The position numbers and the translations under genes are program-made. From contig NZ_JQMQ01000005.1 in the NCBI RefSeq assembly GCF_000744815.1, positions 380,055-444,054 of the forward strand: a stretch of DNA of 64,000 bases. Direction: 5' to 3'. Every line of letters begins with the position of its first letter. The first letter of the stretch is position 1. The notes beneath the pieces are model-generated. The model was not told the DNA's origin. It searched no databases and saw nothing but the letters and a program-made list of their open reading frames with translations. Below, piece after piece: positions 1-64,000 of this stretch. The DNA is from Phaeacidiphilus oryzae TH49. GTDB lineage: Bacteria; Actinomycetota; Actinomycetes; Streptomycetales; Streptomycetaceae.

Positions 1-2
1 GA

Positions 3-80
3 CTGCTGCGGTTCGCCGCGTCGCAGGCCGCTTCGGTGCAGCGCAGCCGGGGCCGGGTGCTCGCCGAACGGCTCACCTGA
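3..80 (+). CDS. C-terminal end of an unidentified protein (truncated by window edge)
   Basis: An open frame enters from the left edge and ends with TGA at 78-80. It gives about 25 residues, ending in RGRVLAERLT. The gene is convergent with the hexosaminidase gene, whose stop lies only 7 bases further on. The tail is alanine- and arginine-rich with high third-position G+C, as expected for coding sequence here. It is too short to assign a family, and the whole call rests on an open frame plus tight convergent spacing. Confidence 0.45.
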   Translation: MLRFAASQAASVQRSRGRVLAERLT

Positions 81-87
81 TCCGGCG

Positions 88-1560
88 TCAGGCGGTCGGC
101 GGGTCCGGCGGGCGGTAGTGGACGCCGAGCCGGTCGAGCAGCGGCAGATGGGCGCTGAGCCGGCGGCGGAAGTCCGGGTGGTCGCGCTCGGCGCCGGACC
201 AGCCGACCTCGGCCACCGCCGCCAGCCTGGGGAAGGCCCGCCACTCCACCAGCTCCGGCGTGGGCAGGTACTCGCTCCAGAGATGGCCCTGGACGCCGAG
301 GACGGTCTCCGGCGGGCGATAGGCGTAGACCCTCTCCAGCGGGAGGGAGCTGAGGATGGCGAGGGGCTCCTCGGGGCCCTCGCCCTCCGCCCAGTCCAGG
401 TACAGGTGCTCGTACGGCGCGGCCACCACGTCGTGCCCGGCCCGCAGCCCCGCGTCGACGCGGGGCAGGCCCTGCCAGGCGAAGACGGCGGCGCCCGCCG
501 GGACGCCCCGCTCCAGCAGCTCGTCCCAGACGGCGGCGCGGCGGCCGCGCGCGGCCAGATGGCCGGCCAGCCGGGAGGCCCACCAGCCGACCAGCTCCCC
601 GGCCCCGCCCAGCCCCTCGGCCGCGATCCGCCGCCGGGCGTCCGCGCTGGCCTCCCACTCGTCGGTGGGCACCTCGTCCCCGCCGATGTGAACGTACTCG
701 AAGGGGAAGACGTCCGTCAGCTCGTCCAGCACGTCGCAGACGAAGTCCACCGCCGCGTCCGAGACGTTGAGGACATGGCGGGAGACGCCCCAGGCACGCC
801 GCACCGGCAGCCGCCGGTCCGGCCGGTTGCCCAGCCACGGGTACGAGGCGACGGCGGCCTGCATATGGCCGGGCGCGTCGATCTCCGGCATCACCCGCAC
901 CCCCCGCCGTCCCGCGTACCGCACCAGGTCGCGCAGCTCCTCCTGGGTGTAGAAGCCGCCGTGCGGGACGTCGTCGGTACGCCCCTGGTCGGCGTGGCCG
1001 AGGCTCGAACCGGCGCGGAAGCCGCCGACCTCGGTCAGCAGCGGGTACTTCCGCACCTCGAACCGCCAGCCCTGGTCGTCGGTGAGATGGAGATGGAGGG
1101 TGTTCAGCTTGTGCAGCGCCAGCAGGTCCACGTACCGGTAGAGGAAGGGCAGCGGATGGCACCAGCGGGCCACGTCGAGGAGCGAGCCGCGCCAGCCGAA
1201 CCGGGGCCGGTCGAGCACCTCCACGCAGGGCAGCCGCCCTTCTCCGGCGGCGAGTTGGCGCAGCGTCTGCACCGCCCAGCGCAGACCTGCCGGGGCGGCC
1301 GCGTGGGCCTCCACCCCGTCCTCGGTGACCTTCAGCCGATAGCCCTCGGCGCCGAGCGCCGGCTCGTCGACCAGCCGCAGCCGCAGCTGGTCGCCGCTGC
1401 CGGAGACGCCCAGCAGCTCGCGGGCGAGTCCGGCGGCGTCGGCCGCCTCGGCCGGGGCGCGGACGCCGGTCTCCGGGGTCAGGGCGAAGTGCCCGGGCCG
1501 GACCGTCAGCGACTCCGGCCTGGGGACCACCGCGGGCGTCGGAAGCGGTGCCGGGCTCAT
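88..1560 (-). CDS. Beta-N-acetylhexosaminidase, GH20, probably cytoplasmic
   Basis: This 490-residue glycoside hydrolase family 20 enzyme should release terminal GlcNAc (or GalNAc) from oligosaccharides by substrate-assisted catalysis. The N-terminal third (about residues 10-120) looks like the GH20b-type domain. The barrel follows and carries the family hallmark HIGGDE at residues 291-296, with D295/E296 as the catalytic pair. Trp-rich sugar-binding segments (WDELL, FAWQG, GHLWSEY) follow. No signal peptide or membrane anchor is visible, so it should act inside the cell on imported oligomers. The ATG start overlaps the stop of the upstream permease gene as ATGA, implying translational coupling as last gene of a ROK-SBP-permease-permease-hexosaminidase operon. 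A longer in-frame extension upstream lies wholly inside the permease gene and was not used. Confidence 0.93.
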   Translation of the reverse strand: MSPAPLPTPAVVPRPESLTVRPGHFALTPETGVRAPAEAADAAGLARELLGVSGSGDQLRLRLVDEPALGAEGYRLKVTEDGVEAHAAAPAGLRWAVQTLRQLAAGEGRLPCVEVLDRPRFGWRGSLLDVARWCHPLPFLYRYVDLLALHKLNTLHLHLTDDQGWRFEVRKYPLLTEVGGFRAGSSLGHADQGRTDDVPHGGFYTQEELRDLVRYAGRRGVRVMPEIDAPGHMQAAVASYPWLGNRPDRRLPVRRAWGVSRHVLNVSDAAVDFVCDVLDELTDVFPFEYVHIGGDEVPTDEWEASADARRRIAAEGLGGAGELVGWWASRLAGHLAARGRRAAVWDELLERGVPAGAAVFAWQGLPRVDAGLRAGHDVVAAPYEHLYLDWAEGEGPEEPLAILSSLPLERVYAYRPPETVLGVQGHLWSEYLPTPELVEWRAFPRLAAVAEVGWSGAERDHPDFRRRLSAHLPLLDRLGVHYRPPDPPTA

Positions 1561-2456
1561 CCCTTCAGCCCTCCGAAGGACACGCCGCTGATGATCTTCT
1601 TTGAGGCCACCGCGAAGACCGCGAGGATCGGCACGATGGAGATCATCACCCCCACGTACTGGGCGCCGTAGTCGGTGTTGAACTGCCCCTGCGTCAGCTC
1701 CACCATCACCGGGAGCGTCTGCTTGGAGTCGTCGAAGATCAGGATCAGCGGCAGCAGGAAGCTGTTCCACGCGCTGATGAAGACGAACACCCCCAGGGTG
1801 GCCACCCCCGGGCCGAGCATCGGCAGCACGATCCGGTGGAAGATGGTCAACTCCCGCGCCCCGTCCACCCGGGCGGCCGCGAGGATCTCCACCGGGATCA
1901 GGGTGTCGCACATCTGCTTCATGAAGAAGATGCCGAAGGCGTTGGCCATCGCCGGCAGGATCAGCGGCCAGTAGGTGTTGAGGAGGTGGAGCGACATCGT
2001 GAGCTTGAACATCCCCACGATCTCCAGCTCACCCGGCACCATCATCGAGGCCACCACCACCCCGAAGAGGATGTTCTGGCCGCGGAACCGGTGCCGCGAG
2101 AACGCGTAGCCGCCCAGCGCGGAGAAGTACAGCGTCAGGGCCGTGGTCAGGACGGCGACGATGACGCTGTGGGCGAAGCCCTGCCAGATGTTGATGAAGG
2201 ACATCAACCGGTGGTAGTTGGAGGCCAGGTCACCGCCCGGGACCAGGGTGAACTTCGAGGCGATGAAGAGGCTGCTGTGGGTGGCGTCGACCAGCATCCC
2301 GTAGAACGGGATCAGGCAGCCCACGGCCACCACCAGCAGCAGCAGATAGACGAGGAAGCGCGAGACCAGGCGCCTCGCCCGGCGCTCCCGGGGCCAGTCG
2401 TCCCCGGGCCGGTGCTGCTCCGGCCGTCGCGCGCTCGGCAGCGAGGTGGTCGTCAT
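1557..2456 (-). CDS. Carbohydrate ABC transporter permease (MalG/LacG type)
   Basis: This 299-residue inner-membrane subunit has about six hydrophobic segments. It carries the cytoplasmic EAA loop characteristic of binding-protein-dependent importers (EILAAARVDGARELTIFHRIVLP-like region near residues 195-215), which contacts the ATPase. The short N-terminal tail (to about residue 30) is charged and the first membrane segment starts near residue 33. It is 28 bases downstream of the partner permease gene and overlaps the hexosaminidase start by four bases. No ATP-binding gene is present in the locus. In Streptomyces such CUT1-type importers commonly share the MsiK ATPase, so the same is inferred here. 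Confidence 0.93.
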   Translation of the reverse strand: MTTTSLPSARRPEQHRPGDDWPRERRARRLVSRFLVYLLLLVVAVGCLIPFYGMLVDATHSSLFIASKFTLVPGGDLASNYHRLMSFINIWQGFAHSVIVAVLTTALTLYFSALGGYAFSRHRFRGQNILFGVVVASMMVPGELEIVGMFKLTMSLHLLNTYWPLILPAMANAFGIFFMKQMCDTLIPVEILAAARVDGARELTIFHRIVLPMLGPGVATLGVFVFISAWNSFLLPLILIFDDSKQTLPVMVELTQGQFNTDYGAQYVGVMISIVPILAVFAVASKKIISGVSFGGLKG

Positions 2457-2484
2457 CGTGCGGCCTTCCTTCCGTCCTGGGTCC

Positions 2485-3501
2485 TCATGCCGCCGTCGCC
2501 TCCCGATCGCGGGTCAACCGGAAGGAGACGGCGGAGAGGACGGCGATGATGACGAAGGTCGCCACCGCGATCGCCGCACCGTAGCCGTACTGGTTGTTGG
2601 TGAACGCCTGCTTGTACAGGTAGGTGACCAGGGTCTGCAGGGAGTTGTCCGGTCCCGAGCCGACGCCGAGGGAGAAGGGCACCGCGAAGATCTGCATGCC
2701 GCCGATCACCGAGGTGATCACGGTGAACACCAGCACCGGCCGGATCATCGGGAGTTTGACCCGCAGGGCGATCTGCCAGGCCGAGGCCCCGTCCACCTGT
2801 GCCGCGTCGATCAGCTCGTGCGGCACGGACTGCAGTCCGGCCATGTAGAGCAGCATGTTGTAGCCGAACCACTGCCAGCACATCACTCCGCCGACCAGTA
2901 TCTGCGCCAGCAGCGGATGCCCCAGCCAGTTGATCGGGTGCTGCACGATCCCCAGTGAGACCAGTACCCGGTTGATCGTCCCGGTCTGCCAGTTGAAGAG
3001 AAGGCTGACCAGTACCCCGATGCTGACCGGGGTCACGATGTTGGGGAAGAAGAAGACCGCCCGGAAGAACTGCTTTCCGCGGACGAACTTCTCGTTCAGC
3101 ACCAGCGCGAGCCCCAGCGAGAGGAACAGCTGGGGGACGATCGAGATCAGCCAGATGACGAAGGTGTTCCTGATCGCCCCGTAGAAGAACGGGTCGTGCA
3201 GCAGCCGGGTGTAGTTTCCGAGGCCGACGAATCTCGGCGACCCCACACCGTTCCACTGCGAGGCGCTCAGATAGAGCGACTGCAGGATCGGATAGAGGTA
3301 CCAGACCAGGAAACCGACGAAGAACGGCAGTACGAAGTAGTACCCGACCTTTCGGCTTCCTCCGAGGTAACTCACCCTTTTCGGCGGGGAATCCCGCCGG
3401 GACGCATGCGACGGCCGGCGCGCGGCGGCCGTACCGGGCGGCGTGGCCGTACCGGCCGGCGCGCCGGCGACTCCGCCGGGTCGGCTTTCCAACTGGGACA
3501 T
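2485..3501 (-). CDS. Carbohydrate ABC transporter permease (MalF/LacF type)
   Basis: This 338-residue integral membrane protein is the first permease of a CUT1 sugar importer. A Pro/Arg/Ala-rich cytoplasmic N-terminus of about 50 residues precedes the first membrane helix (YYFVLPFFVGFLVWYLYP). The EAA-type loop reads ELIDAAQVDGASAWQIA near residues 240-256. It lies 28 bases after the binding-protein gene and 28 bases before the second permease gene, in the usual SBP-permease-permease order. It would form the heterodimeric channel with the downstream permease. Confidence 0.93.
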   Translation of the reverse strand: MSQLESRPGGVAGAPAGTATPPGTAAARRPSHASRRDSPPKRVSYLGGSRKVGYYFVLPFFVGFLVWYLYPILQSLYLSASQWNGVGSPRFVGLGNYTRLLHDPFFYGAIRNTFVIWLISIVPQLFLSLGLALVLNEKFVRGKQFFRAVFFFPNIVTPVSIGVLVSLLFNWQTGTINRVLVSLGIVQHPINWLGHPLLAQILVGGVMCWQWFGYNMLLYMAGLQSVPHELIDAAQVDGASAWQIALRVKLPMIRPVLVFTVITSVIGGMQIFAVPFSLGVGSGPDNSLQTLVTYLYKQAFTNNQYGYGAAIAVATFVIIAVLSAVSFRLTRDREATAA

Positions 3502-3529
3502 CCTGTGCCCTCCGTTGCCCTGGAAGCGA

Positions 3530-4915
3530 TCAGAACTTGACGTCGGGAAGCTGGCTCCGCACCGCCGCCTTCAGACTGTCGAAGATCTGCGCGTTCGTCC
3601 GTCCGGCCCGCATCCCGTCGCTCACCGCCGTGTTGAACAGCGCCTCCACCGATTCCGAGTCCGGATTCGCCGGGCGGGGCGGAATCGCCAGCGCGATGGG
3701 CTCGTAGACGTCCAGGATCGGCTGGCCACCGAAGAGCGCGGGCTTGTACGTGGAGCGGTTCTGCTCGAACACCGACTTGAGCCCCGGCATGTTCTGGGTC
3801 TGCTGCAGGTTGTAGTTCTGCCATTCCGCCCCGGCCAGGAACTCCAGGTACTTGTAGGCGAGCTTCTTGCGCGGCGAGTTCTTGTACACGAACGTGTAGC
3901 GGCCGCCCTCGTACTCGGGCGACGGGCCCTTCGCGAGACCCCAGTCGTCTCCGGTGGCGTGCGGGTCGATGTTCGAGGACGCGGCCCAGGACGGCCAGCC
4001 GAACATCACCACGGAGGCGTTGTTCCAGGCGGCCCCCCAAGGCGCCGAGAACGCCTCCAGCTTGGCGTCCAGCCCCTCGTCGTAGACGGTCCTGGCGATG
4101 TCCAGGATCTGGTTCCAGCGCGGGTCGACGGTGAACTTCTTGTCGGTCACCCAGGGGTCCATCTGGTGCCGGGCGTCCTGCACGATGATCGCGTAGTCCG
4201 CGATCAGGTGGACCTTGCCGCCGCCGGCCTTCTTCACCTCGCGGCCGAGGGTGACGACGTCGGACCACTGGGTGAGCTGGGCGCTGAGCTGTTCCGGGGT
4301 GTCTATGCCGAGGTACTTCTTCGCCAGGCTGCGCCGGTAGAGGAAGCCGGCCGGGGAGGAGTTGTCGGTGACCCCGCGCAGCCGGCCCCGGCTGTCCCGG
4401 CCCAGTGCCGACACATACGGCACATAGTCCTTGACCAGGTTCTCCGCGCCGTAGGAGGTGAGGTCCTCGGGGAAGTCGTCGATGTACTTGCCGAGGTAGT
4501 CGGCGTCCATGTCGAACAGGTCCGGCGGGTTCTGGTTCGCCCCCAGCACCAGCTGGAGCTTGGTCTCGTAGTTGTCGCCGGGGAACACCTGCATGTCGAT
4601 CTTGATGTCGGGGTTGCTCTTCATGAACCGCCCGGCCGCCAGTTTCGCCTGGTCGAAGTAGGTCCAGGCGACCAGCGTCCCGCTGCCGGAGGAGCCGCTG
4701 CCGCCGCTGCCACTGCTGCTCGACGTGAACTCGGCACAGGCGCCGAGCAGCGGGACGGCGGCGGTGAACCCGCCCGCGGCGGCGCCCATCCGCAGCAGGC
4801 GGCGGCGGGAGAGGGCGCCGGATCTGCCGGCGGTGCCGAGGTCCGGGCGGGCGGCCGGGCCGTCCTGGTCGGTGCGGCCGCCGTGCGCGGCTGGGTTGTC
4901 CTGGTGGCGCTGCAT
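3530..4915 (-). CDS. Extracellular sugar-binding lipoprotein (ABC transporter, family 1), Tat-type leader
   Basis: This 461-residue solute-binding protein delivers the oligosaccharide to the two permeases encoded downstream. The long N-region contains a twin-arginine motif, SRRRLLRMG at residues 36-44. A short hydrophobic stretch and a lipobox PLLGAC follow, with Cys60 as the predicted lipidated residue, so it is probably Tat-exported and membrane-anchored. A Ser/Gly linker (about residues 64-76) precedes the mature binding domain. It begins 24 bases after the ROK regulator gene, consistent with one operon. The ligand cannot be read from the sequence. The neighbouring GH20 hexosaminidase and GlcNAc-type kinase point to chito- or chitosan-oligosaccharides. 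Confidence 0.92.
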   Translation of the reverse strand: MQRHQDNPAAHGGRTDQDGPAARPDLGTAGRSGALSRRRLLRMGAAAGGFTAAVPLLGACAEFTSSSSGSGGSGSSGSGTLVAWTYFDQAKLAAGRFMKSNPDIKIDMQVFPGDNYETKLQLVLGANQNPPDLFDMDADYLGKYIDDFPEDLTSYGAENLVKDYVPYVSALGRDSRGRLRGVTDNSSPAGFLYRRSLAKKYLGIDTPEQLSAQLTQWSDVVTLGREVKKAGGGKVHLIADYAIIVQDARHQMDPWVTDKKFTVDPRWNQILDIARTVYDEGLDAKLEAFSAPWGAAWNNASVVMFGWPSWAASSNIDPHATGDDWGLAKGPSPEYEGGRYTFVYKNSPRKKLAYKYLEFLAGAEWQNYNLQQTQNMPGLKSVFEQNRSTYKPALFGGQPILDVYEPIALAIPPRPANPDSESVEALFNTAVSDGMRAGRTNAQIFDSLKAAVRSQLPDVKF

Positions 4916-4939
4916 CGGGCACTCCTTGGTTGGTGTGGT

Positions 4940-6151
4940 TCAGCTGTAGACGGCCTGGCGCTGCTTGCGCTGCTGCTCGTACCGGCGTTCCGTGGCCGGC
5001 AGTGACCGGTGGAAGACCAGGGTGGCCGCACCGATCGCGTTCGCCTCCTCTCCCAGGTCCGAGACGGTCACCCTGGTGGCGGTGATATGCCGCCGCAGTA
5101 CCCGGCGGCCGACCGCGTCCCGGAGCGCCGGCAGGAAGACCGGCGCCACCGCCGCGAAGTGGTGGCCGCCCATCACGACCTCGTCCACGTCGAACAGGTT
5201 CACCACCGAGACCAGCGCATTGCCGAGCAGTGCGGCGGCCCGGTCGACGACGGCGGCGACGGGTTCGGAGCGGAGGCGGTCCGCCATCACCTCCGCCAGG
5301 GTTTCGTAGCGGCCCCACTCCCGGGCCGCGTCGAGGACCGCCTGCACCGAGGCCTCCGCCTCCAGGCAGCCCCTGGCCCCGCAGTGGCAGAGCCGGCCGC
5401 CGGGTTCGACCACGACATGGCCGATCTCGACGGCGTTCCCGGTGGTCCCGCCGTACAGCGCGTCCTTGAGGACGAGCCCGCCGCCGATCCCCATCCCCCA
5501 GTAGCAGTAGACGAACGAGGCGCGGTGCCGGCGCCGCCGCCACTGCACCCCGAGGGCGGCGGCGCTGGCGCTGTTGTCCACCAGCACCGGCAGATCCACC
5601 GTGGACGCCAGGGCCTGCGGGATGTTCACCCGGTCCCAGCCGGGGAAGTTCGGCGGGGACACCACGGTGCCCTCGGGCATCCGCAGCGGGCCGGGCGCGG
5701 CCACCCCGATCCCGGCCGTCCGGTTCCGCTGGGCCGCCCACTCCGGTTCCACCAGCACCGCCGCGACCTCCTCCCCGATCCGCGCCAGGGTCACCTCCGG
5801 GGCCTCCCCCACCGGCAGCGCGGTGGACGTACTCCAGCGGACCTCGCCGGTCAGGTCGAGCAGCACGCCGGTCAGCGCGTCCCGCTCCAGGCCGAAGCCG
5901 AAGGCCCAGGCGCCGTCCCGGCGGATCCGGAAGCCGGTGGGCGGCTTGCCCGGCCTGGCCGGCCGGTCCAGCTCGACGGCCTCGATCAGGTCGTCGTCGG
6001 TGAGGGACTGGATGATGTCCCCCACCGCCTGCACGGAGAGCCCGCAGCGCTCGGCGAGCACGGGGCGGGTCACCGGCCCCTCGGCTCGTACGAGTTGGAG
6101 GATCAGCCGTTCATGGGCAAGGCGCAGCCGCAGCTGAGGAACCGAAACCAA
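4940..6151 (-). CDS. ROK-family transcriptional regulator (NagC/CsnR-like)
   Basis: This 403-residue regulator has an N-terminal winged helix (about residues 5-75, with the recognition region RPVLAERCGLSVQAVGDIIQSL). A ROK sugar-kinase-like domain follows. The ROK zinc/CxCG signature appears as GHVVVEPGGRLCHCGARGCLEAEAS, and GIGVAAPGPL and the Gly-rich GIGGGLVL segment match the sugar/phosphate region. The TTG start was chosen because AAGGGG sits five bases upstream and the protein then begins directly at the helix-turn-helix. A longer frame reaching further upstream has no family sequence. It heads the transporter operon, so it is probably an autoregulator that releases DNA on binding an imported amino sugar. 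The order ROK, SBP, two permeases, hydrolase resembles the csnR-K chitosan-oligosaccharide locus described in S. coelicolor. Confidence 0.9.
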   Translation of the reverse strand: MVSVPQLRLRLAHERLILQLVRAEGPVTRPVLAERCGLSVQAVGDIIQSLTDDDLIEAVELDRPARPGKPPTGFRIRRDGAWAFGFGLERDALTGVLLDLTGEVRWSTSTALPVGEAPEVTLARIGEEVAAVLVEPEWAAQRNRTAGIGVAAPGPLRMPEGTVVSPPNFPGWDRVNIPQALASTVDLPVLVDNSASAAALGVQWRRRRHRASFVYCYWGMGIGGGLVLKDALYGGTTGNAVEIGHVVVEPGGRLCHCGARGCLEAEASVQAVLDAAREWGRYETLAEVMADRLRSEPVAAVVDRAAALLGNALVSVVNLFDVDEVVMGGHHFAAVAPVFLPALRDAVGRRVLRRHITATRVTVSDLGEEANAIGAATLVFHRSLPATERRYEQQRKQRQAVYS

Positions 6152-6561
6152 GTCATCCCCTTGGGTTCGCCGGTGGACCGGCGGTGACGTCCGGGGTGCG
6201 GCTGGGCGCACCCCGTTGAGCCGACCCTCGGTGGCGACGGGGTCCGCGGTGGCGGGTGGCCGGTCCGGTGGGACAGCGGCCCGGGAGGCCTCAGCGCGCC
6301 GGGGCTCCCCTGCGGGACTCCGGCCGGCCGAGCGGCGCTCCGTGATTAGTTCATCAAGTGGCAGTACGTATACACCGGGGCCGGGGTGCTCACAAGGGCT
6401 CGGGCCCGGCCCGTACCGAACCGCCACGCGTTCACGGCCTCGGCCTCGGTCGACCGCACCGGTGAATCCGCAGGTGAGGCCCCTCTCGGAGAGGTGACCC
6501 GGCCATGGTGGCGGGAACCGGGCCGCCTTGGTGAGAAGAGCGGAACCCGAGCGCAGACCCC

Positions 6562-6618
6562 TTGACGAGCCCGCCGCGGGCCGCATACCGTGCGGCGCAT
6601 TGTGGTAACGATGCCACA
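6562..6618 (+). promoter_or_regulatory. Candidate promoter and ROK operator for the GH4-kinase operon
   Basis: A TTGACG hexamer (6562-6567), a 16-base spacer and CATACC (6584-6589) form a sigma-70-like promoter. Just downstream is an imperfect 18-bp inverted repeat, TGTGGTAACGATGCCACA at 6601-6618, with the symmetric skeleton TGTGG-n-A-n-CG-n-T-n-CCACA. Its place over the start of transcription fits a repressor site. The divergent ROK regulator is the obvious candidate. The remainder of the 601-base divergent gap (6152-6752) holds no credible gene. A less symmetric GTATACGTAC-containing patch lies at 6364-6373, on the ROK-operon side. Confidence 0.5.
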
Positions 6619-6752
6619 TGGTTTTCCTCCGGGCGGCGGATCCGGTCGAAGGGCGCAGTGCCGGAGGGCGTGGCCGACAGTGGCGGTCGGTCGCCCCTCG
6701 GGCCCGCACTCCTGGCCGGCCCGCCGAAGACCCCACCCCTGAAGGGCAGGCA

Positions 6753-8012
6753 ATGAAGCTCACCATCGTCGGCGCGGGTTCGACCTACACCCCGGAGATC
6801 GTCGACGGACTCGTGCGGATGCCGGAGCGCCTCGGCGTGACCGAGCTCGCGCTGCACGACGTCAGCACCGAGCGGCTGGACCTCCTGGCCGCGATGACCC
6901 GCAGGATGCTCGCGGCGGGCGGCCATCCGGCCGCGGTCACCACCCACACCGATCTCGCCCCGGCCGCCGAGGGCGCCGAGTTCGTCCTGGTCCAGCTGCG
7001 GGTCGGCGGCCAGCCGGCCCGGTTGCAGGACGAGACGCTGCCGCTGCGCTGCGACTGCCTGGGGCAGGAGACCACCGGGGCCGGGGGCCTGGCCAAGGCG
7101 CTGCGCACGGTCCCGGTGATGCTGGACGTGGTGAAGCAGGTCCGCGCGGCCAACCCCACCGCCTGGGTGGTGGACTTCACCAACCCGGTCGGTATCGTGA
7201 CCCGCGCCCTCCTCCAGGCCGGCCATGAACGGGTGGTCGGCCTCTGCAGTGCCGCGGCCGTGTTCCAGCGGCACTTCGCCGGGATCCTCGGTGTGGAGCC
7301 GGACCGGATCGCCCTCGACCACGTCGGCCTGAACCATCTGACCTGGGAGCGCCGGGTGCTGCTGGACGGCGAGGACGTCCTCCCCCGGCTGCTCGACGAG
7401 GAGGCCGACCGGGTGGCGCCGGCCACCGGCCTGCCCGCCCAGCTGGTCCGGCGCCTCGGCACCGTCCCCTCCTACTACCTCCACTACTACTACGCCCACG
7501 ACGAGGTGGTGGCGACACAGCAGGAGCAGGGCGTCCGGGCCCAGGAGGTGATGGAGATCGAGCGGGAACTGCTCGCCCAGTACGCCGACGAGCGGGTGAC
7601 CGGCAAGCCCGAGCTGCTCTCCCGGCGCGGCGGCGCCTCCTACTCCGAGGCCGCACTGGACCTGATGGCCTCACTGCACGCGGGTGACGGCCGGACCCAC
7701 ATCCTCAACGTCCGCAACGGGCGGACGCTCCCCTTCCTCCCCGAGGACTCCGTCATCGAGGTGCCGGCCACCGTCACCCGGGAGGAGGTGGTGCCGCTCG
7801 CCGCAGAGCCGGTGGAACCGCTGCTCGCCGGGCTCATCGCGCATGTCACCGGCTATGAGCGGCTGGCTCTGGAGGCCGCCGTCCACGGCGGCCGGGACCG
7901 CGTCTTCCGGGCCCTGCTGGCGCACCCGCTGATCGGCCAGCACGCGGTCGCCGACCGCCTGACCGACCTGCTGCTGGCCGCCAACCGCGCGTACCTGCCC
8001 TGGGCCGGCTGA
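6753..8012 (+). CDS. GH4 glycosidase (6-phospho-beta-glucosidase-like), NAD-dependent
   Basis: This 419-residue family 4 glycoside hydrolase would use NAD and a divalent metal in an oxidation-elimination mechanism. The N-terminal dinucleotide motif is immediate (MKLTIVGAGSTYTPE, G7-x-G9-S10). The family sequences GQETTGAGGLAKALRTVP and DFTNPVGIVTRALL follow, with NH in the VGLNHLTW segment. GAAGGG six bases upstream supports the ATG; a longer open frame upstream runs through the operator and was rejected. The stop and the next start overlap as TGATG, coupling it to the kinase. Family members act on 6-phospho-beta-glycosides. Whether this one handles a phosphorylated GlcNAc/GlcN dimer is inference from context. 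Confidence 0.9.
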   Translation: MKLTIVGAGSTYTPEIVDGLVRMPERLGVTELALHDVSTERLDLLAAMTRRMLAAGGHPAAVTTHTDLAPAAEGAEFVLVQLRVGGQPARLQDETLPLRCDCLGQETTGAGGLAKALRTVPVMLDVVKQVRAANPTAWVVDFTNPVGIVTRALLQAGHERVVGLCSAAAVFQRHFAGILGVEPDRIALDHVGLNHLTWERRVLLDGEDVLPRLLDEEADRVAPATGLPAQLVRRLGTVPSYYLHYYYAHDEVVATQQEQGVRAQEVMEIERELLAQYADERVTGKPELLSRRGGASYSEAALDLMASLHAGDGRTHILNVRNGRTLPFLPEDSVIEVPATVTREEVVPLAAEPVEPLLAGLIAHVTGYERLALEAAVHGGRDRVFRALLAHPLIGQHAVADRLTDLLLAANRAYLPWAG

Positions 8013-9130
8013 TGCCGGGCCGGCCGGGACGACCCGCCCGAGCCGTGATCGCGGTGGACGGCGGCAACTCCAAGACCGACCTCGCACTCCTCTCCCCCGG
8101 CGGCGCACTGCTCTCCTGGGTACGCGGCCCCGGCTGCGCCCTCGGACCGCGGCGGGCCGCCGAGCTGATCGCCCGGCTCACCGCCGCAGCGGCGGCCGCG
8201 GCCCGTCCGGGTCTCGCCGCCGCGGATCCGGCCCCCGCGGACCTCGCCGAGGCGCACGCCTCCTGCCTGCTGGCCGGCGCCGACCTCCCCCACCAGATCG
8301 AGGCACTGCACTCCGCGATCGCCGCGACCGGCGGGTACGGGTCGGTCAGTGTGGACAACGACGCCTGGGCGCTGCTGCGGCTGGGCGCCCCGGCCGGGGC
8401 GCCCGCGGTCGCCGTGGTCTGCGGCGCCGGGCTGAAATGCGTGGCCCGGTCCGGCGCCATCCGCTACGAGTTCCCCTCCCTCGGCTGGCAGACCGGCGAC
8501 CTCAGCGGCGCCGGGGACTTCCTGGCCAGGGAGGCGGTCCGGGTGGCCGCCCGCGCCGAGGACGGCCGGGGCCCGGCCACCTCGCTGCGGGACGCGGTCC
8601 GCGCCCGGCTCGGCGTACCCGAGGTCGCGCAGGTGGCGGAGCGGCTGCTGGACGGCACCCTGCGGGAGGACCGGCTCGGCGTCCTCGCGCCGGACGTCCT
8701 GGCGCACGCGGAGGCCGGCGATCCGCCGGCGACGGCGATCGTGCGCGGCCTGGCCGAGGAGGTCGCGACGCTGGCAAGGACCGCGCGGCAGCGGGTGGAG
8801 GACGTGGCCGCGGCTTCGGTCGGCGAGGCGGCCGCAGCCTCGCCGGGCTGGACGCTGGTCCTCGGCGGGGGGCTGTTCACCGACCCCTCCGGGCGGCTGC
8901 TCTCGGCGGTCCGCTCCGCCGACCCGCTGCTGGCCGAGGAGTTCACCCTCCGGGTCGCGGACGCGCCCCCGGTGGTCGGGGCCGCACTGCTCGGCTTCGA
9001 CCAGGGCGAGCCGGTGGGGCCTGCCCTGGAGCGGGCGGTGCGAGCCGCCTTCGCCGGGGCGCGCCCGCTCCGGGTCGAGGAGACGGCGGAGGCGGCGGCC
9101 TCCGGGGGTGCGGAGGCCGCCGCCTCCTGA
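8012..9130 (+). CDS. N-acetylglucosamine kinase-like ATPase (BadF/BadG family)
   Basis: This 372-residue sugar kinase belongs to the ASKHA fold. The phosphate-1 motif is at residues 14-23 (AVDGGNSKTD). Further acidic/glycine motifs occur as SVDNDAWALL, VAVVCGAGLKCVA and LVLGGGLFTDP, and the SLGWQTGDLSGAGDF segment is typical of the GlcNAc-kinase group. It probably makes GlcNAc-6-phosphate or GlcN-6-phosphate from monosaccharides released by the hexosaminidase and GH4 enzyme. Its start overlaps the GH4 stop by one base. The C-terminal 20 residues are Ala/Gly/Glu-rich and look dispensable. Confidence 0.85.
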   Translation: MPGRPGRPARAVIAVDGGNSKTDLALLSPGGALLSWVRGPGCALGPRRAAELIARLTAAAAAAARPGLAAADPAPADLAEAHASCLLAGADLPHQIEALHSAIAATGGYGSVSVDNDAWALLRLGAPAGAPAVAVVCGAGLKCVARSGAIRYEFPSLGWQTGDLSGAGDFLAREAVRVAARAEDGRGPATSLRDAVRARLGVPEVAQVAERLLDGTLREDRLGVLAPDVLAHAEAGDPPATAIVRGLAEEVATLARTARQRVEDVAAASVGEAAAASPGWTLVLGGGLFTDPSGRLLSAVRSADPLLAEEFTLRVADAPPVVGAALLGFDQGEPVGPALERAVRAAFAGARPLRVEETAEAAASGGAEAAAS

Positions 9131-9319
9131 CGGACGGCCTGCGAGGCGGGCGACCGCCGACACCGCCGTTCCGGCGGCGGGCGGCGTGGTCGGAGGTGGG
9201 GCGCTTCGCCGGGAGCTCATCTCCTGCGCGCGAGGTCGTCGCTTCCTGGCCCTCACCCCCTCGCAGGCTGCTTCCAGCGTGCGCCCGCGCCGCCCCGCCG
9301 TCGAGGGCCGGACGGCCTC

Positions 9320-9353
9320 GCCGCGGCGCCGGCCGGCCCGGCCCCGCCGCGGC
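9320..9353. terminator. Bidirectional hairpin between kinase and OYE genes
   Basis: Perfect 9-bp arms GCCGCGGCG (9320-9328) and CGCCGCGGC (9345-9353) enclose a 16-base G+C loop. The hairpin lies between two convergent genes, just before the oxidoreductase stop. There is no U-tract, as is usual for this DNA. The rest of the 231-base gap shows no gene. Confidence 0.5.
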
Positions 9354-9361
9354 CGCCCGCG

Positions 9362-10435
9362 TCAGCCGAGGGCCGGGTAGTCGGTGTAGCCGCGGTGGTC
9401 GCCGCCGAAGAAGGTGGCCGGGTCCGCGCTGTTGAAGGGGCCGTTCTGGGCGAGCCGGGCCGGCAGGTCCGGATTGGCCAGGAAGAGCGCGCCGTACGCG
9501 ATGAGGTCGGCGGTGCCGTCCTCGATCAGCTTCAGCGCGTCCGGGCCGGTGGGCTCCTGGCCGGTGAAGGGGTTGAGGACGAAGGCGCCGGGCCAGGCCT
9601 TGCGCAGCCGCTGGACCAGGTCGCGGACCTCTGCCGCCTCCATCTGGTGGAGGTAGGCCAGACCCAGCGGCGCGAGGGCCTCGACCAGGGCGGTGTAGGT
9701 GGCCTCGCGGTCCGCCGGGTCGCTCTCGTCCATGTCGTTGTACGGGTTGGCCGGGGAGATCCGGAAGCCGACCCGCTCCGGGCCGATCGCCTCGGCGACG
9801 GCCTTCGCGGTCTCCACCGCGAAGCGGATCCGCCGGTCCGGGGAGCCGCCCCACTCGTCCGTCCGCCGGTTGGTGTTGGGAGCGAGGAACTGATGGATCA
9901 GGTAGCCGTTGGCGCCGTGCAGTTCCACGCCGTCGAAGCCGGCCTCGACCGCGTTGCGGGCGGCGGCGGCGAAGTCGGCGATGGTCGCGCGGATCGCGGA
10001 ATCGCTCAGCTCCTCCGGGGTCACGAAGTCCTTGGGCCCCTCCTTGGTGTACACCTGCCCGGCGGCTGCCACCGCGGACGGCCCGACCGGAGTCCGCCCG
10101 CTCAGGGACGGGTGGCCGATCCGCCCGGTGTGCATCAGCTGGAGGTAGATCACCCCGCCCTCGGCGTGGACGGCGTCGGTGACCCGGCGCCAGGCGGCGA
10201 TCTGCTCGGCGGAGTGGACACCGGGGGTGTCGGGGTAGCCCTGGCCGACCGCCGAAGGTTGGGTGCCCTCGGTGATGATCAGCCCGGCGCTCGCCCGCTG
10301 CGCGTAGTAGGCGGCCATCAGCTCGGTGGCGCTGTTCCCCGGGCCGTGGGCGCGGCTGCGGGTCATCGGCGCCATCGCTATCCGGTTGGCCAGGGTCTTC
10401 CCGGCGAGGTCGTAGGAGTCGAAAGCGGTCGTCAT
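9362..10435 (-). CDS. Alkene reductase, Old Yellow Enzyme family (NemA-like)
   Basis: This 357-residue FMN-dependent ene-reductase would reduce activated C=C bonds or nitro compounds with NADPH. It is a single TIM barrel. Recognisable OYE segments are the N-terminal RIAMAPMTRSRA, the substrate-binding GVELHGANGYLIHQFLAPNTNRRTDEWGG and C-terminal FMN-phosphate region ADLIAYGALFLANPDLPARL. Length is normal for the family. It is transcribed away from a MarR gene, and a perfect palindrome lies 60 bases upstream of its ATG, so induction by an electrophile or oxidant through the MarR protein is plausible. Confidence 0.93.
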   Translation of the reverse strand: MTTAFDSYDLAGKTLANRIAMAPMTRSRAHGPGNSATELMAAYYAQRASAGLIITEGTQPSAVGQGYPDTPGVHSAEQIAAWRRVTDAVHAEGGVIYLQLMHTGRIGHPSLSGRTPVGPSAVAAAGQVYTKEGPKDFVTPEELSDSAIRATIADFAAAARNAVEAGFDGVELHGANGYLIHQFLAPNTNRRTDEWGGSPDRRIRFAVETAKAVAEAIGPERVGFRISPANPYNDMDESDPADREATYTALVEALAPLGLAYLHQMEAAEVRDLVQRLRKAWPGAFVLNPFTGQEPTGPDALKLIEDGTADLIAYGALFLANPDLPARLAQNGPFNSADPATFFGGDHRGYTDYPALG

Positions 10436-10494
10436 GGTCGTGGCCCCTGCTTCTGGTCGTCGTCAGTCTGTCGGGAGGATCGCGGCGACATTAC

Positions 10495-10506
10495 CTGTTC
10501 GAACAG
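10495..10506. promoter_or_regulatory. Perfect palindrome upstream of OYE gene (MarR operator candidate 1)
   Basis: CTGTTCGAACAG is a perfect 12-bp palindrome, flanked as A-n-palindrome-n-T. On the minus strand a TAATGT -10-like hexamer follows it directly, so a bound repressor would block the OYE promoter. A second, imperfect copy lies 156 bases away, next to the MarR gene. Confidence 0.55.
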
Positions 10507-10650
10507 CTAAATCCGCCGGGCGCATTCCCGGGCGACTGTGACCTGCCTCACAACGCCGGGTCGGGCGAGGGGCCCTGCCGCTCTGCCGCCCCGCGACCCC
10601 GAGGGCGCCCCTCCGCGCGCAATGAGCTGACCTGGGCGTTAACCTCATAC

Positions 10651-10662
10651 CTGTTCGGGCAG
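10651..10662. promoter_or_regulatory. Second copy of the palindrome upstream of MarR gene (operator candidate 2)
   Basis: CTGTTCGGGCAG matches the first operator in 10 of 12 positions and also shares the upstream AC. It lies 21 bases before the ATG at 10684, where autoregulation of the MarR gene would act. Confidence 0.45.
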
Positions 10663-10891
10663 CCGATGGGGTGACGAGAGCAGATGACCGGGTCGAGGAA
10701 GCGGAACGGGAACGGGCGGACCGGGGACGCGGACGGCCAAGGCCCCGCCGACCGGGCGGAAGGGCCCGCCGCCGTACCCGGGACCACGCCCCCGCCGTTC
10801 CCGCGCCCACGCCCCCGCCGGGCGCCTCCCCGCCTCCGCCCAGGCCGGCCCGCTCAGCCATGCGATCTTCCGGGTCGCCCGGCTGCACCGG

Positions 10892-11287
10892 ATGCTGGCC
10901 GGGCAGCTGCTGCGCCGGGTCGGACTCCACCCCTCCCAGGAGCTGGTGATGATGGAGCTCTGGGATCGCGGCCCGCAGCGGCAGACCGACCTGGTCCGCC
11001 TCCTCGGCTCGGACGCGGCGACCATGACCAGGACCGTCCGCCGGCTGGAGAACTCCGGTTTCGTCCGGCGCAGGCCGTCCCCCACCGACAGGCGGGCCAC
11101 CATCGTCGAGCCCACCGCCGCCAGCCTCGCCCTGCGCGAGGAGGTCGAGCGGATCTGGGCCGAGCTGGAGAGCGGCGTCACCGCCGGGCTGACCCCGGAG
11201 GAGCAGGCCGGGGCGGTACGGCTGCTGGCCCGTATGGAGGAGAGCCTGACCCGCGCCGCCGAGGACCCTCCAGGCGACGGGTGCTGA
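10892..11287 (+). CDS. MarR-family regulator, N-terminus apparently frameshifted
   Basis: The open frame from ATG 10892 gives 131 residues containing the winged helix (QRQTDLVRLLGSDAATMTRTVRRLENSGFVRRRPSPTDRR) and the C-terminal dimer helix. Family-like sequence starts earlier in the same frame, from about 10840 (PLSHAIFRVARLHRML), but that frame has no ATG, GTG or TTG back to a TGA at 10685. The only good upstream start, ATG 10684, lies in another frame and reads into a plausible hydrophilic leader. A one-base shift in the C-rich stretch around 10790-10830 would join the two. The gene is therefore either miscalled by one base, disrupted, or started internally with loss of the first dimer helix. 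It is divergent from the OYE gene, with two matching palindromes between them. Confidence 0.7.
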   Translation: MLAGQLLRRVGLHPSQELVMMELWDRGPQRQTDLVRLLGSDAATMTRTVRRLENSGFVRRRPSPTDRRATIVEPTAASLALREEVERIWAELESGVTAGLTPEEQAGAVRLLARMEESLTRAAEDPPGDGC

Positions 11288-11409
11288 GTACCAGACGCCG
11301 GAGCCCCGATACCCACTCCCGCCCGACCGGCGCCGCGTCTCCTCCGTATGCTCATGTACCGTCAACTGTCGCTCGAACGCCAGGAGTTCCCGAGGAAGGG
11401 ACGTCACGC

Positions 11410-12471
11410 GTGCTGAAGCCTCGACTCTCCGGGGCGCTGTGCGCCGCCGCCGCGCTGCTGCTTTCCGCGGCCGGCTCGGCCGCCGACAGCGCCTCGGCCG
11501 CCGGCCCCCCGTCCTCGTCCGCCTCTCCTTCCCCGACCGCGTCCCGATCCCCGTCCCACTCCGGCGTCCAGAACGCGGCCGCCCGGCTGGACGCCTACTG
11601 GACCCCCGCCCGGCTGCTCGCCGCCGCGGGACCGGCGGACGGCACTGCCCCGGAGTCCCCCGGCCACGCCTCCACCACTGCCGCGTCCGCCGCGCCCGGC
11701 AGCGGCCCCGGCTACGACGGGCCACTGCCCGGGGAGTACATCCCGCCCAGCCACCCGTTCACCGGCGTCCCGCAGGTCGGCACCTTCTTCTGGACGGACG
11801 CCTCCGGCTCCGGCCGCACCTGCAGCGGCTCGGTGGTGCACAGCCCCGGCGGCGACCTGGTACTCAGCGCCGGGCACTGCCTGGAGGGGTTCGCCGGCCC
11901 CTCCCCCGCCCGCTCCCTCGCCTTCGTTCCGCGGTACCACGACGGGCTCAAGCCGTTCGGCGTCTTCCCGGTGCGGGCCGACGGGGTCTACGTCTCGCGG
12001 CGGTACTACACCCTCGGCCGGGACGCGGGCGCCGAGTACGACTTCGGCTTCGTCCGCACCCTCCCGGACCAGCGGGGGCGCAGCCTGGAGCGGGCCCTCG
12101 GCACCCCCGGCTACACCCTCCTCACCGGCACCGGCTACGTCCACGCCCCGGTCCGGATGATCGGCTATCCGGGCGGCCGTCCCGAGCCGATCGAGTGCCT
12201 CTCGTACAGCGCGCCCTGGCGGAGCACCGACCCCGCCGACCCGGGCGTCTATCCGCGCGTCCCGTGCGCGGACTTCATCGACGGCACCAGCGGCGGCCCG
12301 ATGACCGTCGCACTGCCCCACTCGCCGTCCGGCACAGGTGTGTTCGGCGTCGTCGGCGGGCTGCACACCGGCGGCGACACCCCGTCGGTCTCCTACAGCG
12401 CCACCTTCGGCGCCGCCACCCGCGCCCTCTACGACCAGGCGGTGGCCGGCGCTCCCCCGGCGCGGCCGTGA
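11410..12471 (+). CDS. Secreted trypsin-like serine peptidase (S1/V8 type)
   Basis: This 353-residue exported protease starts at GTG 11410, preceded by AGGAAGG. A Sec signal peptide covers about residues 1-30 (LSGALCAAAALLLSAAGSAADSASA), followed by a Ser/Pro/Ala-rich propeptide-like segment to about residue 100. The catalytic triad is visible: His in LSAGHCLEG, Asp in AEYDFGFV and Ser in DGTSGGPM. Paired cysteines flank the His and precede the active Ser (VPCADFIDGTSGG). Similar extracellular peptidases are common in Streptomyces. No specificity or link to the neighbours can be inferred. The gene follows the MarR gene by 122 bases on the same strand. Confidence 0.9.
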   Translation: MLKPRLSGALCAAAALLLSAAGSAADSASAAGPPSSSASPSPTASRSPSHSGVQNAAARLDAYWTPARLLAAAGPADGTAPESPGHASTTAASAAPGSGPGYDGPLPGEYIPPSHPFTGVPQVGTFFWTDASGSGRTCSGSVVHSPGGDLVLSAGHCLEGFAGPSPARSLAFVPRYHDGLKPFGVFPVRADGVYVSRRYYTLGRDAGAEYDFGFVRTLPDQRGRSLERALGTPGYTLLTGTGYVHAPVRMIGYPGGRPEPIECLSYSAPWRSTDPADPGVYPRVPCADFIDGTSGGPMTVALPHSPSGTGVFGVVGGLHTGGDTPSVSYSATFGAATRALYDQAVAGAPPARP

Positions 12472-12472
12472 G

Positions 12473-12499
12473 CCGTGCCGGCCGGGGGGCCGGGCACGG
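12473..12499. terminator. Strong hairpin between convergent genes
   Basis: The arms CCGTGCCGGCC (12473-12483) and GGCCGGGCACGG (12488-12499) pair with one bulged G around a GGGG loop. The hairpin begins one base after the protease stop and ends immediately before the stop of the opposite gene, so it can serve both. Confidence 0.65.
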
Positions 12500-13126
12500 T
12501 CAGCCGATCACCCTGCGGCCCAGCCAGCCGGCCAGCCGGGCGTAGGCGTCGGCGCCCTCGGGCACCGGCTGCACAGCGTCGAACGGGACGCCCTCGCCGC
12601 GCCGGTCGGCCGGCAGCACCTGCTGGGCCGTGGCCAGCGCGAACTCCGCCAGCTCGGGGTCGAGTGCGAACTCGCCCTTGGGGTCGAGCACCCGGGCCGC
12701 GTCCCAGGTGTGGGTGGCGATCTCCTGGACGTAGACGGAGAGGACCGCCCGGCCGGGCGCGGTGCCCCAGGGCGCCTCGATCATCCGCTCCAGCCGCGCG
12801 TCATCGGCCCAGGCCGCGACGCAGCGGGTCCGGGCCCGCCGCACGGCGCCCGGCCAGTCGTCGTCGGCGACCTGGCCGACCGCGGCGGCCACGTCGCCCA
12901 TCCGGCCGCCCTCGCCGGCGTAGGCGATCCGGTGGGCGGCGCCGACCAGGTGGCCGAGCAGCGTCCGGAGGTCGTACTCGGTACACGGCGTCGGCGCCCC
13001 GAGCAGTTCCGGGGTGAGCGGCGAGGAGTGCCGCAGCAGCGCCTCCGCCTGGTCCAGGGCGCGTCGGAGCAGTTCGCGCGGGTCGCTGCCCGACTGGGTA
13101 CCGGCCTGTGCTGGGTTCGCTGACAT
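12500..13126 (-). CDS. TIGR03086 family protein (DinB-like/maleylpyruvate isomerase-like metal-binding fold)
   Basis: This 208-residue protein belongs to the actinobacterial mycothiol-dependent/DinB-like superfamily: a four-helix bundle with a metal site, of mostly unknown substrates. Typical features are PTPCTEYDLRTLLGHLVGAAHRIA (about residues 45-70), where the His is a metal-ligand candidate, and EIATHTWDAARVLD later on. The ATG at 13126 has AGGAG about nine bases upstream; a longer frame through the promoter palindrome was rejected. It is divergent from a WYL regulator, and this gene pairing is common in Streptomyces. Confidence 0.85.
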   Translation of the reverse strand: MSANPAQAGTQSGSDPRELLRRALDQAEALLRHSSPLTPELLGAPTPCTEYDLRTLLGHLVGAAHRIAYAGEGGRMGDVAAAVGQVADDDWPGAVRRARTRCVAAWADDARLERMIEAPWGTAPGRAVLSVYVQEIATHTWDAARVLDPKGEFALDPELAEFALATAQQVLPADRRGEGVPFDAVQPVPEGADAYARLAGWLGRRVIG

Positions 13127-13181
13127 CTCGTTCGACTCCTTCGGTGCGGGTTCTCCCGTCGGTGCGGACTCTGCCCGGCAT

Positions 13182-13202
13182 ACCTGACATCCACCGTCAG
13201 GT
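13182..13202. promoter_or_regulatory. Inverted repeat in the TIGR03086/WYL divergent promoter
   Basis: Perfect 7-bp arms ACCTGAC and GTCAGGT are separated by seven bases. The element ends 15 bases before the WYL regulator ATG and lies 55 bases upstream of the TIGR03086 gene. It is the best operator candidate for the WYL protein. Confidence 0.6.
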
Positions 13203-13217
13203 TTTAGGCTGACCGCC

Positions 13218-14279
13218 ATGAAGGCCGACCGGCTCCTCTCGATCCTGCTCCTGCTCCGCACCCGGGAACAGGTCTCGGCGCCTGAGCTCGCCGAGCGCCT
13301 GGAGGTCTCGGTGCGCACGGTCTACCGAGACGTGGAGGCGCTCTCCGCGGCCGGCGTCCCGGTCTGGGCCGAGCGCGGGCGGACCGGCGGCATCCGCCTC
13401 CTCCCCGGCTACCGGACCGACGTCTCCGGGCTGACCGGAGACGAGGCCAGGGCGCTCTTCGTGCTGGCCGCAGGCGGGGCCGGCGGCACCCATGAGGCGC
13501 TCGGACTGGGCAGCGCCTTCGGGTCCGCACTGCGCAAGCTGATGGCCGCACTGCCGGCGCCGCACCGGCCGGCCGCCGAGCTGGTCAGCGAGCGGGTGCT
13601 GGTCGATCCGGAACGCTGGCTGGTCGGCGGGCCGGCGGCGGGCGCGGGCGCCCGGGGGCCGTCCGGTCTGGGGGTGCTGCAACGAGCCGTCTTCGCCGAT
13701 CGCAGGCTGCGGCTGACCTACCGGCACAGCGGCGCCGACGCGGACGCCCGCTACACCGTCGACCCCTACGGCCTGGTCAGCAAGGCCGGTACCTGGTACC
13801 TGGTGGCCGATCTGCACGGCGAGCCGCGGCTCTTCCGGGCGGACCGGGTGGGTGCGGCGGAGGTCGCGGAGGAGGAGCCGGTGCGGCGCCGGCCGGGAGT
13901 CACCCTGGGGCAGGCCTGGGCGCTGCTGAGGGACCGGGTCGAGCACCGGCCGCTCCCCTTCCCGGTCCGCTGCCGCGTCCGGCGGGGTAGCTGGGGGCTC
14001 TTCCGGCGCCTCCACGGGACGTACCTCCGGTCGGGCGGCCCGCCGGGCGGCGACCACGACGGCGCGGAGGGCGGCGGGGAGGGCGGCGGAGACGTCGGCG
14101 CGGTGGGCGGCAGCGGCGAGGACGGGTGGTACCAGGTCGAGCTGGCCTTCCCCGCGGCGGCCGCCGTGCGGACGCTGCTGCCCCTGGCGGCGGACGTGGA
14201 AGTACTCGACCCGCCCTCCGCCCGGGCCGAACTGGCCGCCGCCGCGGCCGAGGTGGTCGCCCTCTACGCCCGGTCCTGA
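13218..14279 (+). CDS. HTH/WYL-domain transcriptional regulator (DeoR-type helix-turn-helix)
   Basis: This 353-residue regulator has an N-terminal helix-turn-helix (about residues 5-60, SAPELAERLEVSVRTVYRDVEAL). A central WYL domain (about 140-215, with LTYRH and YTVDPYGLVSKAGTWYLVADLHG) and a C-terminal WCX-like region follow. WYL domains sense small ligands or nucleic acids. The C-terminal part contains an unusual Gly/Asp/Glu-rich insertion (about residues 272-302, encoded near 14035-14130) absent from typical members. It probably controls the divergent TIGR03086 gene through the 7-7-7 inverted repeat. Its last 16 bases overlap the convergent hydrolase gene tail to tail. Confidence 0.9.
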   Translation: MKADRLLSILLLLRTREQVSAPELAERLEVSVRTVYRDVEALSAAGVPVWAERGRTGGIRLLPGYRTDVSGLTGDEARALFVLAAGGAGGTHEALGLGSAFGSALRKLMAALPAPHRPAAELVSERVLVDPERWLVGGPAAGAGARGPSGLGVLQRAVFADRRLRLTYRHSGADADARYTVDPYGLVSKAGTWYLVADLHGEPRLFRADRVGAAEVAEEEPVRRRPGVTLGQAWALLRDRVEHRPLPFPVRCRVRRGSWGLFRRLHGTYLRSGGPPGGDHDGAEGGGEGGGDVGAVGGSGEDGWYQVELAFPAAAAVRTLLPLAADVEVLDPPSARAELAAAAAEVVALYARS

Positions 14280-14950
14280 GCCGGCCGCAGATGGCCGGAG
14301 AACCACCGCTCGGCGAGGTGGGCCACGGCGGCCAGAGCCCCCGGCTCCCGGAAGAGGCGGCCGGCGCCCGCGAGCACCTCAAGGCGGTTCTCGCAGCGCA
14401 GCCAGGCCTGAGCCCCGCGATTGAGATCGAGTACCAGCTCGTCGTCCCCGCCCACGATGAGCAGGGTCGCCGCGGTCACCGCGGGCAGCCTGGGCTCCGC
14501 CAGATCGGGGCGCCCGCCCCGGCTGACCACGGCCCGCACCGGGGCGTCCGGCTCGGCCGCCGCCCACAGCGCGGCGGCGGCCCCGGTGCCGGCACCGAAC
14601 CAGCCGATCGGCAGTCCCGCCGTCTCCGGCCGCTCCGCCAGCTCGCCGGTCGCCTCGGCGAGGCGGTCGGCCAGCAGCGGGATGTCGAAGACCTCCGCCC
14701 GGTCGGCCGCCTCCTCGGGGGTGAGGAGGTCGAAGAGGAAGGTGGCGAGCCCGGCGTGGTTGAGCTCTGCGGCGACGGCGCGGTTGCGCGCGCTGCGCCG
14801 GCTGCTGCCGTTTCCGTGCGCGAACACCACCAGCCCGGTGGGATGTTCGGGCACTGTCAGCGAGCCGGTGAACCGCCCGCCGCCGGCGGTCCTCGCCTGT
14901 TCGCCGCCGCCGTCCGGCGGAGCGCCCCTCCGACGGTCCTGGAACACCAT
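14264..14950 (-). CDS. Alpha/beta hydrolase (dienelactone hydrolase-like) with serine nucleophile replaced by glycine
   Basis: This 228-residue single-domain alpha/beta hydrolase is of the short DLH-like type. The strand VVFAHGNGSSRRSARNRAVA gives the oxyanion region. The nucleophile elbow reads GWFGAGTGAAA, where relatives have Ser at the third position of G-A-S-T-G. Here residue 121 is Gly (GGC at 14588-14590). A later TLLIVGGDDELV segment supplies the acid region. The usual C-terminal catalytic His may be in VAHLAERWF. The protein is otherwise intact, so it is either inactive as an esterase or the codon is a single-base difference from AGC. The 3' end overlaps the WYL gene by 16 bases. Confidence 0.8.
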   Translation of the reverse strand: MVFQDRRRGAPPDGGGEQARTAGGGRFTGSLTVPEHPTGLVVFAHGNGSSRRSARNRAVAAELNHAGLATFLFDLLTPEEAADRAEVFDIPLLADRLAEATGELAERPETAGLPIGWFGAGTGAAAALWAAAEPDAPVRAVVSRGGRPDLAEPRLPAVTAATLLIVGGDDELVLDLNRGAQAWLRCENRLEVLAGAGRLFREPGALAAVAHLAERWFSGHLRPAQDRA

Positions 14951-15065
14951 CCGTCATCCCCTCATCCGGAGCCGAAGCCGAGGCCGTGCGCCCTTACAGG
15001 CGTCTGCCCGCCGAGGACGGAAAGGCACGCGGCCCCGGAGGCCCCCGAGGCCCCAGCGCGGCCGG

Positions 15066-15428
15066 TCAGACGACCCGGCTCCATCCGGAACCGTCCAGGT
15101 ACTCCTCGGACAGGACGCGGACCCGCGCCTCCCGCGCGGCCAGCAGCCGGTCCTCGGCCCGCCGCCGCGCCCTCGCCCGCAGCCGCCAGCACCGCGGCCG
15201 GCGCTCCCGCCAGGCCTGGCGGGAGATCCGGGCGCACAGGTCCTCCACCACCAGCAGCATCACGTCCGGCAGCAGGATCGCGGCCTCCTCGGGGATCTCC
15301 CGGTCCGCGCACTCCAGCCAGAGCCGGCCCGGCCGGCGCCGCCGCGCCCGGCGGCCGTCGACCACCTCCCGCCCTCCGCTCGCCCGGGACCGCCGCTTGC
15401 CGCCATCGCCATAGCCGTCCGAGCCCAT
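15066..15428 (-). CDS. Small basic hypothetical protein
   Basis: This 120-residue open frame encodes an Arg-rich N-terminus (about 1-35). A central, more hydrophobic segment follows (REIPEEAAILLPDVMLLVVEDLCARISRQAW), then an Arg/Ala-rich helix. Codon bias fits a coding frame, and no competing frame over this stretch carries a recognisable domain. It stands alone between the hydrolase and htpX genes on the same strand. I do not recognise a family. It could also be a spurious frame. Confidence 0.4.
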   Translation of the reverse strand: MGSDGYGDGGKRRSRASGGREVVDGRRARRRRPGRLWLECADREIPEEAAILLPDVMLLVVEDLCARISRQAWRERRPRCWRLRARARRRAEDRLLAAREARVRVLSEEYLDGSGWSRVV

Positions 15429-15546
15429 CGCCCCTCCCGAGCCCGTGCCCCGTGCGGGGCGCTCCGCTCCTTCTCCGATGCTCGGGACTCACGGCCCAGC
15501 GGCGGGAGGGGCCGGGAGGCGGAGCGGGCTGGGCTCAAGGGCCCTA

Positions 15547-16551
15547 TCAGCCGCCCGGTCCCGCCGGGCGGCCCAACTCGACCGCGATCCGGGCCAGTTG
15601 GTCCAGCCGCCGGTCCAGGCTGGGGTGGGTGGAGAAGAGGCCGAAGATGCTCGCTCCGCGTCCCAGGGCGGGCGTGAAGAAGAAGGCGTTGAACGGCTGC
15701 GCGGTGCGCAGGTCCCGGGTCGGGATGCGGGCGATCTCACCGATCACCTTGGTCAGCGCGGAGGCCAGCGCGGAGGGCCGGGCGGTGAGCAGCGCCGCCG
15801 AGCGGTCGGCGGCCAGCTCCCGGTACCGGGAGAGCGCGCGGATCAGCAGAAAGCTGATCGCGTACACCACTGCCGACACCAGCATCACCAGCCCGAGGAG
15901 GGCGGCGGTGTTCTGGTCGTTCCGGCTCCGGCCGCCGAACAGCTGGGAGTAGAAGGCGAAGCGGACCATCAGCCCGGCCAGCACCCCGAGGAACGAGGCG
16001 ATGGTGATCACCGCGACGTCCCGGTGGGCGACGTGCGACAGCTCGTGGGCGAGCACCCCCTCCAGCTCGTCGGCCTCCAGCCTGCGCAGCAGGCCGGTGG
16101 TGACGCAGAGCACCGCGTGGTCCGCGTTGCGGCCGGTGGCGAAGGCGTTGGGCATGTCGGTCGGGGAGATCGCGATCCGCGGCTTGGGCATGTTCGCGGT
16201 GGCGCACAGCCGGTCGACCGCCCCGTGCAGCCGCGGCTCCCGATCCGGGCCCACCTCGTGGGCGCGCATGGCGTACAGCGCGATCCGGTCGGAGTACCAG
16301 TACTGGACGAGGAGCAGGCCCGCGGCGATCACCACGACCAGGACCCATGACCTGAGCAGCGCCAGCAGGGCCGCCACGAACGCGACGTAGAGGAGGCCCA
16401 GCAGGAACATGGTGAGCACCATCCGCACGGTCAGCTGCCGGTCCGGGCGGAACCGGGTCCGCCCGGAGGCCTGCCTGGAGGCCCGCCGGTGCCCGGCCCC
16501 GCCGGATCGTCCGGCGCCGGATCGGCCGGCGCGGCTTCGTTCGGTGCTCAT
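15547..16551 (-). CDS. htpX: Zinc metalloprotease HtpX (M48B), membrane
   Basis: This 334-residue membrane endopeptidase is involved in quality control of membrane proteins. An Arg/Gly-rich cytoplasmic N-terminus of about 40 residues precedes two adjacent membrane segments. The zinc site HELSHVAHRD (HExxH) follows in GVLAHELSHVAHRDV, then a further pair of membrane segments and the third-ligand region YRELAADRSAALL (E in ExxxD). The C-terminus has the family THPSLDRRL segment. It starts one base after the stop of the SHOCT protein gene, so the two are translated together. Confidence 0.93.
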   Translation of the reverse strand: MSTERSRAGRSGAGRSGGAGHRRASRQASGRTRFRPDRQLTVRMVLTMFLLGLLYVAFVAALLALLRSWVLVVVIAAGLLLVQYWYSDRIALYAMRAHEVGPDREPRLHGAVDRLCATANMPKPRIAISPTDMPNAFATGRNADHAVLCVTTGLLRRLEADELEGVLAHELSHVAHRDVAVITIASFLGVLAGLMVRFAFYSQLFGGRSRNDQNTAALLGLVMLVSAVVYAISFLLIRALSRYRELAADRSAALLTARPSALASALTKVIGEIARIPTRDLRTAQPFNAFFFTPALGRGASIFGLFSTHPSLDRRLDQLARIAVELGRPAGPGG

Positions 16552-16552
16552 C

Positions 16553-16852
16553 TCAGTCGAGGTCCCTCGGCGGGTTGCGGAGGGTGGCGAGACGGCGGCG
16601 GTACTCGTCCTCGTCGATCTCGCCCCGGACGAAGCGCTCGGCGAGCAACTGCTCGGCGGTGGGCCGCACCTCGGGCGGACGGGGGTCCGTCGTCCGCCCG
16701 CGGTGCCCGCCGTTGGCCGAGCTGGTGCTCAGCGCACGGAAGAGGACCACCCCGGCGCCGATCACCACGGCCCAGAACAGCAGCATCCCGAGGGTCATGC
16801 CGGCCCAGCCCCAGCCGTTGATCCCGTTCTCGTGCCCGTACCAGAACATCAC
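16553..16852 (-). CDS. Small membrane protein with C-terminal SHOCT domain
   Basis: This 99-residue protein has an aromatic, Gly-rich N-terminus (MFWYGHENGINGWGWAG), one membrane helix (about residues 18-40) and a cytoplasmic SHOCT motif at the end (AEQLLAERFVRGEIDEDEYRRRLATL). SHOCT domains are short oligomerisation segments often found with membrane or stress proteins. Tight coupling to htpX, with a one-base gap, suggests a role in membrane stress or as an adaptor for HtpX. This is inference from context. Confidence 0.85.
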   Translation of the reverse strand: MMFWYGHENGINGWGWAGMTLGMLLFWAVVIGAGVVLFRALSTSSANGGHRGRTTDPRPPEVRPTAEQLLAERFVRGEIDEDEYRRRLATLRNPPRDLD

Positions 16853-16988
16853 TGCGGTTCACCTCCTGGGCGGCGGCGCGGGGCGACGAGTCGACGTCCC
16901 CGGGCCCGCACCGCCGTCAGGTCCAGCGTCCGCCCTGGTGTGCGCGCCCGCTTGGGCCCTTGAGGGGCGCGCGGCGGGCCGAACGCCC

Positions 16989-17003
16989 TACCCCGCCGGG
17001 GTA
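16989..17003. promoter_or_regulatory. CsoR-like copper box upstream of the DUF6153/multicopper oxidase pair
   Basis: TACCCCGCCGGGGTA is a perfect inverted repeat with 6-bp arms and a 3-base centre, followed by the overlapping smaller palindrome TACCCGGTA. Copper-sensing CsoR repressors of Streptomyces bind TACCCC/GGGGTA-type palindromes. A TAGCCT -10-like hexamer (17009-17014) directly follows, so a bound repressor would block transcription. The next gene starts at 17071. Confidence 0.6.
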
Positions 17004-17070
17004 CCCGGTAGCCTGGCCGCGCGGCGGCCGGCCCGCCGCACCGGGCCAGCACACAGATCGGCAGTTCGGA

Positions 17071-17559
17071 ATGGCAGCACGGGTACCGCGGACCGCCCGA
17101 CGGGCGGCCGGTGTGCTGCTCGCGCTCTGCGCCGCGCTGGCCGTCCTCGTCCACCACGACTCGCAGGGCGCGATGGGGCCGGCGATGAGCGGCCCCCTAC
17201 GAGCGGCGTCCGCCGCGGGGGCCGTCCAGGCGGGCGAAATGGCGGGCGACGATGCGGGCCGCATGGCGGAGCGGCAGGGTGCGGCCGACGGGATCCACGA
17301 GGCGCGGATGACCCACGGAGCCGCGGCGGACGTCGCGACGAGGGCGGGCGTCGCGGCCGGGGCGGCCGCGGCGCAGGCGCCGGGTTGCCCCGACGGCAGC
17401 GCCATGTGCACCGCGGCCGGGATCGTCCAGCCGCCGGCCGCGCAGCCCCCGCAGGCCGCGCCCGCCGCCGCGATCGCGGTCGGCCGCAGGGCGCTGCTCC
17501 TTCCCCCCACGACCGGGCCCCCGCGCGGACCCGGCAGCTCGACCGTTCTGCGGATATAG
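17071..17559 (+). CDS. DUF6153-like exported small protein, probably copper-related
   Basis: This 162-residue protein starts at ATG 17071. A basic N-terminus and hydrophobic segment (AAGVLLALCAALAVLVHHD) form a signal peptide or anchor. The remainder is extracytoplasmic, rich in Ala, Gly, Met and His, and contains a CPDGSAMC pair. DUF6153-type proteins are a Streptomyces family of unknown function. The CsoR-like box upstream and the multicopper oxidase gene downstream suggest a periplasmic copper-binding role. A longer in-frame start at 16960 overlaps the box and -10 region and is less likely. Confidence 0.65.
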   Translation: MAARVPRTARRAAGVLLALCAALAVLVHHDSQGAMGPAMSGPLRAASAAGAVQAGEMAGDDAGRMAERQGAADGIHEARMTHGAAADVATRAGVAAGAAAAQAPGCPDGSAMCTAAGIVQPPAAQPPQAAPAAAIAVGRRALLLPPTTGPPRGPGSSTVLRI

Positions 17560-17577
17560 GCCGACGGTTCCTGCCGC

Positions 17578-17595
17578 ACGCCCGAATCAGGGCGT
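17578..17595 (+). terminator. Intercistronic hairpin with short T-run
   Basis: ACGCCC (17578-17583) and GGGCGT (17590-17595) pair around a 6-base loop and are followed by TTT. It sits 18 bases after the DUF6153 gene stop, within the 129-base gap before the oxidase gene. It could partly attenuate transcription or mark a processing site. Confidence 0.35.
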
Positions 17596-17688
17596 TTCGC
17601 GGCGTTCATCCGTCCTCCTTCCCCCATGCGACGGTGTACGGCGGCCCTGCCGTCCTTCCGCCGCAGGCGCAGAAAGCAGCGATCACCC

Positions 17689-19362
17689 ATGCACAGCACC
17701 TCTCGCCGCGCCCTTCTCGGCGCGGGACTCGGCATCGCGGCCGGCGGAGCCCTCGCCGCCTGCTCCAGCTCCGGCACGGCCGGCATGAAGAACATGAAGG
17801 GGATGAGCGGTACCGGCTCCGCCTCCCCGGGCGCCTCCTCCTCCGGGGCTCCCACCGGCGCGCTGGTCAGCCCCGACGGCCCGCAGGTCGCCGCGCGCGA
17901 CCGGCAGCGCGACCACACCGGCCACACCGTCACGGCCCGTCTCACCGCCACCGCCGGAATGGTCGACCTCGGCGGCCCGATGGTGCGCACCTGGACCTTC
18001 GGCGGGCAGCTCCCGTACCCGCGGCTCCGGATCTCGCGCGGCGACACCCTGGTCGCCCGGCTCGCCAACCACCTCCCCGAACCGACCTCGGTGCACTGGC
18101 ACGGGGTGGCGCTGCGCAACGACATGGACGGCGTCCCGCCCATCACCCAGCACCAGGTGGCGCCGGGCGCGGACTTCGACTACCGGTTCAGCACCGACGT
18201 GCCGGGGACCTACTGGTTCCACCCCCACGTCGGCCTGCAGCAGGACCGCGGTCTCTACGGCGCCCTGATCGTCGAGGACCCCCACGAGCCGCTGAAGTAC
18301 GACGACGAATGGGTCGTCGTCCTCGACGACTGGCTGGACGGGGTGCGCGGCGCCACGCCGGACTCCGTCTACACCCAACTCCGCAAGGGCATGGCCGGGA
18401 TGAACGGCATGGCTCCGGCCTCCGCGACCCCCTCGGCGAGCAGCTCCATGAGCGGCATGAGCGGGATGGACGGCATGGGCGGGATGGACGGGACGGACAA
18501 GGGCTCGGGCGGCTCCTCCGCCTCGGGCTTCGTCCTCTCCGGCGCGACCAGCGCCCTCCTCGGCGGCGACGCCGGCGACGTGAAGTACCCGTACTACCTG
18601 GTCAACGGTCGGGTTCCGGCCGCTCCCGACGTCTACTCGGGGAAGCCCGGGAGGCGCCTGCGGATCCGCATGATCAACGCCGGCGGCGACACCGCCTTCC
18701 GGGTCGCCCTGGGCGGTCACCGGCTGACCCTCACCCACACCGACGGCTACCCCGTCGACCATCAGGAGGTCGACGCCCTCCTGATCGCCCCCGGCGAGCG
18801 CGACGACGTCCTGGTCACCCTGGGCGACGGGGTCTTCCCGCTCACCGCCCTCGCCGAGGGGAAGAACGCCGCCGCTCGCGCCCTCGTCCGCACCGGCTCC
18901 GGCAGCACGCCCCCGGCGGACGCCCGGCCGGCCGAGCTGGACGGCCGGATCCTCGGCTCCACCGGACTGCGCGCCGCCGGCACGGACCGGCTCGCCGCCC
19001 GCAGCGCGGACGTCGTCCACCGGATCGAGCTCACCGGCGGCATGAACTCCTACGAGTGGACCCTCAACGGCAGGCCGTTCGACATGAACCACGCCACCGC
19101 CCACCCCTTCACGACCCGTCAGGGCCAGCGCGTCCGGATGGAGTTCGTCAACCGGACCACCATGTGGCACCCCATGCACCTGCACGGGCACACCTTCCAG
19201 CTCGGCGCCGACGGCCCGCGCAAGGACACCGTCATCGTCCTGCCCGGTAAGACGGTCGCCTGCGACCTGGACGCGGAGAACCCCGGCCGCTGGCTGCTGC
19301 ACTGCCACAACGTCTACCACGGGGAGGCGGGGATGATGGGCCTCCTCGGATACGTCGCCTGA
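17689..19362 (+). CDS. Multicopper oxidase (laccase/CueO-like) with Met-rich loop, Tat lipoprotein
   Basis: This 557-residue three-domain copper oxidase would couple one-electron oxidation of substrates (possibly Cu(I)) to reduction of O2. All copper motifs are present: HWHG at 136-139, HPH at 178-180, HPMHLHGH at 494-501 and HCHNVYHGEAGM at 538-549, giving the type 1 His/Cys/His/Met and the trinuclear centre. The N-terminus has twin Arg (TSRRALLGAG) and a lipobox ending LAAC, so it is probably Tat-exported and lipidated. Methionine-rich stretches after the anchor and at about residues 235-270 (SGMSGMDGMGGMDG) recall the Met-rich segments of CueO/PcoA. It lies downstream of the DUF6153 gene and the copper box. 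Confidence 0.93.
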   Translation: MHSTSRRALLGAGLGIAAGGALAACSSSGTAGMKNMKGMSGTGSASPGASSSGAPTGALVSPDGPQVAARDRQRDHTGHTVTARLTATAGMVDLGGPMVRTWTFGGQLPYPRLRISRGDTLVARLANHLPEPTSVHWHGVALRNDMDGVPPITQHQVAPGADFDYRFSTDVPGTYWFHPHVGLQQDRGLYGALIVEDPHEPLKYDDEWVVVLDDWLDGVRGATPDSVYTQLRKGMAGMNGMAPASATPSASSSMSGMSGMDGMGGMDGTDKGSGGSSASGFVLSGATSALLGGDAGDVKYPYYLVNGRVPAAPDVYSGKPGRRLRIRMINAGGDTAFRVALGGHRLTLTHTDGYPVDHQEVDALLIAPGERDDVLVTLGDGVFPLTALAEGKNAAARALVRTGSGSTPPADARPAELDGRILGSTGLRAAGTDRLAARSADVVHRIELTGGMNSYEWTLNGRPFDMNHATAHPFTTRQGQRVRMEFVNRTTMWHPMHLHGHTFQLGADGPRKDTVIVLPGKTVACDLDAENPGRWLLHCHNVYHGEAGMMGLLGYVA

Positions 19363-19398
19363 CCCGCCCGGCCGCCCTGCCGTCCTGCCCCGCCCGCC

Positions 19399-20106
19399 TC
19401 AGACATCCGCCTCCGGCTGGGCGGGGCTCAGGTAGTGGACGCCGACCCGCTCGGCGTGCGGGGCCAGCAGCTCCCGCAGCTCCTCGGCGGCGGACTTGAC
19501 CAGGTGCCCGTCGCGGTCGGCGCGGACCGTCTCCAGGATGAAGACCACGTGCACCGAGTCCTCGGTGACCCGGGTGCGGTGGGCGTCGCGGTGGTTCCAG
19601 TGGCGGGTCAGCACGCCCTCGGCGTCGGCGTAGACGACCTCGCCCGGCTTGGGCCGCTCGACCGTGCCGGGCTCGCCGAGCGGGGTGAACTCCTCGTCGC
19701 CCACGGCGTACCGGATCTCCACCTCGCCGCCGGCCCGGTCCAGGTCGAAGGCGCCGGCGGGCAGGCCGCTGCGGACCGACACGGCGTTGTAGGAGTCGAC
19801 GGGCCGGTTGATCCGCGGCAGGGCGCCCTTCTTCGCCAGCCGGCGGCCGAGGGCGTCCACGCTGGGGCGGATGCGGCGCGGGTTGGTGCCGAAGGCGCGG
19901 TAGGCGGTGTGCCAGGCCTCGATCCGCGGGTCGGACTCGTCGGCCGGCTGCCAGCGGCCGTCGGCGAGCCGCCGCTCCAGGTCGGCGAGCGCGCTCTCGG
20001 TGGCCGGCCAGGGCTCCCGGCCGCGCAGCGCGGCGGCGGTGACCAGGGCGATCAGGGTCTTCGGAAAGGCGTCCGCGACGGCGGGCGCGAGGCGGAAGAC
20101 GGTCAT
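19399..20106 (-). CDS. B3/B4 tRNA-binding-domain protein
   Basis: This 235-residue stand-alone protein is related to the B3/B4 domain of phenylalanyl-tRNA synthetase beta subunit. Diagnostic sequence includes the RAFGTNPRRIRPSVDALGRRLAKKGALPRINRPVDSYNAVSVRSGLPAGAFDLDR-type region (about residues 70-130) and the GEVVYADAEGVLTRHWNHRDAHRTRV segment. Such proteins are proposed to edit or bind tRNA or modified amino acids, but substrates are unproven. The ATG at 20106 begins the conserved part; a longer frame crosses the regulatory repeats and was rejected. It is divergent from the XRE-cupin gene, and these two families commonly occur together. Confidence 0.85.
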   Translation of the reverse strand: MTVFRLAPAVADAFPKTLIALVTAAALRGREPWPATESALADLERRLADGRWQPADESDPRIEAWHTAYRAFGTNPRRIRPSVDALGRRLAKKGALPRINRPVDSYNAVSVRSGLPAGAFDLDRAGGEVEIRYAVGDEEFTPLGEPGTVERPKPGEVVYADAEGVLTRHWNHRDAHRTRVTEDSVHVVFILETVRADRDGHLVKSAAEELRELLAPHAERVGVHYLSPAQPEADV

Positions 20107-20220
20107 GGGCGGATCCGGCTCCTTCGTGGCGATCAGCTCGGCGCCCACCCGCGGCGGCCGACACCCGCACGAGCGAGCTGCCGAGAGCCGGCACGGCACT
20201 TTCACTGGTGAGTCAATGGA

Positions 20221-20283
20221 ACGACCGCACCGTACAACGAAACAACCGCACGGATCAACCGATCGACCGTACAGGCCATTTGA
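20221..20283. repeat. Three tandem 21-bp imperfect repeats (operator iterons) between B3/B4 and XRE-cupin genes
   Basis: Three consecutive 21-bp units begin at 20221, 20242 and 20263. Each carries ACCG(C/T)AC at the same phase (20224, 20245, 20266), and further invariant bases flank it. The 21-bp period places the cores on the same DNA face. The third unit overlaps a possible -35 (TCGACC, 20263-20268), with TACGAT at 20287-20292 as -10. This arrangement fits cooperative binding of the adjacent XRE regulator. Confidence 0.6.
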
Positions 20284-20331
20284 TTGGTACGATCGCCCCC
20301 TGACCCGCAGCCCCCTCTGGAGGACACCCCG

Positions 20332-20919
20332 GTGACCGAGACGGACCCCACCCTGCGTACGGTCGCCCACAACGTCCGGGCGGCCCGCCTGCGCGCCGGG
20401 CTCTCTTTGGAGGAGCTGAGCAGGCGGGCCGTGGTGAGCAAGGGCGCGCTGGTGGGGCTGGAGAAGGCGCAGGGCAACCCCAACCTGGCCACCCTGGTCC
20501 GGCTCGCCGACACCCTCGGCATCTCCGTCTCGGCGCTGATGCAGGGCGCGGCCGAGGGCCGGGTCCGGATCGTCGACGAGGCCTCCGTCCACCCGCTCTG
20601 GACCGGCGAGCGGGGCAGTCAGGCCCGCCTGATGCTGACCACCTCCGGTCCCGCGCCCGTCGAGGTCTGGCGCTGGACCCTGCAGCCGGCCGAGGAGTAC
20701 CCCAGCCATCCCCACCAGGCGGGCGTGGTGGAGACGGTCAGCGTCACCGCCGGCCGGATGACCCTGACCGTGGACGGCACCGAGCATCCCGTCGAGGCAG
20801 GCCAGACCGCCACCTTCGACGCCGACCTCCCGCACACCTACCGCGGCACCGGTCCCACTCCCTGCCACCTGATCATGACCGTCCACCTCCCCCCGGGCCC
20901 GATCGGCGGCACCGCCTGA
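20332..20919 (+). CDS. XRE-family regulator with C-terminal cupin domain
   Basis: This 195-residue protein combines an N-terminal helix-turn-helix (about residues 8-65, GLSLEELSRRAVVSKGALVGLEKAQGNPNLATL) with a small cupin (about 105-185, containing EEYPSHPHQAGVVETVSV and TFDADLPHTYRG). HTH-cupin proteins are usually ligand-responsive regulators of adjacent metabolic genes. The GTG at 20332 was chosen because GGAGG lies eight bases upstream; an upstream frame crosses the promoter. The divergent B3/B4 gene and the three 21-bp repeats are the likely target. Confidence 0.9.
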   Translation: MTETDPTLRTVAHNVRAARLRAGLSLEELSRRAVVSKGALVGLEKAQGNPNLATLVRLADTLGISVSALMQGAAEGRVRIVDEASVHPLWTGERGSQARLMLTTSGPAPVEVWRWTLQPAEEYPSHPHQAGVVETVSVTAGRMTLTVDGTEHPVEAGQTATFDADLPHTYRGTGPTPCHLIMTVHLPPGPIGGTA

Positions 20920-20941
20920 CCACGGCCCCGGAGCCGCCGGT

Positions 20942-21823
20942 TCAGCCGACGGGGACGTCCGCGCCGACGCTCGCGGCCGCCGCCGCGACCGCCGCGTCGA
21001 CGAAGGCGGCGAGGAGGGGGCGGCGGTCGTTCTGGGACCAGGCCAGGACCAGGCGGCTGGGCGGGGCGTCGATGACCGGGCGGTAGGCGAGGTCGGGGTG
21101 GCGGGGCTGCAGAAGGGAGTCCGGGAGGACGGCCACCAGGCGGCGGAGGATGACGAGTTGGAGGAGCTGGGGGACGTCCGCCACCACCGGGCCCCGGCCG
21201 GAGTCGTCGGTGCCCGGGACGCCCTTCCAGCGCGGGAGGGTCTCGCCGGCGAGGTCGGCGAGGTGGAGCTCGCCGCGGGCGGCCAGCGGGTGGTCGGGCG
21301 GGAGGACCGCGACCCGCCGCTCGACGTGGAGGGTCTCGTGGTCGAGGCCGGTGAGGTCGTCGAAGGGCGCGTAGAGGAGGGCGAGGTCCGCCCGGCCGTC
21401 GCGGACCCGGTCGGCCCGGTCGGTGGCGCCGCCGAAGATGACGTCGACCCGGCGGGCGTCGGGCGTTCGGCCGTACTCGGCGAGGATGGCGGAGAGGAGG
21501 TTGCCGTCCCCGCCGGGCTTGATCACCAGCCGCAGCTGCGGCTCCGACTCCGCCTCGCCGGCACGCCGGGCGGCCTGCGCGGCCGCCGCGACGGCGTTGA
21601 GGGCGTGCCGCCCGTGGTGCAGCAGGGCCTCTCCGGCCGGCGTCAGCGACACCTGCCGGCTGGTCCGCAGCAGGAGCTGCACGCCGAGCCTGGACTCCAC
21701 CCGGCGGATGGCCTTGGAGAGCGCCGGCTGGGCGATGGCGAGCCGGGTCGCCGCCCGGCCGAAGTGCAGCTCCTCGGCGACGGCGACGAAGTACTCCAGC
21801 TCGCGGGTGTCCAGGTCGACCAT
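20942..21823 (-). CDS. LysR-family transcriptional regulator
   Basis: This 293-residue regulator has the standard N-terminal HTH (about residues 5-65: LEYFVAVAEELHFGRAATRLAIAQPALSKAIRRVE). A linker helix and a periplasmic-binding-like effector domain follow. It is divergent from the P450/terpene synthase genes across a 199-base gap, the classic geometry for LysR control. That region shows no convincing T-N11-A box by eye. It may instead act elsewhere. Convergent neighbour: the XRE-cupin gene, 22 bases away. Confidence 0.92.
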   Translation of the reverse strand: MVDLDTRELEYFVAVAEELHFGRAATRLAIAQPALSKAIRRVESRLGVQLLLRTSRQVSLTPAGEALLHHGRHALNAVAAAAQAARRAGEAESEPQLRLVIKPGGDGNLLSAILAEYGRTPDARRVDVIFGGATDRADRVRDGRADLALLYAPFDDLTGLDHETLHVERRVAVLPPDHPLAARGELHLADLAGETLPRWKGVPGTDDSGRGPVVADVPQLLQLVILRRLVAVLPDSLLQPRHPDLAYRPVIDAPPSRLVLAWSQNDRRPLLAAFVDAAVAAAAASVGADVPVG

Positions 21824-22022
21824 GAACCGAGGTTATCGCCGGAAGCCAGGGGGCTTGGACGGGGAGGGGCGGCGGCAGGATCATGGCCGGGTGGCGGTCC
21901 GCCACGCGGCGTACGGCACCCCCGGGCGGCGCGGGGCGCGCAGGGAGATCGCAAACCACCTGGCGCCTCCCGATGCGCCCCTGCCACGGCCTTGTTGAGC
22001 GCTCCGGCGAGGAGTTGGGTGA

Positions 22023-23525
22023 ATGGCTTCGCACCCGCCCAGTTCGGTCAGGAGCCCACCGATGAGACCAGCCCCGGACGGGATACCCAGCGCGCCAGGC
22101 AGGTTGCCGGTGGTCGGCCACGTACCGGCTCTCCTCCACCACCCGCTGGCCTTCCTCTCCGCGCTCCCCTCGCCCGCGCGGATCGAGATCGGCCCGCTGA
22201 GCGCGGTGGTGGTCAGCGATCCCGAGCTGACCCGGCAGGTGCTCCTCGATGACCGCACCTTCGACAAGGGCGGGACGCTCTTCGAGCGCCTGCGCGAGAT
22301 CGTCGGCGACGGCCTGGCCACCTGCCCGCACGCCCGGCACCGCCGCCAGCGGCGGCTCTCCCAGCCCGCCTTCCACCCCGCCCGGCTCCCCGGCTACGCG
22401 GAGACCATGACCGCCTGCGCCACCGCCCTGCGCGACGGCTGGCACGAGGGACAGGTCCTGGACGTGCGGCAGGAGATGATGGGTCTCACCATCGGCATCC
22501 TGATGGAGACCATGTTCTCCGGCGGCCTGCCGGCCGGCCGCCTCGACCAGTGCGTGCGGGACGTCAACACGCTGATCGCCGGCGTCTACCGGCGGGCGAT
22601 CCTGCCCCCGGCCCTCAACTCCCTTCCGACCCCCGGCAACCGCCGCTACCTCCGGGCCACCGCCCGCCTGCGGGCGACGGTCGACGAGGTGGTGGCCGAG
22701 CGCCGCCGCGGACCGGCCCAGCCCAGGCGGCAGGATCTCCTCTCGGCACTGCTGAGCGCGCAGGACACCGGGGAGGAGGGGCGGGAGCGGCCGGCCGGGG
22801 CCGAGGGCAGTGCCGGCCCGGCCCGGCTCAGTGCCGAGGAGATCAGTGATCAGGCGGTCACCTACTTCCTGGCCGGCGCGGAGACCGGGGCGATCGTCCT
22901 GGCCTGGGCCCTCCACCTCCTCTCCCGCAACCCCCGGACCGCGGCCCGGGTACGGGCCGAGGCGCAGGCCGTCCACGGCGGCGGCGACGGCCTTGGCCAC
23001 GGCGGCGGTCACGGCGGCGATCACGCCGGTCACGGCACTGGTCATGGCGGTGGGCCGACCGGTCTGGACCGGCTGGCGAAGCTGGAAGTCACCGCCCGGG
23101 TGGTGCAGGAGACCCTCCGCCTCTATCCCCCCGCCTGGATGCTGACCCGGACCACCACGGCCGACACCCGGCTCGCCGGGCATCCGGTCGCGGCCGGCAC
23201 GACGGTGGTCTACAGCCCCTATCTGGTCCACCACAGCGCGGACTCCTACCCGGACCCGGAGCTCTTCGACCCGGACCGCTGGGACGGTGCCCGTCCGCAG
23301 CCGCCGCGGCACGCCTTCATCCCCTTCGGCGGCGGTGCGCGCAAGTGCATCGGCGACCGCTTCGGCACCGCCGAGGCGGTGCTGGCACTCTCCGCCATCG
23401 CCGCCCGCTGGCAACTGGAACCTCTTCCCGGTCGCCCGGTGCGACCCGCCACCGGCCTCACCCTGAGCCCACGGGGTCTGCGGCTGCGGGTCACCGCCGG
23501 GGACCGGTCTCCCTCCCTCCCCTGA
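22023..23525 (+). CDS. Cytochrome P450 with His/Gly-rich insertion, terpene-cluster type
   Basis: This protein of about 500 residues is a class I bacterial P450. Visible motifs are the I-helix AGAET at 284-288, the K-helix ExxR (E363-R366), the PDRW region (FDPDRWDG) and the heme loop FGGGARKCIGDRF with the thiolate at Cys442. Residues about 319-345, between the J and K helices, form a Gly/His/Asp-rich low-complexity insertion that I do not know in this family. Segments such as AWMLTRTT and YSPYLVHH resemble terpenoid-modifying CYP170-type enzymes. Two starts are credible: ATG 22023 with GAGGAG, and ATG 22062 with AGGAG; the domain begins after both. The terpene synthase gene follows after 13 bases, so this enzyme probably oxidises its product. 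Electron-transfer partners are not encoded nearby. Confidence 0.92.
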   Translation: MASHPPSSVRSPPMRPAPDGIPSAPGRLPVVGHVPALLHHPLAFLSALPSPARIEIGPLSAVVVSDPELTRQVLLDDRTFDKGGTLFERLREIVGDGLATCPHARHRRQRRLSQPAFHPARLPGYAETMTACATALRDGWHEGQVLDVRQEMMGLTIGILMETMFSGGLPAGRLDQCVRDVNTLIAGVYRRAILPPALNSLPTPGNRRYLRATARLRATVDEVVAERRRGPAQPRRQDLLSALLSAQDTGEEGRERPAGAEGSAGPARLSAEEISDQAVTYFLAGAETGAIVLAWALHLLSRNPRTAARVRAEAQAVHGGGDGLGHGGGHGGDHAGHGTGHGGGPTGLDRLAKLEVTARVVQETLRLYPPAWMLTRTTTADTRLAGHPVAAGTTVVYSPYLVHHSADSYPDPELFDPDRWDGARPQPPRHAFIPFGGGARKCIGDRFGTAEAVLALSAIAARWQLEPLPGRPVRPATGLTLSPRGLRLRVTAGDRSPSLP

Positions 23526-23538
23526 AAGGTCGTCACCC

Positions 23539-24543
23539 ATGGCAGTGCAGGCAGCGAGTACGGCACCGGGTCCGGCGGGACCCCCGGCGGTCGAGCAGGT
23601 CTGCAGCGCGGGGGCCCGGCTCTCCATGCCCTTCCCGGTACGGGTCAACCCGGCCCTGGAGGCGGTCCAGGACGGTTCGCTCGACTGGGCGGAGGCGCAC
23701 GGGATCGCCGCAGGCGAGCGGCTGGACTGGATCCGCCGCTCGGAGATCAACCGGCTGACCGCGCTGACCAACCCCTTCGCCCGGAGCGACGACCTGCGCC
23801 TGATCAACGACTGGTACGTGTGGCTCTACGCGTTCGACGACGGGGTCTGCGACGAGTCCGCGGTCGGCAGCGCTCCCGCCCGGCTCTCCGCACTGGCCAT
23901 CGAGTTGAACCTGGCACTGGACGGCGGCGGTGAGCCGGCCGGCGGCGCCTTCGGCTCCGCGCTGGCCGACCTGGCCACCCGGATCGCCCGCGCGGCGCCG
24001 CTCTGCGGCTGGCCGCAGTCGGTCCGCGACTACCTCTGCGGTCAGCTGTGGGAGTGCGCCTACAAGGCGGCCGGCACCGTCCCCGGCCCCCGCGCCTACA
24101 CCCGGCTGCGGGAGTTCTCCTCGGCCTGTGCCAGCGTCTTCACCCTGCTCGGCATCGCCAACGGGCGCCCACTGCCGCCGGCGCTGCTGGACCGGCCCCC
24201 GGTCGCGGAGCTGGTGCGCTGCGCCAACCACATCATCGGCTGGGACAACGACCTCTACTCCTATCCGAAGGAGCAGGGCGACCACGACGCGCTGGCCAAC
24301 ATCGTCACCGTCCTCCAGCGCCACCACGGGTGCCCGGTGGAGGAGGCCGTGGAGCGGGTGCTGGCCCGGCGCGAGACGGAGTTGCGCCGCTTCCTCGCCG
24401 TCGAGCGCCGGCTCTGCCGCCGCGGCCCGGACCCGGACACGGCGGTGCTCATCCGCGGTCTCAAGCACTGGATCAGCGGCAGTCTCGAGTTCCACCGCAC
24501 CAGTCCGCGCTTCCGCTCCAGCGCCCGCGGAGCCGCGGACTGA
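23539..24543 (+). CDS. Class I terpene synthase (sesquiterpene cyclase type)
   Basis: This 334-residue single-domain cyclase would ionise a prenyl diphosphate (most often farnesyl diphosphate) using Mg2+. The aspartate-rich motif is D100-D-G-V-C-D105-E, and the NSE triad is complete as N237-D-L-Y-S241-Y-P-K-E245. The usual C-terminal Arg-Tyr reads Arg324-Phe325 (SPRF). Length is that of a single-domain synthase, half that of geosmin synthase. No methyltransferase lies nearby, which argues against 2-methylisoborneol. The product cannot be predicted. The gene forms an apparent two-gene operon with the P450. Confidence 0.93.
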   Translation: MAVQAASTAPGPAGPPAVEQVCSAGARLSMPFPVRVNPALEAVQDGSLDWAEAHGIAAGERLDWIRRSEINRLTALTNPFARSDDLRLINDWYVWLYAFDDGVCDESAVGSAPARLSALAIELNLALDGGGEPAGGAFGSALADLATRIARAAPLCGWPQSVRDYLCGQLWECAYKAAGTVPGPRAYTRLREFSSACASVFTLLGIANGRPLPPALLDRPPVAELVRCANHIIGWDNDLYSYPKEQGDHDALANIVTVLQRHHGCPVEEAVERVLARRETELRRFLAVERRLCRRGPDPDTAVLIRGLKHWISGSLEFHRTSPRFRSSARGAAD

Positions 24544-24554
24544 CCCGGCGTCAG

Positions 24555-24569
24555 GGGCCCGGCGGGCCC
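24555..24569. terminator. Hairpin between terpene synthase and TetR genes
   Basis: Two GGGCCC blocks (24555-24560 and 24564-24569) around GGC can fold into a compact stem. A third, related GGGCC run follows. It lies in the 42-base gap between convergent stops. Confidence 0.35.
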
Positions 24570-24585
24570 GGGGCGGGCCGCGCGG

Positions 24586-25269
24586 TCAAGGACAGCCGCA
24601 GGTGATCCGGTCCACCAGGTCCGCCCAGCCGGCCTCCAGGCGCTCCAGCGGCATGCCGCGCTGCTTGACCAGGTGGTACACCAGGGCCGGGTCGAGGTAG
24701 CCCAGGAGCGCCTGGGCCAGCAGCTCATGGTCGGCCTCCGGCAGGATCCGGCGCAGCAGCACCATCACGTGGATGGCGTTCGCCTGCCAGGCGGGGTGGG
24801 CGAACCGCCGGGAGGCCTCCGGCTGCGCGGCGAGCTGCAGGTCGATCTGCTCGTAGGTGCTGCGCAGCACCGCGGGGCCGAACGCCCGCAGTCGCTCCAC
24901 CGGCGGCGCCCCGGGGCCGAGCGGCGGCGGCCCGCTGAGGAAGTCGGCCTGGAGCTTGGCCGAGGAGTGGTCCAGCAGCGCCATCAGCAGCCCGGTCCGG
25001 TCGCCGAAGCGGCGGAAGACGGTGCCCTTGCCGACCGAGGCCGCCGCGGCGACCGCCTCCATGGTGACCCCGGCCGCGCCGTGCTCGGCCACCAGGCGGG
25101 ACGCCGCCTCCAGCAGCCGGGCGCGGTTGCGCGCGGCGTCCGCGCGCAGGCAGGCCGCGCTCATCCCGGTGGCGGGGGCCGGGTCGTTCGGGGCGCCGAG
25201 GTCGAGCAGCTGCGGTCGGCCGTCGGGCTCCGGCGGGGTGGGCGCGAGGGGAGACGGAGGGGTGGGCAT
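24586..25269 (-). CDS. TetR-family transcriptional regulator
   Basis: This 227-residue repressor has an extended Pro-rich N-terminus of about 35 residues. The TetR HTH follows (about 45-95: LLEAASRLVAEHGAAGVTMEAVAAAASVGKGTVFRRFGDRTGLLMALLDH). A helical ligand domain ends with the YLDPALVYHLVKQRGMPLERLEAGW segment. It is divergent from an NADPH-FMN reductase gene, with two strong palindromes in the gap; the pairing is recurrent in Streptomyces. It probably represses the reductase gene and itself. Confidence 0.9.
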   Translation of the reverse strand: MPTPPSPLAPTPPEPDGRPQLLDLGAPNDPAPATGMSAACLRADAARNRARLLEAASRLVAEHGAAGVTMEAVAAAASVGKGTVFRRFGDRTGLLMALLDHSSAKLQADFLSGPPPLGPGAPPVERLRAFGPAVLRSTYEQIDLQLAAQPEASRRFAHPAWQANAIHVMVLLRRILPEADHELLAQALLGYLDPALVYHLVKQRGMPLERLEAGWADLVDRITCGCP

Positions 25270-25300
25270 AGGGCCAGCTTAGAGCATGACCAGCGAAACT

Positions 25301-25350
25301 GGACCCCGGTCCGCTTAGCGTGGTACAAAACTAACCGGACCCCGGTCCGG
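25301..25350. promoter_or_regulatory. Paired TetR operators between TetR and FMN reductase genes
   Basis: GGACCCCGGTCC at 25301-25312 and CCGGACCCCGGTCCGG at 25335-25350 share the same 12-bp core, 36 bases apart. The second extends to 7-bp arms around CC. The pair occupies the promoter area on both sides, so one repressor could control both genes. Confidence 0.65.
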
Positions 25351-25396
25351 ATGATTACCCCGCTGTTTCCGCATGTTTCAGCACCCTGGAGACCCC

Positions 25397-25954
25397 ATGT
25401 CTGTCCGTATCCTCGCGCTCGTCGGCTCGCTGCGCGCCGGTTCCACCAACCGCCAGCTGGCCGAGGCCGCTGCCAAGCACGCCCCCGAGGGCGCCGAGGT
25501 CGAGCTCTTCGAGGGCCTGGCCGACATCCCCTTCTACAACGAGGACATCGACGTCGAGGGCAGCGTCCCGGCCGCAGCGGCCCGGCTGCGCGAGGCCGCG
25601 GGCAACGCCGACGCGTTCCTCTTCGTCTCCCCCGAGTACAACGGCACCATCCCGGCCGTCCTGAAGAACGCCATCGACTGGCTGTCCCGCCCGTACGGCG
25701 CCGGGGCGCTCACCGGGAAGCCGGTCGCCGTCGTCGGCACCGCCTTCGGCCAGTTCGGCGGGGTGTGGGCACAGGACGAGACCCGCAAGTCCGCGGGGAT
25801 CGCGGGCGGCAAGGTCCTGGAGGACGTCAAGCTCTCCATCCCCGGCTCGCTCACCCGCTTCGCCGAGACCCACCCGGCGGACGACGCCGAGGTCGCCTCG
25901 CAGATCGCCGAGGTCGTCTCCCGTCTCCACGGCCACGCCACCGCCGCGGCCTGA
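25397..25954 (+). CDS. NADPH-dependent FMN reductase / azoreductase-like
   Basis: This 185-residue flavodoxin-fold oxidoreductase reduces FMN, quinones or azo compounds with NAD(P)H. The FMN-phosphate loop is GSLRAGSTNRQLAEAA (about residues 9-24), and the SPEYNGTIPAVLKNAIDWLSRP segment (about 77-98) is the family signature. The ATG at 25397 matches the usual protein start; an upstream in-frame ATG adds eight residues without support. The gene is controlled, by inference, by the divergent TetR protein. A clear hairpin terminator follows. Confidence 0.92.
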   Translation: MSVRILALVGSLRAGSTNRQLAEAAAKHAPEGAEVELFEGLADIPFYNEDIDVEGSVPAAAARLREAAGNADAFLFVSPEYNGTIPAVLKNAIDWLSRPYGAGALTGKPVAVVGTAFGQFGGVWAQDETRKSAGIAGGKVLEDVKLSIPGSLTRFAETHPADDAEVASQIAEVVSRLHGHATAAA

Positions 25955-25974
25955 CGGACGGACGCGTCGCCGCG

Positions 25975-26004
25975 AGAGGCCCGGGCCGTACGGCTCGGGC
26001 CTCT
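25975..26004 (+). terminator. Rho-independent-like terminator after FMN reductase gene
   Basis: The arms AGAGGCCCG (25975-25983) and CGGGCCTCT (25996-26004) pair perfectly. The inner bases GGCC/GGCT extend the stem to a GTAC tip. It lies 20 bases after the stop. There is no long T-run. Confidence 0.7.
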
Positions 26005-26160
26005 GGCGTCCGCGGCGAACGCCGGCGCGGACGGGACGGGATCGGCGCGCCCGAGGCCGCGGCGGTCACCTGGTCGGACCTCCGGACACGCGGCGGCGGC
26101 ACGGCGGCCGAAGACTGACGGGGAGTCAGAAGGAGTCGGCGCCCGAGAAGAGGAACCGTC

Positions 26161-26964
26161 ATGTCCACAGCCGCTGCCGCCCCGCACCCCGGCACCTCGG
26201 CGGTGGAGCCGCTGCCGGAGCTCGACATCCCCGACGCGGCCCGGCAGAACCGGCTGACCGTGCTGCTCCGCGTACTGCTGCTGGTCCCGCAGCTGATCGT
26301 GCTCTTCTTCCTGGGCATCGCGGGCTTCTTCGCGACCGTCGCGGCCTGGTTCGCCGGGCTGGTGCTGGGCCGGCTGCCGGCGGGCCTGGCCGGATTCCTC
26401 ACCGGGGTGCTGCGCTACGACACCCGGGTGACCGCCTCGCTGATGCTGCTGGTCGACCGCTATCCGCCGTTCGCCCTGGAGGACCGGGCGGACTACCCGG
26501 TACGGATCGAGGTGCGGCCGGTGCCGCTGAACCGGCTCGCGGTGTTCTTCCGGATCCTGCTGATGATCCCGGCGGTGATCGTGGAGTCGCTGGCGACCGG
26601 CGGCTGGTGGGCGGTCTCGTTCCTGATCTGGCTGGTCGTCCTGGTCCTGGGCCGGATGCCGAAGCCGCTCTTCCAGGCCACCGCGGCGATCCTGCGCTAC
26701 CGGATGCGGCTCGGCGCGTACCTCATGATGATCACCTCGGCCTATCCCAAGCGGCTCTTCGGCGACCCGGTGCCGGTGGGCGCCGCCTGGGGGCGGCCGC
26801 AGTCGGCCACCCGGCCGCTGCTGATGGGCACCGGCGGCCGGGTGCTGGTCATCGTCTTCCTGGTGCTCGGCCTCCTCAGCGGGGCGGGCAGCGGCGGGGG
26901 CGCGAGCACCTCGGACACCGACGGGGGCACGAACGCCGCCGCGCGGCTCACCCCCGCCGGCTGA
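26161..26964 (+). CDS. DUF4389 membrane protein (two repeats)
   Basis: This 267-residue protein has four main hydrophobic segments arranged as two similar halves: RLTVLLRVLLLVPQLIVLFFLG with RYDTRVTASLMLLVDRYPPF, and RLAVFFRILLMIPAVIVESLA with RYRMRLGAYLMMITSAYP. This internal duplication is typical of DUF4389. A fifth hydrophobic stretch near the C-terminus is followed by a Gly/Ser/Thr-rich tail. Function is unknown. No operon partner is evident: the next gene is convergent, four bases away. Confidence 0.85.
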   Translation: MSTAAAAPHPGTSAVEPLPELDIPDAARQNRLTVLLRVLLLVPQLIVLFFLGIAGFFATVAAWFAGLVLGRLPAGLAGFLTGVLRYDTRVTASLMLLVDRYPPFALEDRADYPVRIEVRPVPLNRLAVFFRILLMIPAVIVESLATGGWWAVSFLIWLVVLVLGRMPKPLFQATAAILRYRMRLGAYLMMITSAYPKRLFGDPVPVGAAWGRPQSATRPLLMGTGGRVLVIVFLVLGLLSGAGSGGGASTSDTDGGTNAAARLTPAG

Positions 26965-26968
26965 ACGG

Positions 26969-27643
26969 TCAGCGCCGGACCTGGGCGAGGGTCTCCCAGA
27001 AGAGGCGCTCATAGGACTGGAGGAGGCCGCCGTACTCCAGGGCCAGCCCGCAGTCGGCGCCGTCGATGGCGGCGAACGCCGGCTCCTCGGGGGCGGGCTC
27101 GGCGAAGAGGTCGAAGAAGCCGCAGGCCTCGGCGGAGAAGCCGTACTGCTCGCGCAGAGCGCGCGACAGCCGGGCGCAGTAGCCGCCCCAGGCCGAGAAG
27201 TTGGCGGTCAGGGCGAGCGCGGTGGAGGCCGGATGGCCGTTGAGGGCCAGCCAGGCCTGGTACGCCGGATAGGCCTGGCAGCCGGCCAGCGGGGAGCGGC
27301 TGAACAGCGCGATGTCGTCCGGCAGGCCGCAGGCGGCGCCGAGCGCCGGGAGGAGCTCCAGGGCCCGGGCCTCCCCCGCGGCCAGTTCGGCGAACCAGTG
27401 CCCGGCCGGGGTGTCGGCGGCCCGGCCGGCCAGGAAGAGGAAGCTCCGCCGGTCGGAGGCGATCACCCGGCGCTGCTGGGCGGCCAGTTCGCCGATCACC
27501 GAGACCGGCGCGCGGCCCGTCTCCACCAGGGGCAGCAGCGGGTTGGCGTCCTCGGCCGGGGTGAGCCGGGAGCGGAGGATCTCCACCAGCTCGGCGGGAT
27601 CGTCGGGGTGCTCGCAGACGTGCTGCGCGGTTTCCGCGGACAT
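26969..27643 (-). CDS. TenA/heme-oxygenase-fold protein of unknown role
   Basis: This 224-residue all-helical protein resembles TenA/THI-4/PqqC-fold members. Features are LEALPALGAACGLP-like helices, SPLAGCQAYPAYQAWLALNGHPASTALALTANFSAWGGYCARLSRALREQYGF (a TenA-like core with conserved aromatic and Cys residues) and FFDLFA. Streptomyces paralogues are often labelled transcriptional regulators without evidence. It could bind a small aromatic or thiamin-related compound. It lies 34 bases downstream of the MFS gene on the same strand, so the two may be cotranscribed. Confidence 0.7.
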   Translation of the reverse strand: MSAETAQHVCEHPDDPAELVEILRSRLTPAEDANPLLPLVETGRAPVSVIGELAAQQRRVIASDRRSFLFLAGRAADTPAGHWFAELAAGEARALELLPALGAACGLPDDIALFSRSPLAGCQAYPAYQAWLALNGHPASTALALTANFSAWGGYCARLSRALREQYGFSAEACGFFDLFAEPAPEEPAFAAIDGADCGLALEYGGLLQSYERLFWETLAQVRR

Positions 27644-27677
27644 GATGCTCCCTGGGCCGGCGGTCGTCCTGCTCGGG

Positions 27678-28961
27678 TCACTCCCCTTCAGCGTAGGACG
27701 GGATCCGCCGGCCGCGGAGGTGACGCACCGTCGAGTACGTCCAGACGACGAGGCCGGCCAGGGGCAGCGCCGCCGCGAGAAGGCTGACCCCGCCCCAGCC
27801 GTAGGACTCGTCCACCGCTCCGGCCGCGGCCGAGGCGATCGCGCCGCCGACGAAGATGGTGGTCATGAAGACGGTGTTCACCCGGGCCCGGGCGTCCGGG
27901 CGGAGCCCGTAGATCTCCCGCTGGCTGAAGACCTGGTGGCTCTGCACGGCGAGGTCCAGCAGCACGCCGGCGACGGCCAGCAGCACCACGCTGCCCGAGC
28001 CCACCCGGGCCAGCAGCAGCGCGAGGACGGCGAGCGCCAGCGCGATCCCGCTGCCCGCGCGCCCCAGCCCGCGGTCGCCGAGCCGTCCCGCGACCGGTGC
28101 CGCGGCTGCCCCGCCCGCGCCGACCAGGGCGAAGACGGCGATTCCGAGCTGGCCCATGTGATGCTGCCGGATCAGCTCGAAGGAGATCGCGGTCCAGAAG
28201 CAGGAGAAGGCGCCGAACATCATCGCCTGGCAGAAGGCCCGCCGGCGCAGCGCCGGCTCCTCCCGCACCAGGTGGCCGATGGTGACCATCAACTGGGCGT
28301 AGCTGCTGCGGTGTTCGGGCTTGCGCCGGGGCAGCACCCGGACCAGCAGCGCGCCCAGGGCGAGCATCAGCACGCCGGAGACCAGGTAGATGGTCCGCCA
28401 GCCCCAGGCCGCCGCCACCAGGCTGGAGACCGTGCGGGCGAGGAGGATGCCGAGCAGCAGCCCGCCCATCACGGTGCCCACCGCCCGCCCGCGCTCCTCC
28501 TCGGGCGCCAGGTGGGCGGCGAGCGGCACCAGGATCTGCGCCACCACCGAGGTGACGCCGACCAGCACCGACATGGCCAGGAAGACCCCGAAGCCGGGGG
28601 CCAGTCCGGCGGCGAACAGGGCGGCGGCGGTGACCAGCAGGGTGCGCGAGGCGAGGGCCCGGTTCTCCAGCAGGTCGCCGAGCGGCAGCAGGAACAGCAG
28701 GCCGATGGCGTAGCCGAGCTGGGTGAGGGTGACCACCAGCGTCGCGCTGCCCTGCGAGACGCCGAAGGCGTGGGCGATCGGCGCCAGCAGCGGCTGGCCG
28801 TAGTAGAGGTTGGCCACCGTCAGACCGCAGGCCACCGCGAGCACCAGCATCACCAGCCGGAGCCGCTCCGGGGTGAGCGGGCCGGCGGCGGGCCGCGCCT
28901 GGGGCGCCTCGGGGCCGGGTTCGCGGGCGACGGTCCGGTCCTCGGATATCGGGCGCTGCAT
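27678..28961 (-). CDS. MFS transporter, 12 membrane helices
   Basis: This 427-residue major facilitator has a cytoplasmic N-terminus of about 35 residues. The first helix ends in the ANLYYGQPLLAPIAHAFGVSQG signature of the YdhP/AraJ-like actinobacterial group, followed by the motif-A-like LPLGDLLENRALASRTLL loop. It is probably a drug/proton or metabolite exporter. The substrate is unknown. The TenA-like gene lies immediately downstream. Confidence 0.88.
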   Translation of the reverse strand: MQRPISEDRTVAREPGPEAPQARPAAGPLTPERLRLVMLVLAVACGLTVANLYYGQPLLAPIAHAFGVSQGSATLVVTLTQLGYAIGLLFLLPLGDLLENRALASRTLLVTAAALFAAGLAPGFGVFLAMSVLVGVTSVVAQILVPLAAHLAPEEERGRAVGTVMGGLLLGILLARTVSSLVAAAWGWRTIYLVSGVLMLALGALLVRVLPRRKPEHRSSYAQLMVTIGHLVREEPALRRRAFCQAMMFGAFSCFWTAISFELIRQHHMGQLGIAVFALVGAGGAAAAPVAGRLGDRGLGRAGSGIALALAVLALLLARVGSGSVVLLAVAGVLLDLAVQSHQVFSQREIYGLRPDARARVNTVFMTTIFVGGAIASAAAGAVDESYGWGGVSLLAAALPLAGLVVWTYSTVRHLRGRRIPSYAEGE

Positions 28962-29162
28962 ACCGGGTGCTTCCTCGTCTCTCCCTGGTCGGTTCCTCGG
29001 TCATCACGATAAGTGATCATCGGACCCGCCCGGCCACCCCAGCCTGGTACTCCTGGTTCCCCCCTGCGCGCCCGCGGGTCCGGGCGGCGCACAATGACCC
29101 GGCGGGGACGCGATCAAGAGGGACACGAGCGAGCGGGACCAGGTCCCGGAGGAGGACGGCAG

Positions 29163-30149
29163 GTGGACGCGTTGGCGGCGCTGAACGGGATGCGGCCGGA
29201 GCGGCTGACGGGCGCCCGGGTGGTGGTCGGCCCGGAGCTCTCGGAGGAGCTGTGCGCCGGGCTCGCCGGGGCCCTCGCCGGAGACGGCGTCCCGGTCTCC
29301 CGCTGGGACCCGGCGGACGGCGGGGACGGCCCGCTGGTCTACGTCGGCGGGCGCCCGGCGGCCGAACTGCGCGGGGATCCGCGGCTGGTCTGGTTCCACA
29401 GCGCCAGCGCCGGGGTGGACGCCGCGCTCTCCGGCGGGTGGCCCGAGGGCGTGCTGCTGACCCGCACGGTCGGGCGGATGGCGGAGCGGATGGCCCAGTA
29501 CGTCCTCGGCTGGGTGCTGGCCGAGGCCCAGCACGTCCCGGTGTATCTGCGGCAGCAGGCGGACCGGGTGTGGCTGCGCCGCCCCGGGGAGCTGGTGGCC
29601 GGGCGGACGGCGGTGGTCTTCGGCGCGGGCAGCATCGGCTCGGAGATCGGCGGCCTCCTCCGGCGCTGCGGCGTCCGCACCGTCGGGATCGCGCGGACAG
29701 CCCGGCCGGACCGCTCCGCGGAGGGGTTCGACCGGCTGCTGACGCTGGATCAGGCGGCCGCGGAGGGCGTCCTCGACGAGGCCCGCTGGGTGGTCGGCGT
29801 GCTGCCGCTGACCGCCGGCACCCGCGGCTACTTCGACCGCGGCTTCTTCGACCGGCTGGGCGCCCGCCCGTCCTTCCTCAACCTGGGGCGCGGGGCGGCC
29901 GTCGACCTGCCCGCGCTGGCGGCGGCGCTGGAGTCGGACCGGGTCCGCTCCGCCGTGCTGGACGTGGTGCCCGAGGAGCCGGCCGGCCCAGACGCCCTGT
30001 GCTGGCGCCTTCCCCGCACCGTGGTCACCTCGCACTCCTCCGGCGTCACCGACGACGAGGACGTGATCCGGGACCTCGTCGCCGCCCGCCGGGCGCTGGC
30101 CTCCGGCGGCCTGCCGGCGCTCACCGTCGATCCCGCGCGCGGGTACTAG
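29163..30149 (+). CDS. D-isomer-specific 2-hydroxyacid dehydrogenase
   Basis: This 328-residue NAD(P)-dependent oxidoreductase would interconvert 2-oxoacids and D-2-hydroxyacids. The nucleotide-binding motif is VVFGAGSIGSEIGGLLRRCG (about residues 140-160). Catalytic positions are Arg in LNLGRGAAVD, Glu in LDVVPEEP and His in TVVTSHSSG. The GTG at 29163 was preferred because GGAGGAGG lies about 7-14 bases upstream and the extra N-terminal residues of the longer frame look non-coding. A possible hairpin follows the stop (about 30162-30188). The substrate is unknown. Confidence 0.88.
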   Translation: MDALAALNGMRPERLTGARVVVGPELSEELCAGLAGALAGDGVPVSRWDPADGGDGPLVYVGGRPAAELRGDPRLVWFHSASAGVDAALSGGWPEGVLLTRTVGRMAERMAQYVLGWVLAEAQHVPVYLRQQADRVWLRRPGELVAGRTAVVFGAGSIGSEIGGLLRRCGVRTVGIARTARPDRSAEGFDRLLTLDQAAAEGVLDEARWVVGVLPLTAGTRGYFDRGFFDRLGARPSFLNLGRGAAVDLPALAAALESDRVRSAVLDVVPEEPAGPDALCWRLPRTVVTSHSSGVTDDEDVIRDLVAARRALASGGLPALTVDPARGY

Positions 30150-30344
30150 AGGGCCCCCTCGGCCCGTCCCGCACAGCGGGCAAACGGGCACCAATCACCG
30201 CCGCGATGGTCACAGTTCGCTCACAAGGACGGGGTGCGCACGGAAATCCCCAAGGACCTGGCATGAACGCCGCTAATCTGCGGGCTTCGCCGGGCCGGCG
30301 GACCCGCCGGCCCGCTCTCCTCGACCAGCACTGTGGGGGTCACC

Positions 30345-30641
30345 GTGAACATCGATTTCACTCATGAGCCGCTCTTCTCCTGGTATGTGGTCCTGCTCGT
30401 CTTCAGCGGCATCGTCACGCTGGCGACCGTGGCGGTGAAGCCGCAGGCGCAGAAGCTGGGTTGGCGGATCCTCAGCATCGTGGTCGGTGCCGGCTTCATC
30501 GGGTACGGCATCTATCTCGGCTTCGTCTTCAAGGGCGGCCACTACATCATCTTCTTCAAGGCCTTCATCGTGCCGATCGTGCTGGTCGTCAACGCGGTCC
30601 GGTCGATCACCGCCAAGCGCCGGGTGGCCGCGGCCGCCTGA
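30345..30641 (+). CDS. Small membrane protein, about 98 residues
   Basis: This short protein has about three hydrophobic segments (FSWYVVLLVFSGIVTLATVAV, ILSIVVGAGFIGYGIYLGFVF, IIFFKAFIVPIVLVVNAV) and a basic C-terminus. The GTG at 30345 has GGGGGT five bases upstream; an alternative GTG at 30333 has no ribosome site. Similar small membrane proteins of unknown function occur widely in Streptomyces. It is convergent with the ThrE-type gene, nine bases away. Confidence 0.75.
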   Translation: MNIDFTHEPLFSWYVVLLVFSGIVTLATVAVKPQAQKLGWRILSIVVGAGFIGYGIYLGFVFKGGHYIIFFKAFIVPIVLVVNAVRSITAKRRVAAAA

Positions 30642-30650
30642 CGCCGGGGC

Positions 30651-32069
30651 TCAACCGGAACCGCCGTCGCGGGGACCGTTCTCCGAGCCGCCTTCGGGCG
30701 GTCCGGCCGGGACGGTCTCCGCGCCCGCCAGCGCCGGGAGGCGGTGGACCTGGGCGTGGCCGCGGCGGCGGACGCCGCGGACCGGGCGGAGATGGCCGAT
30801 CTCCCGGCGCAGCGCCGGAGCGAGCTGCGGACCCAGCACCACCCCGCAACCGAGGGCTATGGCGATCCCGGACGCGGTGACCAGGGCCGACATCCCCGGC
30901 AGGTACTGGCCGGTGCTCAGGTCGACGAAGCCCCGGTACAGCGAGAGTCCCGGCACCAGCGGGAAGATCCCGGCCATCACGATCACCAGCGGGGGCACCC
31001 GCAGCCGCCGCGCGCACAGCGCCCCGGCAAGACCGATGCCCAGGGCGGCGGCGAAGGAGGCGGCCACCGTGTTCGCGCCCACGACCGTGGCCAGCAGATA
31101 GAGCAGGGAGCCCGCGGCCCCGGCGGCGCCCGCCGCCGCGGCGGCCCGGAACGGGGCGTAGTTGGCGATCGCCGCCGCCCCCGCGCCGACCGCTCCGGCC
31201 AGCATCCGGGTGGGCACGCTGACCAGCGCGACCGGGAGCTCGGGGGTCACCCGCACGTCGACCCCGGCGAAGACGCCGCAGCGGACCGCGATGCTGACCC
31301 CGATCAGCACCCCGATCGAGGAGAGGAGGATCTCCACCCCGCGCGAGGTGGCGGTGAGGAGATAGCCGGTGATCGCGTCCTGCACGGTGCCCACCGTGGC
31401 CAGTCCGGACAGCAGCACCGCGATGTTGGCCGCGACGACCAGCGAGGGGCCGGTCCCCGAGGGCAGCCGGCCGGCGGCGTCCAGCGCCACCGTCACCCCC
31501 GTGGCCAGCGCGGCCCCGATCACCTGCTGGAAGAAGAGCGGCACCCGGCGGGCGTTGAGCGCCCGGCCGACCCGGTCGATCAGCGCGGTGGTCACCCCCG
31601 CCACCAGCACCACCAGTGCCCCGGCGCCGAGCAGCAGGGACATGCTCGCCGCCATCACCGCCAGCGCCGCTGTGGAGACCCAGCGCGCGTACCGGTGGCC
31701 GCCCTTGGCCAGCTCCACCAGTTCCGGCTCGACCTGGTCCAGCGGCGGCCGCTCGGCGGCGATCCGCTGGGCGAGCTCGGTCGCCTCGTAGAGCCGGCTG
31801 TAGTCCGGGGAGCGGGAGGGGACCAGCCACATCGCGGTGACCGGCGCCCCGGGGACCCCGCGCGGCACCGAGAGGGTGATGGTGTCCCCGGTGACGCACA
31901 CCTGCGGCTCCGGCACCCCGTACGCCCGCGCCGCGGCCAGCACCGAGTCGGCCGTGTCGGCGCTGCCGGCCTGCCTGGCCAGCAGCGCCTCCCCCAGCCG
32001 CAGCGCCACGTCCAGTACGCGGCGGACATGGGCCTCGCTCGCTCGTGCTTCCGTGCTACCCGTCTCCAT
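30651..32069 (-). CDS. Threonine/serine exporter family protein (ThrE-type)
   Basis: This 472-residue integral membrane protein has an N-terminal soluble/amphipathic domain of about 150 residues (including VPRGVPGAPVTAMWLVPSRSPDYSRL). About ten hydrophobic segments follow, split into ThrE and ThrE_2-like halves. The C-terminal basic tail is cytoplasmic. ThrE exports threonine and serine in Corynebacterium; the substrate here is open. It is the third gene of an aconitase-MFS-ThrE series, with a 38-base gap. The start used is the ATG at 32069 (METGSTEARASEAH); further upstream frame belongs to the MFS gene. Confidence 0.88.
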   Translation of the reverse strand: METGSTEARASEAHVRRVLDVALRLGEALLARQAGSADTADSVLAAARAYGVPEPQVCVTGDTITLSVPRGVPGAPVTAMWLVPSRSPDYSRLYEATELAQRIAAERPPLDQVEPELVELAKGGHRYARWVSTAALAVMAASMSLLLGAGALVVLVAGVTTALIDRVGRALNARRVPLFFQQVIGAALATGVTVALDAAGRLPSGTGPSLVVAANIAVLLSGLATVGTVQDAITGYLLTATSRGVEILLSSIGVLIGVSIAVRCGVFAGVDVRVTPELPVALVSVPTRMLAGAVGAGAAAIANYAPFRAAAAAGAAGAAGSLLYLLATVVGANTVAASFAAALGIGLAGALCARRLRVPPLVIVMAGIFPLVPGLSLYRGFVDLSTGQYLPGMSALVTASGIAIALGCGVVLGPQLAPALRREIGHLRPVRGVRRRGHAQVHRLPALAGAETVPAGPPEGGSENGPRDGGSG

Positions 32070-32107
32070 CGCAACCACGGCGAGCGCGTTCCCCGGACGC
32101 CACGGCG

Positions 32108-33493
32108 CTATTCCGGATTCCGGGCCGAACCGTCGGGATCCGGCCGCACCACCGGGGTGCGGGCCGCGACCCCCGCGCCCGCCAGGCACAGCACGGCGGC
32201 CAGGCCGAAGCAGAGGGCCCAGCCGGGGGCCGCGGTGCCGGCGACGAGCAGGACGGCGGCGCTGACCTGGCTGCCGAGGCCGCCGCCGACCCGGCGGACG
32301 GTGCTGTTCAGGGCGGTGGCGACGGCGGCATGCTCCTCGTCGGCGCCGAGGGTGGCCAGGGCCCCGCTCGCGCCGATGGCCAGCCCGGCCCCGCAGCCGA
32401 GGACGAAGCCCGCGGCGCCGAAGCCGACCGCGGTGGCGCCGCTGCCGAAGGCCATCCCGCCGGCGCCGAGCGCCATCAGCGCCAGCCCGATCGCGTACGG
32501 CCGGCGCGGGGTGGCGGCGCCCTGCATCCGGCGCAGCGCGGGGGCGGCGAGCAGTTGGCCGACGGCGATCGGGAGGAGGTAGAGGCCGATCACCGCGGTG
32601 CCCGCGCCGAAACCGTGCTTCGGATCCGCCACCAGCCGTGGCAGCAGGTAGTACACGCCGAACAGGGCGTAGCCGACGGCCAGGGTGGCGCCGTTGGTCC
32701 ACAGCTCGGTCGGTGAGCGCAGGGTGCCGGCGTCCACCAGCGGCGAGGCGGCGCGGTTCTCGTGGCGCAGCCACAGCCCGCCTGTGGCCCCGGCGGCGAT
32801 CAGCAGGACGGCGGGCAGCGCCCAGCCGAGGCCGTGCTGCTTCGGGGCCACGGTCAGGGCGACCAGCAGCAGCGCCAGCGAGCCGCCGAGGAGGGCCCCG
32901 CCGGGCGCGTCGACTCCCCCGGTGGAGGGGCCCGGGCGACGGGGCACCCAGCGCAGCAGGGCCGGGATGGCCAGCGCCACCACGGCCGCCCCCACGGCGA
33001 AGACCAGCCGCCAGGAGACCGCCGCGGTGAGCGGTCCGGCGGCGGCGAAGCCGAGGGCCGTGCCGATCCCGAAGCCGCCGGTCAGCAGGCCGGTGGCGAA
33101 GGAGACCCGATCGGCGGGCAGCTCCTCGCGCACCACCGAGAGGGAGAGCGGGTAGACCGCCCCGCCGACGCCCTGCAACGCCCGGAAGGCGATGATCACG
33201 ACGGCGTCGGGGGCCAGCGCCGCGCCCACCGAGCCCGCCAGGAAGACGCCCATGCCGAGGACCAGCATCGGCCGCCTGCCGTACCGGTCGGCGAGCCGTC
33301 CGACCACCGGCGCGGCCACCGTCGCCACCAGCAGGTATCCGCTGAGCAGCCAGGCCCCCCAGCTCTGGCCGATGCCGAGCGCCCGCTCGATGTCCGGGAT
33401 GACCGGCACCACCGCGGTCTGCTGGTAGGCGAAGGCGATGTCGGCCGCGGCCAGGGCGGCCAGGAACGGCATGCCGGCGGTTCGAGCCGACAT
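32108..33493 (-). CDS. MFS transporter (DHA2-like, about 14 helices)
   Basis: This 461-residue transporter begins MSARTAGMPFLAALAAADIAFAYQQTAVVPVIPDIERALG. It carries the motif-A loop GRLADRYGRRPMLVLGMGVF (about residues 65-85) and a motif-C-like AVYPLSLSVVREELP region. It probably exports a small molecule by proton antiport. It starts four bases after the aconitase stop, suggesting translational coupling with an enzyme of tricarboxylic acid metabolism and export of a related acid. That link is inference. Confidence 0.88.
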   Translation of the reverse strand: MSARTAGMPFLAALAAADIAFAYQQTAVVPVIPDIERALGIGQSWGAWLLSGYLLVATVAAPVVGRLADRYGRRPMLVLGMGVFLAGSVGAALAPDAVVIIAFRALQGVGGAVYPLSLSVVREELPADRVSFATGLLTGGFGIGTALGFAAAGPLTAAVSWRLVFAVGAAVVALAIPALLRWVPRRPGPSTGGVDAPGGALLGGSLALLLVALTVAPKQHGLGWALPAVLLIAAGATGGLWLRHENRAASPLVDAGTLRSPTELWTNGATLAVGYALFGVYYLLPRLVADPKHGFGAGTAVIGLYLLPIAVGQLLAAPALRRMQGAATPRRPYAIGLALMALGAGGMAFGSGATAVGFGAAGFVLGCGAGLAIGASGALATLGADEEHAAVATALNSTVRRVGGGLGSQVSAAVLLVAGTAAPGWALCFGLAAVLCLAGAGVAARTPVVRPDPDGSARNPE

Positions 33494-33497
33494 CCCG

Positions 33498-35483
33498 TCA
33501 GCTCCGGGCCAGGGACGGGATGATGCCGCCGGCGCGGACGACGGCGCGCTGCCGGGTGGAGAGCCGGTGCCGTAGCCGGTACTCGGTGCCGTCCGCGCCG
33601 GTGGCGAGGATCACCGGTGGAGCGTCCTCGGCCAGCGACTGGTGGAGGTCGTCGAGGATCAGCTCGTCGTCGCGGTCCAGGCGGTCGTAGTCCGCCACGT
33701 CCTCGAACTCCAGGGGCAGCACGCCGAAGTTGACCAGGTTCTGCCAGTGGATCCGGGCGAAGGACTTGGCCAGCACGGCGTGGAGGCCGAGCAGCCGGGG
33801 GCAGATCGCCGCGTGCTCGCGGGAGGAGCCCTGGCCCCAGTTCTCACCGGCCACGATGGCGTGCCCGCCGTCCTCCCGGCTCGCCGCCGCCCGCTCCGGG
33901 TAGTCGGGGTCGATCCGGGTGAGGGTGAACTCGGCGAGCTTCGGCAGGTTGGAGCGGTACGGCAGGGCCTTGGCGCCGGCCGGGGAGATCTCGTCGGTGG
34001 AGACGTCGTCGCCGGCCTTCAGCAGCACCCGCAGGGCCAGCCGGTCCGGCAGCGGTTCCAGCTCGGGCAGGGCGGAGATGTTCGGACCGCGCTCCAGCTC
34101 GGTGTCCACCGCCCGCTGGTGCGGCGGGGGCTCCTCGAGGGAGGTGAGGTTGACGGTGTAGCGGTCGGGCTCGGTGAACCGGGGGTACTCAGCCTTGTTC
34201 TCCTCCGCCCAGCGGCGGGGGTCGGTGATCCGGCCGGTCAGCGCGGAGACCGCGGCGGTCTCCGGGGAGCACAGCCACACCGCGTCCTCCTCGGTGCCGG
34301 AGCGGCCGGGGAAGTTGCGCGGGAAGGTGCGCAGCGAGTTGCGGCCGGCGGCCGGCGCCTGCCCCATGCCGATGCAGCCCAGGCAGCCGGCCTGGTGCAG
34401 CCGCGCGCCGGCGGCGATCAGGTCGAGGACCGCCCCGGAGCGGGCGAGGTCCTGGAGGAGCTCGCGGGAGGTGGGGTTGACGTCGAGGCTGACGCCGGGG
34501 GCGGTCTGCCGGCCGGCGACGATCCCGGCGGCCACCGCGAAGTCCCGCAGTCCGGGGTTGGCGGAGGAGCCGATCACCGACTGGGCGATCTCCTCGCCCT
34601 CGACCTCGCCCACGGGCACCACGTCGCCGGGCGAGGAGGGGCGGGCGATCAGCGGCTCCAGGGTGGAGAGGTCGATCTCCTCGGTCTCGTCGTACCGCGC
34701 GTCCGGGCCGGCGGTGAGCATCGCGAAGTCCTCGCCGCGGCCCTGGGCCCGGAGGAAGTCGCGGGTCACCCGGTCGGAGGGGAACACCGAGGCGGTGGCG
34801 CCGAGTTCGGCCCCCATGTTGGCGATGACGTGCCGGTCCATCGCCGAGAGGTGGTCGAGTCCGGGGCCGTGGTACTCCAGGATCCAGCCGACCCCGCCCT
34901 TGACGCCGTGCCGGCGCAGCAGCTCCAGGATGACGTCCTTCGCCGAGACCCAGGGCGGGAGCTGGCCGGTCAGCCGGATGCCCCGGATCCGCGGCATCAC
35001 CAGGTGGAGGGGCTGCCCGGCGATGGCGAGCGCGACCTCGAGTCCGCCGACTCCGACGGCGAGCATCCCCAGCGCCCCCGCGGCGCAGGTGTGGGAGTCG
35101 CTGCCGGCCAGCGAGCGGCCGGGGACGCCGAACCGCTGCATGTGCACCGGGTGCGAGACGCCGTTGCCGGGTTTGGAGTACCACAGGCCGTAGCGGTGGG
35201 CGGCCGAGCGGAGAAAGGCGTGGTCCTCCGCGTTGCGTTCGTCGGCCTGGAGCAGGTTGTGGTCCACGTACTGGACGCTGACCTCGGTCTGCGCCCGGTC
35301 CAGGCCCAGCGCCTCCAGCTCCTGCATCACCAGGGTGCCGGTGGCGTCCTGGGTCAGCGTCTGGTCCACCCGGAGGGCGATCTCCTCGCCGGCGGTCATC
35401 CGCCCCTCGACCAGATGGTCCGCGATCAGCCGGTACGCCAGCGAACCGTTCTGCGCGCTGCGCGCCTCCTGCTCGGCGGTCAT
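33498..35483 (-). CDS. Aconitate hydratase-type dehydratase (single-chain, 661 aa)
   Basis: This 661-residue aconitase-superfamily enzyme holds a [4Fe-4S] cluster. Cluster cysteines are visible in SDSHTCAAGALG and in the pair GCLGCIGMG. The C-terminal swivel domain carries GAKALPYRSNLP and the GENWGQGSSREHAA active-site loop. Size and order match the shorter bacterial aconitate hydratase group rather than 900-residue AcnA or LeuC/LeuD. The ATG at 35483 has GGAGG nearby. It leads an apparent operon with an MFS and a ThrE-type exporter, which is unusual for a housekeeping aconitase, so a specialised hydro-lyase acting on a related tricarboxylate is possible. Confidence 0.9.
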   Translation of the reverse strand: MTAEQEARSAQNGSLAYRLIADHLVEGRMTAGEEIALRVDQTLTQDATGTLVMQELEALGLDRAQTEVSVQYVDHNLLQADERNAEDHAFLRSAAHRYGLWYSKPGNGVSHPVHMQRFGVPGRSLAGSDSHTCAAGALGMLAVGVGGLEVALAIAGQPLHLVMPRIRGIRLTGQLPPWVSAKDVILELLRRHGVKGGVGWILEYHGPGLDHLSAMDRHVIANMGAELGATASVFPSDRVTRDFLRAQGRGEDFAMLTAGPDARYDETEEIDLSTLEPLIARPSSPGDVVPVGEVEGEEIAQSVIGSSANPGLRDFAVAAGIVAGRQTAPGVSLDVNPTSRELLQDLARSGAVLDLIAAGARLHQAGCLGCIGMGQAPAAGRNSLRTFPRNFPGRSGTEEDAVWLCSPETAAVSALTGRITDPRRWAEENKAEYPRFTEPDRYTVNLTSLEEPPPHQRAVDTELERGPNISALPELEPLPDRLALRVLLKAGDDVSTDEISPAGAKALPYRSNLPKLAEFTLTRIDPDYPERAAASREDGGHAIVAGENWGQGSSREHAAICPRLLGLHAVLAKSFARIHWQNLVNFGVLPLEFEDVADYDRLDRDDELILDDLHQSLAEDAPPVILATGADGTEYRLRHRLSTRQRAVVRAGGIIPSLARS

Positions 35484-35600
35484 GGCGGCCTCCTCCCTGA
35501 CTACGTCTCCGTACACGCCTCAGTCGGCGCGGGTACCCGGACGGGAGCGGCCCAGACAGGCGATCGCGGGGTCGGAAGCAGGGCTGCCATCAACCCGACT

Positions 35601-35629
35601 TTGACTTTCGATAAGAAATCATTCAATCT
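35601..35629 (+). promoter_or_regulatory. Promoter for a leaderless transcript ahead of the ABC importer operon
   Basis: TTGACT (35601-35606), a 17-base spacer and CAATCT (35624-35629) lie in a locally A+T-rich patch of the 349-base divergent gap (35484-35832). Transcription would start around 35636-35637, exactly at the ATG of the small upstream ORF. The other side of the gap (35484-35600) shows no gene. Confidence 0.55.
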
Positions 35630-35636
35630 TCTGGTC

Positions 35637-35729
35637 ATGTCCTGTGATCACGCCCCGCTTCGCGCCGCCCATCGGCTGGCTCTCATCGGCGTGACCGGAC
35701 TCTGTGTGGCCGACGTCCACTGTCGCTGA
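35637..35729 (+). CDS. Leaderless 30-residue upstream ORF with C-terminal cysteines (leader peptide candidate)
   Basis: This 30-codon frame begins ATG-TCC-TGT, and its last 16 residues are ALIGVTGLCVADVHCR. Cys codons are at positions 3, 23 and 29. No ribosome-binding site precedes it; instead, the ATG coincides with the predicted transcription start, so it would be translated from a leaderless mRNA. Leaderless uORFs ending in Cys codons act as cysteine-responsive attenuators in mycobacteria, and short Cys-ended leader peptides precede sulfur genes in Streptomyces. The importer gene starts 104 bases downstream. The intervening region is C-rich and G-poor, without a strong hairpin. By analogy it may tie expression of the importer to cysteine supply. 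Confidence 0.55.
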   Translation: MSCDHAPLRAAHRLALIGVTGLCVADVHCR

Positions 35730-35832
35730 GGGCCCCGCCCCGCACCGCGACCTCCGCCACCCCTCTTCTTCACCCCTCACCACACTTCACCGGTCCCGTG
35801 CCTCTCCACGGCCGCGAAAGGCCCGTACAGCC

Positions 35833-37548
35833 ATGTCCCACAGATCTGCCCTGCTCCGCCCGCTCAGCGCCGCCGCCGTCACCGCGGTCCTCGTCGGGGG
35901 GCTCGCCGCCTGCGGGCCGAAGGGCTCCGGCTCCAGCGCCGATTCCGCCCCGCACAAGGGCGGCACGCTGACCGTCCTCGATCAGGGGACGCAGAGCGAC
36001 TTCGACCCCGCGCGGCTCTACACCACCGGCGGCGGCGACGTCCCGTCGCTGGTCTTCCGCACCCTCACCACCCGGGCCCGGGTCAGTGGCGAGGCCGGCA
36101 CCAAGGTCGTGCCGGACCTGGCCACCGACACCGGCGAGCCCTCCGCCAACGCCACGGTGTGGACCTACCACCTCAAGCCGGGGCTGAAGTTCGAGGACGG
36201 GACGGCGATCACCAGCGCCGACATCAAGTACGGGATCGAGCGCTCGTTCGCCCCCGAGCTCTCCGGCGGGCCGCCGTACTTCCGCGACTGGCTGGTCGGC
36301 GGCGCCTCCTACCAGGGCCCGTACAAGGACAAGTCGAAGGACGGGCTGGCCTCGATCGCCACGCCGAACGCCACGACCATCGTCTTCCACCTGACCAAGC
36401 CCGAGGGCGACTTCCCCTACCTCGCCACCATGTCGCAGTTCGCGCCGGTGCCGAAGGCCAAGGACACCGGGGCGGACTACTACAAGCACCCGGTCTCCTC
36501 CGGCCCCTACGAGGTGGTGGAGAACCAGAACGACGGCGTGCAGATCGACTTCAAGCGCAACCCGTACTGGTCGGCCGGCACCGACAGCCAGCGCAAGGCC
36601 TACCCGGACCGGATCGACTACACCGGCGGGCTGGACGCGTCAGTGATCAACCAGCGGCTGTCGACCAGCGCCGGCGCGGACGCCGACGCGGTCACCATCG
36701 ACACCAACCTCGGCCCGTCCGAGCTGGCCCGGGTCCGCAACGACAAGGACCTCGCCTCCCGGGTCGCCACCGGCCACTTCGGCTACACGGACTACCTCGC
36801 CTTCAACCCGAAGGTGAAGCCGTTCAACGACATCCGGGTGCGGGAGGCGATCTCCTACGCGATCAACCGCACCTCGGTGGTGAACGCGGCCGGCGGCTCG
36901 GCCCTGGCCACCCCGGCCACCACCTTCCTGCCGAACCAGAAGGCCTTCGGCTACACGCCGTACGACGCCTTCCCGGCCGGGGCCACCGGCAACGCGGCCA
37001 AGGCCAGGCAGCTGCTGGCGCAGGCCGGTTACCCGCACGGGCTGACCGTCACCCTGACCCACTCCACCTCGGACTCCAGCAACGAGGGCCCGGCGGTGGC
37101 CAGCGCGGTACAGGACGGCCTCAAGGCCGCCGGGATCACCGTCAAGCTCGCCCCGATCCAGGACAGCGACTACTCCAGCACCGTCGACTCGGTGAAGACC
37201 GAGCCGGGATTCTTCCTGGCCGGGTGGGGCGCCGACTGGCCGTCCGGCGGGCCGTTCCTGGCCCCGATCTTCGACGGCCGGCAGATCGTCGCCAACGGCG
37301 CCAACTTCAACTCGGCGCAGTTGAACGACTCCTCGGTGAACGCGGCGATCGACCGGATCGACGCCATCACCGACCACGCCAAGGCCGCCGAGCAGTGGGG
37401 CGCGCTGGACAAGCAGCTCGGGCAGCAGGCGCTGACCGTGCCGCTCTTCCACCCGGTCTACGAGCGGCTGTACGGCAAGAACATCCGCAACGTCGTGATC
37501 AGCGACTGGGACGGCCGGGTCGACGTCGCCGACGTCGCCGTGAAGTAA
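35833..37548 (+). CDS. Peptide/nickel-type ABC substrate-binding lipoprotein (SBP family 5)
   Basis: This 571-residue solute receptor of the Dpp/Opp/Nik class has a Sec signal with lipobox (AAVTAVLVGGLAACGPKG, Cys at about residue 27) and a Ser/Gly linker. The family-5 fold includes YHLKPGLKFEDGTAITSADIKYGIERSF (about 110-140) and the RVREAISYAINRTSVV segment. The ligand cannot be read from sequence: di/oligopeptides, opines, glutathione or metal chelates are all possible. The upstream Cys leader ORF would favour a sulfur-containing ligand. First gene of a four-gene operon, with permease genes directly following. Confidence 0.92.
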   Translation: MSHRSALLRPLSAAAVTAVLVGGLAACGPKGSGSSADSAPHKGGTLTVLDQGTQSDFDPARLYTTGGGDVPSLVFRTLTTRARVSGEAGTKVVPDLATDTGEPSANATVWTYHLKPGLKFEDGTAITSADIKYGIERSFAPELSGGPPYFRDWLVGGASYQGPYKDKSKDGLASIATPNATTIVFHLTKPEGDFPYLATMSQFAPVPKAKDTGADYYKHPVSSGPYEVVENQNDGVQIDFKRNPYWSAGTDSQRKAYPDRIDYTGGLDASVINQRLSTSAGADADAVTIDTNLGPSELARVRNDKDLASRVATGHFGYTDYLAFNPKVKPFNDIRVREAISYAINRTSVVNAAGGSALATPATTFLPNQKAFGYTPYDAFPAGATGNAAKARQLLAQAGYPHGLTVTLTHSTSDSSNEGPAVASAVQDGLKAAGITVKLAPIQDSDYSSTVDSVKTEPGFFLAGWGADWPSGGPFLAPIFDGRQIVANGANFNSAQLNDSSVNAAIDRIDAITDHAKAAEQWGALDKQLGQQALTVPLFHPVYERLYGKNIRNVVISDWDGRVDVADVAVK

Positions 37549-37565
37549 GCGGGCCGGAAAAGCAG

Positions 37566-38597
37566 ATGAGCACGACCGACGTACTCTCCGGGGCGGCCGA
37601 GCGGGTCGCCCCGGCCACCGGGGCCCGCCAGGTGTGGCAGCGGCTGCGCGCCAACCGCGCCGCCATGGCGGGCCTGGTGGTCCTCGTCCTGCTGGTACTG
37701 GTCGCGGCCACCGCGCCGCTGCTCGCCTCCCTGGAGGGGCAGAGCCCGTACGCCTACCACGACTCGCTGCTGGACTCGGCGCTCGGCGGTTCGCCGATCG
37801 GGTCCTTCGGCGGGATCAGCGGCTCGCACTGGCTGGGGGTGGAGCCCGGCAGCGGGCGCGACCTGTTCGCCCGGCTGGTCTACGGGGCACAGATCTCGCT
37901 GCTGGTCGCGGTGGGCTCGACCGTGGTCCAGGTGCTGGTCGGACTGGCCGCGGGGCTGGCGGCCGGGCTGGGCAACCGCCTCCTGGACCAGGTGCTCGGC
38001 CACACCACGGACGTGATGCTGGCGCTGCCCTCGCTGGTCTTCGCCATCGCGCTGATGGCCGTGGTGCCGTCCGGGTTCCCGCGTCCGCTGCTGCTGATGC
38101 TGGTCATCGGCCTCCTCGGGTGGGGTGGAACGGCCCGGGTGGTGCGGGCGCAGACGCTCGCCCTCAGGGAGCTCGACTACGTCGCGGCGGCCCGGCTGGG
38201 CGGCTCCGGCCCCTGGCGGATCGCCCGCCGGGAGCTGCTGCCCTCGCTGGCCGCTCCGGTGATCACGTACGCGGCGCTGCTGCTGCCGTCCAACGTGGTC
38301 AGCGAGGCCGGGCTGTCCTTCCTCGGCGTGGGTGTCAAGCCGCCGACCGCCTCCTGGGGGCAGATGCTGTCCTCGGCGGCCACCTGGTTCCAGTCCGACC
38401 CGATGTACGTCCTGCTGCCGGCCGTGCTGCTCTTCGTCACCACCCTCTCCTTCACCGTCGTCGGCGACGCGCTGCGAGCCGCGCTCGACCCGCGGTCGGC
38501 CTCCAGGGCCGGGCGGATCAGGCGGCTGCGGCGGAAGCGGACGGCCGCCGAAACCGCGGTCGACGGTGCGGGCCCGACTACCGGAGGTGCGGCATGA
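37566..38597 (+). CDS. ABC transporter permease, DppC/OppC type
   Basis: This 343-residue membrane subunit has a cytoplasmic N-terminus, a first helix (AAMAGLVVLVLLVLVAATAPLLA) and a long extracellular loop with HWLGVEPGSGRDLFARLVYG, typical of DppC. The EAA loop occurs near RELDYVAAARLGGSGPWRIARRELLP. The C-terminus is Arg-rich. It starts 18 bases after the receptor gene and overlaps the next permease as ATGA. Confidence 0.93.
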   Translation: MSTTDVLSGAAERVAPATGARQVWQRLRANRAAMAGLVVLVLLVLVAATAPLLASLEGQSPYAYHDSLLDSALGGSPIGSFGGISGSHWLGVEPGSGRDLFARLVYGAQISLLVAVGSTVVQVLVGLAAGLAAGLGNRLLDQVLGHTTDVMLALPSLVFAIALMAVVPSGFPRPLLLMLVIGLLGWGGTARVVRAQTLALRELDYVAAARLGGSGPWRIARRELLPSLAAPVITYAALLLPSNVVSEAGLSFLGVGVKPPTASWGQMLSSAATWFQSDPMYVLLPAVLLFVTTLSFTVVGDALRAALDPRSASRAGRIRRLRRKRTAAETAVDGAGPTTGGAA

Positions 38598-39583
38598 CGC
38601 GCTTTCTGCTGCGCCGGCTGGCCGGCATGCTGGCCGTCCTCTTCCTCCTCTCGGTCGTGGTCTACGCGGTCTTCTACCTCGCCCCGGGCGACCCCGCGCA
38701 GCTGGCCTGCGGCCCCAAGTGCAGCCCGGCGCAGGTCGCGCAGGTGCGCGAGCGGCTGGGCCTGGACGCCCCGGTGTACCTCCAGTACGCCCACTTCCTC
38801 CAGGGCCTCGTCGCCGGGCGGACGTTCAGCACCGGCACCGGCCTGATGAACTGCCACGCTCCCTGCCTGGGCGTCTCGTACCACACCGGCGAGCAGGTCA
38901 CCTCGATGATCGCGAGCCGGCTGCCGGTCACCGCCTCGCTGGCGCTCGGCGCGATGGTGCTGTGGCTGGCGCTCGGCGTCGGCACCGGGCTCCTCTCCGC
39001 GCTGCGCCGGGGCGGGATCACCGAGCGGGTGCTGACCGGGCTGACCCTGGCCGGGAACGCCGTCCCGGTCTTCGTCATCGGCCTGCTGCTGCTCCTCCTC
39101 TTCTGCGCGTATCTGCAGTGGCTGCCGTTCCCGAGCTACGTCGGGCTGACCGAGGACCCGCAGCAGTGGTTCTGGGGACTGCTGCTGCCCTGGGTGTCGC
39201 TGGCCCTGATCGAGAGCGCCAAGTACGCCCGGCTGACCCGCTCCTCCATGCTGGAGACGCTGGCCGAGGACCACATCAGGACCTTCCGCGCCTACGGCGT
39301 CAGCGAGCGGCGGCTGGTCACCCGGCACGCCCTGCGCGGGGCACTGATCCCGGTGATCGCGCTCAGCGCGATGGACCTGGGCACCATGTTCGGCTCGGCG
39401 GTGCTCACCGAGTCCCTCTTCGGCCTGCCCGGTCTGGGACGGCTGCTGGTCTACTCGGTGAGCGTCATCGACCTGCCGGTGGTGGTCGGCCTGGTGCTGG
39501 TGACCGGCTTCTGCGTGGTGCTCGCCAACGCCTTCGCGGACGTGCTCTACGCCGCCGCCGACCGACGGGTGGTGCTGACATGA
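38594..39583 (+). CDS. ABC transporter permease, DppB/OppB type
   Basis: This 329-residue partner permease opens with MTRFLLRRLAGMLAVLFLLSVVVYAVFYLAPGDPA, the standard DppB start. Its loop sequence is FRAYGVSERRLVTRHALRGALIPVI. Unusually for DppB, the first periplasmic loop has paired cysteines (ACGPKCSPAQ and NCHAPCLG), which could form disulfides. It overlaps both neighbours by four bases (ATGA), so the channel and ATPase are made together. Confidence 0.93.
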   Translation: MTRFLLRRLAGMLAVLFLLSVVVYAVFYLAPGDPAQLACGPKCSPAQVAQVRERLGLDAPVYLQYAHFLQGLVAGRTFSTGTGLMNCHAPCLGVSYHTGEQVTSMIASRLPVTASLALGAMVLWLALGVGTGLLSALRRGGITERVLTGLTLAGNAVPVFVIGLLLLLLFCAYLQWLPFPSYVGLTEDPQQWFWGLLLPWVSLALIESAKYARLTRSSMLETLAEDHIRTFRAYGVSERRLVTRHALRGALIPVIALSAMDLGTMFGSAVLTESLFGLPGLGRLLVYSVSVIDLPVVVGLVLVTGFCVVLANAFADVLYAAADRRVVLT

Positions 39584-41382
39584 CCTCCGCTATCCCCGAG
39601 CAGGGCCGCGCGGCCTCGGACGGGCGGCCGCTCGTCGAGGTGTCCGGTCTCGTGGTGGACTTCCCGGTGGACGACGGGCCCGCGGTCCGGGCGGTGGACG
39701 GCATCGACTTCACCCTGATGCCGGGTCAGGCCCTGGCGCTGGTCGGCGAGTCCGGTTCCGGCAAGAGCACGGTCGCCTCGGCGCTGCTCGGCCTCCACCG
39801 CTCCACCGGGGCCCGGGTGGCGGGCAGCGTACGGGTGGCCGGGGTCGATCCGCTGACCGCCGAGGGCGAGGAGCTGCGCCGGCTGCGCGGCGGTCTGGCG
39901 GCGATGGTCTTCCAGGACCCCCTCTCCTCCCTGGACCCGTACTACTCGATCGGGGACCAGATCGCCGAGGTGTACCGGGTCCACAACCGGGTCGGCCGGC
40001 GGGCGGCCCGGGCCCGGGCGGTGGAGGTGCTGGACCGGGTCGGCATCCCGGACGCGGACCGTCGCGCCCGCTCCCGTCCGCACGAGTTCAGCGGCGGGAT
40101 GCGGCAGCGGGCGCTGATCGCGATGGCACTGGCCTGCGAGCCGCGGCTGCTGGTCGCGGACGAGCCGACCACCGCCCTGGACGTCACCGTGCAGGCCCAG
40201 ATCCTGGACCTGCTGCACGAGTTGCGCGCGGAGACCGGTGCCGGGCTGCTGCTGGTCACCCACGACCTCGGGGTGGCCGCGGGCAGCGTGGACCGGGTGC
40301 TGGTGATGAAGGACGGCCGGGCGGTCGAGGACGGCGAGGTCGGCGACGTGCTGGGCTCGCCGGCCGAGCCGTACACCCGGCGGCTGCTGGACGCGGTGCC
40401 GCGGGTGGAGACCGCGGAGCGGGCCGAGATCGTCGAGCGGGTGGAGACCGTCGAGCGGGTCGCGTCGGTCGAGCGTGACGCTGCCGCGGGAGCGGCGGAG
40501 CCGGTCGCGGAGGACGCCGGGCCGGGCGAGGTGCTGCTCCGGGCGACGGATCTGCGGCGCGAGTTCCATCGGCGCGGGGCGCCCAGGATCGCCGCCGTGG
40601 ACGGCGTCTCGCTGACCGTCGGCGAGGGCGAGGCACTCGGCGTGGTCGGCGAGTCCGGCAGCGGGAAGACCACCCTCGGCCGGATGCTGGTCCGCCTCCT
40701 CGACCCGACCTCGGGCCGGCTGGAGTACCGGGGCCAGGACATCGGCACGCTGAAGGAACGTCAGCTCCGGCCCTTCCGCAGCGAGTTGCAGATGGTCTTC
40801 CAGGACCCGGTGGCCTCGCTCAACCCGCGCCGCAGCATCGGCGAGTCCATCGCCGACCCGCTGCGCGCGGCCGGCGTGCTCGACGAGCGGGGGATCACCG
40901 GCCGGGTGCGGGAACTGCTGGAACGGGTCGGCCTCGACCCCGACTGGTACAACCGCTACCCCCACGAGTTCTCCGGCGGGCAGCGCCAGCGGGTCGGCAT
41001 CGCGCGGGCGCTGGCGCCCGAGCCCCGGCTGATCGTCTGCGACGAGCCGGTCTCCGCACTGGACGTCACCACCCAGGCCCAGGTCGTCGAGCTGCTCGGC
41101 GAACTCCGGCGCGAACTGGGCCTGTCGCTGGTGTTCATCGCCCACGACCTGGCGGTGGTACGGCAGGTCAGCGACCGGGTCGCGGTGATGCGGGCCGGGC
41201 GGGTGGTGGAGAGCGGCACCGTCGAGCGGGTCTTCGAGGCGCCGGCGCACGCGTACACCCGCTCCCTGCTGGACGCCGTGCCGGTCCTCGACCCGGCGGA
41301 GTCGGCGGTCCGCCGGGAGGCGCGCCGCGCGGCCCGCCGGGCGCCCGCAGAGGCGGACGCCCTTGCGGGGCAGGCCAACTGA
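39580..41382 (+). CDS. Fused dual ATP-binding protein of the Dpp/Opp importer
   Basis: This 600-residue protein joins two ABC ATPase domains (DppD-like and DppF-like). Walker A motifs are GESGSGKST (about residue 50) and GESGSGKTT (about 358). Signatures are SGGMRQR and SGGQRQR, with Walker B regions RLLVADEPTTALD and RLIVCDEPVSALD. The inter-domain linker (about residues 273-315) is made of short Glu/Arg/Val repeats such as VETVERVASVERD. Fused DppDF proteins are common in actinomycetes, but the linker repeats are distinctive. Starts inside the DppB stop (ATGA). Confidence 0.94.
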   Translation: MTSAIPEQGRAASDGRPLVEVSGLVVDFPVDDGPAVRAVDGIDFTLMPGQALALVGESGSGKSTVASALLGLHRSTGARVAGSVRVAGVDPLTAEGEELRRLRGGLAAMVFQDPLSSLDPYYSIGDQIAEVYRVHNRVGRRAARARAVEVLDRVGIPDADRRARSRPHEFSGGMRQRALIAMALACEPRLLVADEPTTALDVTVQAQILDLLHELRAETGAGLLLVTHDLGVAAGSVDRVLVMKDGRAVEDGEVGDVLGSPAEPYTRRLLDAVPRVETAERAEIVERVETVERVASVERDAAAGAAEPVAEDAGPGEVLLRATDLRREFHRRGAPRIAAVDGVSLTVGEGEALGVVGESGSGKTTLGRMLVRLLDPTSGRLEYRGQDIGTLKERQLRPFRSELQMVFQDPVASLNPRRSIGESIADPLRAAGVLDERGITGRVRELLERVGLDPDWYNRYPHEFSGGQRQRVGIARALAPEPRLIVCDEPVSALDVTTQAQVVELLGELRRELGLSLVFIAHDLAVVRQVSDRVAVMRAGRVVESGTVERVFEAPAHAYTRSLLDAVPVLDPAESAVRREARRAARRAPAEADALAGQAN

Positions 41383-41395
41383 CCTTCCGTCAGGA

Positions 41396-41845
41396 TTACC
41401 GGTGCGGGCCCGGTCGGCGCACCATGAAGACGTCGACCGGGTCCTCCGCCTCCACGGTGAACCCGTGCCGCTCGTACAGCCGTTGGGCTGCGCTGCCCCG
41501 GAGGACGTTCAGCCGGACCGGGGCGCCGGCGGCGTCGGCCCGCCGCAGCAGGGTCCGCAGCACCGCCGTGCCGATGCCGGCCCCCTGGCAGGACTCGGCG
41601 AGGTAGAAGTGCTCCAGCCACCAGCCGTCCTCCTCCGGACGGAGGGTGACCGAGCCCGCGAGAGCACCGCCGACCAGGACGATCGAGGTGTGCCGGCTGG
41701 AGAAGCCGTCCCGCAGCCGCTGCCTGACCCGGTGCTCGTCGTACCGCCCCAGGCGTTGCAGGTCCGGCCGCATGACGACGGCCCGCAGCTCAGCGATCGC
41801 CTCCACGTCCGCCGGCTCCGCCGCGCGCAGCTTCCAGTCCGCCAT
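41396..41845 (-). CDS. GNAT-family N-acetyltransferase
   Basis: This 149-residue single-domain acetyltransferase has the acetyl-CoA pyrophosphate loop SCQGAGIGTAVLRTLLRRA (about residues 85-105) and the C-terminal LYERHGFTVEAEDPVDVFMVRR segment. The beta-strand WWLEHFYLAESCQG is typical. Substrate unknown. It is convergent with the ABC ATPase gene, with a short CTGAC/GTCAG stem (about 41382-41396) between them. Confidence 0.9.
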   Translation of the reverse strand: MADWKLRAAEPADVEAIAELRAVVMRPDLQRLGRYDEHRVRQRLRDGFSSRHTSIVLVGGALAGSVTLRPEEDGWWLEHFYLAESCQGAGIGTAVLRTLLRRADAAGAPVRLNVLRGSAAQRLYERHGFTVEAEDPVDVFMVRRPGPHR

Positions 41846-41940
41846 GGCCGCGAGTATCCCAGTGGCCGGCGGGTCGGCGGGGCGGGGGCGCGGGGAGGGG
41901 TGCGGGGAGCGGACGCGGTCACCGCAGGGGAGGGCTCACG

Positions 41941-42678
41941 TCAGTCGAGGAGGGTCGGCTCGGCCTCCAGCTCGGCGCGGACGGCGGCCTCCCAGAAGCC
42001 GATGAAGCGGTTGCCGTCCCCGCGCGCCGAGCGCTCCCGCCACCACTGCGGCAGCCTGCTCTCCGCCATGCTGCCGGCCGCCCGCACCATCCACGCGTTG
42101 CGGCAGCGCTGTTCGAGCGAGACCGCGCGCTGGTGGACCGCACGGACGGTGGAGCCCAGGACGAGGACGCCGTGCCCGGCGAGCAGCGCGAGCTCGGCGC
42201 CGCCCATCGCGGCGACCGCCCGGCCGGCCGCCTGCGGCGAGTCGACCCCGCCGCCGTACTCGTCGACGAGCACCAACTCACCGCCCCCGCCCAGGCTGGA
42301 GCTCTGGTCGTAGGCCTGCGGGACCTCCGCCATGTCGGCCCAGACGGTGCCGAACCGCGGGTGGCTGTGCACGGCGACGCCGATCCCGGGGCGCTGCCGG
42401 TGGAGCGCCAGATGCAGCGGGATGCCCAGCGGCACCGGCCACTCCCCCTCGACGACCTCGCCGTCCAGGTCGATCCTGATCACCTCGCTGGGGCGGAGCT
42501 CCCGCCAGGTCAGCAGCCAGGGATTGCAGAGGAGGGTGCCGTCGCCGAGGTTGTAGGTGATGTGGCCGGCCAGGTGGTCGTCGTAGCCCTCCCGCCAGAG
42601 GGCGCGGGCGAGGAGGGCGATCTCCTGGGCCGGCGTCAGGTCGGGGATCAGCTTGTCGGGGCTGGGGACGAACGGCAT
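41941..42678 (-). CDS. Class II aldolase/adducin family protein
   Basis: This 245-residue protein has the class II aldolase fold. Zinc ligands are visible as HSHP (about residues 109-112) and GHGV (about 183-186); the early region YDDHLAGHITYNL is also family-typical. Members split aldols such as fuculose- or rhamnulose-phosphate or act in CoA-linked side-chain degradation. The gene is on the same strand as the thiolase and OB-fold genes but separated by a 147-base gap with a 9-bp tandem repeat. Context suggests retro-aldol cleavage in a degradative pathway. Confidence 0.88.
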   Translation of the reverse strand: MPFVPSPDKLIPDLTPAQEIALLARALWREGYDDHLAGHITYNLGDGTLLCNPWLLTWRELRPSEVIRIDLDGEVVEGEWPVPLGIPLHLALHRQRPGIGVAVHSHPRFGTVWADMAEVPQAYDQSSSLGGGGELVLVDEYGGGVDSPQAAGRAVAAMGGAELALLAGHGVLVLGSTVRAVHQRAVSLEQRCRNAWMVRAAGSMAESRLPQWWRERSARGDGNRFIGFWEAAVRAELEAEPTLLD

Positions 42679-42723
42679 GGTCCTCTCCTCGCCGGTCCAG
42701 TCTGCTTGCCTGGGCGGTTCTGC

Positions 42724-42777
42724 CGGGTCTGCGGGGTCTGCGGGGTCTGCGGGGTCTGCGGGGTCTGCGGGGTCTGC
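42724..42777. repeat. Six perfect tandem copies of a 9-bp unit (GGGTCTGCG)
   Basis: Units run head to tail from 42724 to 42777, between the thiolase stop and the aldolase start. A shorter CCCTTCGGG pair follows. The array is not in a gene. On the minus strand it lies in the leader of the aldolase transcript or the thiolase-aldolase spacer. Confidence 0.9.
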
Positions 42778-42825
42778 GGACCCTTCGGGCCCTTCGGGCT
42801 TTGGGCACTGAGGGGGGCCAGGGGG

Positions 42826-44028
42826 TCAGGCCGCCGCCCGCTCCAGGATGTGGACGCCGCAGGCCGAGCCCAGGCCGATGACGTGGGCCAGGCCGACCCT
42901 GGCCCCCTCGATCTGCCGGTCGCCCGCCTCCCCGCGCAGATGGTGGGCGATCTCCCAGACGTTGGCGATACCGGTGGCCGAGATCGGGTGGCCCTTGGAC
43001 TGCAGCCCGCCCGAGACGTTGACCGGCAGCCGGCCGTCCCGCCAGGGCGCCCCGGAGGCGAAGAAGTCCACCGCGCCGCCCTCCTCGCAGAGCCGCAGGT
43101 TGTCGTAGTGCACCAGCTCGGCGGTGGCGAAGCAGTCGTGGAGCTCCACCAGATCGAGGTCCTCCGGGCCGACGCCGGCCTGTTCGTAGGCCTGGTCGGC
43201 GGCGTTCCGGGTCAGCGTGTTGACGTTCGGCAGCACCTGGCAGGCCTCCTCCCAGGGGTCGCTGGTCAGGACGGAGGCGGTGATCTTGACGGCCCGCCGC
43301 CGCTGACCAGGCGAGAGGGTGCGCAGCCGGGTGCCGCCGACCAGTACGGCCGCCGCCGCGCCGTCGCAGTTGGCGGAGCACATCGCCCGGGTGTTGGGGT
43401 AGGCGATCATCGGCTCGGCCATGATCTGCTCGGCCGACATCGGCCTGGTGTACGCCGCCAGGGGGTTGAGGGTGGAGTGGGCGTGGTTCTTCTCGCTGAT
43501 CCGGGCGAACAGCTCGAAGTCCGCGCCGCCGTAGCGGTGCGCGTACTCCATTCCGACCTGGGCGAAGACGCCCGGCATCCCCTGGGTGCCGATCCGGCCG
43601 TCGGTGTCGCCGACCGCCCCGAAGCGCCCTGTCCTGGTCCACTCCTCGGGCTCGGCGCGGCGCGGGCGGGCACCCAGATGTCCGGCCCCGGCCAGCTTCT
43701 CCACCCCGACCGCCAGCCCCATGTCGGCCTCGCCGGCCTTGATCGCCATGGACACCGTACGCAGCGCGGTGGCGCCGGTGGCGCAGGCGTTCTGCACGTT
43801 GAAGACGGGGATGCCGGTCTGCCCGATCTGCTTCTGCAGCAACTGGCCGACGCTGCCGCCCATCCCGAGGAGGTTGCCCGCGGCCAGGACGCCCATCTCC
43901 TTCATGGTCACCTCGCCGTCCCGGAGGGCGCCGAGAGCGGCCTCCGCGGCCAGGTCGATCAGGTCCAGATCGCGGTGCTTGCCGAACTTCGTCATCGTGG
44001 CGCCGAGCAGCCACACGTCCTCAGCCAT
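42826..44028 (-). CDS. Thiolase-family protein (lipid-transfer/SCP2-thiolase type)
   Basis: This 400-residue thiolase-fold protein is of the type that works with DUF35 OB-fold partners in steroid or aromatic side-chain degradation. The nucleophilic Cys is in NVQNACATGATALRTV (about residue 81). Other conserved parts are ELHDCFATAELV, SGGLQSKGHPISATG and GLGSACGVHILE. The ATG start overlaps the OB-fold gene stop as ATGA, indicating a stable pair of proteins. A longer frame upstream falls in the OB-fold gene and was rejected. It may carry out retro-aldol or retro-Claisen cleavage of an acyl-CoA. Confidence 0.92.
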   Translation of the reverse strand: MAEDVWLLGATMTKFGKHRDLDLIDLAAEAALGALRDGEVTMKEMGVLAAGNLLGMGGSVGQLLQKQIGQTGIPVFNVQNACATGATALRTVSMAIKAGEADMGLAVGVEKLAGAGHLGARPRRAEPEEWTRTGRFGAVGDTDGRIGTQGMPGVFAQVGMEYAHRYGGADFELFARISEKNHAHSTLNPLAAYTRPMSAEQIMAEPMIAYPNTRAMCSANCDGAAAAVLVGGTRLRTLSPGQRRRAVKITASVLTSDPWEEACQVLPNVNTLTRNAADQAYEQAGVGPEDLDLVELHDCFATAELVHYDNLRLCEEGGAVDFFASGAPWRDGRLPVNVSGGLQSKGHPISATGIANVWEIAHHLRGEAGDRQIEGARVGLAHVIGLGSACGVHILERAAA

Positions 44029-44501
44029 CAGTTCCGTCCTTCCGAGGCGCCGTCCTCGAGGGGTGCGAAGCCGAAGTTCACCGCGTCCACGCCCTTGCCG
44101 TCGGTGCCGGCCACATAGGTGGAGAGGGCGACCCTCATGCCGAGCCGGATGTGCCCGGGATCCGGCTCGGTGCCGATGATGTTGCCCGCCACCTTGGTCC
44201 CGCCGCAGTCCACCACCGCCGCCGCGTACGGCACGGGGATGCCGGGGGCCGCCGCCGTCACGATGGTGAAGGAGGTCACCTCGCCGGTGGTGGGGAGGTC
44301 CGCCGGGGCGAACTCGGTGCCGCCGCAGGACGCGCAGGCGTTGCGGCGGTCGAAGTAGCGGGCGCCGCACTCCGCGCACTCGTGGGCGACCAGGTGCGGC
44401 TCCGGGCCGAGGACCAGGTAGTCGACGTAGGGAATCCGACTGATCTGGCCGATCTGACTGGACTGACCGAACTGACTGCTCCGACCGATCTGAGCGCTCA
44501 C
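44028..44501 (-). CDS. DUF35 Zn-ribbon/OB-fold protein, thiolase partner
   Basis: This 157-residue protein has a rubredoxin-like zinc ribbon (CAECGARYFDRRNACASCG, about residues 45-65) and a C-terminal OB fold (GEVTSFTIVTAAAPGIPVPYAAAVVD). It resembles MaoC/thiolase-associated OB proteins that bind acyl-CoA. The GTG at 44501 has GAAGGAG eight bases upstream. The first 25 residues contain three short related repeats (SQxGxSS-like), an unusual leader. Divergent from the amidohydrolase gene, with a palindrome between. Confidence 0.88.
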   Translation of the reverse strand: MSAQIGRSSQFGQSSQIGQISRIPYVDYLVLGPEPHLVAHECAECGARYFDRRNACASCGGTEFAPADLPTTGEVTSFTIVTAAAPGIPVPYAAAVVDCGGTKVAGNIIGTEPDPGHIRLGMRVALSTYVAGTDGKGVDAVNFGFAPLEDGASEGRN

Positions 44502-44549
44502 CAGGATGGCTCCTTCCGCCCCCGGCCGGCGCCGGGCCGCGGCCGTATC

Positions 44550-44562
44550 TGACGACCCGTCA
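44550..44562. promoter_or_regulatory. Palindrome between OB-fold/thiolase and amidohydrolase genes
   Basis: TGACGACCCGTCA has perfect 5-bp arms and a 3-base centre, and sits 48 bases before the OB-fold GTG and 76 bases before the amidohydrolase ATG. It is a candidate TetR-type operator coordinating both directions. No dedicated regulator gene is adjacent. Confidence 0.45.
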
Positions 44563-44638
44563 ACTCTTCTTGAGCGCAAGGTAAACGGATATTGTATGTT
44601 CTTCAAGCCCGCGCCATCGGGAGCGACCGGGAGTGAGG

Positions 44639-45838
44639 ATGACCCAGCGACTGGACTCGGAGCTGTTCCTGCCGGAACCCGAGGCGGCCCGGCTCAGATA
44701 CACCGTGATCTCGGTGGACGACCACGTGGTGGAGCCGCCGCACCTCTTCGCCACCCACCTCCCGCCCGCCCTGCGGGACCGCGGCCCCAGGATCGTGGAG
44801 ACCGGATCCGGCGCCGAGGTATGGGAGTTCGAGGGCGCGACCTACTCGCAGGTCGGGATGAACGCGGTCGCCGGACGGCGGCCGGAGACGGTGGCCTTCG
44901 AACCGTTCCGCTTCGACCAGATGCGCCCCGGCTGCTACGACGTCCACGCCCGGGTGCGCGACATGGACCTGGGCGGGATCTGGGCCATGCTCAACTTCCC
45001 GTCCCAGATCACCGGATTCTGCGGCCGGGTCTTCAGCTTCGCCAAGGACCCGGAGGTCGGCCGCGCCTGCGTCCGAGCCTGGAACGACTGGCTGTACGAG
45101 GAGTGGTACCTGGCCTATCCGCAGCGGATCATTCCCTGCGGGATCGCGTACCTCACCGACCCGGCCGAGGCCGTCCGGGAGATCGAGCGCAACGCGGAGC
45201 GCGGCTTCACCTCGGTCACCTTCCCCGAGCGCCCGCACAACATCGGCCTGCCCTCGCTCTGGGACCGCGAGCACTGGGACCCGATCATCCGCGCCTGCGT
45301 CGAGACCGGCACCGTCGTCTCGCTCCACGTCGGCAGCTCCGGCCTGTACGACATGCCGGACGGCAGCCCGAAGCTGCAGCTGGGCGCGACCATGTTCGGT
45401 CAGCTGTCGCTCGGCGCCTGCAGCGAGTGGCTGTGGTCCGGATACCCGCTGCGGCACCCGGAGTTGAAGATCGCGATGAGCGAGGGCGGGATCGGCTGGG
45501 TGCCGATGCTGATCGACCGCCTGGACAACATCATCGACCGCTCCGGGTACGGTCTCGGCTGGCACGAGCGGCCGGCCGACGTGCTGCGCAGGAACTTCTG
45601 GTTCTGCACCCTGGACGACCCCTCGACGATCGCGCTGCGCCATGTCATCGGCGTGGACAACATCATGCTGGAGACCGACTACCCGCACGGCGACGGCACC
45701 TGGCCGCACACCCAGGACGTCCTGGACCGCTACTGGAAGGACATCCCGCCGGCCGAACTGCGGCAGATGTGCAGCCTCAACGCCGCCCGGCTGTACCGGC
45801 ATCCGCTGCCGCCGGTGGTCCTCCCCGCCGACACCTGA
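44639..45838 (+). CDS. Amidohydrolase family protein (ACMSD/amidohydrolase_2 type)
   Basis: This protein of about 399 residues is a TIM-barrel metal-dependent hydrolase/decarboxylase of the amidohydrolase_2 group. Recognisable parts are VISVDDHVVEPPHLF at the N-terminus (metal DxH-like), VSLHVGSSG in the middle (His ligand) and the C-terminal LETDYPHGDGTWPHT (Asp/His of the active site). Actinobacterial members appear in degradation clusters of aromatic or polyketide-like compounds. A GTG two codons upstream is an alternative start. Regulated, by inference, from the shared palindrome with the thiolase/OB-fold genes. Confidence 0.88.
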   Translation: MTQRLDSELFLPEPEAARLRYTVISVDDHVVEPPHLFATHLPPALRDRGPRIVETGSGAEVWEFEGATYSQVGMNAVAGRRPETVAFEPFRFDQMRPGCYDVHARVRDMDLGGIWAMLNFPSQITGFCGRVFSFAKDPEVGRACVRAWNDWLYEEWYLAYPQRIIPCGIAYLTDPAEAVREIERNAERGFTSVTFPERPHNIGLPSLWDREHWDPIIRACVETGTVVSLHVGSSGLYDMPDGSPKLQLGATMFGQLSLGACSEWLWSGYPLRHPELKIAMSEGGIGWVPMLIDRLDNIIDRSGYGLGWHERPADVLRRNFWFCTLDDPSTIALRHVIGVDNIMLETDYPHGDGTWPHTQDVLDRYWKDIPPAELRQMCSLNAARLYRHPLPPVVLPADT

Positions 45839-45895
45839 CCCGGCCGGCTCCCGGGGGACGCCCCGGAGAGCGCGGGCGACGGTCAGGGTGCCCCG

Positions 45896-46660
45896 ATGGA
45901 GCGCGCGACCGAGAAGCCGAGACGCCAGGACGAGTCCGCGGAGCGGGACCGGGTCAACGACTACGACGGCTTCGCCGAGGCCTACGCGGCGGAGAACGAG
46001 GACGGCCTGGCCAACGCCTACTACGACCGGCCGGCGATGCCGGCCCTGGCCGGGGAGGTGACCGGACGTCAAATCCTGGACGCCGGCTGCGGTTCGGGGC
46101 CGCTGGCCGCCGCGCTCCGCGACCGCGGCGCCACCGTCACCGGCGTCGACTCCAGCGCCGCGATGCTGGCGCTGGCGCGGCGCCGGCTCGGCGACGGTGC
46201 TTCGCTCCACCTGGCCGACCTGCGCGACCCGCTGCCGTTCGGCGACGGCGCCTTCGACGACGTGGTCGCCTCGCTGGTGCTCCACTACCTGGAGGACTGG
46301 GGTCCGACCCTGGCCGAGCTGCGGCGGGTGCTCCGGCCCGGCGGCCGGCTGATCGCCTCGGTGGACCACCCCATCGCGGCCTACGGCCTCCAGGACCCCC
46401 GGCCGGACTACTTCGCGACCACCAGCTACACCTTCGACTGGATGCTGGACGGGCGGCCCGTCCCGATGAGGCTCTGGCGCAAGCCCCTCCACGCGATGAC
46501 CGACGCCTTCGGCGCCGCCGGCTTCCGCCTCGGCACGATCGCCGAACCGCGGCCCGACCCCGCGGCCCGCGACCGCCACCCCGACCAGTACCGCGTCTTC
46601 GCCACCCGGCCGACCTTCCTGTACTTCGTCGTGGAGGTGCCGCGCGATCGCGATTCGTGA
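45896..46660 (+). CDS. Class I SAM-dependent methyltransferase
   Basis: This 254-residue methyltransferase has the SAM-binding motif I ILDAGCGSGPLAAALRDRG (about residues 58-76), motif II VTGVDSSAAMLALARRRL and the later LRRVLRPGGRLIASVDHPI segment. It resembles UbiE/Coq5-like small-molecule methyltransferases. It follows the amidohydrolase gene by 57 bases on the same strand. Substrate unknown. Confidence 0.9.
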   Translation: MERATEKPRRQDESAERDRVNDYDGFAEAYAAENEDGLANAYYDRPAMPALAGEVTGRQILDAGCGSGPLAAALRDRGATVTGVDSSAAMLALARRRLGDGASLHLADLRDPLPFGDGAFDDVVASLVLHYLEDWGPTLAELRRVLRPGGRLIASVDHPIAAYGLQDPRPDYFATTSYTFDWMLDGRPVPMRLWRKPLHAMTDAFGAAGFRLGTIAEPRPDPAARDRHPDQYRVFATRPTFLYFVVEVPRDRDS

Positions 46661-46751
46661 TCGCGCGTTCTCGGGTCGACGGTGGTTCGCGGCCCGCCGC
46701 CGGTGTGGAGTGGGGGTGAACCGTCCACGTCCACGAAGCGGGAGCGACACC

Positions 46752-47636
46752 ATGTCCACGACGGCCCTCGACGAGCGGCTGCGGCGGCCCGCCGTACTGC
46801 GATCGATCCGGCTCGGCGAACTGAAGGTGACCTGTCTTCCGGACGGGGCGGTCGAGTTGGACGCCCGGGCCTGGCTGCCGGAGAGCACCGAGGAGACCTG
46901 GGCCGCCCATCCCGAGTACCTCGACGCGGCCGGGAACCTGGTCTGCGGAGTCGGCGGACTGCTGGTCGAGCGGGGCTCCAGGGCGCTGCTGATCGACGCG
47001 GGCTTCGGCCCGTATGCGGTGCCCCCGCAGCCGGGGAACCCGCGCCGGGCCATCCATGGCGGCGCACTGCCGGAGAGCCTCGCCGCCGTGGGGCGCGCCC
47101 CGGAGACCATCGAGGCGGTGGCGATCACCCATCTCCATCTGGACCACATCGGCTGGGCCTACAGCCCCCTCCCCGGGACCGGCCGGCTGCCGTTCGGCGG
47201 CTGCGACCTCCTGATCGCCGCCCCCGAGTGGGAGCACCGCCACCTGCTCCGCGAGCGCGGGGTCACGCCGGAGATCCTCCGCACCCTCGCCCCGCGGGTG
47301 CGCACCGTCTCCGACGGCGAGGAGGTCTTCCCCGGCGTGCGGGTCTCCCTCAGCGCGGGACACACGGCGGGGCACGCCTCCTATGTGATCACCGGCGGCG
47401 GCCGGCGGCTGATCGCGTTCGGCGACGCGATGCACTCCCCCATCCAGGTCGACCACCCCGAGTGGTCCGCCGCGGCCGATCTGGACCCCGAGCGGGCCGC
47501 CCGGGAACGCCGACGGCTGGTCGCCGAGCTGGCGGAGCCGGACACCCTCGGCTTCGGAGTCCACTTCGCGGACGTGGTCTTCGGCCGGGTGGTCCCGGGC
47601 GCCGGGGACGGGCCGGCCTGGCGGCCGATCGACTGA
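46752..47636 (+). CDS. MBL-fold metallo-hydrolase
   Basis: This 294-residue metallo-beta-lactamase-fold enzyme has the zinc motif HLHLDHIG (about residues 121-128). Further His/Asp ligands occur in SAGHTAGHASY and IAFGDAMHSP. It could act as a lactonase, thioesterase or similar hydrolase. ATG 46752 has GGGAG upstream; the longer frame starts in the intergenic region. The stop TGA directly abuts the convergent methyltransferase stop. Confidence 0.9.
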   Translation: MSTTALDERLRRPAVLRSIRLGELKVTCLPDGAVELDARAWLPESTEETWAAHPEYLDAAGNLVCGVGGLLVERGSRALLIDAGFGPYAVPPQPGNPRRAIHGGALPESLAAVGRAPETIEAVAITHLHLDHIGWAYSPLPGTGRLPFGGCDLLIAAPEWEHRHLLRERGVTPEILRTLAPRVRTVSDGEEVFPGVRVSLSAGHTAGHASYVITGGGRRLIAFGDAMHSPIQVDHPEWSAAADLDPERAARERRRLVAELAEPDTLGFGVHFADVVFGRVVPGAGDGPAWRPID

Positions 47637-48290
47637 CTACGACCCCTTGCGGGCGAGGAGGTGGACCTCCCGGAACTGCCTGCGGTCGGCGGGCGTCGGC
47701 TCGATCACCAGCCGGGCCGTCTCGGCGAGCCCGTGGTCGCGGAGGAGCTCGGCGAGGCGGTCGGGGTGCCAGCGATAGGCCGTGGTCACCGTGTGGTCGT
47801 AGGCCTGGGTCTCCGCATGCGGCCCGTCGGTGGCCGGGAACTCCATCAGCAGCTGACCGCCGGGCGCCAGCACCCGGGCGAACTCGGCCAGGAGGGCGGG
47901 CAGTTCCTCCGGCGGGGTGTGGATCACCGACCACCGCGAGAGCACCCCGCCGAGTACGCCGTCCTCGATGTCCAGCGCGGCCATCGAGCCCACCTCGAAC
48001 CGCATGCTGGGATGGGCCTCGCGAGCCAGCGCGATCATCGCCGGGGAGGCGTCGACGCCGAACGCGTCCAGTCCCAGGGCGCGGAGATGGGCGGTGAGCG
48101 GACCAGGCCCGCAGCCCAGATCGGCGACCCGCTTCGCTCCGCCCGCCGCGGGCACCGACTCCGCGAAGGCGCTCAGCAGGGCGCGCTCCAGCGGCCGGTC
48201 GGCCAGCGGGTCGTGGAAGCGCTCCGCGTAGACGGTGGCGATGGCGTCGTAGGCCTCGCGGGTGGCCTGCAAGGTCTCGGAATCATTCAC
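47637..48290 (-). CDS. Class I SAM-dependent methyltransferase
   Basis: This 217-residue methyltransferase starts at GTG 48290 (VNDSETLQATREAYDAIATVYAERF), which matches the usual start of this family. Motif I is RVADLGCGPGPLTAHLRALG (about residues 54-73), then FGVDASPAMIALAREAHP and VLAPGGQLLMEFPA. Small-molecule methyltransferase of unknown substrate. A longer open frame extends through the hexamer repeat and LysR start and was rejected. Confidence 0.9.
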   Translation of the reverse strand: MNDSETLQATREAYDAIATVYAERFHDPLADRPLERALLSAFAESVPAAGGAKRVADLGCGPGPLTAHLRALGLDAFGVDASPAMIALAREAHPSMRFEVGSMAALDIEDGVLGGVLSRWSVIHTPPEELPALLAEFARVLAPGGQLLMEFPATDGPHAETQAYDHTVTTAYRWHPDRLAELLRDHGLAETARLVIEPTPADRRQFREVHLLARKGS

Positions 48291-48384
48291 CGGCCCGACC
48301 CTAGCGGGGGCGGCCGCGATGCCGCCACGGCGCCGGAGCCGGGCTTCCGGGGCAGATCGCCTACCATTCTCTTGCGAGGAAGAG

Positions 48385-48457
48385 GCAGCGGCTGCGGCTG
48401 CGGCTGCGGCTGCGGCTACGGAAACGGCGGCGGCTGCGGAAACGGCGGCGGCAGACG
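48385..48457. repeat. Hexamer array and 18-bp near-duplicate upstream of LysR gene
   Basis: Six GC(T/A)(G/A)CG-type hexamers (48385-48420, four of them perfect GCTGCG) are followed by an 18-bp unit GAAACGGCGGCGGCTGCG and an imperfect second copy. The array lies in the leader of the LysR gene, up to 21 bases before its GTG, and could be read in frame as an Ala/Thr/Glu extension. Confidence 0.75.
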
Positions 48458-48477
48458 ACGCGGGAAGGACGGGCCGG

Positions 48478-49374
48478 GTGAGCCTTCGGCAGTTCGAGTA
48501 CGCGCTGGCCATCGCGGAGCACGGCTCGGTGACGGCGGCGGCCGAGGCGCTGCGGGTGGCCCAGCCCTCGGTGTCCCAGCAGATCCGCGGCCTGGAGCGG
48601 GAGCTCGGCGTGGAGCTGTTCGCCCGCACCCCCACCGGGCTGGTGCCCACCGTCGTCGGACGCGCGTTCCTGCGGGAGGCCGAGGCCGCGGTGGAGGCCG
48701 CGCGGCGGGCCCGGGCGACCGCTCGGGCCGGCGCCGAGGAGCTGGTCGGCGAGCTGGTGGTGGCCGCGCAGATGGGCTTCGGCACCAGGCAGCTCCCCGG
48801 CGCGCTGGACGCGCTGCGCCGCCGCTTCCCCCGGTTGGAGGTCACCGTCTTCGAGGAGCCCAGCTCCGCCGAACTGGACCGGCTGTGCCGGCGGGGCGTC
48901 CTCGACCTCGCCCTGATGGCGGCCTGCGAGCGGTCCCCCGCCGACGCCCACCGGCTTGGCGAGGAGGAGTTCGTCGTGGTGCTGGGCGCCGGCCATCCGC
49001 AACTCGCCGCCGAGCGCGTTGAGTTGACGGCGCTTCAGGGCGAGCCGTGGGTGCGGTTCGACCGCGACAGCGCACTCGACGGCGTCCTGGTGGAGGTGCT
49101 GCGGGGGAACGGGCTGACGCCGGCCACCGCCGCCCGCGTCTCCCAGACGGCGACGGCCGTGCGCTGGGCGGCCCACGGTCTCGGGGTGACGCTCGTCCCG
49201 GCGTCCGCCGTGCCGCACGGCTACGAGCACCTGGTGCGGCCGGTCTCCCCCGCCGTGTCGCAGCCCGTCATCGCCGTGGTCCGCAGCGGCGCGGGGCCGG
49301 GCGAGACGGCCCTCCTCGAACTGCTCCGCCGGGAGAGCTGGCGCGAACCCGCCTTCTTCGCGCCCGAGCCCTGA
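48478..49374 (+). CDS. LysR-family transcriptional regulator
   Basis: This 298-residue regulator begins at GTG 48478 (VSLRQFEYALAIAEHGSVTAAAEALRVAQPSVSQQIRGLERELG), with GGGAAGGA upstream. The HTH is at about residues 3-62 and the effector domain from about 90. A longer frame would add an Ala/Glu-rich stretch from the hexamer repeats. It is convergent with an SDR gene (four bases apart), and the divergent methyltransferase is a possible target. Confidence 0.88.
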   Translation: MSLRQFEYALAIAEHGSVTAAAEALRVAQPSVSQQIRGLERELGVELFARTPTGLVPTVVGRAFLREAEAAVEAARRARATARAGAEELVGELVVAAQMGFGTRQLPGALDALRRRFPRLEVTVFEEPSSAELDRLCRRGVLDLALMAACERSPADAHRLGEEEFVVVLGAGHPQLAAERVELTALQGEPWVRFDRDSALDGVLVEVLRGNGLTPATAARVSQTATAVRWAAHGLGVTLVPASAVPHGYEHLVRPVSPAVSQPVIAVVRSGAGPGETALLELLRRESWREPAFFAPEP

Positions 49375-49377
49375 CCC

Positions 49378-50148
49378 TCACCTCCGGGGGAACTCACCCC
49401 CGTCCACGACGAGAGCGCTGCCGGTCACCCAGCCCGCCCGCGGGGAGACCAGGAACAGCACCGCCTCGGCGATGTCCTCCGGCTCGCCGACCCGCCCCAG
49501 CGGAACCATGGCGCCGTCCAGCCCCTGGGAGGGGTCCAGGCGCGCCCACCGCTCGCGCGTCTCCTCGCCGCCCGGGGTGGCCACCCGGCCCGGCGTCACG
49601 GTGTTGACCCGGACCCCGAACGGCGCCAGTTCCAGTGCCAGCCCGCGGCTGTAGCTCTCCAGCGCCGCCTTGGCCGCCACGTAGTGGAGGAACGGCCCCA
49701 CCGGAGTGAGCACCGCGGCCGAGGAGACGTGGACGATCGCCCCGGCGCCCTGCTCCCGCATCCCGGGGGCGAGCAGCGAGTCCAGCCGGACCGCTGCCAG
49801 GTAGTTCAGGTCCAGCGCATCCTGCCACTCCTCGGCCGGGATGTCCGAGGCACTCCTGTAGGGGCTCGCCCCGCCCGCGTTGTGGACCACGATGTCCACC
49901 CCGCCGAGCACCTCACGAGCGGCGGCGGCCAGTGCCTCCGCCCCCTCCCGGGTCCGCACGTCCGCCGCCACCAGGGCGGCCCCCTTCGGCGCCTCGCTCG
50001 ACGCCGACCTGGCGGTGGTGAGCACCTCCGCTCCGGCGTCCAGGAAGCGGCGCACCACGGCGGCGCCGATCCCCCGCGTACCACCGGTCACCAGAGCCCG
50101 CTTTCCGGCGAGTTCGAGCGCTTCCACACCATTGCCGACCACAGTCAT
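49378..50148 (-). CDS. SDR-family oxidoreductase
   Basis: This 256-residue short-chain dehydrogenase/reductase has the cofactor motif TGGTRGIGAAVV (about residues 20-31), NAG at VHNAGG, catalytic Ser in HVSSAAV and Tyr/Lys in HYVAAKAAL, plus the C-terminal GWVTGSALVVDGGEFPRR of the classical group. It probably oxidises or reduces an alcohol/ketone with NAD(P)(H). It lies 144 bases downstream of an MFS gene on the same strand. The start ATG 50148 matches the family; longer frame rejected. Confidence 0.92.
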   Translation of the reverse strand: MTVVGNGVEALELAGKRALVTGGTRGIGAAVVRRFLDAGAEVLTTARSASSEAPKGAALVAADVRTREGAEALAAAAREVLGGVDIVVHNAGGASPYRSASDIPAEEWQDALDLNYLAAVRLDSLLAPGMREQGAGAIVHVSSAAVLTPVGPFLHYVAAKAALESYSRGLALELAPFGVRVNTVTPGRVATPGGEETRERWARLDPSQGLDGAMVPLGRVGEPEDIAEAVLFLVSPRAGWVTGSALVVDGGEFPRR

Positions 50149-50292
50149 CACCCTGTTCCTCTCCCTCGGCTGTTCGCTGTGACTCACCGTACGGAGGGAA
50201 CGGAAAGCGGGGCAAAGACCAAATTCCACCAGGGCCTATAGGGCGTTCCTATGTCCTACGCCCCTTGTCCCTGTGCCAGGCCCCGGACCGGC

Positions 50293-51972
50293 TCAGCCGG
50301 CCAGCGAGGCCTCCGGGGCCGCCGCCTGGTCCTCGCCGGCCCGTCCGCCGGTGGCCGGCCGCCGGCCGTGCCGCATGGCGATCGCGATCACCAGGGCGAC
50401 CAGCGAGGAGGCGATGCCGATCGCGTAGATCAACTGGGCGCCGTGCCAGGTGGTCAGGGTGCCGGTACGGGCGAGGTCGACGGTGGCGACCGTCTGCGGG
50501 CCCAGGCGGACCCGCATGATCAGCGGATTGGCGAAGATCACCGCGGTCACCACGGCGGTGCCGATCGCCGTCCCGGCCGAGAGCACCACGCTCATCATCC
50601 CCGTGCTGACGCCCTGTTGGCGCTCCGGCACCGCCTCCATCACCAGGGTCGGGGCGGTGGCCAGCAGAGTGCCGAAGCCGATGCCGTAGACCGAGCCGCT
50701 GAGGGCGTAGAACCAGACGCCGTGACTGGTGGTGGTGAGGAAGAGGGCCGCGCCCGCGGCGGAGAACGCGCCCGCGCCGATCAGCAGCCGGCGCGGCCCG
50801 ATGCGCCCGGAGAGCCAGCCGCTCACCGGTCCCGCCGCCATCGCGAACCCGCCCTGCCACAGCGCGCCGTACAGCGCGAAGCCGATCAGTGTCAGCCCGC
50901 CCGCGAAGGCCAAAGTGCTGTTGAAGTCGACCTGGAGGAGGCTCGCGGTGGCCGCCGGCACGTGCTGCTGGGTCACGGCGGCCGCCCGCACCTGCGCGGT
51001 GAACCGGGCCGCCGTCGGGGTCTGCAGGAAGAGCGGCATGGCGTAGGAGATCAGGCCCAGCACGATGCCGCCGAAGAGCGCCGCCGAGAGGGTGGTCAGC
51101 ATCCGTCCGCCGAGCAGCAGCCGCAGGTCGACGAGGGGCTCCGGCACTCTTCTCTCGACCAGGACGAACAGGGCCAGCAGCGCCGGGCCGCCGAGGAGGC
51201 AGCCGAGCGCCGCCGGACTGGTCCAGCCCCAGCTGTGCCCCTCGCTCAGATACAGCAGGCTGAGCGCGAGCCCGCCACTGAGGAGGAGTGCGCCGAGGAC
51301 GTCCAGCCGCTGCCGGCTACGCAGCCTGGTCTCGGGCACCAGCAGCAGGACGCCGGCCATGGTGACCACGCCGTAGCCGGCCATCGTCCAGAAGATCGAC
51401 CGCCAGCTCCAGTGGTCCAGCAGCCAGCCGCTGAGCAGGGGGGCGGCGAGCGCGGAGAGCCCGAAGCCGGTGGCCAGGAAGCCGACCGCGGTCGGCACCA
51501 GCCGGCGCGGCAGCAGGTCGCGGAAGAGGCCGTAGGTGACGGTGGTGTTCCCCAGCGCCATCGCCTCCAGCGCCCGGCCCACCAGGAACGCGGTCCAGCT
51601 GTGCGTCAGGCAGCAGACGAGTGAGCCGGCCAGGAACAGCACCCCGGCGACCAGCAGCATCCGCTTCTTGCCCCACAGGTCGGAGGACTTGCCGAGCAAC
51701 GGCGCCGAGACCGCCCCCACCAGAGCGAAGATCGTGGTCATCCAGGCGATGTTGGCGCCCACCCCGGGGAAGGCGGGCGCGATCCGGATCGCCGCCGGGC
51801 TCACCATCGTGTACTGGAGCCCCGCGGTCTCCGCGAACAGTGTGGCGGTGACGATGACGACCCACGCCCGGCGAGTGGCCCCCTCGGGCAGCCGACCGGT
51901 GGTGTCCCCGGGGCTCTGGGGGCCTCGCGGATCTGGCGCGACGGGACGCGACGGGTCCGTGCTCGCGGACAT
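50293..51972 (-). CDS. MFS drug-exporter-like transporter (DHA2, about 14 helices)
   Basis: This 559-residue exporter starts at ATG 51972, with GAGGAG five bases upstream. Motif A reads GKSSDLWGKKRMLLVAGVLFLAGS (about residues 90-113) and motif C-like SAPLL/GWLLDHWSWRSIFW regions are present. EmrB/QacA-like architecture. It may export an antibiotic or an intermediate of the neighbouring catabolic genes. Confidence 0.9.
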   Translation of the reverse strand: MSASTDPSRPVAPDPRGPQSPGDTTGRLPEGATRRAWVVIVTATLFAETAGLQYTMVSPAAIRIAPAFPGVGANIAWMTTIFALVGAVSAPLLGKSSDLWGKKRMLLVAGVLFLAGSLVCCLTHSWTAFLVGRALEAMALGNTTVTYGLFRDLLPRRLVPTAVGFLATGFGLSALAAPLLSGWLLDHWSWRSIFWTMAGYGVVTMAGVLLLVPETRLRSRQRLDVLGALLLSGGLALSLLYLSEGHSWGWTSPAALGCLLGGPALLALFVLVERRVPEPLVDLRLLLGGRMLTTLSAALFGGIVLGLISYAMPLFLQTPTAARFTAQVRAAAVTQQHVPAATASLLQVDFNSTLAFAGGLTLIGFALYGALWQGGFAMAAGPVSGWLSGRIGPRRLLIGAGAFSAAGAALFLTTTSHGVWFYALSGSVYGIGFGTLLATAPTLVMEAVPERQQGVSTGMMSVVLSAGTAIGTAVVTAVIFANPLIMRVRLGPQTVATVDLARTGTLTTWHGAQLIYAIGIASSLVALVIAIAMRHGRRPATGGRAGEDQAAAPEASLAG

Positions 51973-52410
51973 CGGTGCTCCTCGGACTCTGGCGGGCAGT
52001 ACGGGACTTGAGCAGCTCGGGGACCCTGCCGACCACAACGCCTGTGCCGTCCCCGCGAAGGTACTGCGGGCCTTTTGCAGCAGCAAGCGAGGAGCGGCGC
52101 CCGAGCGAGGCCGCGGGAACGCGCGGCGCTTCCCCGCCGACCCGCCGAGACCAGCCGACCCGACCGACCGACGACAGCCGGCGAACTCCCCCACTCACCG
52201 ACCCCGCCGAGCCACTCACGCCGTGCCGCCGGAAACGCCCGACTCCGGGGGCAAGGATGGCCGGAGCCAGGGCCGGCCGCAGCCGAGGGTCACCGGGGCC
52301 GAGGGTCACCGCCGTCAAGGCCAGGACAGGCGTCAGGGCCGGCCGGCCAGAGGCGCAGCCGCCACGCGTAGCCGCCAGACGCAGTCGCCGCGCGCGGCCG
52401 CGCTGCCGGA
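51973..52410. other. Gene-free stretch between MFS and DUF7064-like genes
   Basis: No coding frame with family similarity is visible. The left end (51973-52000) holds the ribosome site of the MFS gene. A short direct duplication of GGCCGAGGGTCACCG-like sequence occurs near 52282-52312, and a run of pyrimidine/AGCC-rich repeats fills the right half. No clear promoter or hairpin. Confidence 0.4.
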
Positions 52411-53523
52411 TCAGGGGGCCACCGAGGACCAGTCGGTGAAGCCGCTGGGGTCGTGGCGGCCCAGCGAGCCGTGCTCGAAGAGGCCGAAGCCCTCGGCGCC
52501 CTCGCAGACGGCCCGGGCGACGTGGTCGACGACGCCGAACATTGCCTTTCCGGCGACCGCCGGGTCCGCGAGGTCGTAGGCCACCCGCTCGGTGAAGTCC
52601 GGTCCCTTCCACAGTCCGTGGCTCCAGTCGGCGTCGCCGCCGTAACCGGCGCCCAGGTGCAGCGGGACGGCGAGCCTGGACTCGATCTCCAGCCGCAGCC
52701 GGCGGCCGCCGCGCACCGAGCAGTCGATCGAGGCTCCGGTCGGGATCCGGGTGCCGGAGGCGTAGTGGACGGTCACCTCCGGCCAGCCGAGCTGCTCGGT
52801 CCTGCCGTCCTTCCAGATCCTGGTGCAGTCGTTGAGGGTGCGGGTGCCGTCCGGTTCCTCCTGCACGACGAGGACGACGGCGAACTCGTCGAAGCGCAGG
52901 GGGGCATAGGTCCACCACATCCCCTCGAACGGCGGGTCGGCCGGCCGGCCCTTGGGTTCCGCCTCGCCGACCGGGCGGATCCCCCAGGAGCGGTCCCGGG
53001 TGCCCACCCAGCGGTCCCGGCTGATCGCGATCTCCTCGCCGTCCAGCAGCAGGGTGCCCTCCCAGGTGCCGAGTTGGGCGAAGCGCTGCGCGTTCAGGGT
53101 GGTCCTGGCACCGTGCCGCAGCAGGTGCGGCTGCTCGCGCAGGACGTCGAAGGAGCCCTCCCAGACGAGGTCGAGGCCGATGCCCTCGGTCTCCTCAAGG
53201 ACCACCCGCAGTCGGCGGAGCGGTTCCAGCACCTCGATCCGGTAGCCCCCGACCCGCTGGTCCAGCCGGTTGTCGTCGATGGCGTCGCCCAGGTGGACCG
53301 CCGTCTGCAGATCGCCCCGGCGCACCAGCACGAAGGCGTCCTTGGTGCCGAGGTTGGGGTAGTAGCCGAGGCCGCTGATCACCGCGAGTCCGCCGGTGCG
53401 GTCGTTGGCGTGGAGATAGCACCGGTCGTAGAAGTTGCGGTCGCTGGTGGCGACCCAGGCGGCGGGCAGCGGCGCCTGGTGGAGGGGGAACTCGTCCATC
53501 GGGCCGATCATCTGACTGCTCAT
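52411..53523 (-). CDS. DUF7064/DUF7065-like protein, partner of phosphotransferase
   Basis: This 370-residue protein is predominantly beta-sheet. Sequence elements include HQAPLPAAWVATSDRNFYDR near the start, the GDAIDDNRLDQRVGGYRIEV segment and RDRSWGIRP, typical of the DUF7064/7065 lipocalin-like proteins found in actinomycete catabolic clusters. Function unknown. Its ATG overlaps the phosphotransferase stop by one base (TGATG), so the two products probably act together on one substrate. Confidence 0.8.
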   Translation of the reverse strand: MSSQMIGPMDEFPLHQAPLPAAWVATSDRNFYDRCYLHANDRTGGLAVISGLGYYPNLGTKDAFVLVRRGDLQTAVHLGDAIDDNRLDQRVGGYRIEVLEPLRRLRVVLEETEGIGLDLVWEGSFDVLREQPHLLRHGARTTLNAQRFAQLGTWEGTLLLDGEEIAISRDRWVGTRDRSWGIRPVGEAEPKGRPADPPFEGMWWTYAPLRFDEFAVVLVVQEEPDGTRTLNDCTRIWKDGRTEQLGWPEVTVHYASGTRIPTGASIDCSVRGGRRLRLEIESRLAVPLHLGAGYGGDADWSHGLWKGPDFTERVAYDLADPAVAGKAMFGVVDHVARAVCEGAEGFGLFEHGSLGRHDPSGFTDWSSVAP

Positions 53524-54812
53524 CAGGCGGTTGCTCCTCCGTACGCTGCATCACCGGCAGCTTCGGCGGTCCCGGCTGCATCGCCGGTCCCGGCGGCTTC
53601 GGCGCCCCCACCGTCCCCCGCGTCATCGAGCAGCCGTTCCAGCAGCGCCCGGTGGTAGAAGAGCGCCTCGGTCTCCGGCGGCCGGGCGATCTCGCCGAAG
53701 TGCAGCTGGCGCGCCCCCGTGCGCAGGAAGACGCAGCACCACATCACCGCCGAGTAGACGTGGAACCACCGCAGGTCGTCCGCGCCGACCCGGATTCCGG
53801 TACGGCGTGCGTAGGCGTCCAGCACGTCCTCCTCGCGCAGCAGGTGGGCGATGCCGGGCAGGCCGGCCGACTCGGCCATGTGCTGGAACACCCGGTGGGC
53901 GAAGACCAGCCAGGAGAGGTCCAGTTCGCGCGGACCCACTGCCGTCATCTCCCAGTCGAGCACCCCCACCGGCCGGAAGTCCTCGTAGAGCACATTGCCG
54001 ATCCGCGCGTCCCCCCAGAGCAGCACCGGATCCCGGCGGTCCGCCTCGGTCGGCCAGTTGGCCTCCAGCCAGGTGAACGCCCGCTCCACCAGCGCGGACC
54101 GGCCGATCCCGGCGGCGCCGTACTCGTACCAGCGGCGGCACCAGTCCAGGTGCCGCCGCAGTGCCGTGTCCCCCCGCCGGCCCTCATCGAGGAAGGCGAA
54201 CCGCTCGGCCGCGTCCGGGATGCCGTGCACCTCGGCGAGCACCGAGACGGTCTCCTCCTGCAGCCGCCGCTGGGCCTCCGGCGGGCCGTCGAAGAGCCAG
54301 TTGCTGCCGAGGGTGTACGGCAGGACGTCCGGGGGGACGCGGCCCTCTACGTGCTCCATCAGGAAGAAGGGCGCCCCGAGCACCTCGCCGGTCGGCTCCA
54401 TCCAGCGGACCGGCGGCACCGGTACCGAGGTCAGTTCGGCCACCGCGCTCATCACCGCGTACTGGTGGTCCAGCCGGTAGTTCGGGAAGACCGGGACGTC
54501 GTGCTCCGCCGGCGCCACCCGGGCGACGAAGCGCCGGGTGCGGGCGGCGCCGCACTCCCGCCAGGTGACCTTGCAGATCAGGGTGTCGGAGGACATCCCG
54601 TTCTGGTCGATCCCGGCCTCCACGGCGACCTCCGGTTCCGCTCCCGCCGGCAGCACCTGGGCGAGGAACTCGGCCAGCCGTCCCGGGACTTGGGCCGCGT
54701 CCCGGCTGCTGCGCCGGAGTCGGAGAGCTTCCGAGTCGTCGTCCGGGACATCCTGCGAGCGCGTGTCGGACGGGTCGGACGGACCGGACGGGTCCAGGGG
54801 CACGGTGATCAC
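53523..54812 (-). CDS. Phosphotransferase family protein (APH/ACAD10-like kinase fold)
   Basis: This 429-residue protein has an aminoglycoside-phosphotransferase/choline-kinase fold. The catalytic loop reads WGDARIGNVLY (Brenner-type motif with Trp in place of the usual His), followed by VGVLDWEMTAVG, which supplies the metal-binding Asp. The N-terminal 35 residues are Asp/Ser/Pro-rich. Members in degradation clusters are thought to phosphorylate hydroxy-acid or alcohol substrates before elimination. The C-terminus is a Gly/Ala-rich tail. Coupled with the DUF7064-like gene downstream. Confidence 0.88.
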   Translation of the reverse strand: MITVPLDPSGPSDPSDTRSQDVPDDDSEALRLRRSSRDAAQVPGRLAEFLAQVLPAGAEPEVAVEAGIDQNGMSSDTLICKVTWRECGAARTRRFVARVAPAEHDVPVFPNYRLDHQYAVMSAVAELTSVPVPPVRWMEPTGEVLGAPFFLMEHVEGRVPPDVLPYTLGSNWLFDGPPEAQRRLQEETVSVLAEVHGIPDAAERFAFLDEGRRGDTALRRHLDWCRRWYEYGAAGIGRSALVERAFTWLEANWPTEADRRDPVLLWGDARIGNVLYEDFRPVGVLDWEMTAVGPRELDLSWLVFAHRVFQHMAESAGLPGIAHLLREEDVLDAYARRTGIRVGADDLRWFHVYSAVMWCCVFLRTGARQLHFGEIARPPETEALFYHRALLERLLDDAGDGGGAEAAGTGDAAGTAEAAGDAAYGGATA

Positions 54813-54990
54813 CTGATTCGGGTGGCAGTGCAGGCTGATCGGGCCGCACCCCAGTATTTGCAGCGCCCTTCAGAAGTCAATGCCCAGGACCGCCGCCGGG
54901 GAGCCGGCCAGCGGCCGGTCAGCGGCCGGGCCCGCTCTGCCGTCAGCCGAACCGGCCGCCGAACGGCCGGATCCGCGCCACAATGCGGGG

Positions 54991-55704
54991 ATGCAGCCGA
55001 TCTTCGTCCTCGTCCACAGCCCCTCGGTTGGCCCCTCCACCTGGCGTCCGGTCGCCGACCGGCTCGCCGCCGACGGCTACCGGGTACGGGTGCCCGAGCT
55101 CCTCGACGTTGGCGCCGGAGAGCCGCCGTTCTGGCCCAGGGCTGTGGCGGCCGTCCGCGCCGATCTGGAATCGGTCCCCGCCGACGCCCCCCTCGTCCTG
55201 GTGGCGCACAGCAATGCCGGGCTCTTCCTGCCGGCGATCCGGCAGGGCCTGCGGCAGCCGGTCGCGGCCTCGGTCTTCGTCGACGCGGCGCTGCCCGCGC
55301 GCGGCGGATCGACCCCGGTGGCCCCGCCCGAACTGCTGGACTTCCTCCGCCCGTTGGCCGTCGACGGCGTGCTGCCGCGCTGGACGGACTGGTGGGACGA
55401 GGCGGACGTGGCACCCATGTTCAGCGATCCGGAGCAGCGCCGCACCGTCGTCGAGGAGCAGCCGCGGCTGCCGCTCTCCTACTACGAGCAGCAGATCCCG
55501 GTCCCGGCCGGCTGGGACGACCACCCGTGCTCCTACCTCCTCTTCGGCCCGCCCTACGAGGAGTTCGCCGACGAGGCCAGGGCCCGGGGCTGGCGGGTCG
55601 CCCGGCTGCCCGGCGAGCACCTCCACCAGATCGTCGACCCGGAGGGCACCGCCCGCCAGCTGGCCGAGCTCACCGGATCGCGCCCCAGTCCCTCGATTCG
55701 CTGA
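54991..55704 (+). CDS. Alpha/beta hydrolase
   Basis: This 237-residue hydrolase starts at ATG 54991 (MQPIFVLVHSPSVGPSTWRPVADRLAADG). The nucleophile elbow is VLVAHSNAGLFLPA (Ser at about residue 77). The acid/His region is near LPGEHLHQIVDPEGT (His about 212). This resembles the esterase/epoxide-hydrolase-like small hydrolases common in Streptomyces. Its substrate is unknown. The gene is divergent from the phosphotransferase gene across a 178-base gap without a clear operator. Confidence 0.85.
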   Translation: MQPIFVLVHSPSVGPSTWRPVADRLAADGYRVRVPELLDVGAGEPPFWPRAVAAVRADLESVPADAPLVLVAHSNAGLFLPAIRQGLRQPVAASVFVDAALPARGGSTPVAPPELLDFLRPLAVDGVLPRWTDWWDEADVAPMFSDPEQRRTVVEEQPRLPLSYYEQQIPVPAGWDDHPCSYLLFGPPYEEFADEARARGWRVARLPGEHLHQIVDPEGTARQLAELTGSRPSPSIR

Positions 55705-55718
55705 CCCGCCGGCCGCGC

Positions 55719-56741
55719 TCAGGCGTGGTCGAAGGAGCGCAGCACCAGCTCCGGCGAGGTCTTCCGGGCCTCCTCCGGCGGGGACCCGCAGACCAGGACG
55801 GGGAGGTCGCGGGCGATCCCCACGGTGGCGACGGCCGCGCCCTCGCCGGACGGGCCCTGCCAGCGGAGTGCGACCACGGCCGACCGGCCGTCCGCAGCGG
55901 GCTCGGTGCGGACCGAGGTCAGGCGGTGCTCCAGCCACCCCCAGCCGTGCCGCTCGAAGAGGGCGCGCTCGGCCACCTGGGCCCACATGTCCAGCTCCAG
56001 GCTGCCGCGGTAGTGGCCGCGCAGCGGGGGCGCACCGCGCCGGTGGACGATCGCGTCCAGGGTCTCCTCGTCCAGGAAGCCCCAGGCGCGCCCGTCCGGG
56101 AGGGTGAGACCGGTGGGGGCGAACCGGTGCCCGCCGGTGTGGCTGCAGCGGCGGACCCTGACGGCGGAGCCGACGGACCCGCACCCACCGGTCCCGGCCG
56201 CCGCGCCTGTCTCGACCGCCCCGGCCGCCACGGCCGCCCCGGCCGAGACAGTCGCTCCGCCGACCGCACCCGTCTCCGCGCCCGCGTCCAGCGCCAGCCG
56301 GGTGCCGAGCCGCCCACAGCAGGCGTCCCGAGCGCCGTGCCCGCAGATCAGCACCTCGGGCGGGGCCGGAGCGCCCTCAGCGGCCGCCCGTTCCGGGTGC
56401 TCGACGAGCCCGGCGACGGCCTCCGCGAGCCGGCCGGCCGGCAGCAGATGATCGGTGCCGGCCATCCCGCCGTCGGCGGACCGCCGCCAGAGGGTGACGC
56501 CCACGGAGCCGGCCGCCCTCCCCTCCGCCGGCCGGACGGCCAGCAGCCGGGTCCGCCGGTACCCCCGCTGCAGCAGCTCGGCGAAGGCCGGCAGCTCGCC
56601 GACGTCCCGCGGCCACGGCGGCGGGGTCTCGATCAGCACCAGGGTGTCGCAGGTGAGCGCCGAACCGATCGGATCCGCGCCCTGGGCACGGGTCCAGGGC
56701 GCGCAGCGGTGTTCCGTCTCGGACCGGGCGGGGGCACTCAC
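55719..56741 (-). CDS. Sucrase/ferredoxin-like (thioredoxin-fold [2Fe-2S]) protein
   Basis: This 340-residue protein starts at GTG 56741. Iron-sulfur-type cysteine clusters appear as CAPWTRAQG near the N-terminus, CGHGARDACCGRLG (about 130-145), and CSHTGGHRFAPTG further on. The C-terminal HGWGWLEHRLTSV segment is typical of the family. Between the second and third Cys regions lies an Ala/Gly/Thr/Val-rich insertion (about residues 150-190, encoded near 56165-56290) that looks like a slippage-type expansion. Function unproven. Convergent with the hydrolase gene. Confidence 0.82.
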   Translation of the reverse strand: MSAPARSETEHRCAPWTRAQGADPIGSALTCDTLVLIETPPPWPRDVGELPAFAELLQRGYRRTRLLAVRPAEGRAAGSVGVTLWRRSADGGMAGTDHLLPAGRLAEAVAGLVEHPERAAAEGAPAPPEVLICGHGARDACCGRLGTRLALDAGAETGAVGGATVSAGAAVAAGAVETGAAAGTGGCGSVGSAVRVRRCSHTGGHRFAPTGLTLPDGRAWGFLDEETLDAIVHRRGAPPLRGHYRGSLELDMWAQVAERALFERHGWGWLEHRLTSVRTEPAADGRSAVVALRWQGPSGEGAAVATVGIARDLPVLVCGSPPEEARKTSPELVLRSFDHA

Positions 56742-56829
56742 GCGGCGGGCACCTTCCTCGAAGGAGAGTTCGGTTGCGGACTCGCGCGAATGATAACCGG
56801 CGGAGATCGGAAGCCGGCCGGTCAGCGGC

Positions 56830-57801
56830 TCAGACGCACAGCGGCCTGGCCACCTTCAGCTCCTCGCGGGCGATCAGCCGGCGGACCGACTCGAGGACGG
56901 CGGCGTCCGGCTCGTAGCGCGGGGCGTAGCCGAGCCGGGTCCTGGCCTTCTCGATGGAGAAGTACTGGCTGCGGTAGAGGTGCTCCCAGCTCACCTCGGC
57001 GTGCTCGGGGGTGGTGCTCCGGCGGAACTCCTCCCAGGTCACCGACTCCAGCTCGGCGCTCTGACCGAACCAGCCGGCCGCCGCGACGGCGTATCCGCGG
57101 ACGTTCAGCGCGCTGGGGGCGACGATGTGGAAGTCCTCCCCCGCCGCCGCCTCCCGCCGCTCGATCGCCAGCTCGAAGGCCTGGGCCACGTCGTCCGCGT
57201 GGACGTGGTGCATCAGCTCGACGCCCAGCCCGGGGATCCGCAGCGGCTCCCCAGCGGAGAGGGTGTACCAGACGTCCGGGTCGAGGTTGCCCAGCGGCCC
57301 GATCGGGTGCCAGCCCGGGCCGACGATGTGGCCCGGGTGGAGCGAGGTGGTCGGCAGGCCGCCGGAGGCCGTCTCCCGCTTGAGCATCCGGGCGATCCGG
57401 TCCTTCTGGACGCCGTACTCGCCGAACGGCTCGGTGCCGTTCTCCTCGGTGATCGGCAGCCGGTGGCTCGGCCCGCAGCGCCAGACCGAGCCGCAGTGCA
57501 GCAGGTGCCCGGCCCGCCCGCGCAGCCGCTCGACCAGCGCGGTCGCCGAGTCCAGGGTGAAGCACACCAGGTCGACGACGACCTCGGGGTCCAGCCCGGC
57601 GACGGTGTCCCCGAAGACCCCCTCGCGGTCCTCGCTCTCCCGGTCCGCGACCACCCGGCGCACCTCCTCCCACTCGGGGGATTCGACGTAGGCGGCCCGG
57701 TTGCCGCGGCTGATGCTGACCACCTCGTGGCCGGCCCGCACCAGCCGGGGCACCAGGAAGGTGCCGATGTGCCCGCTCCCGCCGATCACGACGATTCGCA
57801 T
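56830..57801 (-). CDS. NAD-dependent epimerase/dehydratase (extended SDR)
   Basis: This 323-residue Rossmann protein begins at ATG 57801 with GGGAGAG upstream. The cofactor motif is VVIGGSGHIGTFLVPRL (residues 4-20). A catalytic YGVQKDRIARML (Tyr/Lys) follows, with HPGHIVGPGWHP later. It resembles NAD-dependent sugar-nucleotide or atypical SDR proteins. Substrate unknown. Alternative ATG six codons upstream without better support. Confidence 0.88.
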   Translation of the reverse strand: MRIVVIGGSGHIGTFLVPRLVRAGHEVVSISRGNRAAYVESPEWEEVRRVVADRESEDREGVFGDTVAGLDPEVVVDLVCFTLDSATALVERLRGRAGHLLHCGSVWRCGPSHRLPITEENGTEPFGEYGVQKDRIARMLKRETASGGLPTTSLHPGHIVGPGWHPIGPLGNLDPDVWYTLSAGEPLRIPGLGVELMHHVHADDVAQAFELAIERREAAAGEDFHIVAPSALNVRGYAVAAAGWFGQSAELESVTWEEFRRSTTPEHAEVSWEHLYRSQYFSIEKARTRLGYAPRYEPDAAVLESVRRLIAREELKVARPLCV

Positions 57802-57849
57802 GTCTCTCCCATCGATCATCGATGACGAACGGGCCCATCGTCTCAGCGC

Positions 57850-58092
57850 TCAGTCGTAGTAGCGACGCTCCTCGATGAAGCTCCCCGGGTGGTCACCGTG
57901 CCGGTGCTCGTCGGGAGGCGGCGGAGGGAGGCGCCGGCGGTAGATCCCCATGAACGCCATCAGGCCGATCACCCCGGCGATCATCATCACCACCCCCGCC
58001 ACATGGATGTTCACTCCCGGAAAATGCCAGTTCGCCGCGAAGGCGAGAATCGCGCCAGCGGCGATGAGTGCCACGCAGCCGCCGATGCCCAT
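57850..58092 (-). CDS. DUF6458 family membrane protein
   Basis: This 80-residue protein has two membrane helices (CVALIAAGAILAFAANWHF and IHVAGVVMMIAGVIGLMAFMGI). They are followed by a basic, Pro-rich cytoplasmic tail ending in EERRYYD. The GVNIHVAG linker between helices is typical of this small actinobacterial family of unknown function. 157 bases separate it from the sugar transporter gene. Confidence 0.85.
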   Translation of the reverse strand: MGIGGCVALIAAGAILAFAANWHFPGVNIHVAGVVMMIAGVIGLMAFMGIYRRRLPPPPPDEHRHGDHPGSFIEERRYYD

Positions 58093-58249
58093 GTCGTTCC
58101 ATCCCTTTCCGGGGTCGTAGTGAAGTCGTGCCGGCGGTTCTTCCCGCCCGTCCGTTCCTGCGCCTGCCCGCTCCCCCCGGCCGGAATCACGGCCGCCCTG
58201 GCCCGTCCTGGCCGGGTCGGCCGGTCTTCGCCGGCCGGGTGAGCTGCCG

Positions 58250-59680
58250 TCAGGCCGCCGCCTGCCGCTCGAAGACGGCGGTGATCTCCTCGACGGAACG
58301 GCCCCTGGTCTCCGGCAGGAGGCGGTGGACGAAGACCACCGCCAGCACGCAGAGCGCCGCGAAGCTGACCATCACCCAGCCGAGTCCGACCCCGCTCTGC
58401 CAGATCGGGATCACCTCGATCAGCGCGAAGTTGGCCACCCAGTCCACCGCCGCGCCGATCGAGGCCGCCTGCCCGCGCACCGCGGTCGGGAAGACCTCTC
58501 CCTGCAGCAGCCAGCCGGTGCCGCCCACGCCGATCGCGAAGGCCGCGATGAACAGGCTCAGTCCGGCCATCACCACGACGACCTTCGCGGTCCCGCTGAG
58601 GAACCCCAGCCCGGCCGCGGCGACCAGCGCCATCACCCCCATCCCGAGGTAGCCGCCGATCGCCAGCTTCCGCCGCCCGATCCGGTCGATCCAGCGGAAG
58701 GCGAGATAGGTGGCGGCCACGTTGACCGCCGTCATGATCGCGGTCACCTCGATCCCCGAGGTGGTCTGGGCCAGCTTCGAGCCGTTCTCCTGGAAGATCG
58801 GCCCCAGCAGGTGCGGCCCGTAGTACAGCGGCACGTTGATCCCGGTGATCTGCTGGAAGACGAAGAAGACGCAGACCACCACCAGTGCCCTGCGCACCCC
58901 CGGGCTCCAGCCCCGCCTGCGGTCCCGCTCGTACCGCCGGTCGGTCTCCTCCAGCTGGTGGGCGGTCCGCTCGACCTCGTCGAGCCCGGCCTCGACGCCG
59001 AGCCGGCCCAGGGTCCGCCGGGCGTCCTCGTAGCGATGCCGGCGGAGGAGCCAGCGCGGGGACTCCGGCATCCGGGCCCTGAGCACCAGCCCGAGCAGTG
59101 CCGGGACCGCGCCGAGGCCGAGGATCAGCCGCCAGTCCAGCGAACCCGCGCTGCGGGGCAGCGTCTTGAAGATGACCAGCGCCACCAGATAGGCCACCAG
59201 GATGCCCACAGTGATCATCCACTGCTGGAGGATGGAGAGCGCACCGCGCCGGCCGCTGGGGGCGTACTCCGCGATGTAGGCGGTGGCCACCGCCGAGTCG
59301 GCGCCGATGGCCAGCCCGATCAGGGTCCGGGCCACCAGCAGCACCTCGGCGTTGGGCGTCAGCGCGGAGAGGATCGCGCCCAGCGCGTAGATCAGCGCGT
59401 CGGCGACCAGCAGGCTCTTCCGCCCGAACCGGTCGGTGAGCGGACCGGCCGCGAGCGCTCCGACGGCGGCCCCGAGGGAGGCTCCGGAGACCAGGTAGCC
59501 CAGGGCGAACCCGCCCATCGGGTACGGCACGAAGTTCAGCGCCGAGCCGATGTTCGAGGTGTCGTAGCCGAAGAGGAAGCCACCCAGGGTCGCCAGCAGC
59601 GTGAGCGACCAGTAGAACCTGGTCGGTACCCGCCGGTCGAGTTCGGACAGTACGCCCGTCGTGGTGGTGGTGTCAGCCAC
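58250..59680 (-). CDS. Sugar porter (MFS sugar transporter)
   Basis: This 476-residue proton/sugar symporter-like protein starts at GTG 59680, with AGGGGAGGGG four bases upstream. Family signatures are GYDTSNIGSALNF in helix 1, DRFGRKSLLVADALIY, AEYAPSGRRGALSILQQWMITVGIL, PESPRWLL, the QQITGIN motif of helix 7, RIGRRKLAIGGYLG and PETRGRSVEEI at the end. Divergent from transketolase, so pentose or related sugar uptake is a sensible guess. A long frame upstream covers the promoter and was rejected. Confidence 0.93.
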   Translation of the reverse strand: MADTTTTTGVLSELDRRVPTRFYWSLTLLATLGGFLFGYDTSNIGSALNFVPYPMGGFALGYLVSGASLGAAVGALAAGPLTDRFGRKSLLVADALIYALGAILSALTPNAEVLLVARTLIGLAIGADSAVATAYIAEYAPSGRRGALSILQQWMITVGILVAYLVALVIFKTLPRSAGSLDWRLILGLGAVPALLGLVLRARMPESPRWLLRRHRYEDARRTLGRLGVEAGLDEVERTAHQLEETDRRYERDRRRGWSPGVRRALVVVCVFFVFQQITGINVPLYYGPHLLGPIFQENGSKLAQTTSGIEVTAIMTAVNVAATYLAFRWIDRIGRRKLAIGGYLGMGVMALVAAAGLGFLSGTAKVVVVMAGLSLFIAAFAIGVGGTGWLLQGEVFPTAVRGQAASIGAAVDWVANFALIEVIPIWQSGVGLGWVMVSFAALCVLAVVFVHRLLPETRGRSVEEITAVFERQAAA

Positions 59681-59725
59681 GGTCCCCTCCCCTAACGTGT
59701 CGTCGGTTGCCACGCCTACCACCGG

Positions 59726-59778
59726 CGGCAGCGGGCAAACGCCGACCGCGCCGGGCGCCGTTTGCCGGGCCGCTGCCG
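59726..59778. promoter_or_regulatory. Long inverted repeat in the sugar porter/transketolase promoter
   Basis: CGGCAGCG plus GGCAAACG (59726-59741) and the mirrored CGTTTGCC plus CGCTGCCG (59759-59778, with four extra bases in the middle) form a dyad around a 17-base centre. The GGCAAACG/CGTTTGCC halves resemble LacI- or GntR-type operators. The repeat overlaps the region from 45 to 17 bases before the transketolase ATG. Confidence 0.5.
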
Positions 59779-59794
59779 GGTTAGCCGCCGGTCC

Positions 59795-61810
59795 ATGGAC
59801 ACCACACCCACATCGGCCCTGCTGGTCGAGGAGCGATCGGACCTCGGCGAGGTGGCCGAGCTGGCCCGGCGGCTCCGCGTCGACTCGCTGCGGTCCAGCA
59901 CCGCCGCCGGTTCCGGACACCCCACCTCCAGCCTCTCAGCGGCCGACCTGCTGGCCGTGCTGACGGCCCGTCACCTGCGCTTCGACTGGTCCCGCCCGGA
60001 CCTTCCGGAGAACGACCGGCTGATCTTCTCCAAGGGCCACGCCACCCCCCTGCTGTACTCGGTCTTCGCGGCGGCCGGCGTGGTCGGCGAGGAGGAGCTG
60101 CTGACCGGCTACCGCCGGCACGGCTCCCGCCTCCAGGGCCACCCCACCCCCGTCCTGCCCTGGGTCGACGCGGCCACCGGCTCACTCGGCCAGGGCATCG
60201 CCTACGGCGCCGGCATGGCGCTGGCCATCCGCCGGCTGCAACGCTCGCCGGCGCGGGTCTGGGTGCTCTGCGGCGACAGCGAGATGGCCGAGGGCTCCGT
60301 CTGGGAGGCGCTCGACCTGGCCGGCCGGGAGCGGCTGGGGGGCTTCGTCGCCATCGTCGACGTCAACCGCCTCGGCCAGCGCGGCCCCACCGCGCTCGGC
60401 TGGGACCTGGACGCCTACGCCGCCCGCGCCCGGGCGTTCGGCTGCCGCGCGCTTACCGTGGATGGCCACGATCTGGCCGCCGTCGACGAGGCGCTGAGCA
60501 CCGCGGGCGACGGGCGGGAGCCCACCGTGGTGATCGCCAGGACGGTCAAGGGACAGGGGGTGGCCGAGCTCGCCGACCAGGAGGACTGGCACGGCAAGCC
60601 GCTCACCGAGGACCGCTGCGCCCAGGCCGTCGAGGAGCTGGGCGGCGTCCGCGAGGTGACCGTACGCGGCCCGCTGCCGCCCGAGCCGACCCCGTCGCCG
60701 GTCCCGCCGACCACCCCGACCCCGGCGAGGGCCACGGAGTCCGGCGGGCCGGCCGAGGCTGCCGGGTCCGGCGGGTCCGGCGAGGTGAAGCTGCCGGTCT
60801 TCGAGCCCGGGGAGTCCGTCTCCACCCGCTCCGCCTTCGGCAAGGCGCTGGCCGCCCTCGGCTCCCGGCCCGACGTGGTGGTGCTGGACGCCGAGGTGGG
60901 CAACTCCACCCACGCCCAGGACTTCGCCGAGGCCCATCCGGACCGCTACTTCGAGCTGTACATCGCCGAGCAGCAGATGGTCGCGACCGCGGTCGGCATG
61001 GCCGCGCGCGGCTACCGCCCGTACGCCGCGACCTTCGCGGCCTTCCTCAGCCGGGCGCACGACTTCCTGCGGATGGCCGCCGTCTCGCAGGCCGACATCG
61101 CCCTGTGCGGCAGCCACGTCGGGGTGGAGATCGGCGCCGACGGCCCCTCCCAGATGGGCCTGGAGGACCTCGCGATGATGCGGGCGCTGCACGGCTCGAC
61201 GGTCCTCTACCCGGCCGACGCCACCGCCGCCGCCGCGCTCACCGCGGAGATGGCGGACCTCCCCGGCATCTCCTACCTCCGCACCACCCGCGGCGGCTAC
61301 CCGGTGCTCTACCCGGACGGCGAGCGCTTCCCGGTCTGCGGCTCCAAGACGCTGCGGCGCACCGACGCGGACCGGGTGACGCTGGTCGGCGCGGGCGTCA
61401 CGGTCCACGAATGCCTGTCCGCCGCCGACGAGTTGGCCCGGCACGGGATCCCGGCGCGGGTGATCGACCTGTACTCGGTCAAGCCGGTGGACGCCGAGAC
61501 CCTGGAGTGCGCCGCCGAGGAGACCGGCGCCCTGGTGGTCGTCGAGGACCACCGCCCGGAGGGCGGCCTGGGCGAGGCCGTGCTCTCCGCGCTGGCCGAG
61601 CGGCGGCTCTCCCCTGCCGTGGCCCATCTGGCGGTGCGGGTACTCCCGGACTCGGGCGGCACCGCCGAGCTCCTCGATTTCGCGGGCATCTCGGCCGCCC
61701 ACATCACCGCCGCGGCCCGCGACCTGATCTGGTCCGAGACCGACGCCGGCGCCGACGCCCAGACCGACGCCGGAGCCGGCGCGAAGGGCGCGCGGACCAG
61801 CGCGGGCTAG
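59795..61810 (+). CDS. tkt: Transketolase
   Basis: This 671-residue thiamine-diphosphate enzyme transfers two-carbon ketol units in the pentose phosphate pathway. The N-terminal half carries AAGSGHPTSSLSAADLLAVL and the TPP/Mg motif GDSEMAEGSVWEALDLAGRERLGGFVAIVDVN (GDGE-like, here GDSE). The Pro/Gly-rich linker (about residues 290-330) separates it from the pyrimidine domain (ELYIAEQQMVATAVGMAARG, with the catalytic Glu) and the C-terminal domain. The chain is in one piece, whereas many actinomycete sugar-linked transketolases are split. Divergent from the sugar porter gene; shares a CTAG stop overlap with the next gene. Confidence 0.92.
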   Translation: MDTTPTSALLVEERSDLGEVAELARRLRVDSLRSSTAAGSGHPTSSLSAADLLAVLTARHLRFDWSRPDLPENDRLIFSKGHATPLLYSVFAAAGVVGEEELLTGYRRHGSRLQGHPTPVLPWVDAATGSLGQGIAYGAGMALAIRRLQRSPARVWVLCGDSEMAEGSVWEALDLAGRERLGGFVAIVDVNRLGQRGPTALGWDLDAYAARARAFGCRALTVDGHDLAAVDEALSTAGDGREPTVVIARTVKGQGVAELADQEDWHGKPLTEDRCAQAVEELGGVREVTVRGPLPPEPTPSPVPPTTPTPARATESGGPAEAAGSGGSGEVKLPVFEPGESVSTRSAFGKALAALGSRPDVVVLDAEVGNSTHAQDFAEAHPDRYFELYIAEQQMVATAVGMAARGYRPYAATFAAFLSRAHDFLRMAAVSQADIALCGSHVGVEIGADGPSQMGLEDLAMMRALHGSTVLYPADATAAAALTAEMADLPGISYLRTTRGGYPVLYPDGERFPVCGSKTLRRTDADRVTLVGAGVTVHECLSAADELARHGIPARVIDLYSVKPVDAETLECAAEETGALVVVEDHRPEGGLGEAVLSALAERRLSPAVAHLAVRVLPDSGGTAELLDFAGISAAHITAAARDLIWSETDAGADAQTDAGAGAKGARTSAG

Positions 61811-63939
61811 CTGAGGCCGAGGCCCGCCAGCAGGGCGTCCGGGCGCACCGGCAGGGAGCGGACCCGGATGCCCGTGGCGTCGTGGACGGCGTTGGCGACG
61901 GCGGCGGCCGAGCCGACGATGCCCAGCTCGCCGATCCCCTTGGTGCCCATCGGGTTGAGCTGCCGGTCGTCCTCCTCGATCCAGTGCGCCTCGACATGGG
62001 GCACGTCCGGGTGGACGGCGACGTGGTAGGAGGCCAGGTCGCGCTGGGCGTGATCGCCGAACTCCGGGTCCATCGAGCTGAACTCGGTGAGCGCCATCGA
62101 GAGCCCCATCACCATCCCGCCGACCAGCTGGGAGCGGGCCAGCCTGGGGTTGAGGATCCGCCCGGCCGCGAAGACCCCGAGCATCCGCGGCACCCGCACC
62201 TCTCCGGTGTCCGGGTCCACCGTCACCTCGGCGAAGTGGGCGCCGAAGGCGTGCCGGGCGAACGCGGCGCCGAGCTCCAGGTCGTCGGTGGTGTCGGCCT
62301 CCGCGGCCAGCCCCTCGACCGGCAGCGGCCGCCCGTTGTGCTCGGCCAGCCGGTCCCGCAGCAGCGAACCCGCCTTGTGCACCGCCCAGCCCCAGGAGGC
62401 CGTCCCGGAGGAGCCACCGGCGACCGAGGCCGGCGGCAGGGTGCTGTTGCCGATCTCCGGCCTGATCCGCCGCGGGTCGACGCCCAGCGACTCGGCGGCG
62501 ATCTGCGCCATCGCGGTCCGCGCCCCGGTGCCGATGTCGGTGGCGTTGACCAGGATCCGGAAGGTGCCGTCCGGCATCGCCCGGGCCTCCGCCCGGCCCG
62601 GGTTGACCAGCACCGGATAGGTCGCGGCCGCCACCCCGCGGCCGATCAGCCGGCGACCCGGCCGCTCTCCCCCGTCGGTGCGCCCGGCCGCCGCCCCGCC
62701 GCCGGGCCAGCCGAACCGCCGCGCGCCCTCGCGGAGGCACTCCGTCAGATGCCGGCTGCTGAACGGCCGTCCGCTGTCCGGCTCGGCCCCCGGATCGTTC
62801 CTGATCCGCAGCTCGACCGGGTCCACCCCGCAGGCCTGGGCGAGCTCGTCCATCGCCGTCTCCAGCGCGAACATCCCCGGGCACTCCCCCGGCGCCCGCA
62901 TCCAGGACGGCGTCGGCATGTCCAGCCGGGCCACCCGGTGCTCGGTACGGCTGTTCGGCGAGCGGTACATCACCCGGGCCGGCACCGCGGCCTGCTCGAC
63001 GAACTCCTTCAGCTGCGAGGTGCAGGTCTGCACCTCGTGCACCAGGGTCTGGATGGTGCCGTCCGGCGCGGCGCCGATCCGCACCCGGTGCCGGGTCTCC
63101 GCCCGGTGCCCCACCAGGGCCGGCATGTACCGCCTGGGGAGGGCGAGTTGGACCGGCCGCCCGGCCTCCCGGGCGGCCATCGCGGCCAGCACCGCGGTCG
63201 GCCGCGGGGTGCCCTTGCTGCCGAAGCCGCCGCCGACGTGCTCGCTGACCACCTCGACCTGCTCCGGTTCGAGGCCGAAGAGCTGCGCCAGCGCGGTCTG
63301 CACGGCGGTGGTGCCCTGGCTCGACTCGAAGAGGAGCAGCCGGTCGCCGTCCCAGGCGGCGGTGCCGGCGTGCGGCTCCATCGGATGGTTGTGCAGCGGC
63401 GGGACGTGGTAGCGCCGGTCGATCCGGACCGGCGCGTCCAGCAGCCCCGCGTCCGGCTCCCCGCGCTCCCGGACGGCCGGGTGGCCGCCGTTGACCTCGT
63501 CCGGCAGGTACAGCCCGGGGTGGTCCGCACCGAGCAGCACGTCGTGCGGCTCCTCCGCGTACTCCACCCGTACCCGGTTCGCCGCGCAGCGGGCCGCCTC
63601 CAGCGTGGCGGCCACGGCCAGCGCGACGACCTGCCCGCGGTGGTCGACCCGGGCCGACTGGAGGACGTTGAGCATCGGGTCGTCCGGCGGGGCCAGCCGG
63701 GGCGCGTTCTCGTGGGTGAGGACCAGCAGCGTCGCCGGGTCGGCCAGCGCCTCCGCGCAGTCCACGGCGGTGACCCGGCCGCGGGCGATGGCGGCGACCA
63801 CCGGCCAGGCGTAGACGAGGCCCTCCGGGTGCTGGTCGGCGGCGTAGCGGGCGGCACCGGTGACCTTCTCCCGGCTCTCCAGCCGGGCCGGGAAGGCGGC
63901 CTCGGGGTGCGTCCCGGTGTCGGTGTGCGCTGCGGTCAT
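61807..63939 (-). CDS. Molybdopterin-binding subunit of a xanthine dehydrogenase-family enzyme
   Basis: This 710-residue large subunit belongs to the XdhA/CoxL superfamily. The aldehyde oxidase a/b hammerhead is at about residues 10-130, and the Mo-binding domain follows (VSEHVGGGFGSKGTPRP, MRAPGECPGMFALE, RILVNATDIGTGARTAMAQ, GTKGIGELGIVGSAAAVANAV with the catalytic Glu). It lacks the CO-dehydrogenase active-site loop (VAYRCSFR), so it is a purine/aldehyde-type oxidoreductase, with substrate unknown. Its ATG overlaps the preceding gene stop (ATGA). Its TAG stop overlaps the convergent transketolase TAG in CTAG. Confidence 0.92.
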   Translation of the reverse strand: MTAAHTDTGTHPEAAFPARLESREKVTGAARYAADQHPEGLVYAWPVVAAIARGRVTAVDCAEALADPATLLVLTHENAPRLAPPDDPMLNVLQSARVDHRGQVVALAVAATLEAARCAANRVRVEYAEEPHDVLLGADHPGLYLPDEVNGGHPAVRERGEPDAGLLDAPVRIDRRYHVPPLHNHPMEPHAGTAAWDGDRLLLFESSQGTTAVQTALAQLFGLEPEQVEVVSEHVGGGFGSKGTPRPTAVLAAMAAREAGRPVQLALPRRYMPALVGHRAETRHRVRIGAAPDGTIQTLVHEVQTCTSQLKEFVEQAAVPARVMYRSPNSRTEHRVARLDMPTPSWMRAPGECPGMFALETAMDELAQACGVDPVELRIRNDPGAEPDSGRPFSSRHLTECLREGARRFGWPGGGAAAGRTDGGERPGRRLIGRGVAAATYPVLVNPGRAEARAMPDGTFRILVNATDIGTGARTAMAQIAAESLGVDPRRIRPEIGNSTLPPASVAGGSSGTASWGWAVHKAGSLLRDRLAEHNGRPLPVEGLAAEADTTDDLELGAAFARHAFGAHFAEVTVDPDTGEVRVPRMLGVFAAGRILNPRLARSQLVGGMVMGLSMALTEFSSMDPEFGDHAQRDLASYHVAVHPDVPHVEAHWIEEDDRQLNPMGTKGIGELGIVGSAAAVANAVHDATGIRVRSLPVRPDALLAGLGLS

Positions 63940-64000
63940 CGGCCTGCTCCTGCTCCTGATCCTGCTCCTGCTCCCGGCGTCGGTTCGGCGGCCAGTCGGT
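63936..64000 (-). CDS. C-terminal end of the adjacent XDH-family subunit gene (truncated by window edge)
   Basis: A frame entering from the right edge ends at TGA 63936-63938, overlapping the molybdenum subunit ATG as ATGA. It encodes about 21 residues, ending in Gly/Ala/Ser repeats (PTPGAGAGSGAGAGR). By position it is probably the FAD-binding (or [2Fe-2S]) subunit of the same enzyme. Confidence 0.6.
   Translation of the reverse strand, partial: RLAAEPTPGAGAGSGAGAGR
63943..63972. repeat. Five tandem hexamers (CCTGCT/CCTGAT) at the end of the partial XDH-subunit gene
   Basis: Four CCTGCT copies and one CCTGAT variant run from 63943 to 63972. On the minus strand they encode the Gly-Ala/Ser repeats at the C-terminus of the partial gene. 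Confidence 0.85.

Follow-up and report, generated by a model that had tools for sequence, protein, structure and literature searches.

Upstream of an Opp-type importer operon in the window (the whole 64-kb stretch of DNA analysed here) lies a 30-codon open reading frame (ORF), and the question is whether it is a genuine leader peptide and, if so, what it would sense and how it would control the operon. The ORF (35637..35729, plus strand) encodes MSCDHAPLRAAHRLALIGVTGLCVADVHCR and runs from the ATG at 35637 to the stop codon TGA at 35727-35729, ending TGT CGC TGA. Its promoter (35601..35629, plus strand) consists of the -35 element TTGACT (35601-35606), a 17-nt spacer and the -10 element CAATCT (35624-35629), assigned from the sequence and from the same layout in 81 orthologous loci. 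The earlier note had described a TTGACT-N17-CAATCT promoter with the ATG 7-8 bases further on, a frame with no ribosome site, Cys codons at positions 3, 23 and 29, and about 100 bases between the leader and the importer gene. Direct reading of the sequence agrees with all of this: 7 nt separate CAATCT from the ATG, there is no Shine-Dalgarno (SD)-like purine run before the ATG at 35637, Cys is encoded at positions 3, 23 and 29 of the 30 codons, each time by TGT, and 103 nt (35730-35832) lie between the leader and the importer gene. At the Cys frequency of the genome, the probability of at least three Cys in 29 codons is 0.0015, and TGT accounts for 5.5% of the Cys codons in a sample of 104,794 codons from the window's genome. 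A generic sigma-70 scan detected no promoter at the leader, because the -10 element is weak. Divergent from the leader is a gene for aconitate hydratase (NF005558, 898 bits; 33498-35483, minus strand), whose start and the leader ATG are about 150 nt apart; this gene is not the neighbour of the leader in the Streptomyces loci examined.

The window leader matches the NCBIfam model NF042937, named 'Ms4533A family Cys-rich leader peptide', with 44.9 bits (cut-off 31, E 9.5e-12) over positions 1-30 of 30, and in a profile search it was the only sequence of the window's genome above the cut-off. At E <= 0.001, the model was detected in 40 of 395 sampled genomes of the class, distributed over six genera and three families; a search at the genus level covered the window's genome only. 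This leader family is already recognised in actinobacteria, and the window leader adds one member to it. Besides the full-length profile match, it shares with the family the leaderless-type start, the V-A-D-x-x-C core, the terminal TGT codon and the C-terminal cysteine. It differs in that the mycobacterial-type members mostly end in a run of two to four Cys, whereas the window leader ends ...CVADVHCR, and in that those members precede a sulfate-binding protein gene, whereas the window leader precedes an Opp-type importer. The window leader did not match a further leader model, NF042934, and no Rfam riboswitch or leader was found at the gathering score in the 64-kb window. The name Ms4533A was not found in the literature searched. 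Table 4 of the S. lividans re-annotation includes leader peptides, none of which that table assigns to cysteine.

The first gene of the operon, for which we found the ribosome-binding site GAAAGG (35816..35821, plus strand; GAGAGG or GAAAGG at the orthologues), starts with the ATG at 35833 and encodes a substrate-binding lipoprotein (SBP) of the SBP_bac_5 family and the Opp/Dpp/Gsi type (35833..37548, plus strand; Pfam PF00496, 247.7 bits). It is followed on the same strand by a permease of the OppC/DppC type (37566..38597, start codon approximate; PF00528 and PF12911, with Opp4C at 233 bits, below its cut-off), a permease of the OppB/DppB type (38594..39583; PF19300 and PF00528) and a fused, GsiA-like double ATPase (39580..41382; PF00005 twice and PF08352 twice, with GsiA at 545 bits, below its cut-off). 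By family match, the SBP falls among the generic peptide binders of family 5, and the solved structure closest to it is that of OppA2 (2wok, E 3.2e-84), a protein from clavulanic acid biosynthesis. The best NCBIfam matches of the SBP and the ATPase are the glutathione importer models GsiB and GsiA, respectively, both far under the cut-off (96.5 of 594 bits and 545 of 1077 bits), and the assignment of the operon as the glutathione importer Gsi was rejected on these equivalog cut-offs. The operon is flanked in the window by an aconitase-like gene and an acetyltransferase gene, and in the Streptomyces loci examined by an alpha/beta-hydrolase-like gene upstream and a glycosyltransferase-like gene downstream, the Streptomyces neighbours being named by reading their translations, not by search. 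The neighbourhood of the operon thus differs between the window and these loci, and the leader stays with the operon in both.

The earlier note had proposed an alignment of the leader upstream of orthologous SBP genes, and here the leader proved to be conserved. The orthologous set consisted of the 80 closest SBP homologues in public genomes (68-80% identity) and the window, and a leader was found upstream of the SBP gene in 81/81 of these loci. In a second sample, taken from Streptomycetaceae and partly overlapping the 81, it was present at 29/29 loci of high-identity orthologues and at none of 20 paralogous SBP genes (39-46% identity). The converse also holds, since this SBP gene comes next in 14/14 of the leader loci tested in Streptomycetaceae. 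The promoter layout is shared as well: TTGAC occurs in all 81 orthologous loci, 16-18 nt ahead of a hexamer at positions -13 to -8 from the ATG, and this hexamer reads nAnnnT in 76 of them. Leaderless promoters of S. lividans have the same -10 form, and their mean distance to the transcription start is 6.3 nt (PMC8079986). We infer that the transcript of the importer operon would start at the leader ATG. Among SBP homologues of 60-67% identity, the leaders are often diverged (for example MHAHHHIAPSQPTYQVALLAMCAHSVSDNLCCR) or end in ILC at TGT-TGA, and in one branch of 64-66% identity, a leader could not be recognised within the fetched stretch at six of eight loci, which counts against the attenuator reading. 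Judged from sequence comparison, the window ORF is a real, conserved cysteine leader peptide of the leaderless type, belongs to a named family and precedes an Opp-type importer.

What selection acts on in this peptide is only partly its cysteines. Conservation of the Cys codons, which the earlier note had named as support, extends to codon 29 (35721..35723, plus strand), the proposed stall site and the sole invariant Cys codon, which is TGT in 102/102 leaders; it does not extend to codon 3, which is unconserved, or fully to codon 23, where some relatives encode Ser or Ala. The description of the leader by its Cys codons is therefore right for the invariant terminal Cys and incomplete otherwise: some leaders have one or few Cys (a single terminal one in L113 and L192), and a peptide core is conserved. 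This core, LALIGVTGLCVADVHCR in the window (35676..35726, plus strand), follows the pattern L-A-L-(I)-x-V-x4-V-A-D-x2-C that is common to both leader groups, and its L-A-L, V, V-A-D and C are largely invariant in the 102 leaders, with synonymous change being free. Between the groups, the core has a pS of 0.66 and a pN of 0.31, so that synonymous change is near-saturated; within the second group, the values are 0.63 and 0.21. Differences among leaders at codon positions 1, 2 and 3 amount to 0.41, 0.28 and 0.53, respectively. It was unexpected that the amino-acid sequence, beyond the Cys codons, is conserved in distant bacteria with unrelated transporters encoded downstream. Our suspicion is that stalling depends in part on the nascent chain, because a leader that merely counts Cys codons would not need a conserved core.

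The genes that follow related leaders point to the signal. In the second family, which we take to be the Mycobacteriaceae and relatives, going by the family name and the leader sequences, a leader of the same type (e.g. LALIAVGSSAVADVCCCC) precedes the gene of a sulfate ABC transporter binding protein, the product of which scores over its NCBIfam cut-off. The window's genome itself encodes a second and a third Cys leader, both detected with NF042934. The second, MKQRLDLTRRRHVDLARVSSASCCAAA (29.9 bits; near 798061 of G000:C4, minus strand; L119), is followed by the gene for SfnG, a dimethylsulfone monooxygenase (622.9 bits, cut-off 383), and the third, ending CGRRHVDLLRVSSALCRR (28.8 bits; near 6357874 of G000:C5, minus strand; L123), by an arylsulfotransferase gene (PF14269). 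NF042934, described as cis_reg_atten 'putative leader peptide' (RRHVDLxRVSSAxC), resembles the window leader in that it covers short Cys-ended ORFs before sulfur genes, two of them in the window's genome, but its peptide core is unlike that of the window leader. A weak resemblance of the form (I/V)(E/D)L...V(T/S)xLC was noted between positions 35676-35726 of the window and the NF042934 consensus, and could mean that the two families have an ancestor in common or share a motif that stalls ribosomes. Because related leaders precede genes for a sulfate-binding protein, SfnG and an arylsulfotransferase, cysteine or sulfur supply would be the most economical signal. The earlier note had inferred that the importer takes up a sulfur-containing peptide or amino acid and is switched by cysteine supply; the comparison supports this in part, and the importer may take up a sulfur compound.

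It is likely that the importer is controlled by a cysteine-responsive attenuator built on this leaderless leader peptide of the Ms4533A family, and it would probably be switched on when cysteine is short. Transcription would start at the ATG and ribosomes would translate the 30-codon ORF. With plentiful Cys-tRNA, the ribosomes would finish and leave, the C-rich spacer would be exposed and the transcript would be cut short, most likely by Rho in the window's lineage. A ribosome stalled for want of cysteine would instead cover the end of the leader together with the beginning of the spacer, and the importer would be made. For M. smegmatis, PMC9031893 and PMC13236596 cite Canestrari 2020 as describing cysteine-dependent attenuation by leaderless Cys-rich ORFs. 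Those ORFs are likewise short, of leaderless type and Cys-containing, and an operon for uptake or with a relation to sulfur follows them, but there the Cys codons are contiguous and in the window leader they are spaced, and there the function was tested, whereas that of the window leader is predicted from sequence.

The spacer RNA of the window has the properties that this mechanism would call for. It is 53% C and 19% G, and a C-rich, G-poor, unstructured part (35732..35809, plus strand), which we consider a candidate Rho-loading region, has a C-G excess of 0.46 across its 78 nt. This value exceeds the 99.99th percentile for the two strands of the 64-kb window; only four regions of comparable excess were found in 400 kb sampled, both strands. 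All orthologous spacers have more C than G (mean 0.40 vs 0.25). The window spacer folds no better than shuffled sequences (z 0.45), the RNA of the window leader also folds like shuffled sequence, and a possible weak hairpin, GUCGC/GCGAC, lies at the leader end (35722..35760, plus strand; z -1.16). A classical attenuator with an intrinsic terminator was rejected, there being no terminator-like site in 35480-35900 and no significant fold in the spacer. Rho-dependent attenuation is favoured in the window because its spacer is C-rich, G-poor, without a terminator and unfolded, the profile expected for Rho loading. Downstream of mycobacterial Cys leaders, Rho sites have been suggested as a possibility, on weaker grounds than the spacer of the window provides (PMC1262725). 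Several observations count against the attenuator as outlined: a stall at codon 29 would leave all but the beginning of the C-rich stretch uncovered, the single terminal Cys codon of some leaders leaves little for codon-starvation sensing, the spacer RNA is not conserved between lineages, and blocking the leader end in folding models did not alter SD pairing. A precedent for the proposed logic is TnaC of the E. coli tna operon, an arrest peptide coupled to Rho-dependent termination, in which, as proposed here, the ribosome halts where a short leader ends and thereby covers a C-rich Rho site. TnaC differs in responding to free tryptophan and in not being leaderless, and arrest is a feature of TnaC that is only proposed from sequence at the window leader.

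Control could also be exerted on translation, with no part for Rho, if the spacer refolded onto the SD sequence and start of the SBP gene once the ribosome had left, and a stall at the Cys codon undid this fold and made the site accessible. We regard this as possible, though we incline against it as the general explanation. In 66 aligned Streptomyces spacers, GACGACC can pair with GGTCGTC beside the SD sequence, each pair being kept in 61-66 of 66, with one-sided G-U changes; main-clade Streptomyces have a hairpin across the leader end with z of about -2 to -6; the SD sequence is mostly paired across the orthologous loci (mean 0.81); and the mycobacterial Cys cases are termed translation attenuation in PMC13236596. 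The same helix, however, shows almost no two-sided changes, and the window spacer lacks it, with an SD pairing of 0.46 and a fold like that of shuffled sequences. The idea that stalling frees the SD sequence found no support in simple folding, as modelled mean SD pairing was 0.81 in both states, with the leader end blocked or not, and the effect was clear in 1/81 loci. Also rejected was a single RNA architecture for all lineages, since the window, L002, L003, L010 and L074 do not follow the main-clade pattern. Two further observations concern these folds. Many mycobacterial-type leaders (L091-L118) have a strong hairpin over the last codons and the stop codon (z about -2 to -4), in the same position as in main-clade Streptomyces and with different sequences. 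The consensus fold of L004-L081 allows, in addition to the SD helix, a pairing between the leader codons GAC-AT(C/T) and GATGCGTC at the start of the SBP gene; both are almost invariant, and covariation is uninformative. For the window's genome, we are moderately confident in placing Rho-dependent attenuation first; for the main Streptomyces clade, we give that place to SD sequestration.

Whichever output applies, the leader might mainly be an arrest peptide, in which the nascent LALIxV....VADxxC stalls the ribosome at the terminal Cys codon and senses free cysteine or Cys-tRNA, TGT alone being insufficient. This is a serious candidate, if still somewhat short of an even chance: the core residues are invariant in two groups whose synonymous sites are near-saturated, the changes by codon position are lowest at position 2, and L113 and L192 manage with one terminal Cys; yet the core spans 17 codons only, its conservation could stem from a function of the small protein itself, and the divergent branch retains less of the motif. 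A small protein acting in trans, or an ORF merely feeding ribosomes to the operon, in either case without cysteine sensing, would fit the strong amino-acid conservation but is improbable: within each clade the ORF is strictly linked to one operon type, its last Cys codon is the rare TGT, in the other clade it is followed by sulfate-binding protein genes, and NCBIfam names it a leader peptide. A chance ORF beside a promoter-like sequence is hardly credible; the empty promoter scan and the shuffle-like folding of the window RNA would suit it, and the NF042937 match and the presence of the leader in all orthologous loci refute it. More speculatively, and rather doubtfully as a whole, the cysteine sensor may be a conserved nascent peptide and not a run of hungry codons: LAL(I)xV....VADxxC would arrest at one rare TGT, and different actinobacterial lineages would have coupled it with transporters that are not related, one for sulfate uptake and one for peptide import, as well as with different RNA outputs (SD sequestration, Rho).

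The attenuator reading would tie a peptide importer that is widespread in Streptomyces to cysteine status, and it suggests sulfur-bearing peptides or thiols as the class of its substrates. The comparison also shows that distant families have put one leader peptide to use ahead of transporters that are unrelated, with both its amino-acid sequence and its Cys codons under selection, and it raises the question of whether a nascent chain may help the ribosome to sense cysteine at a single codon.
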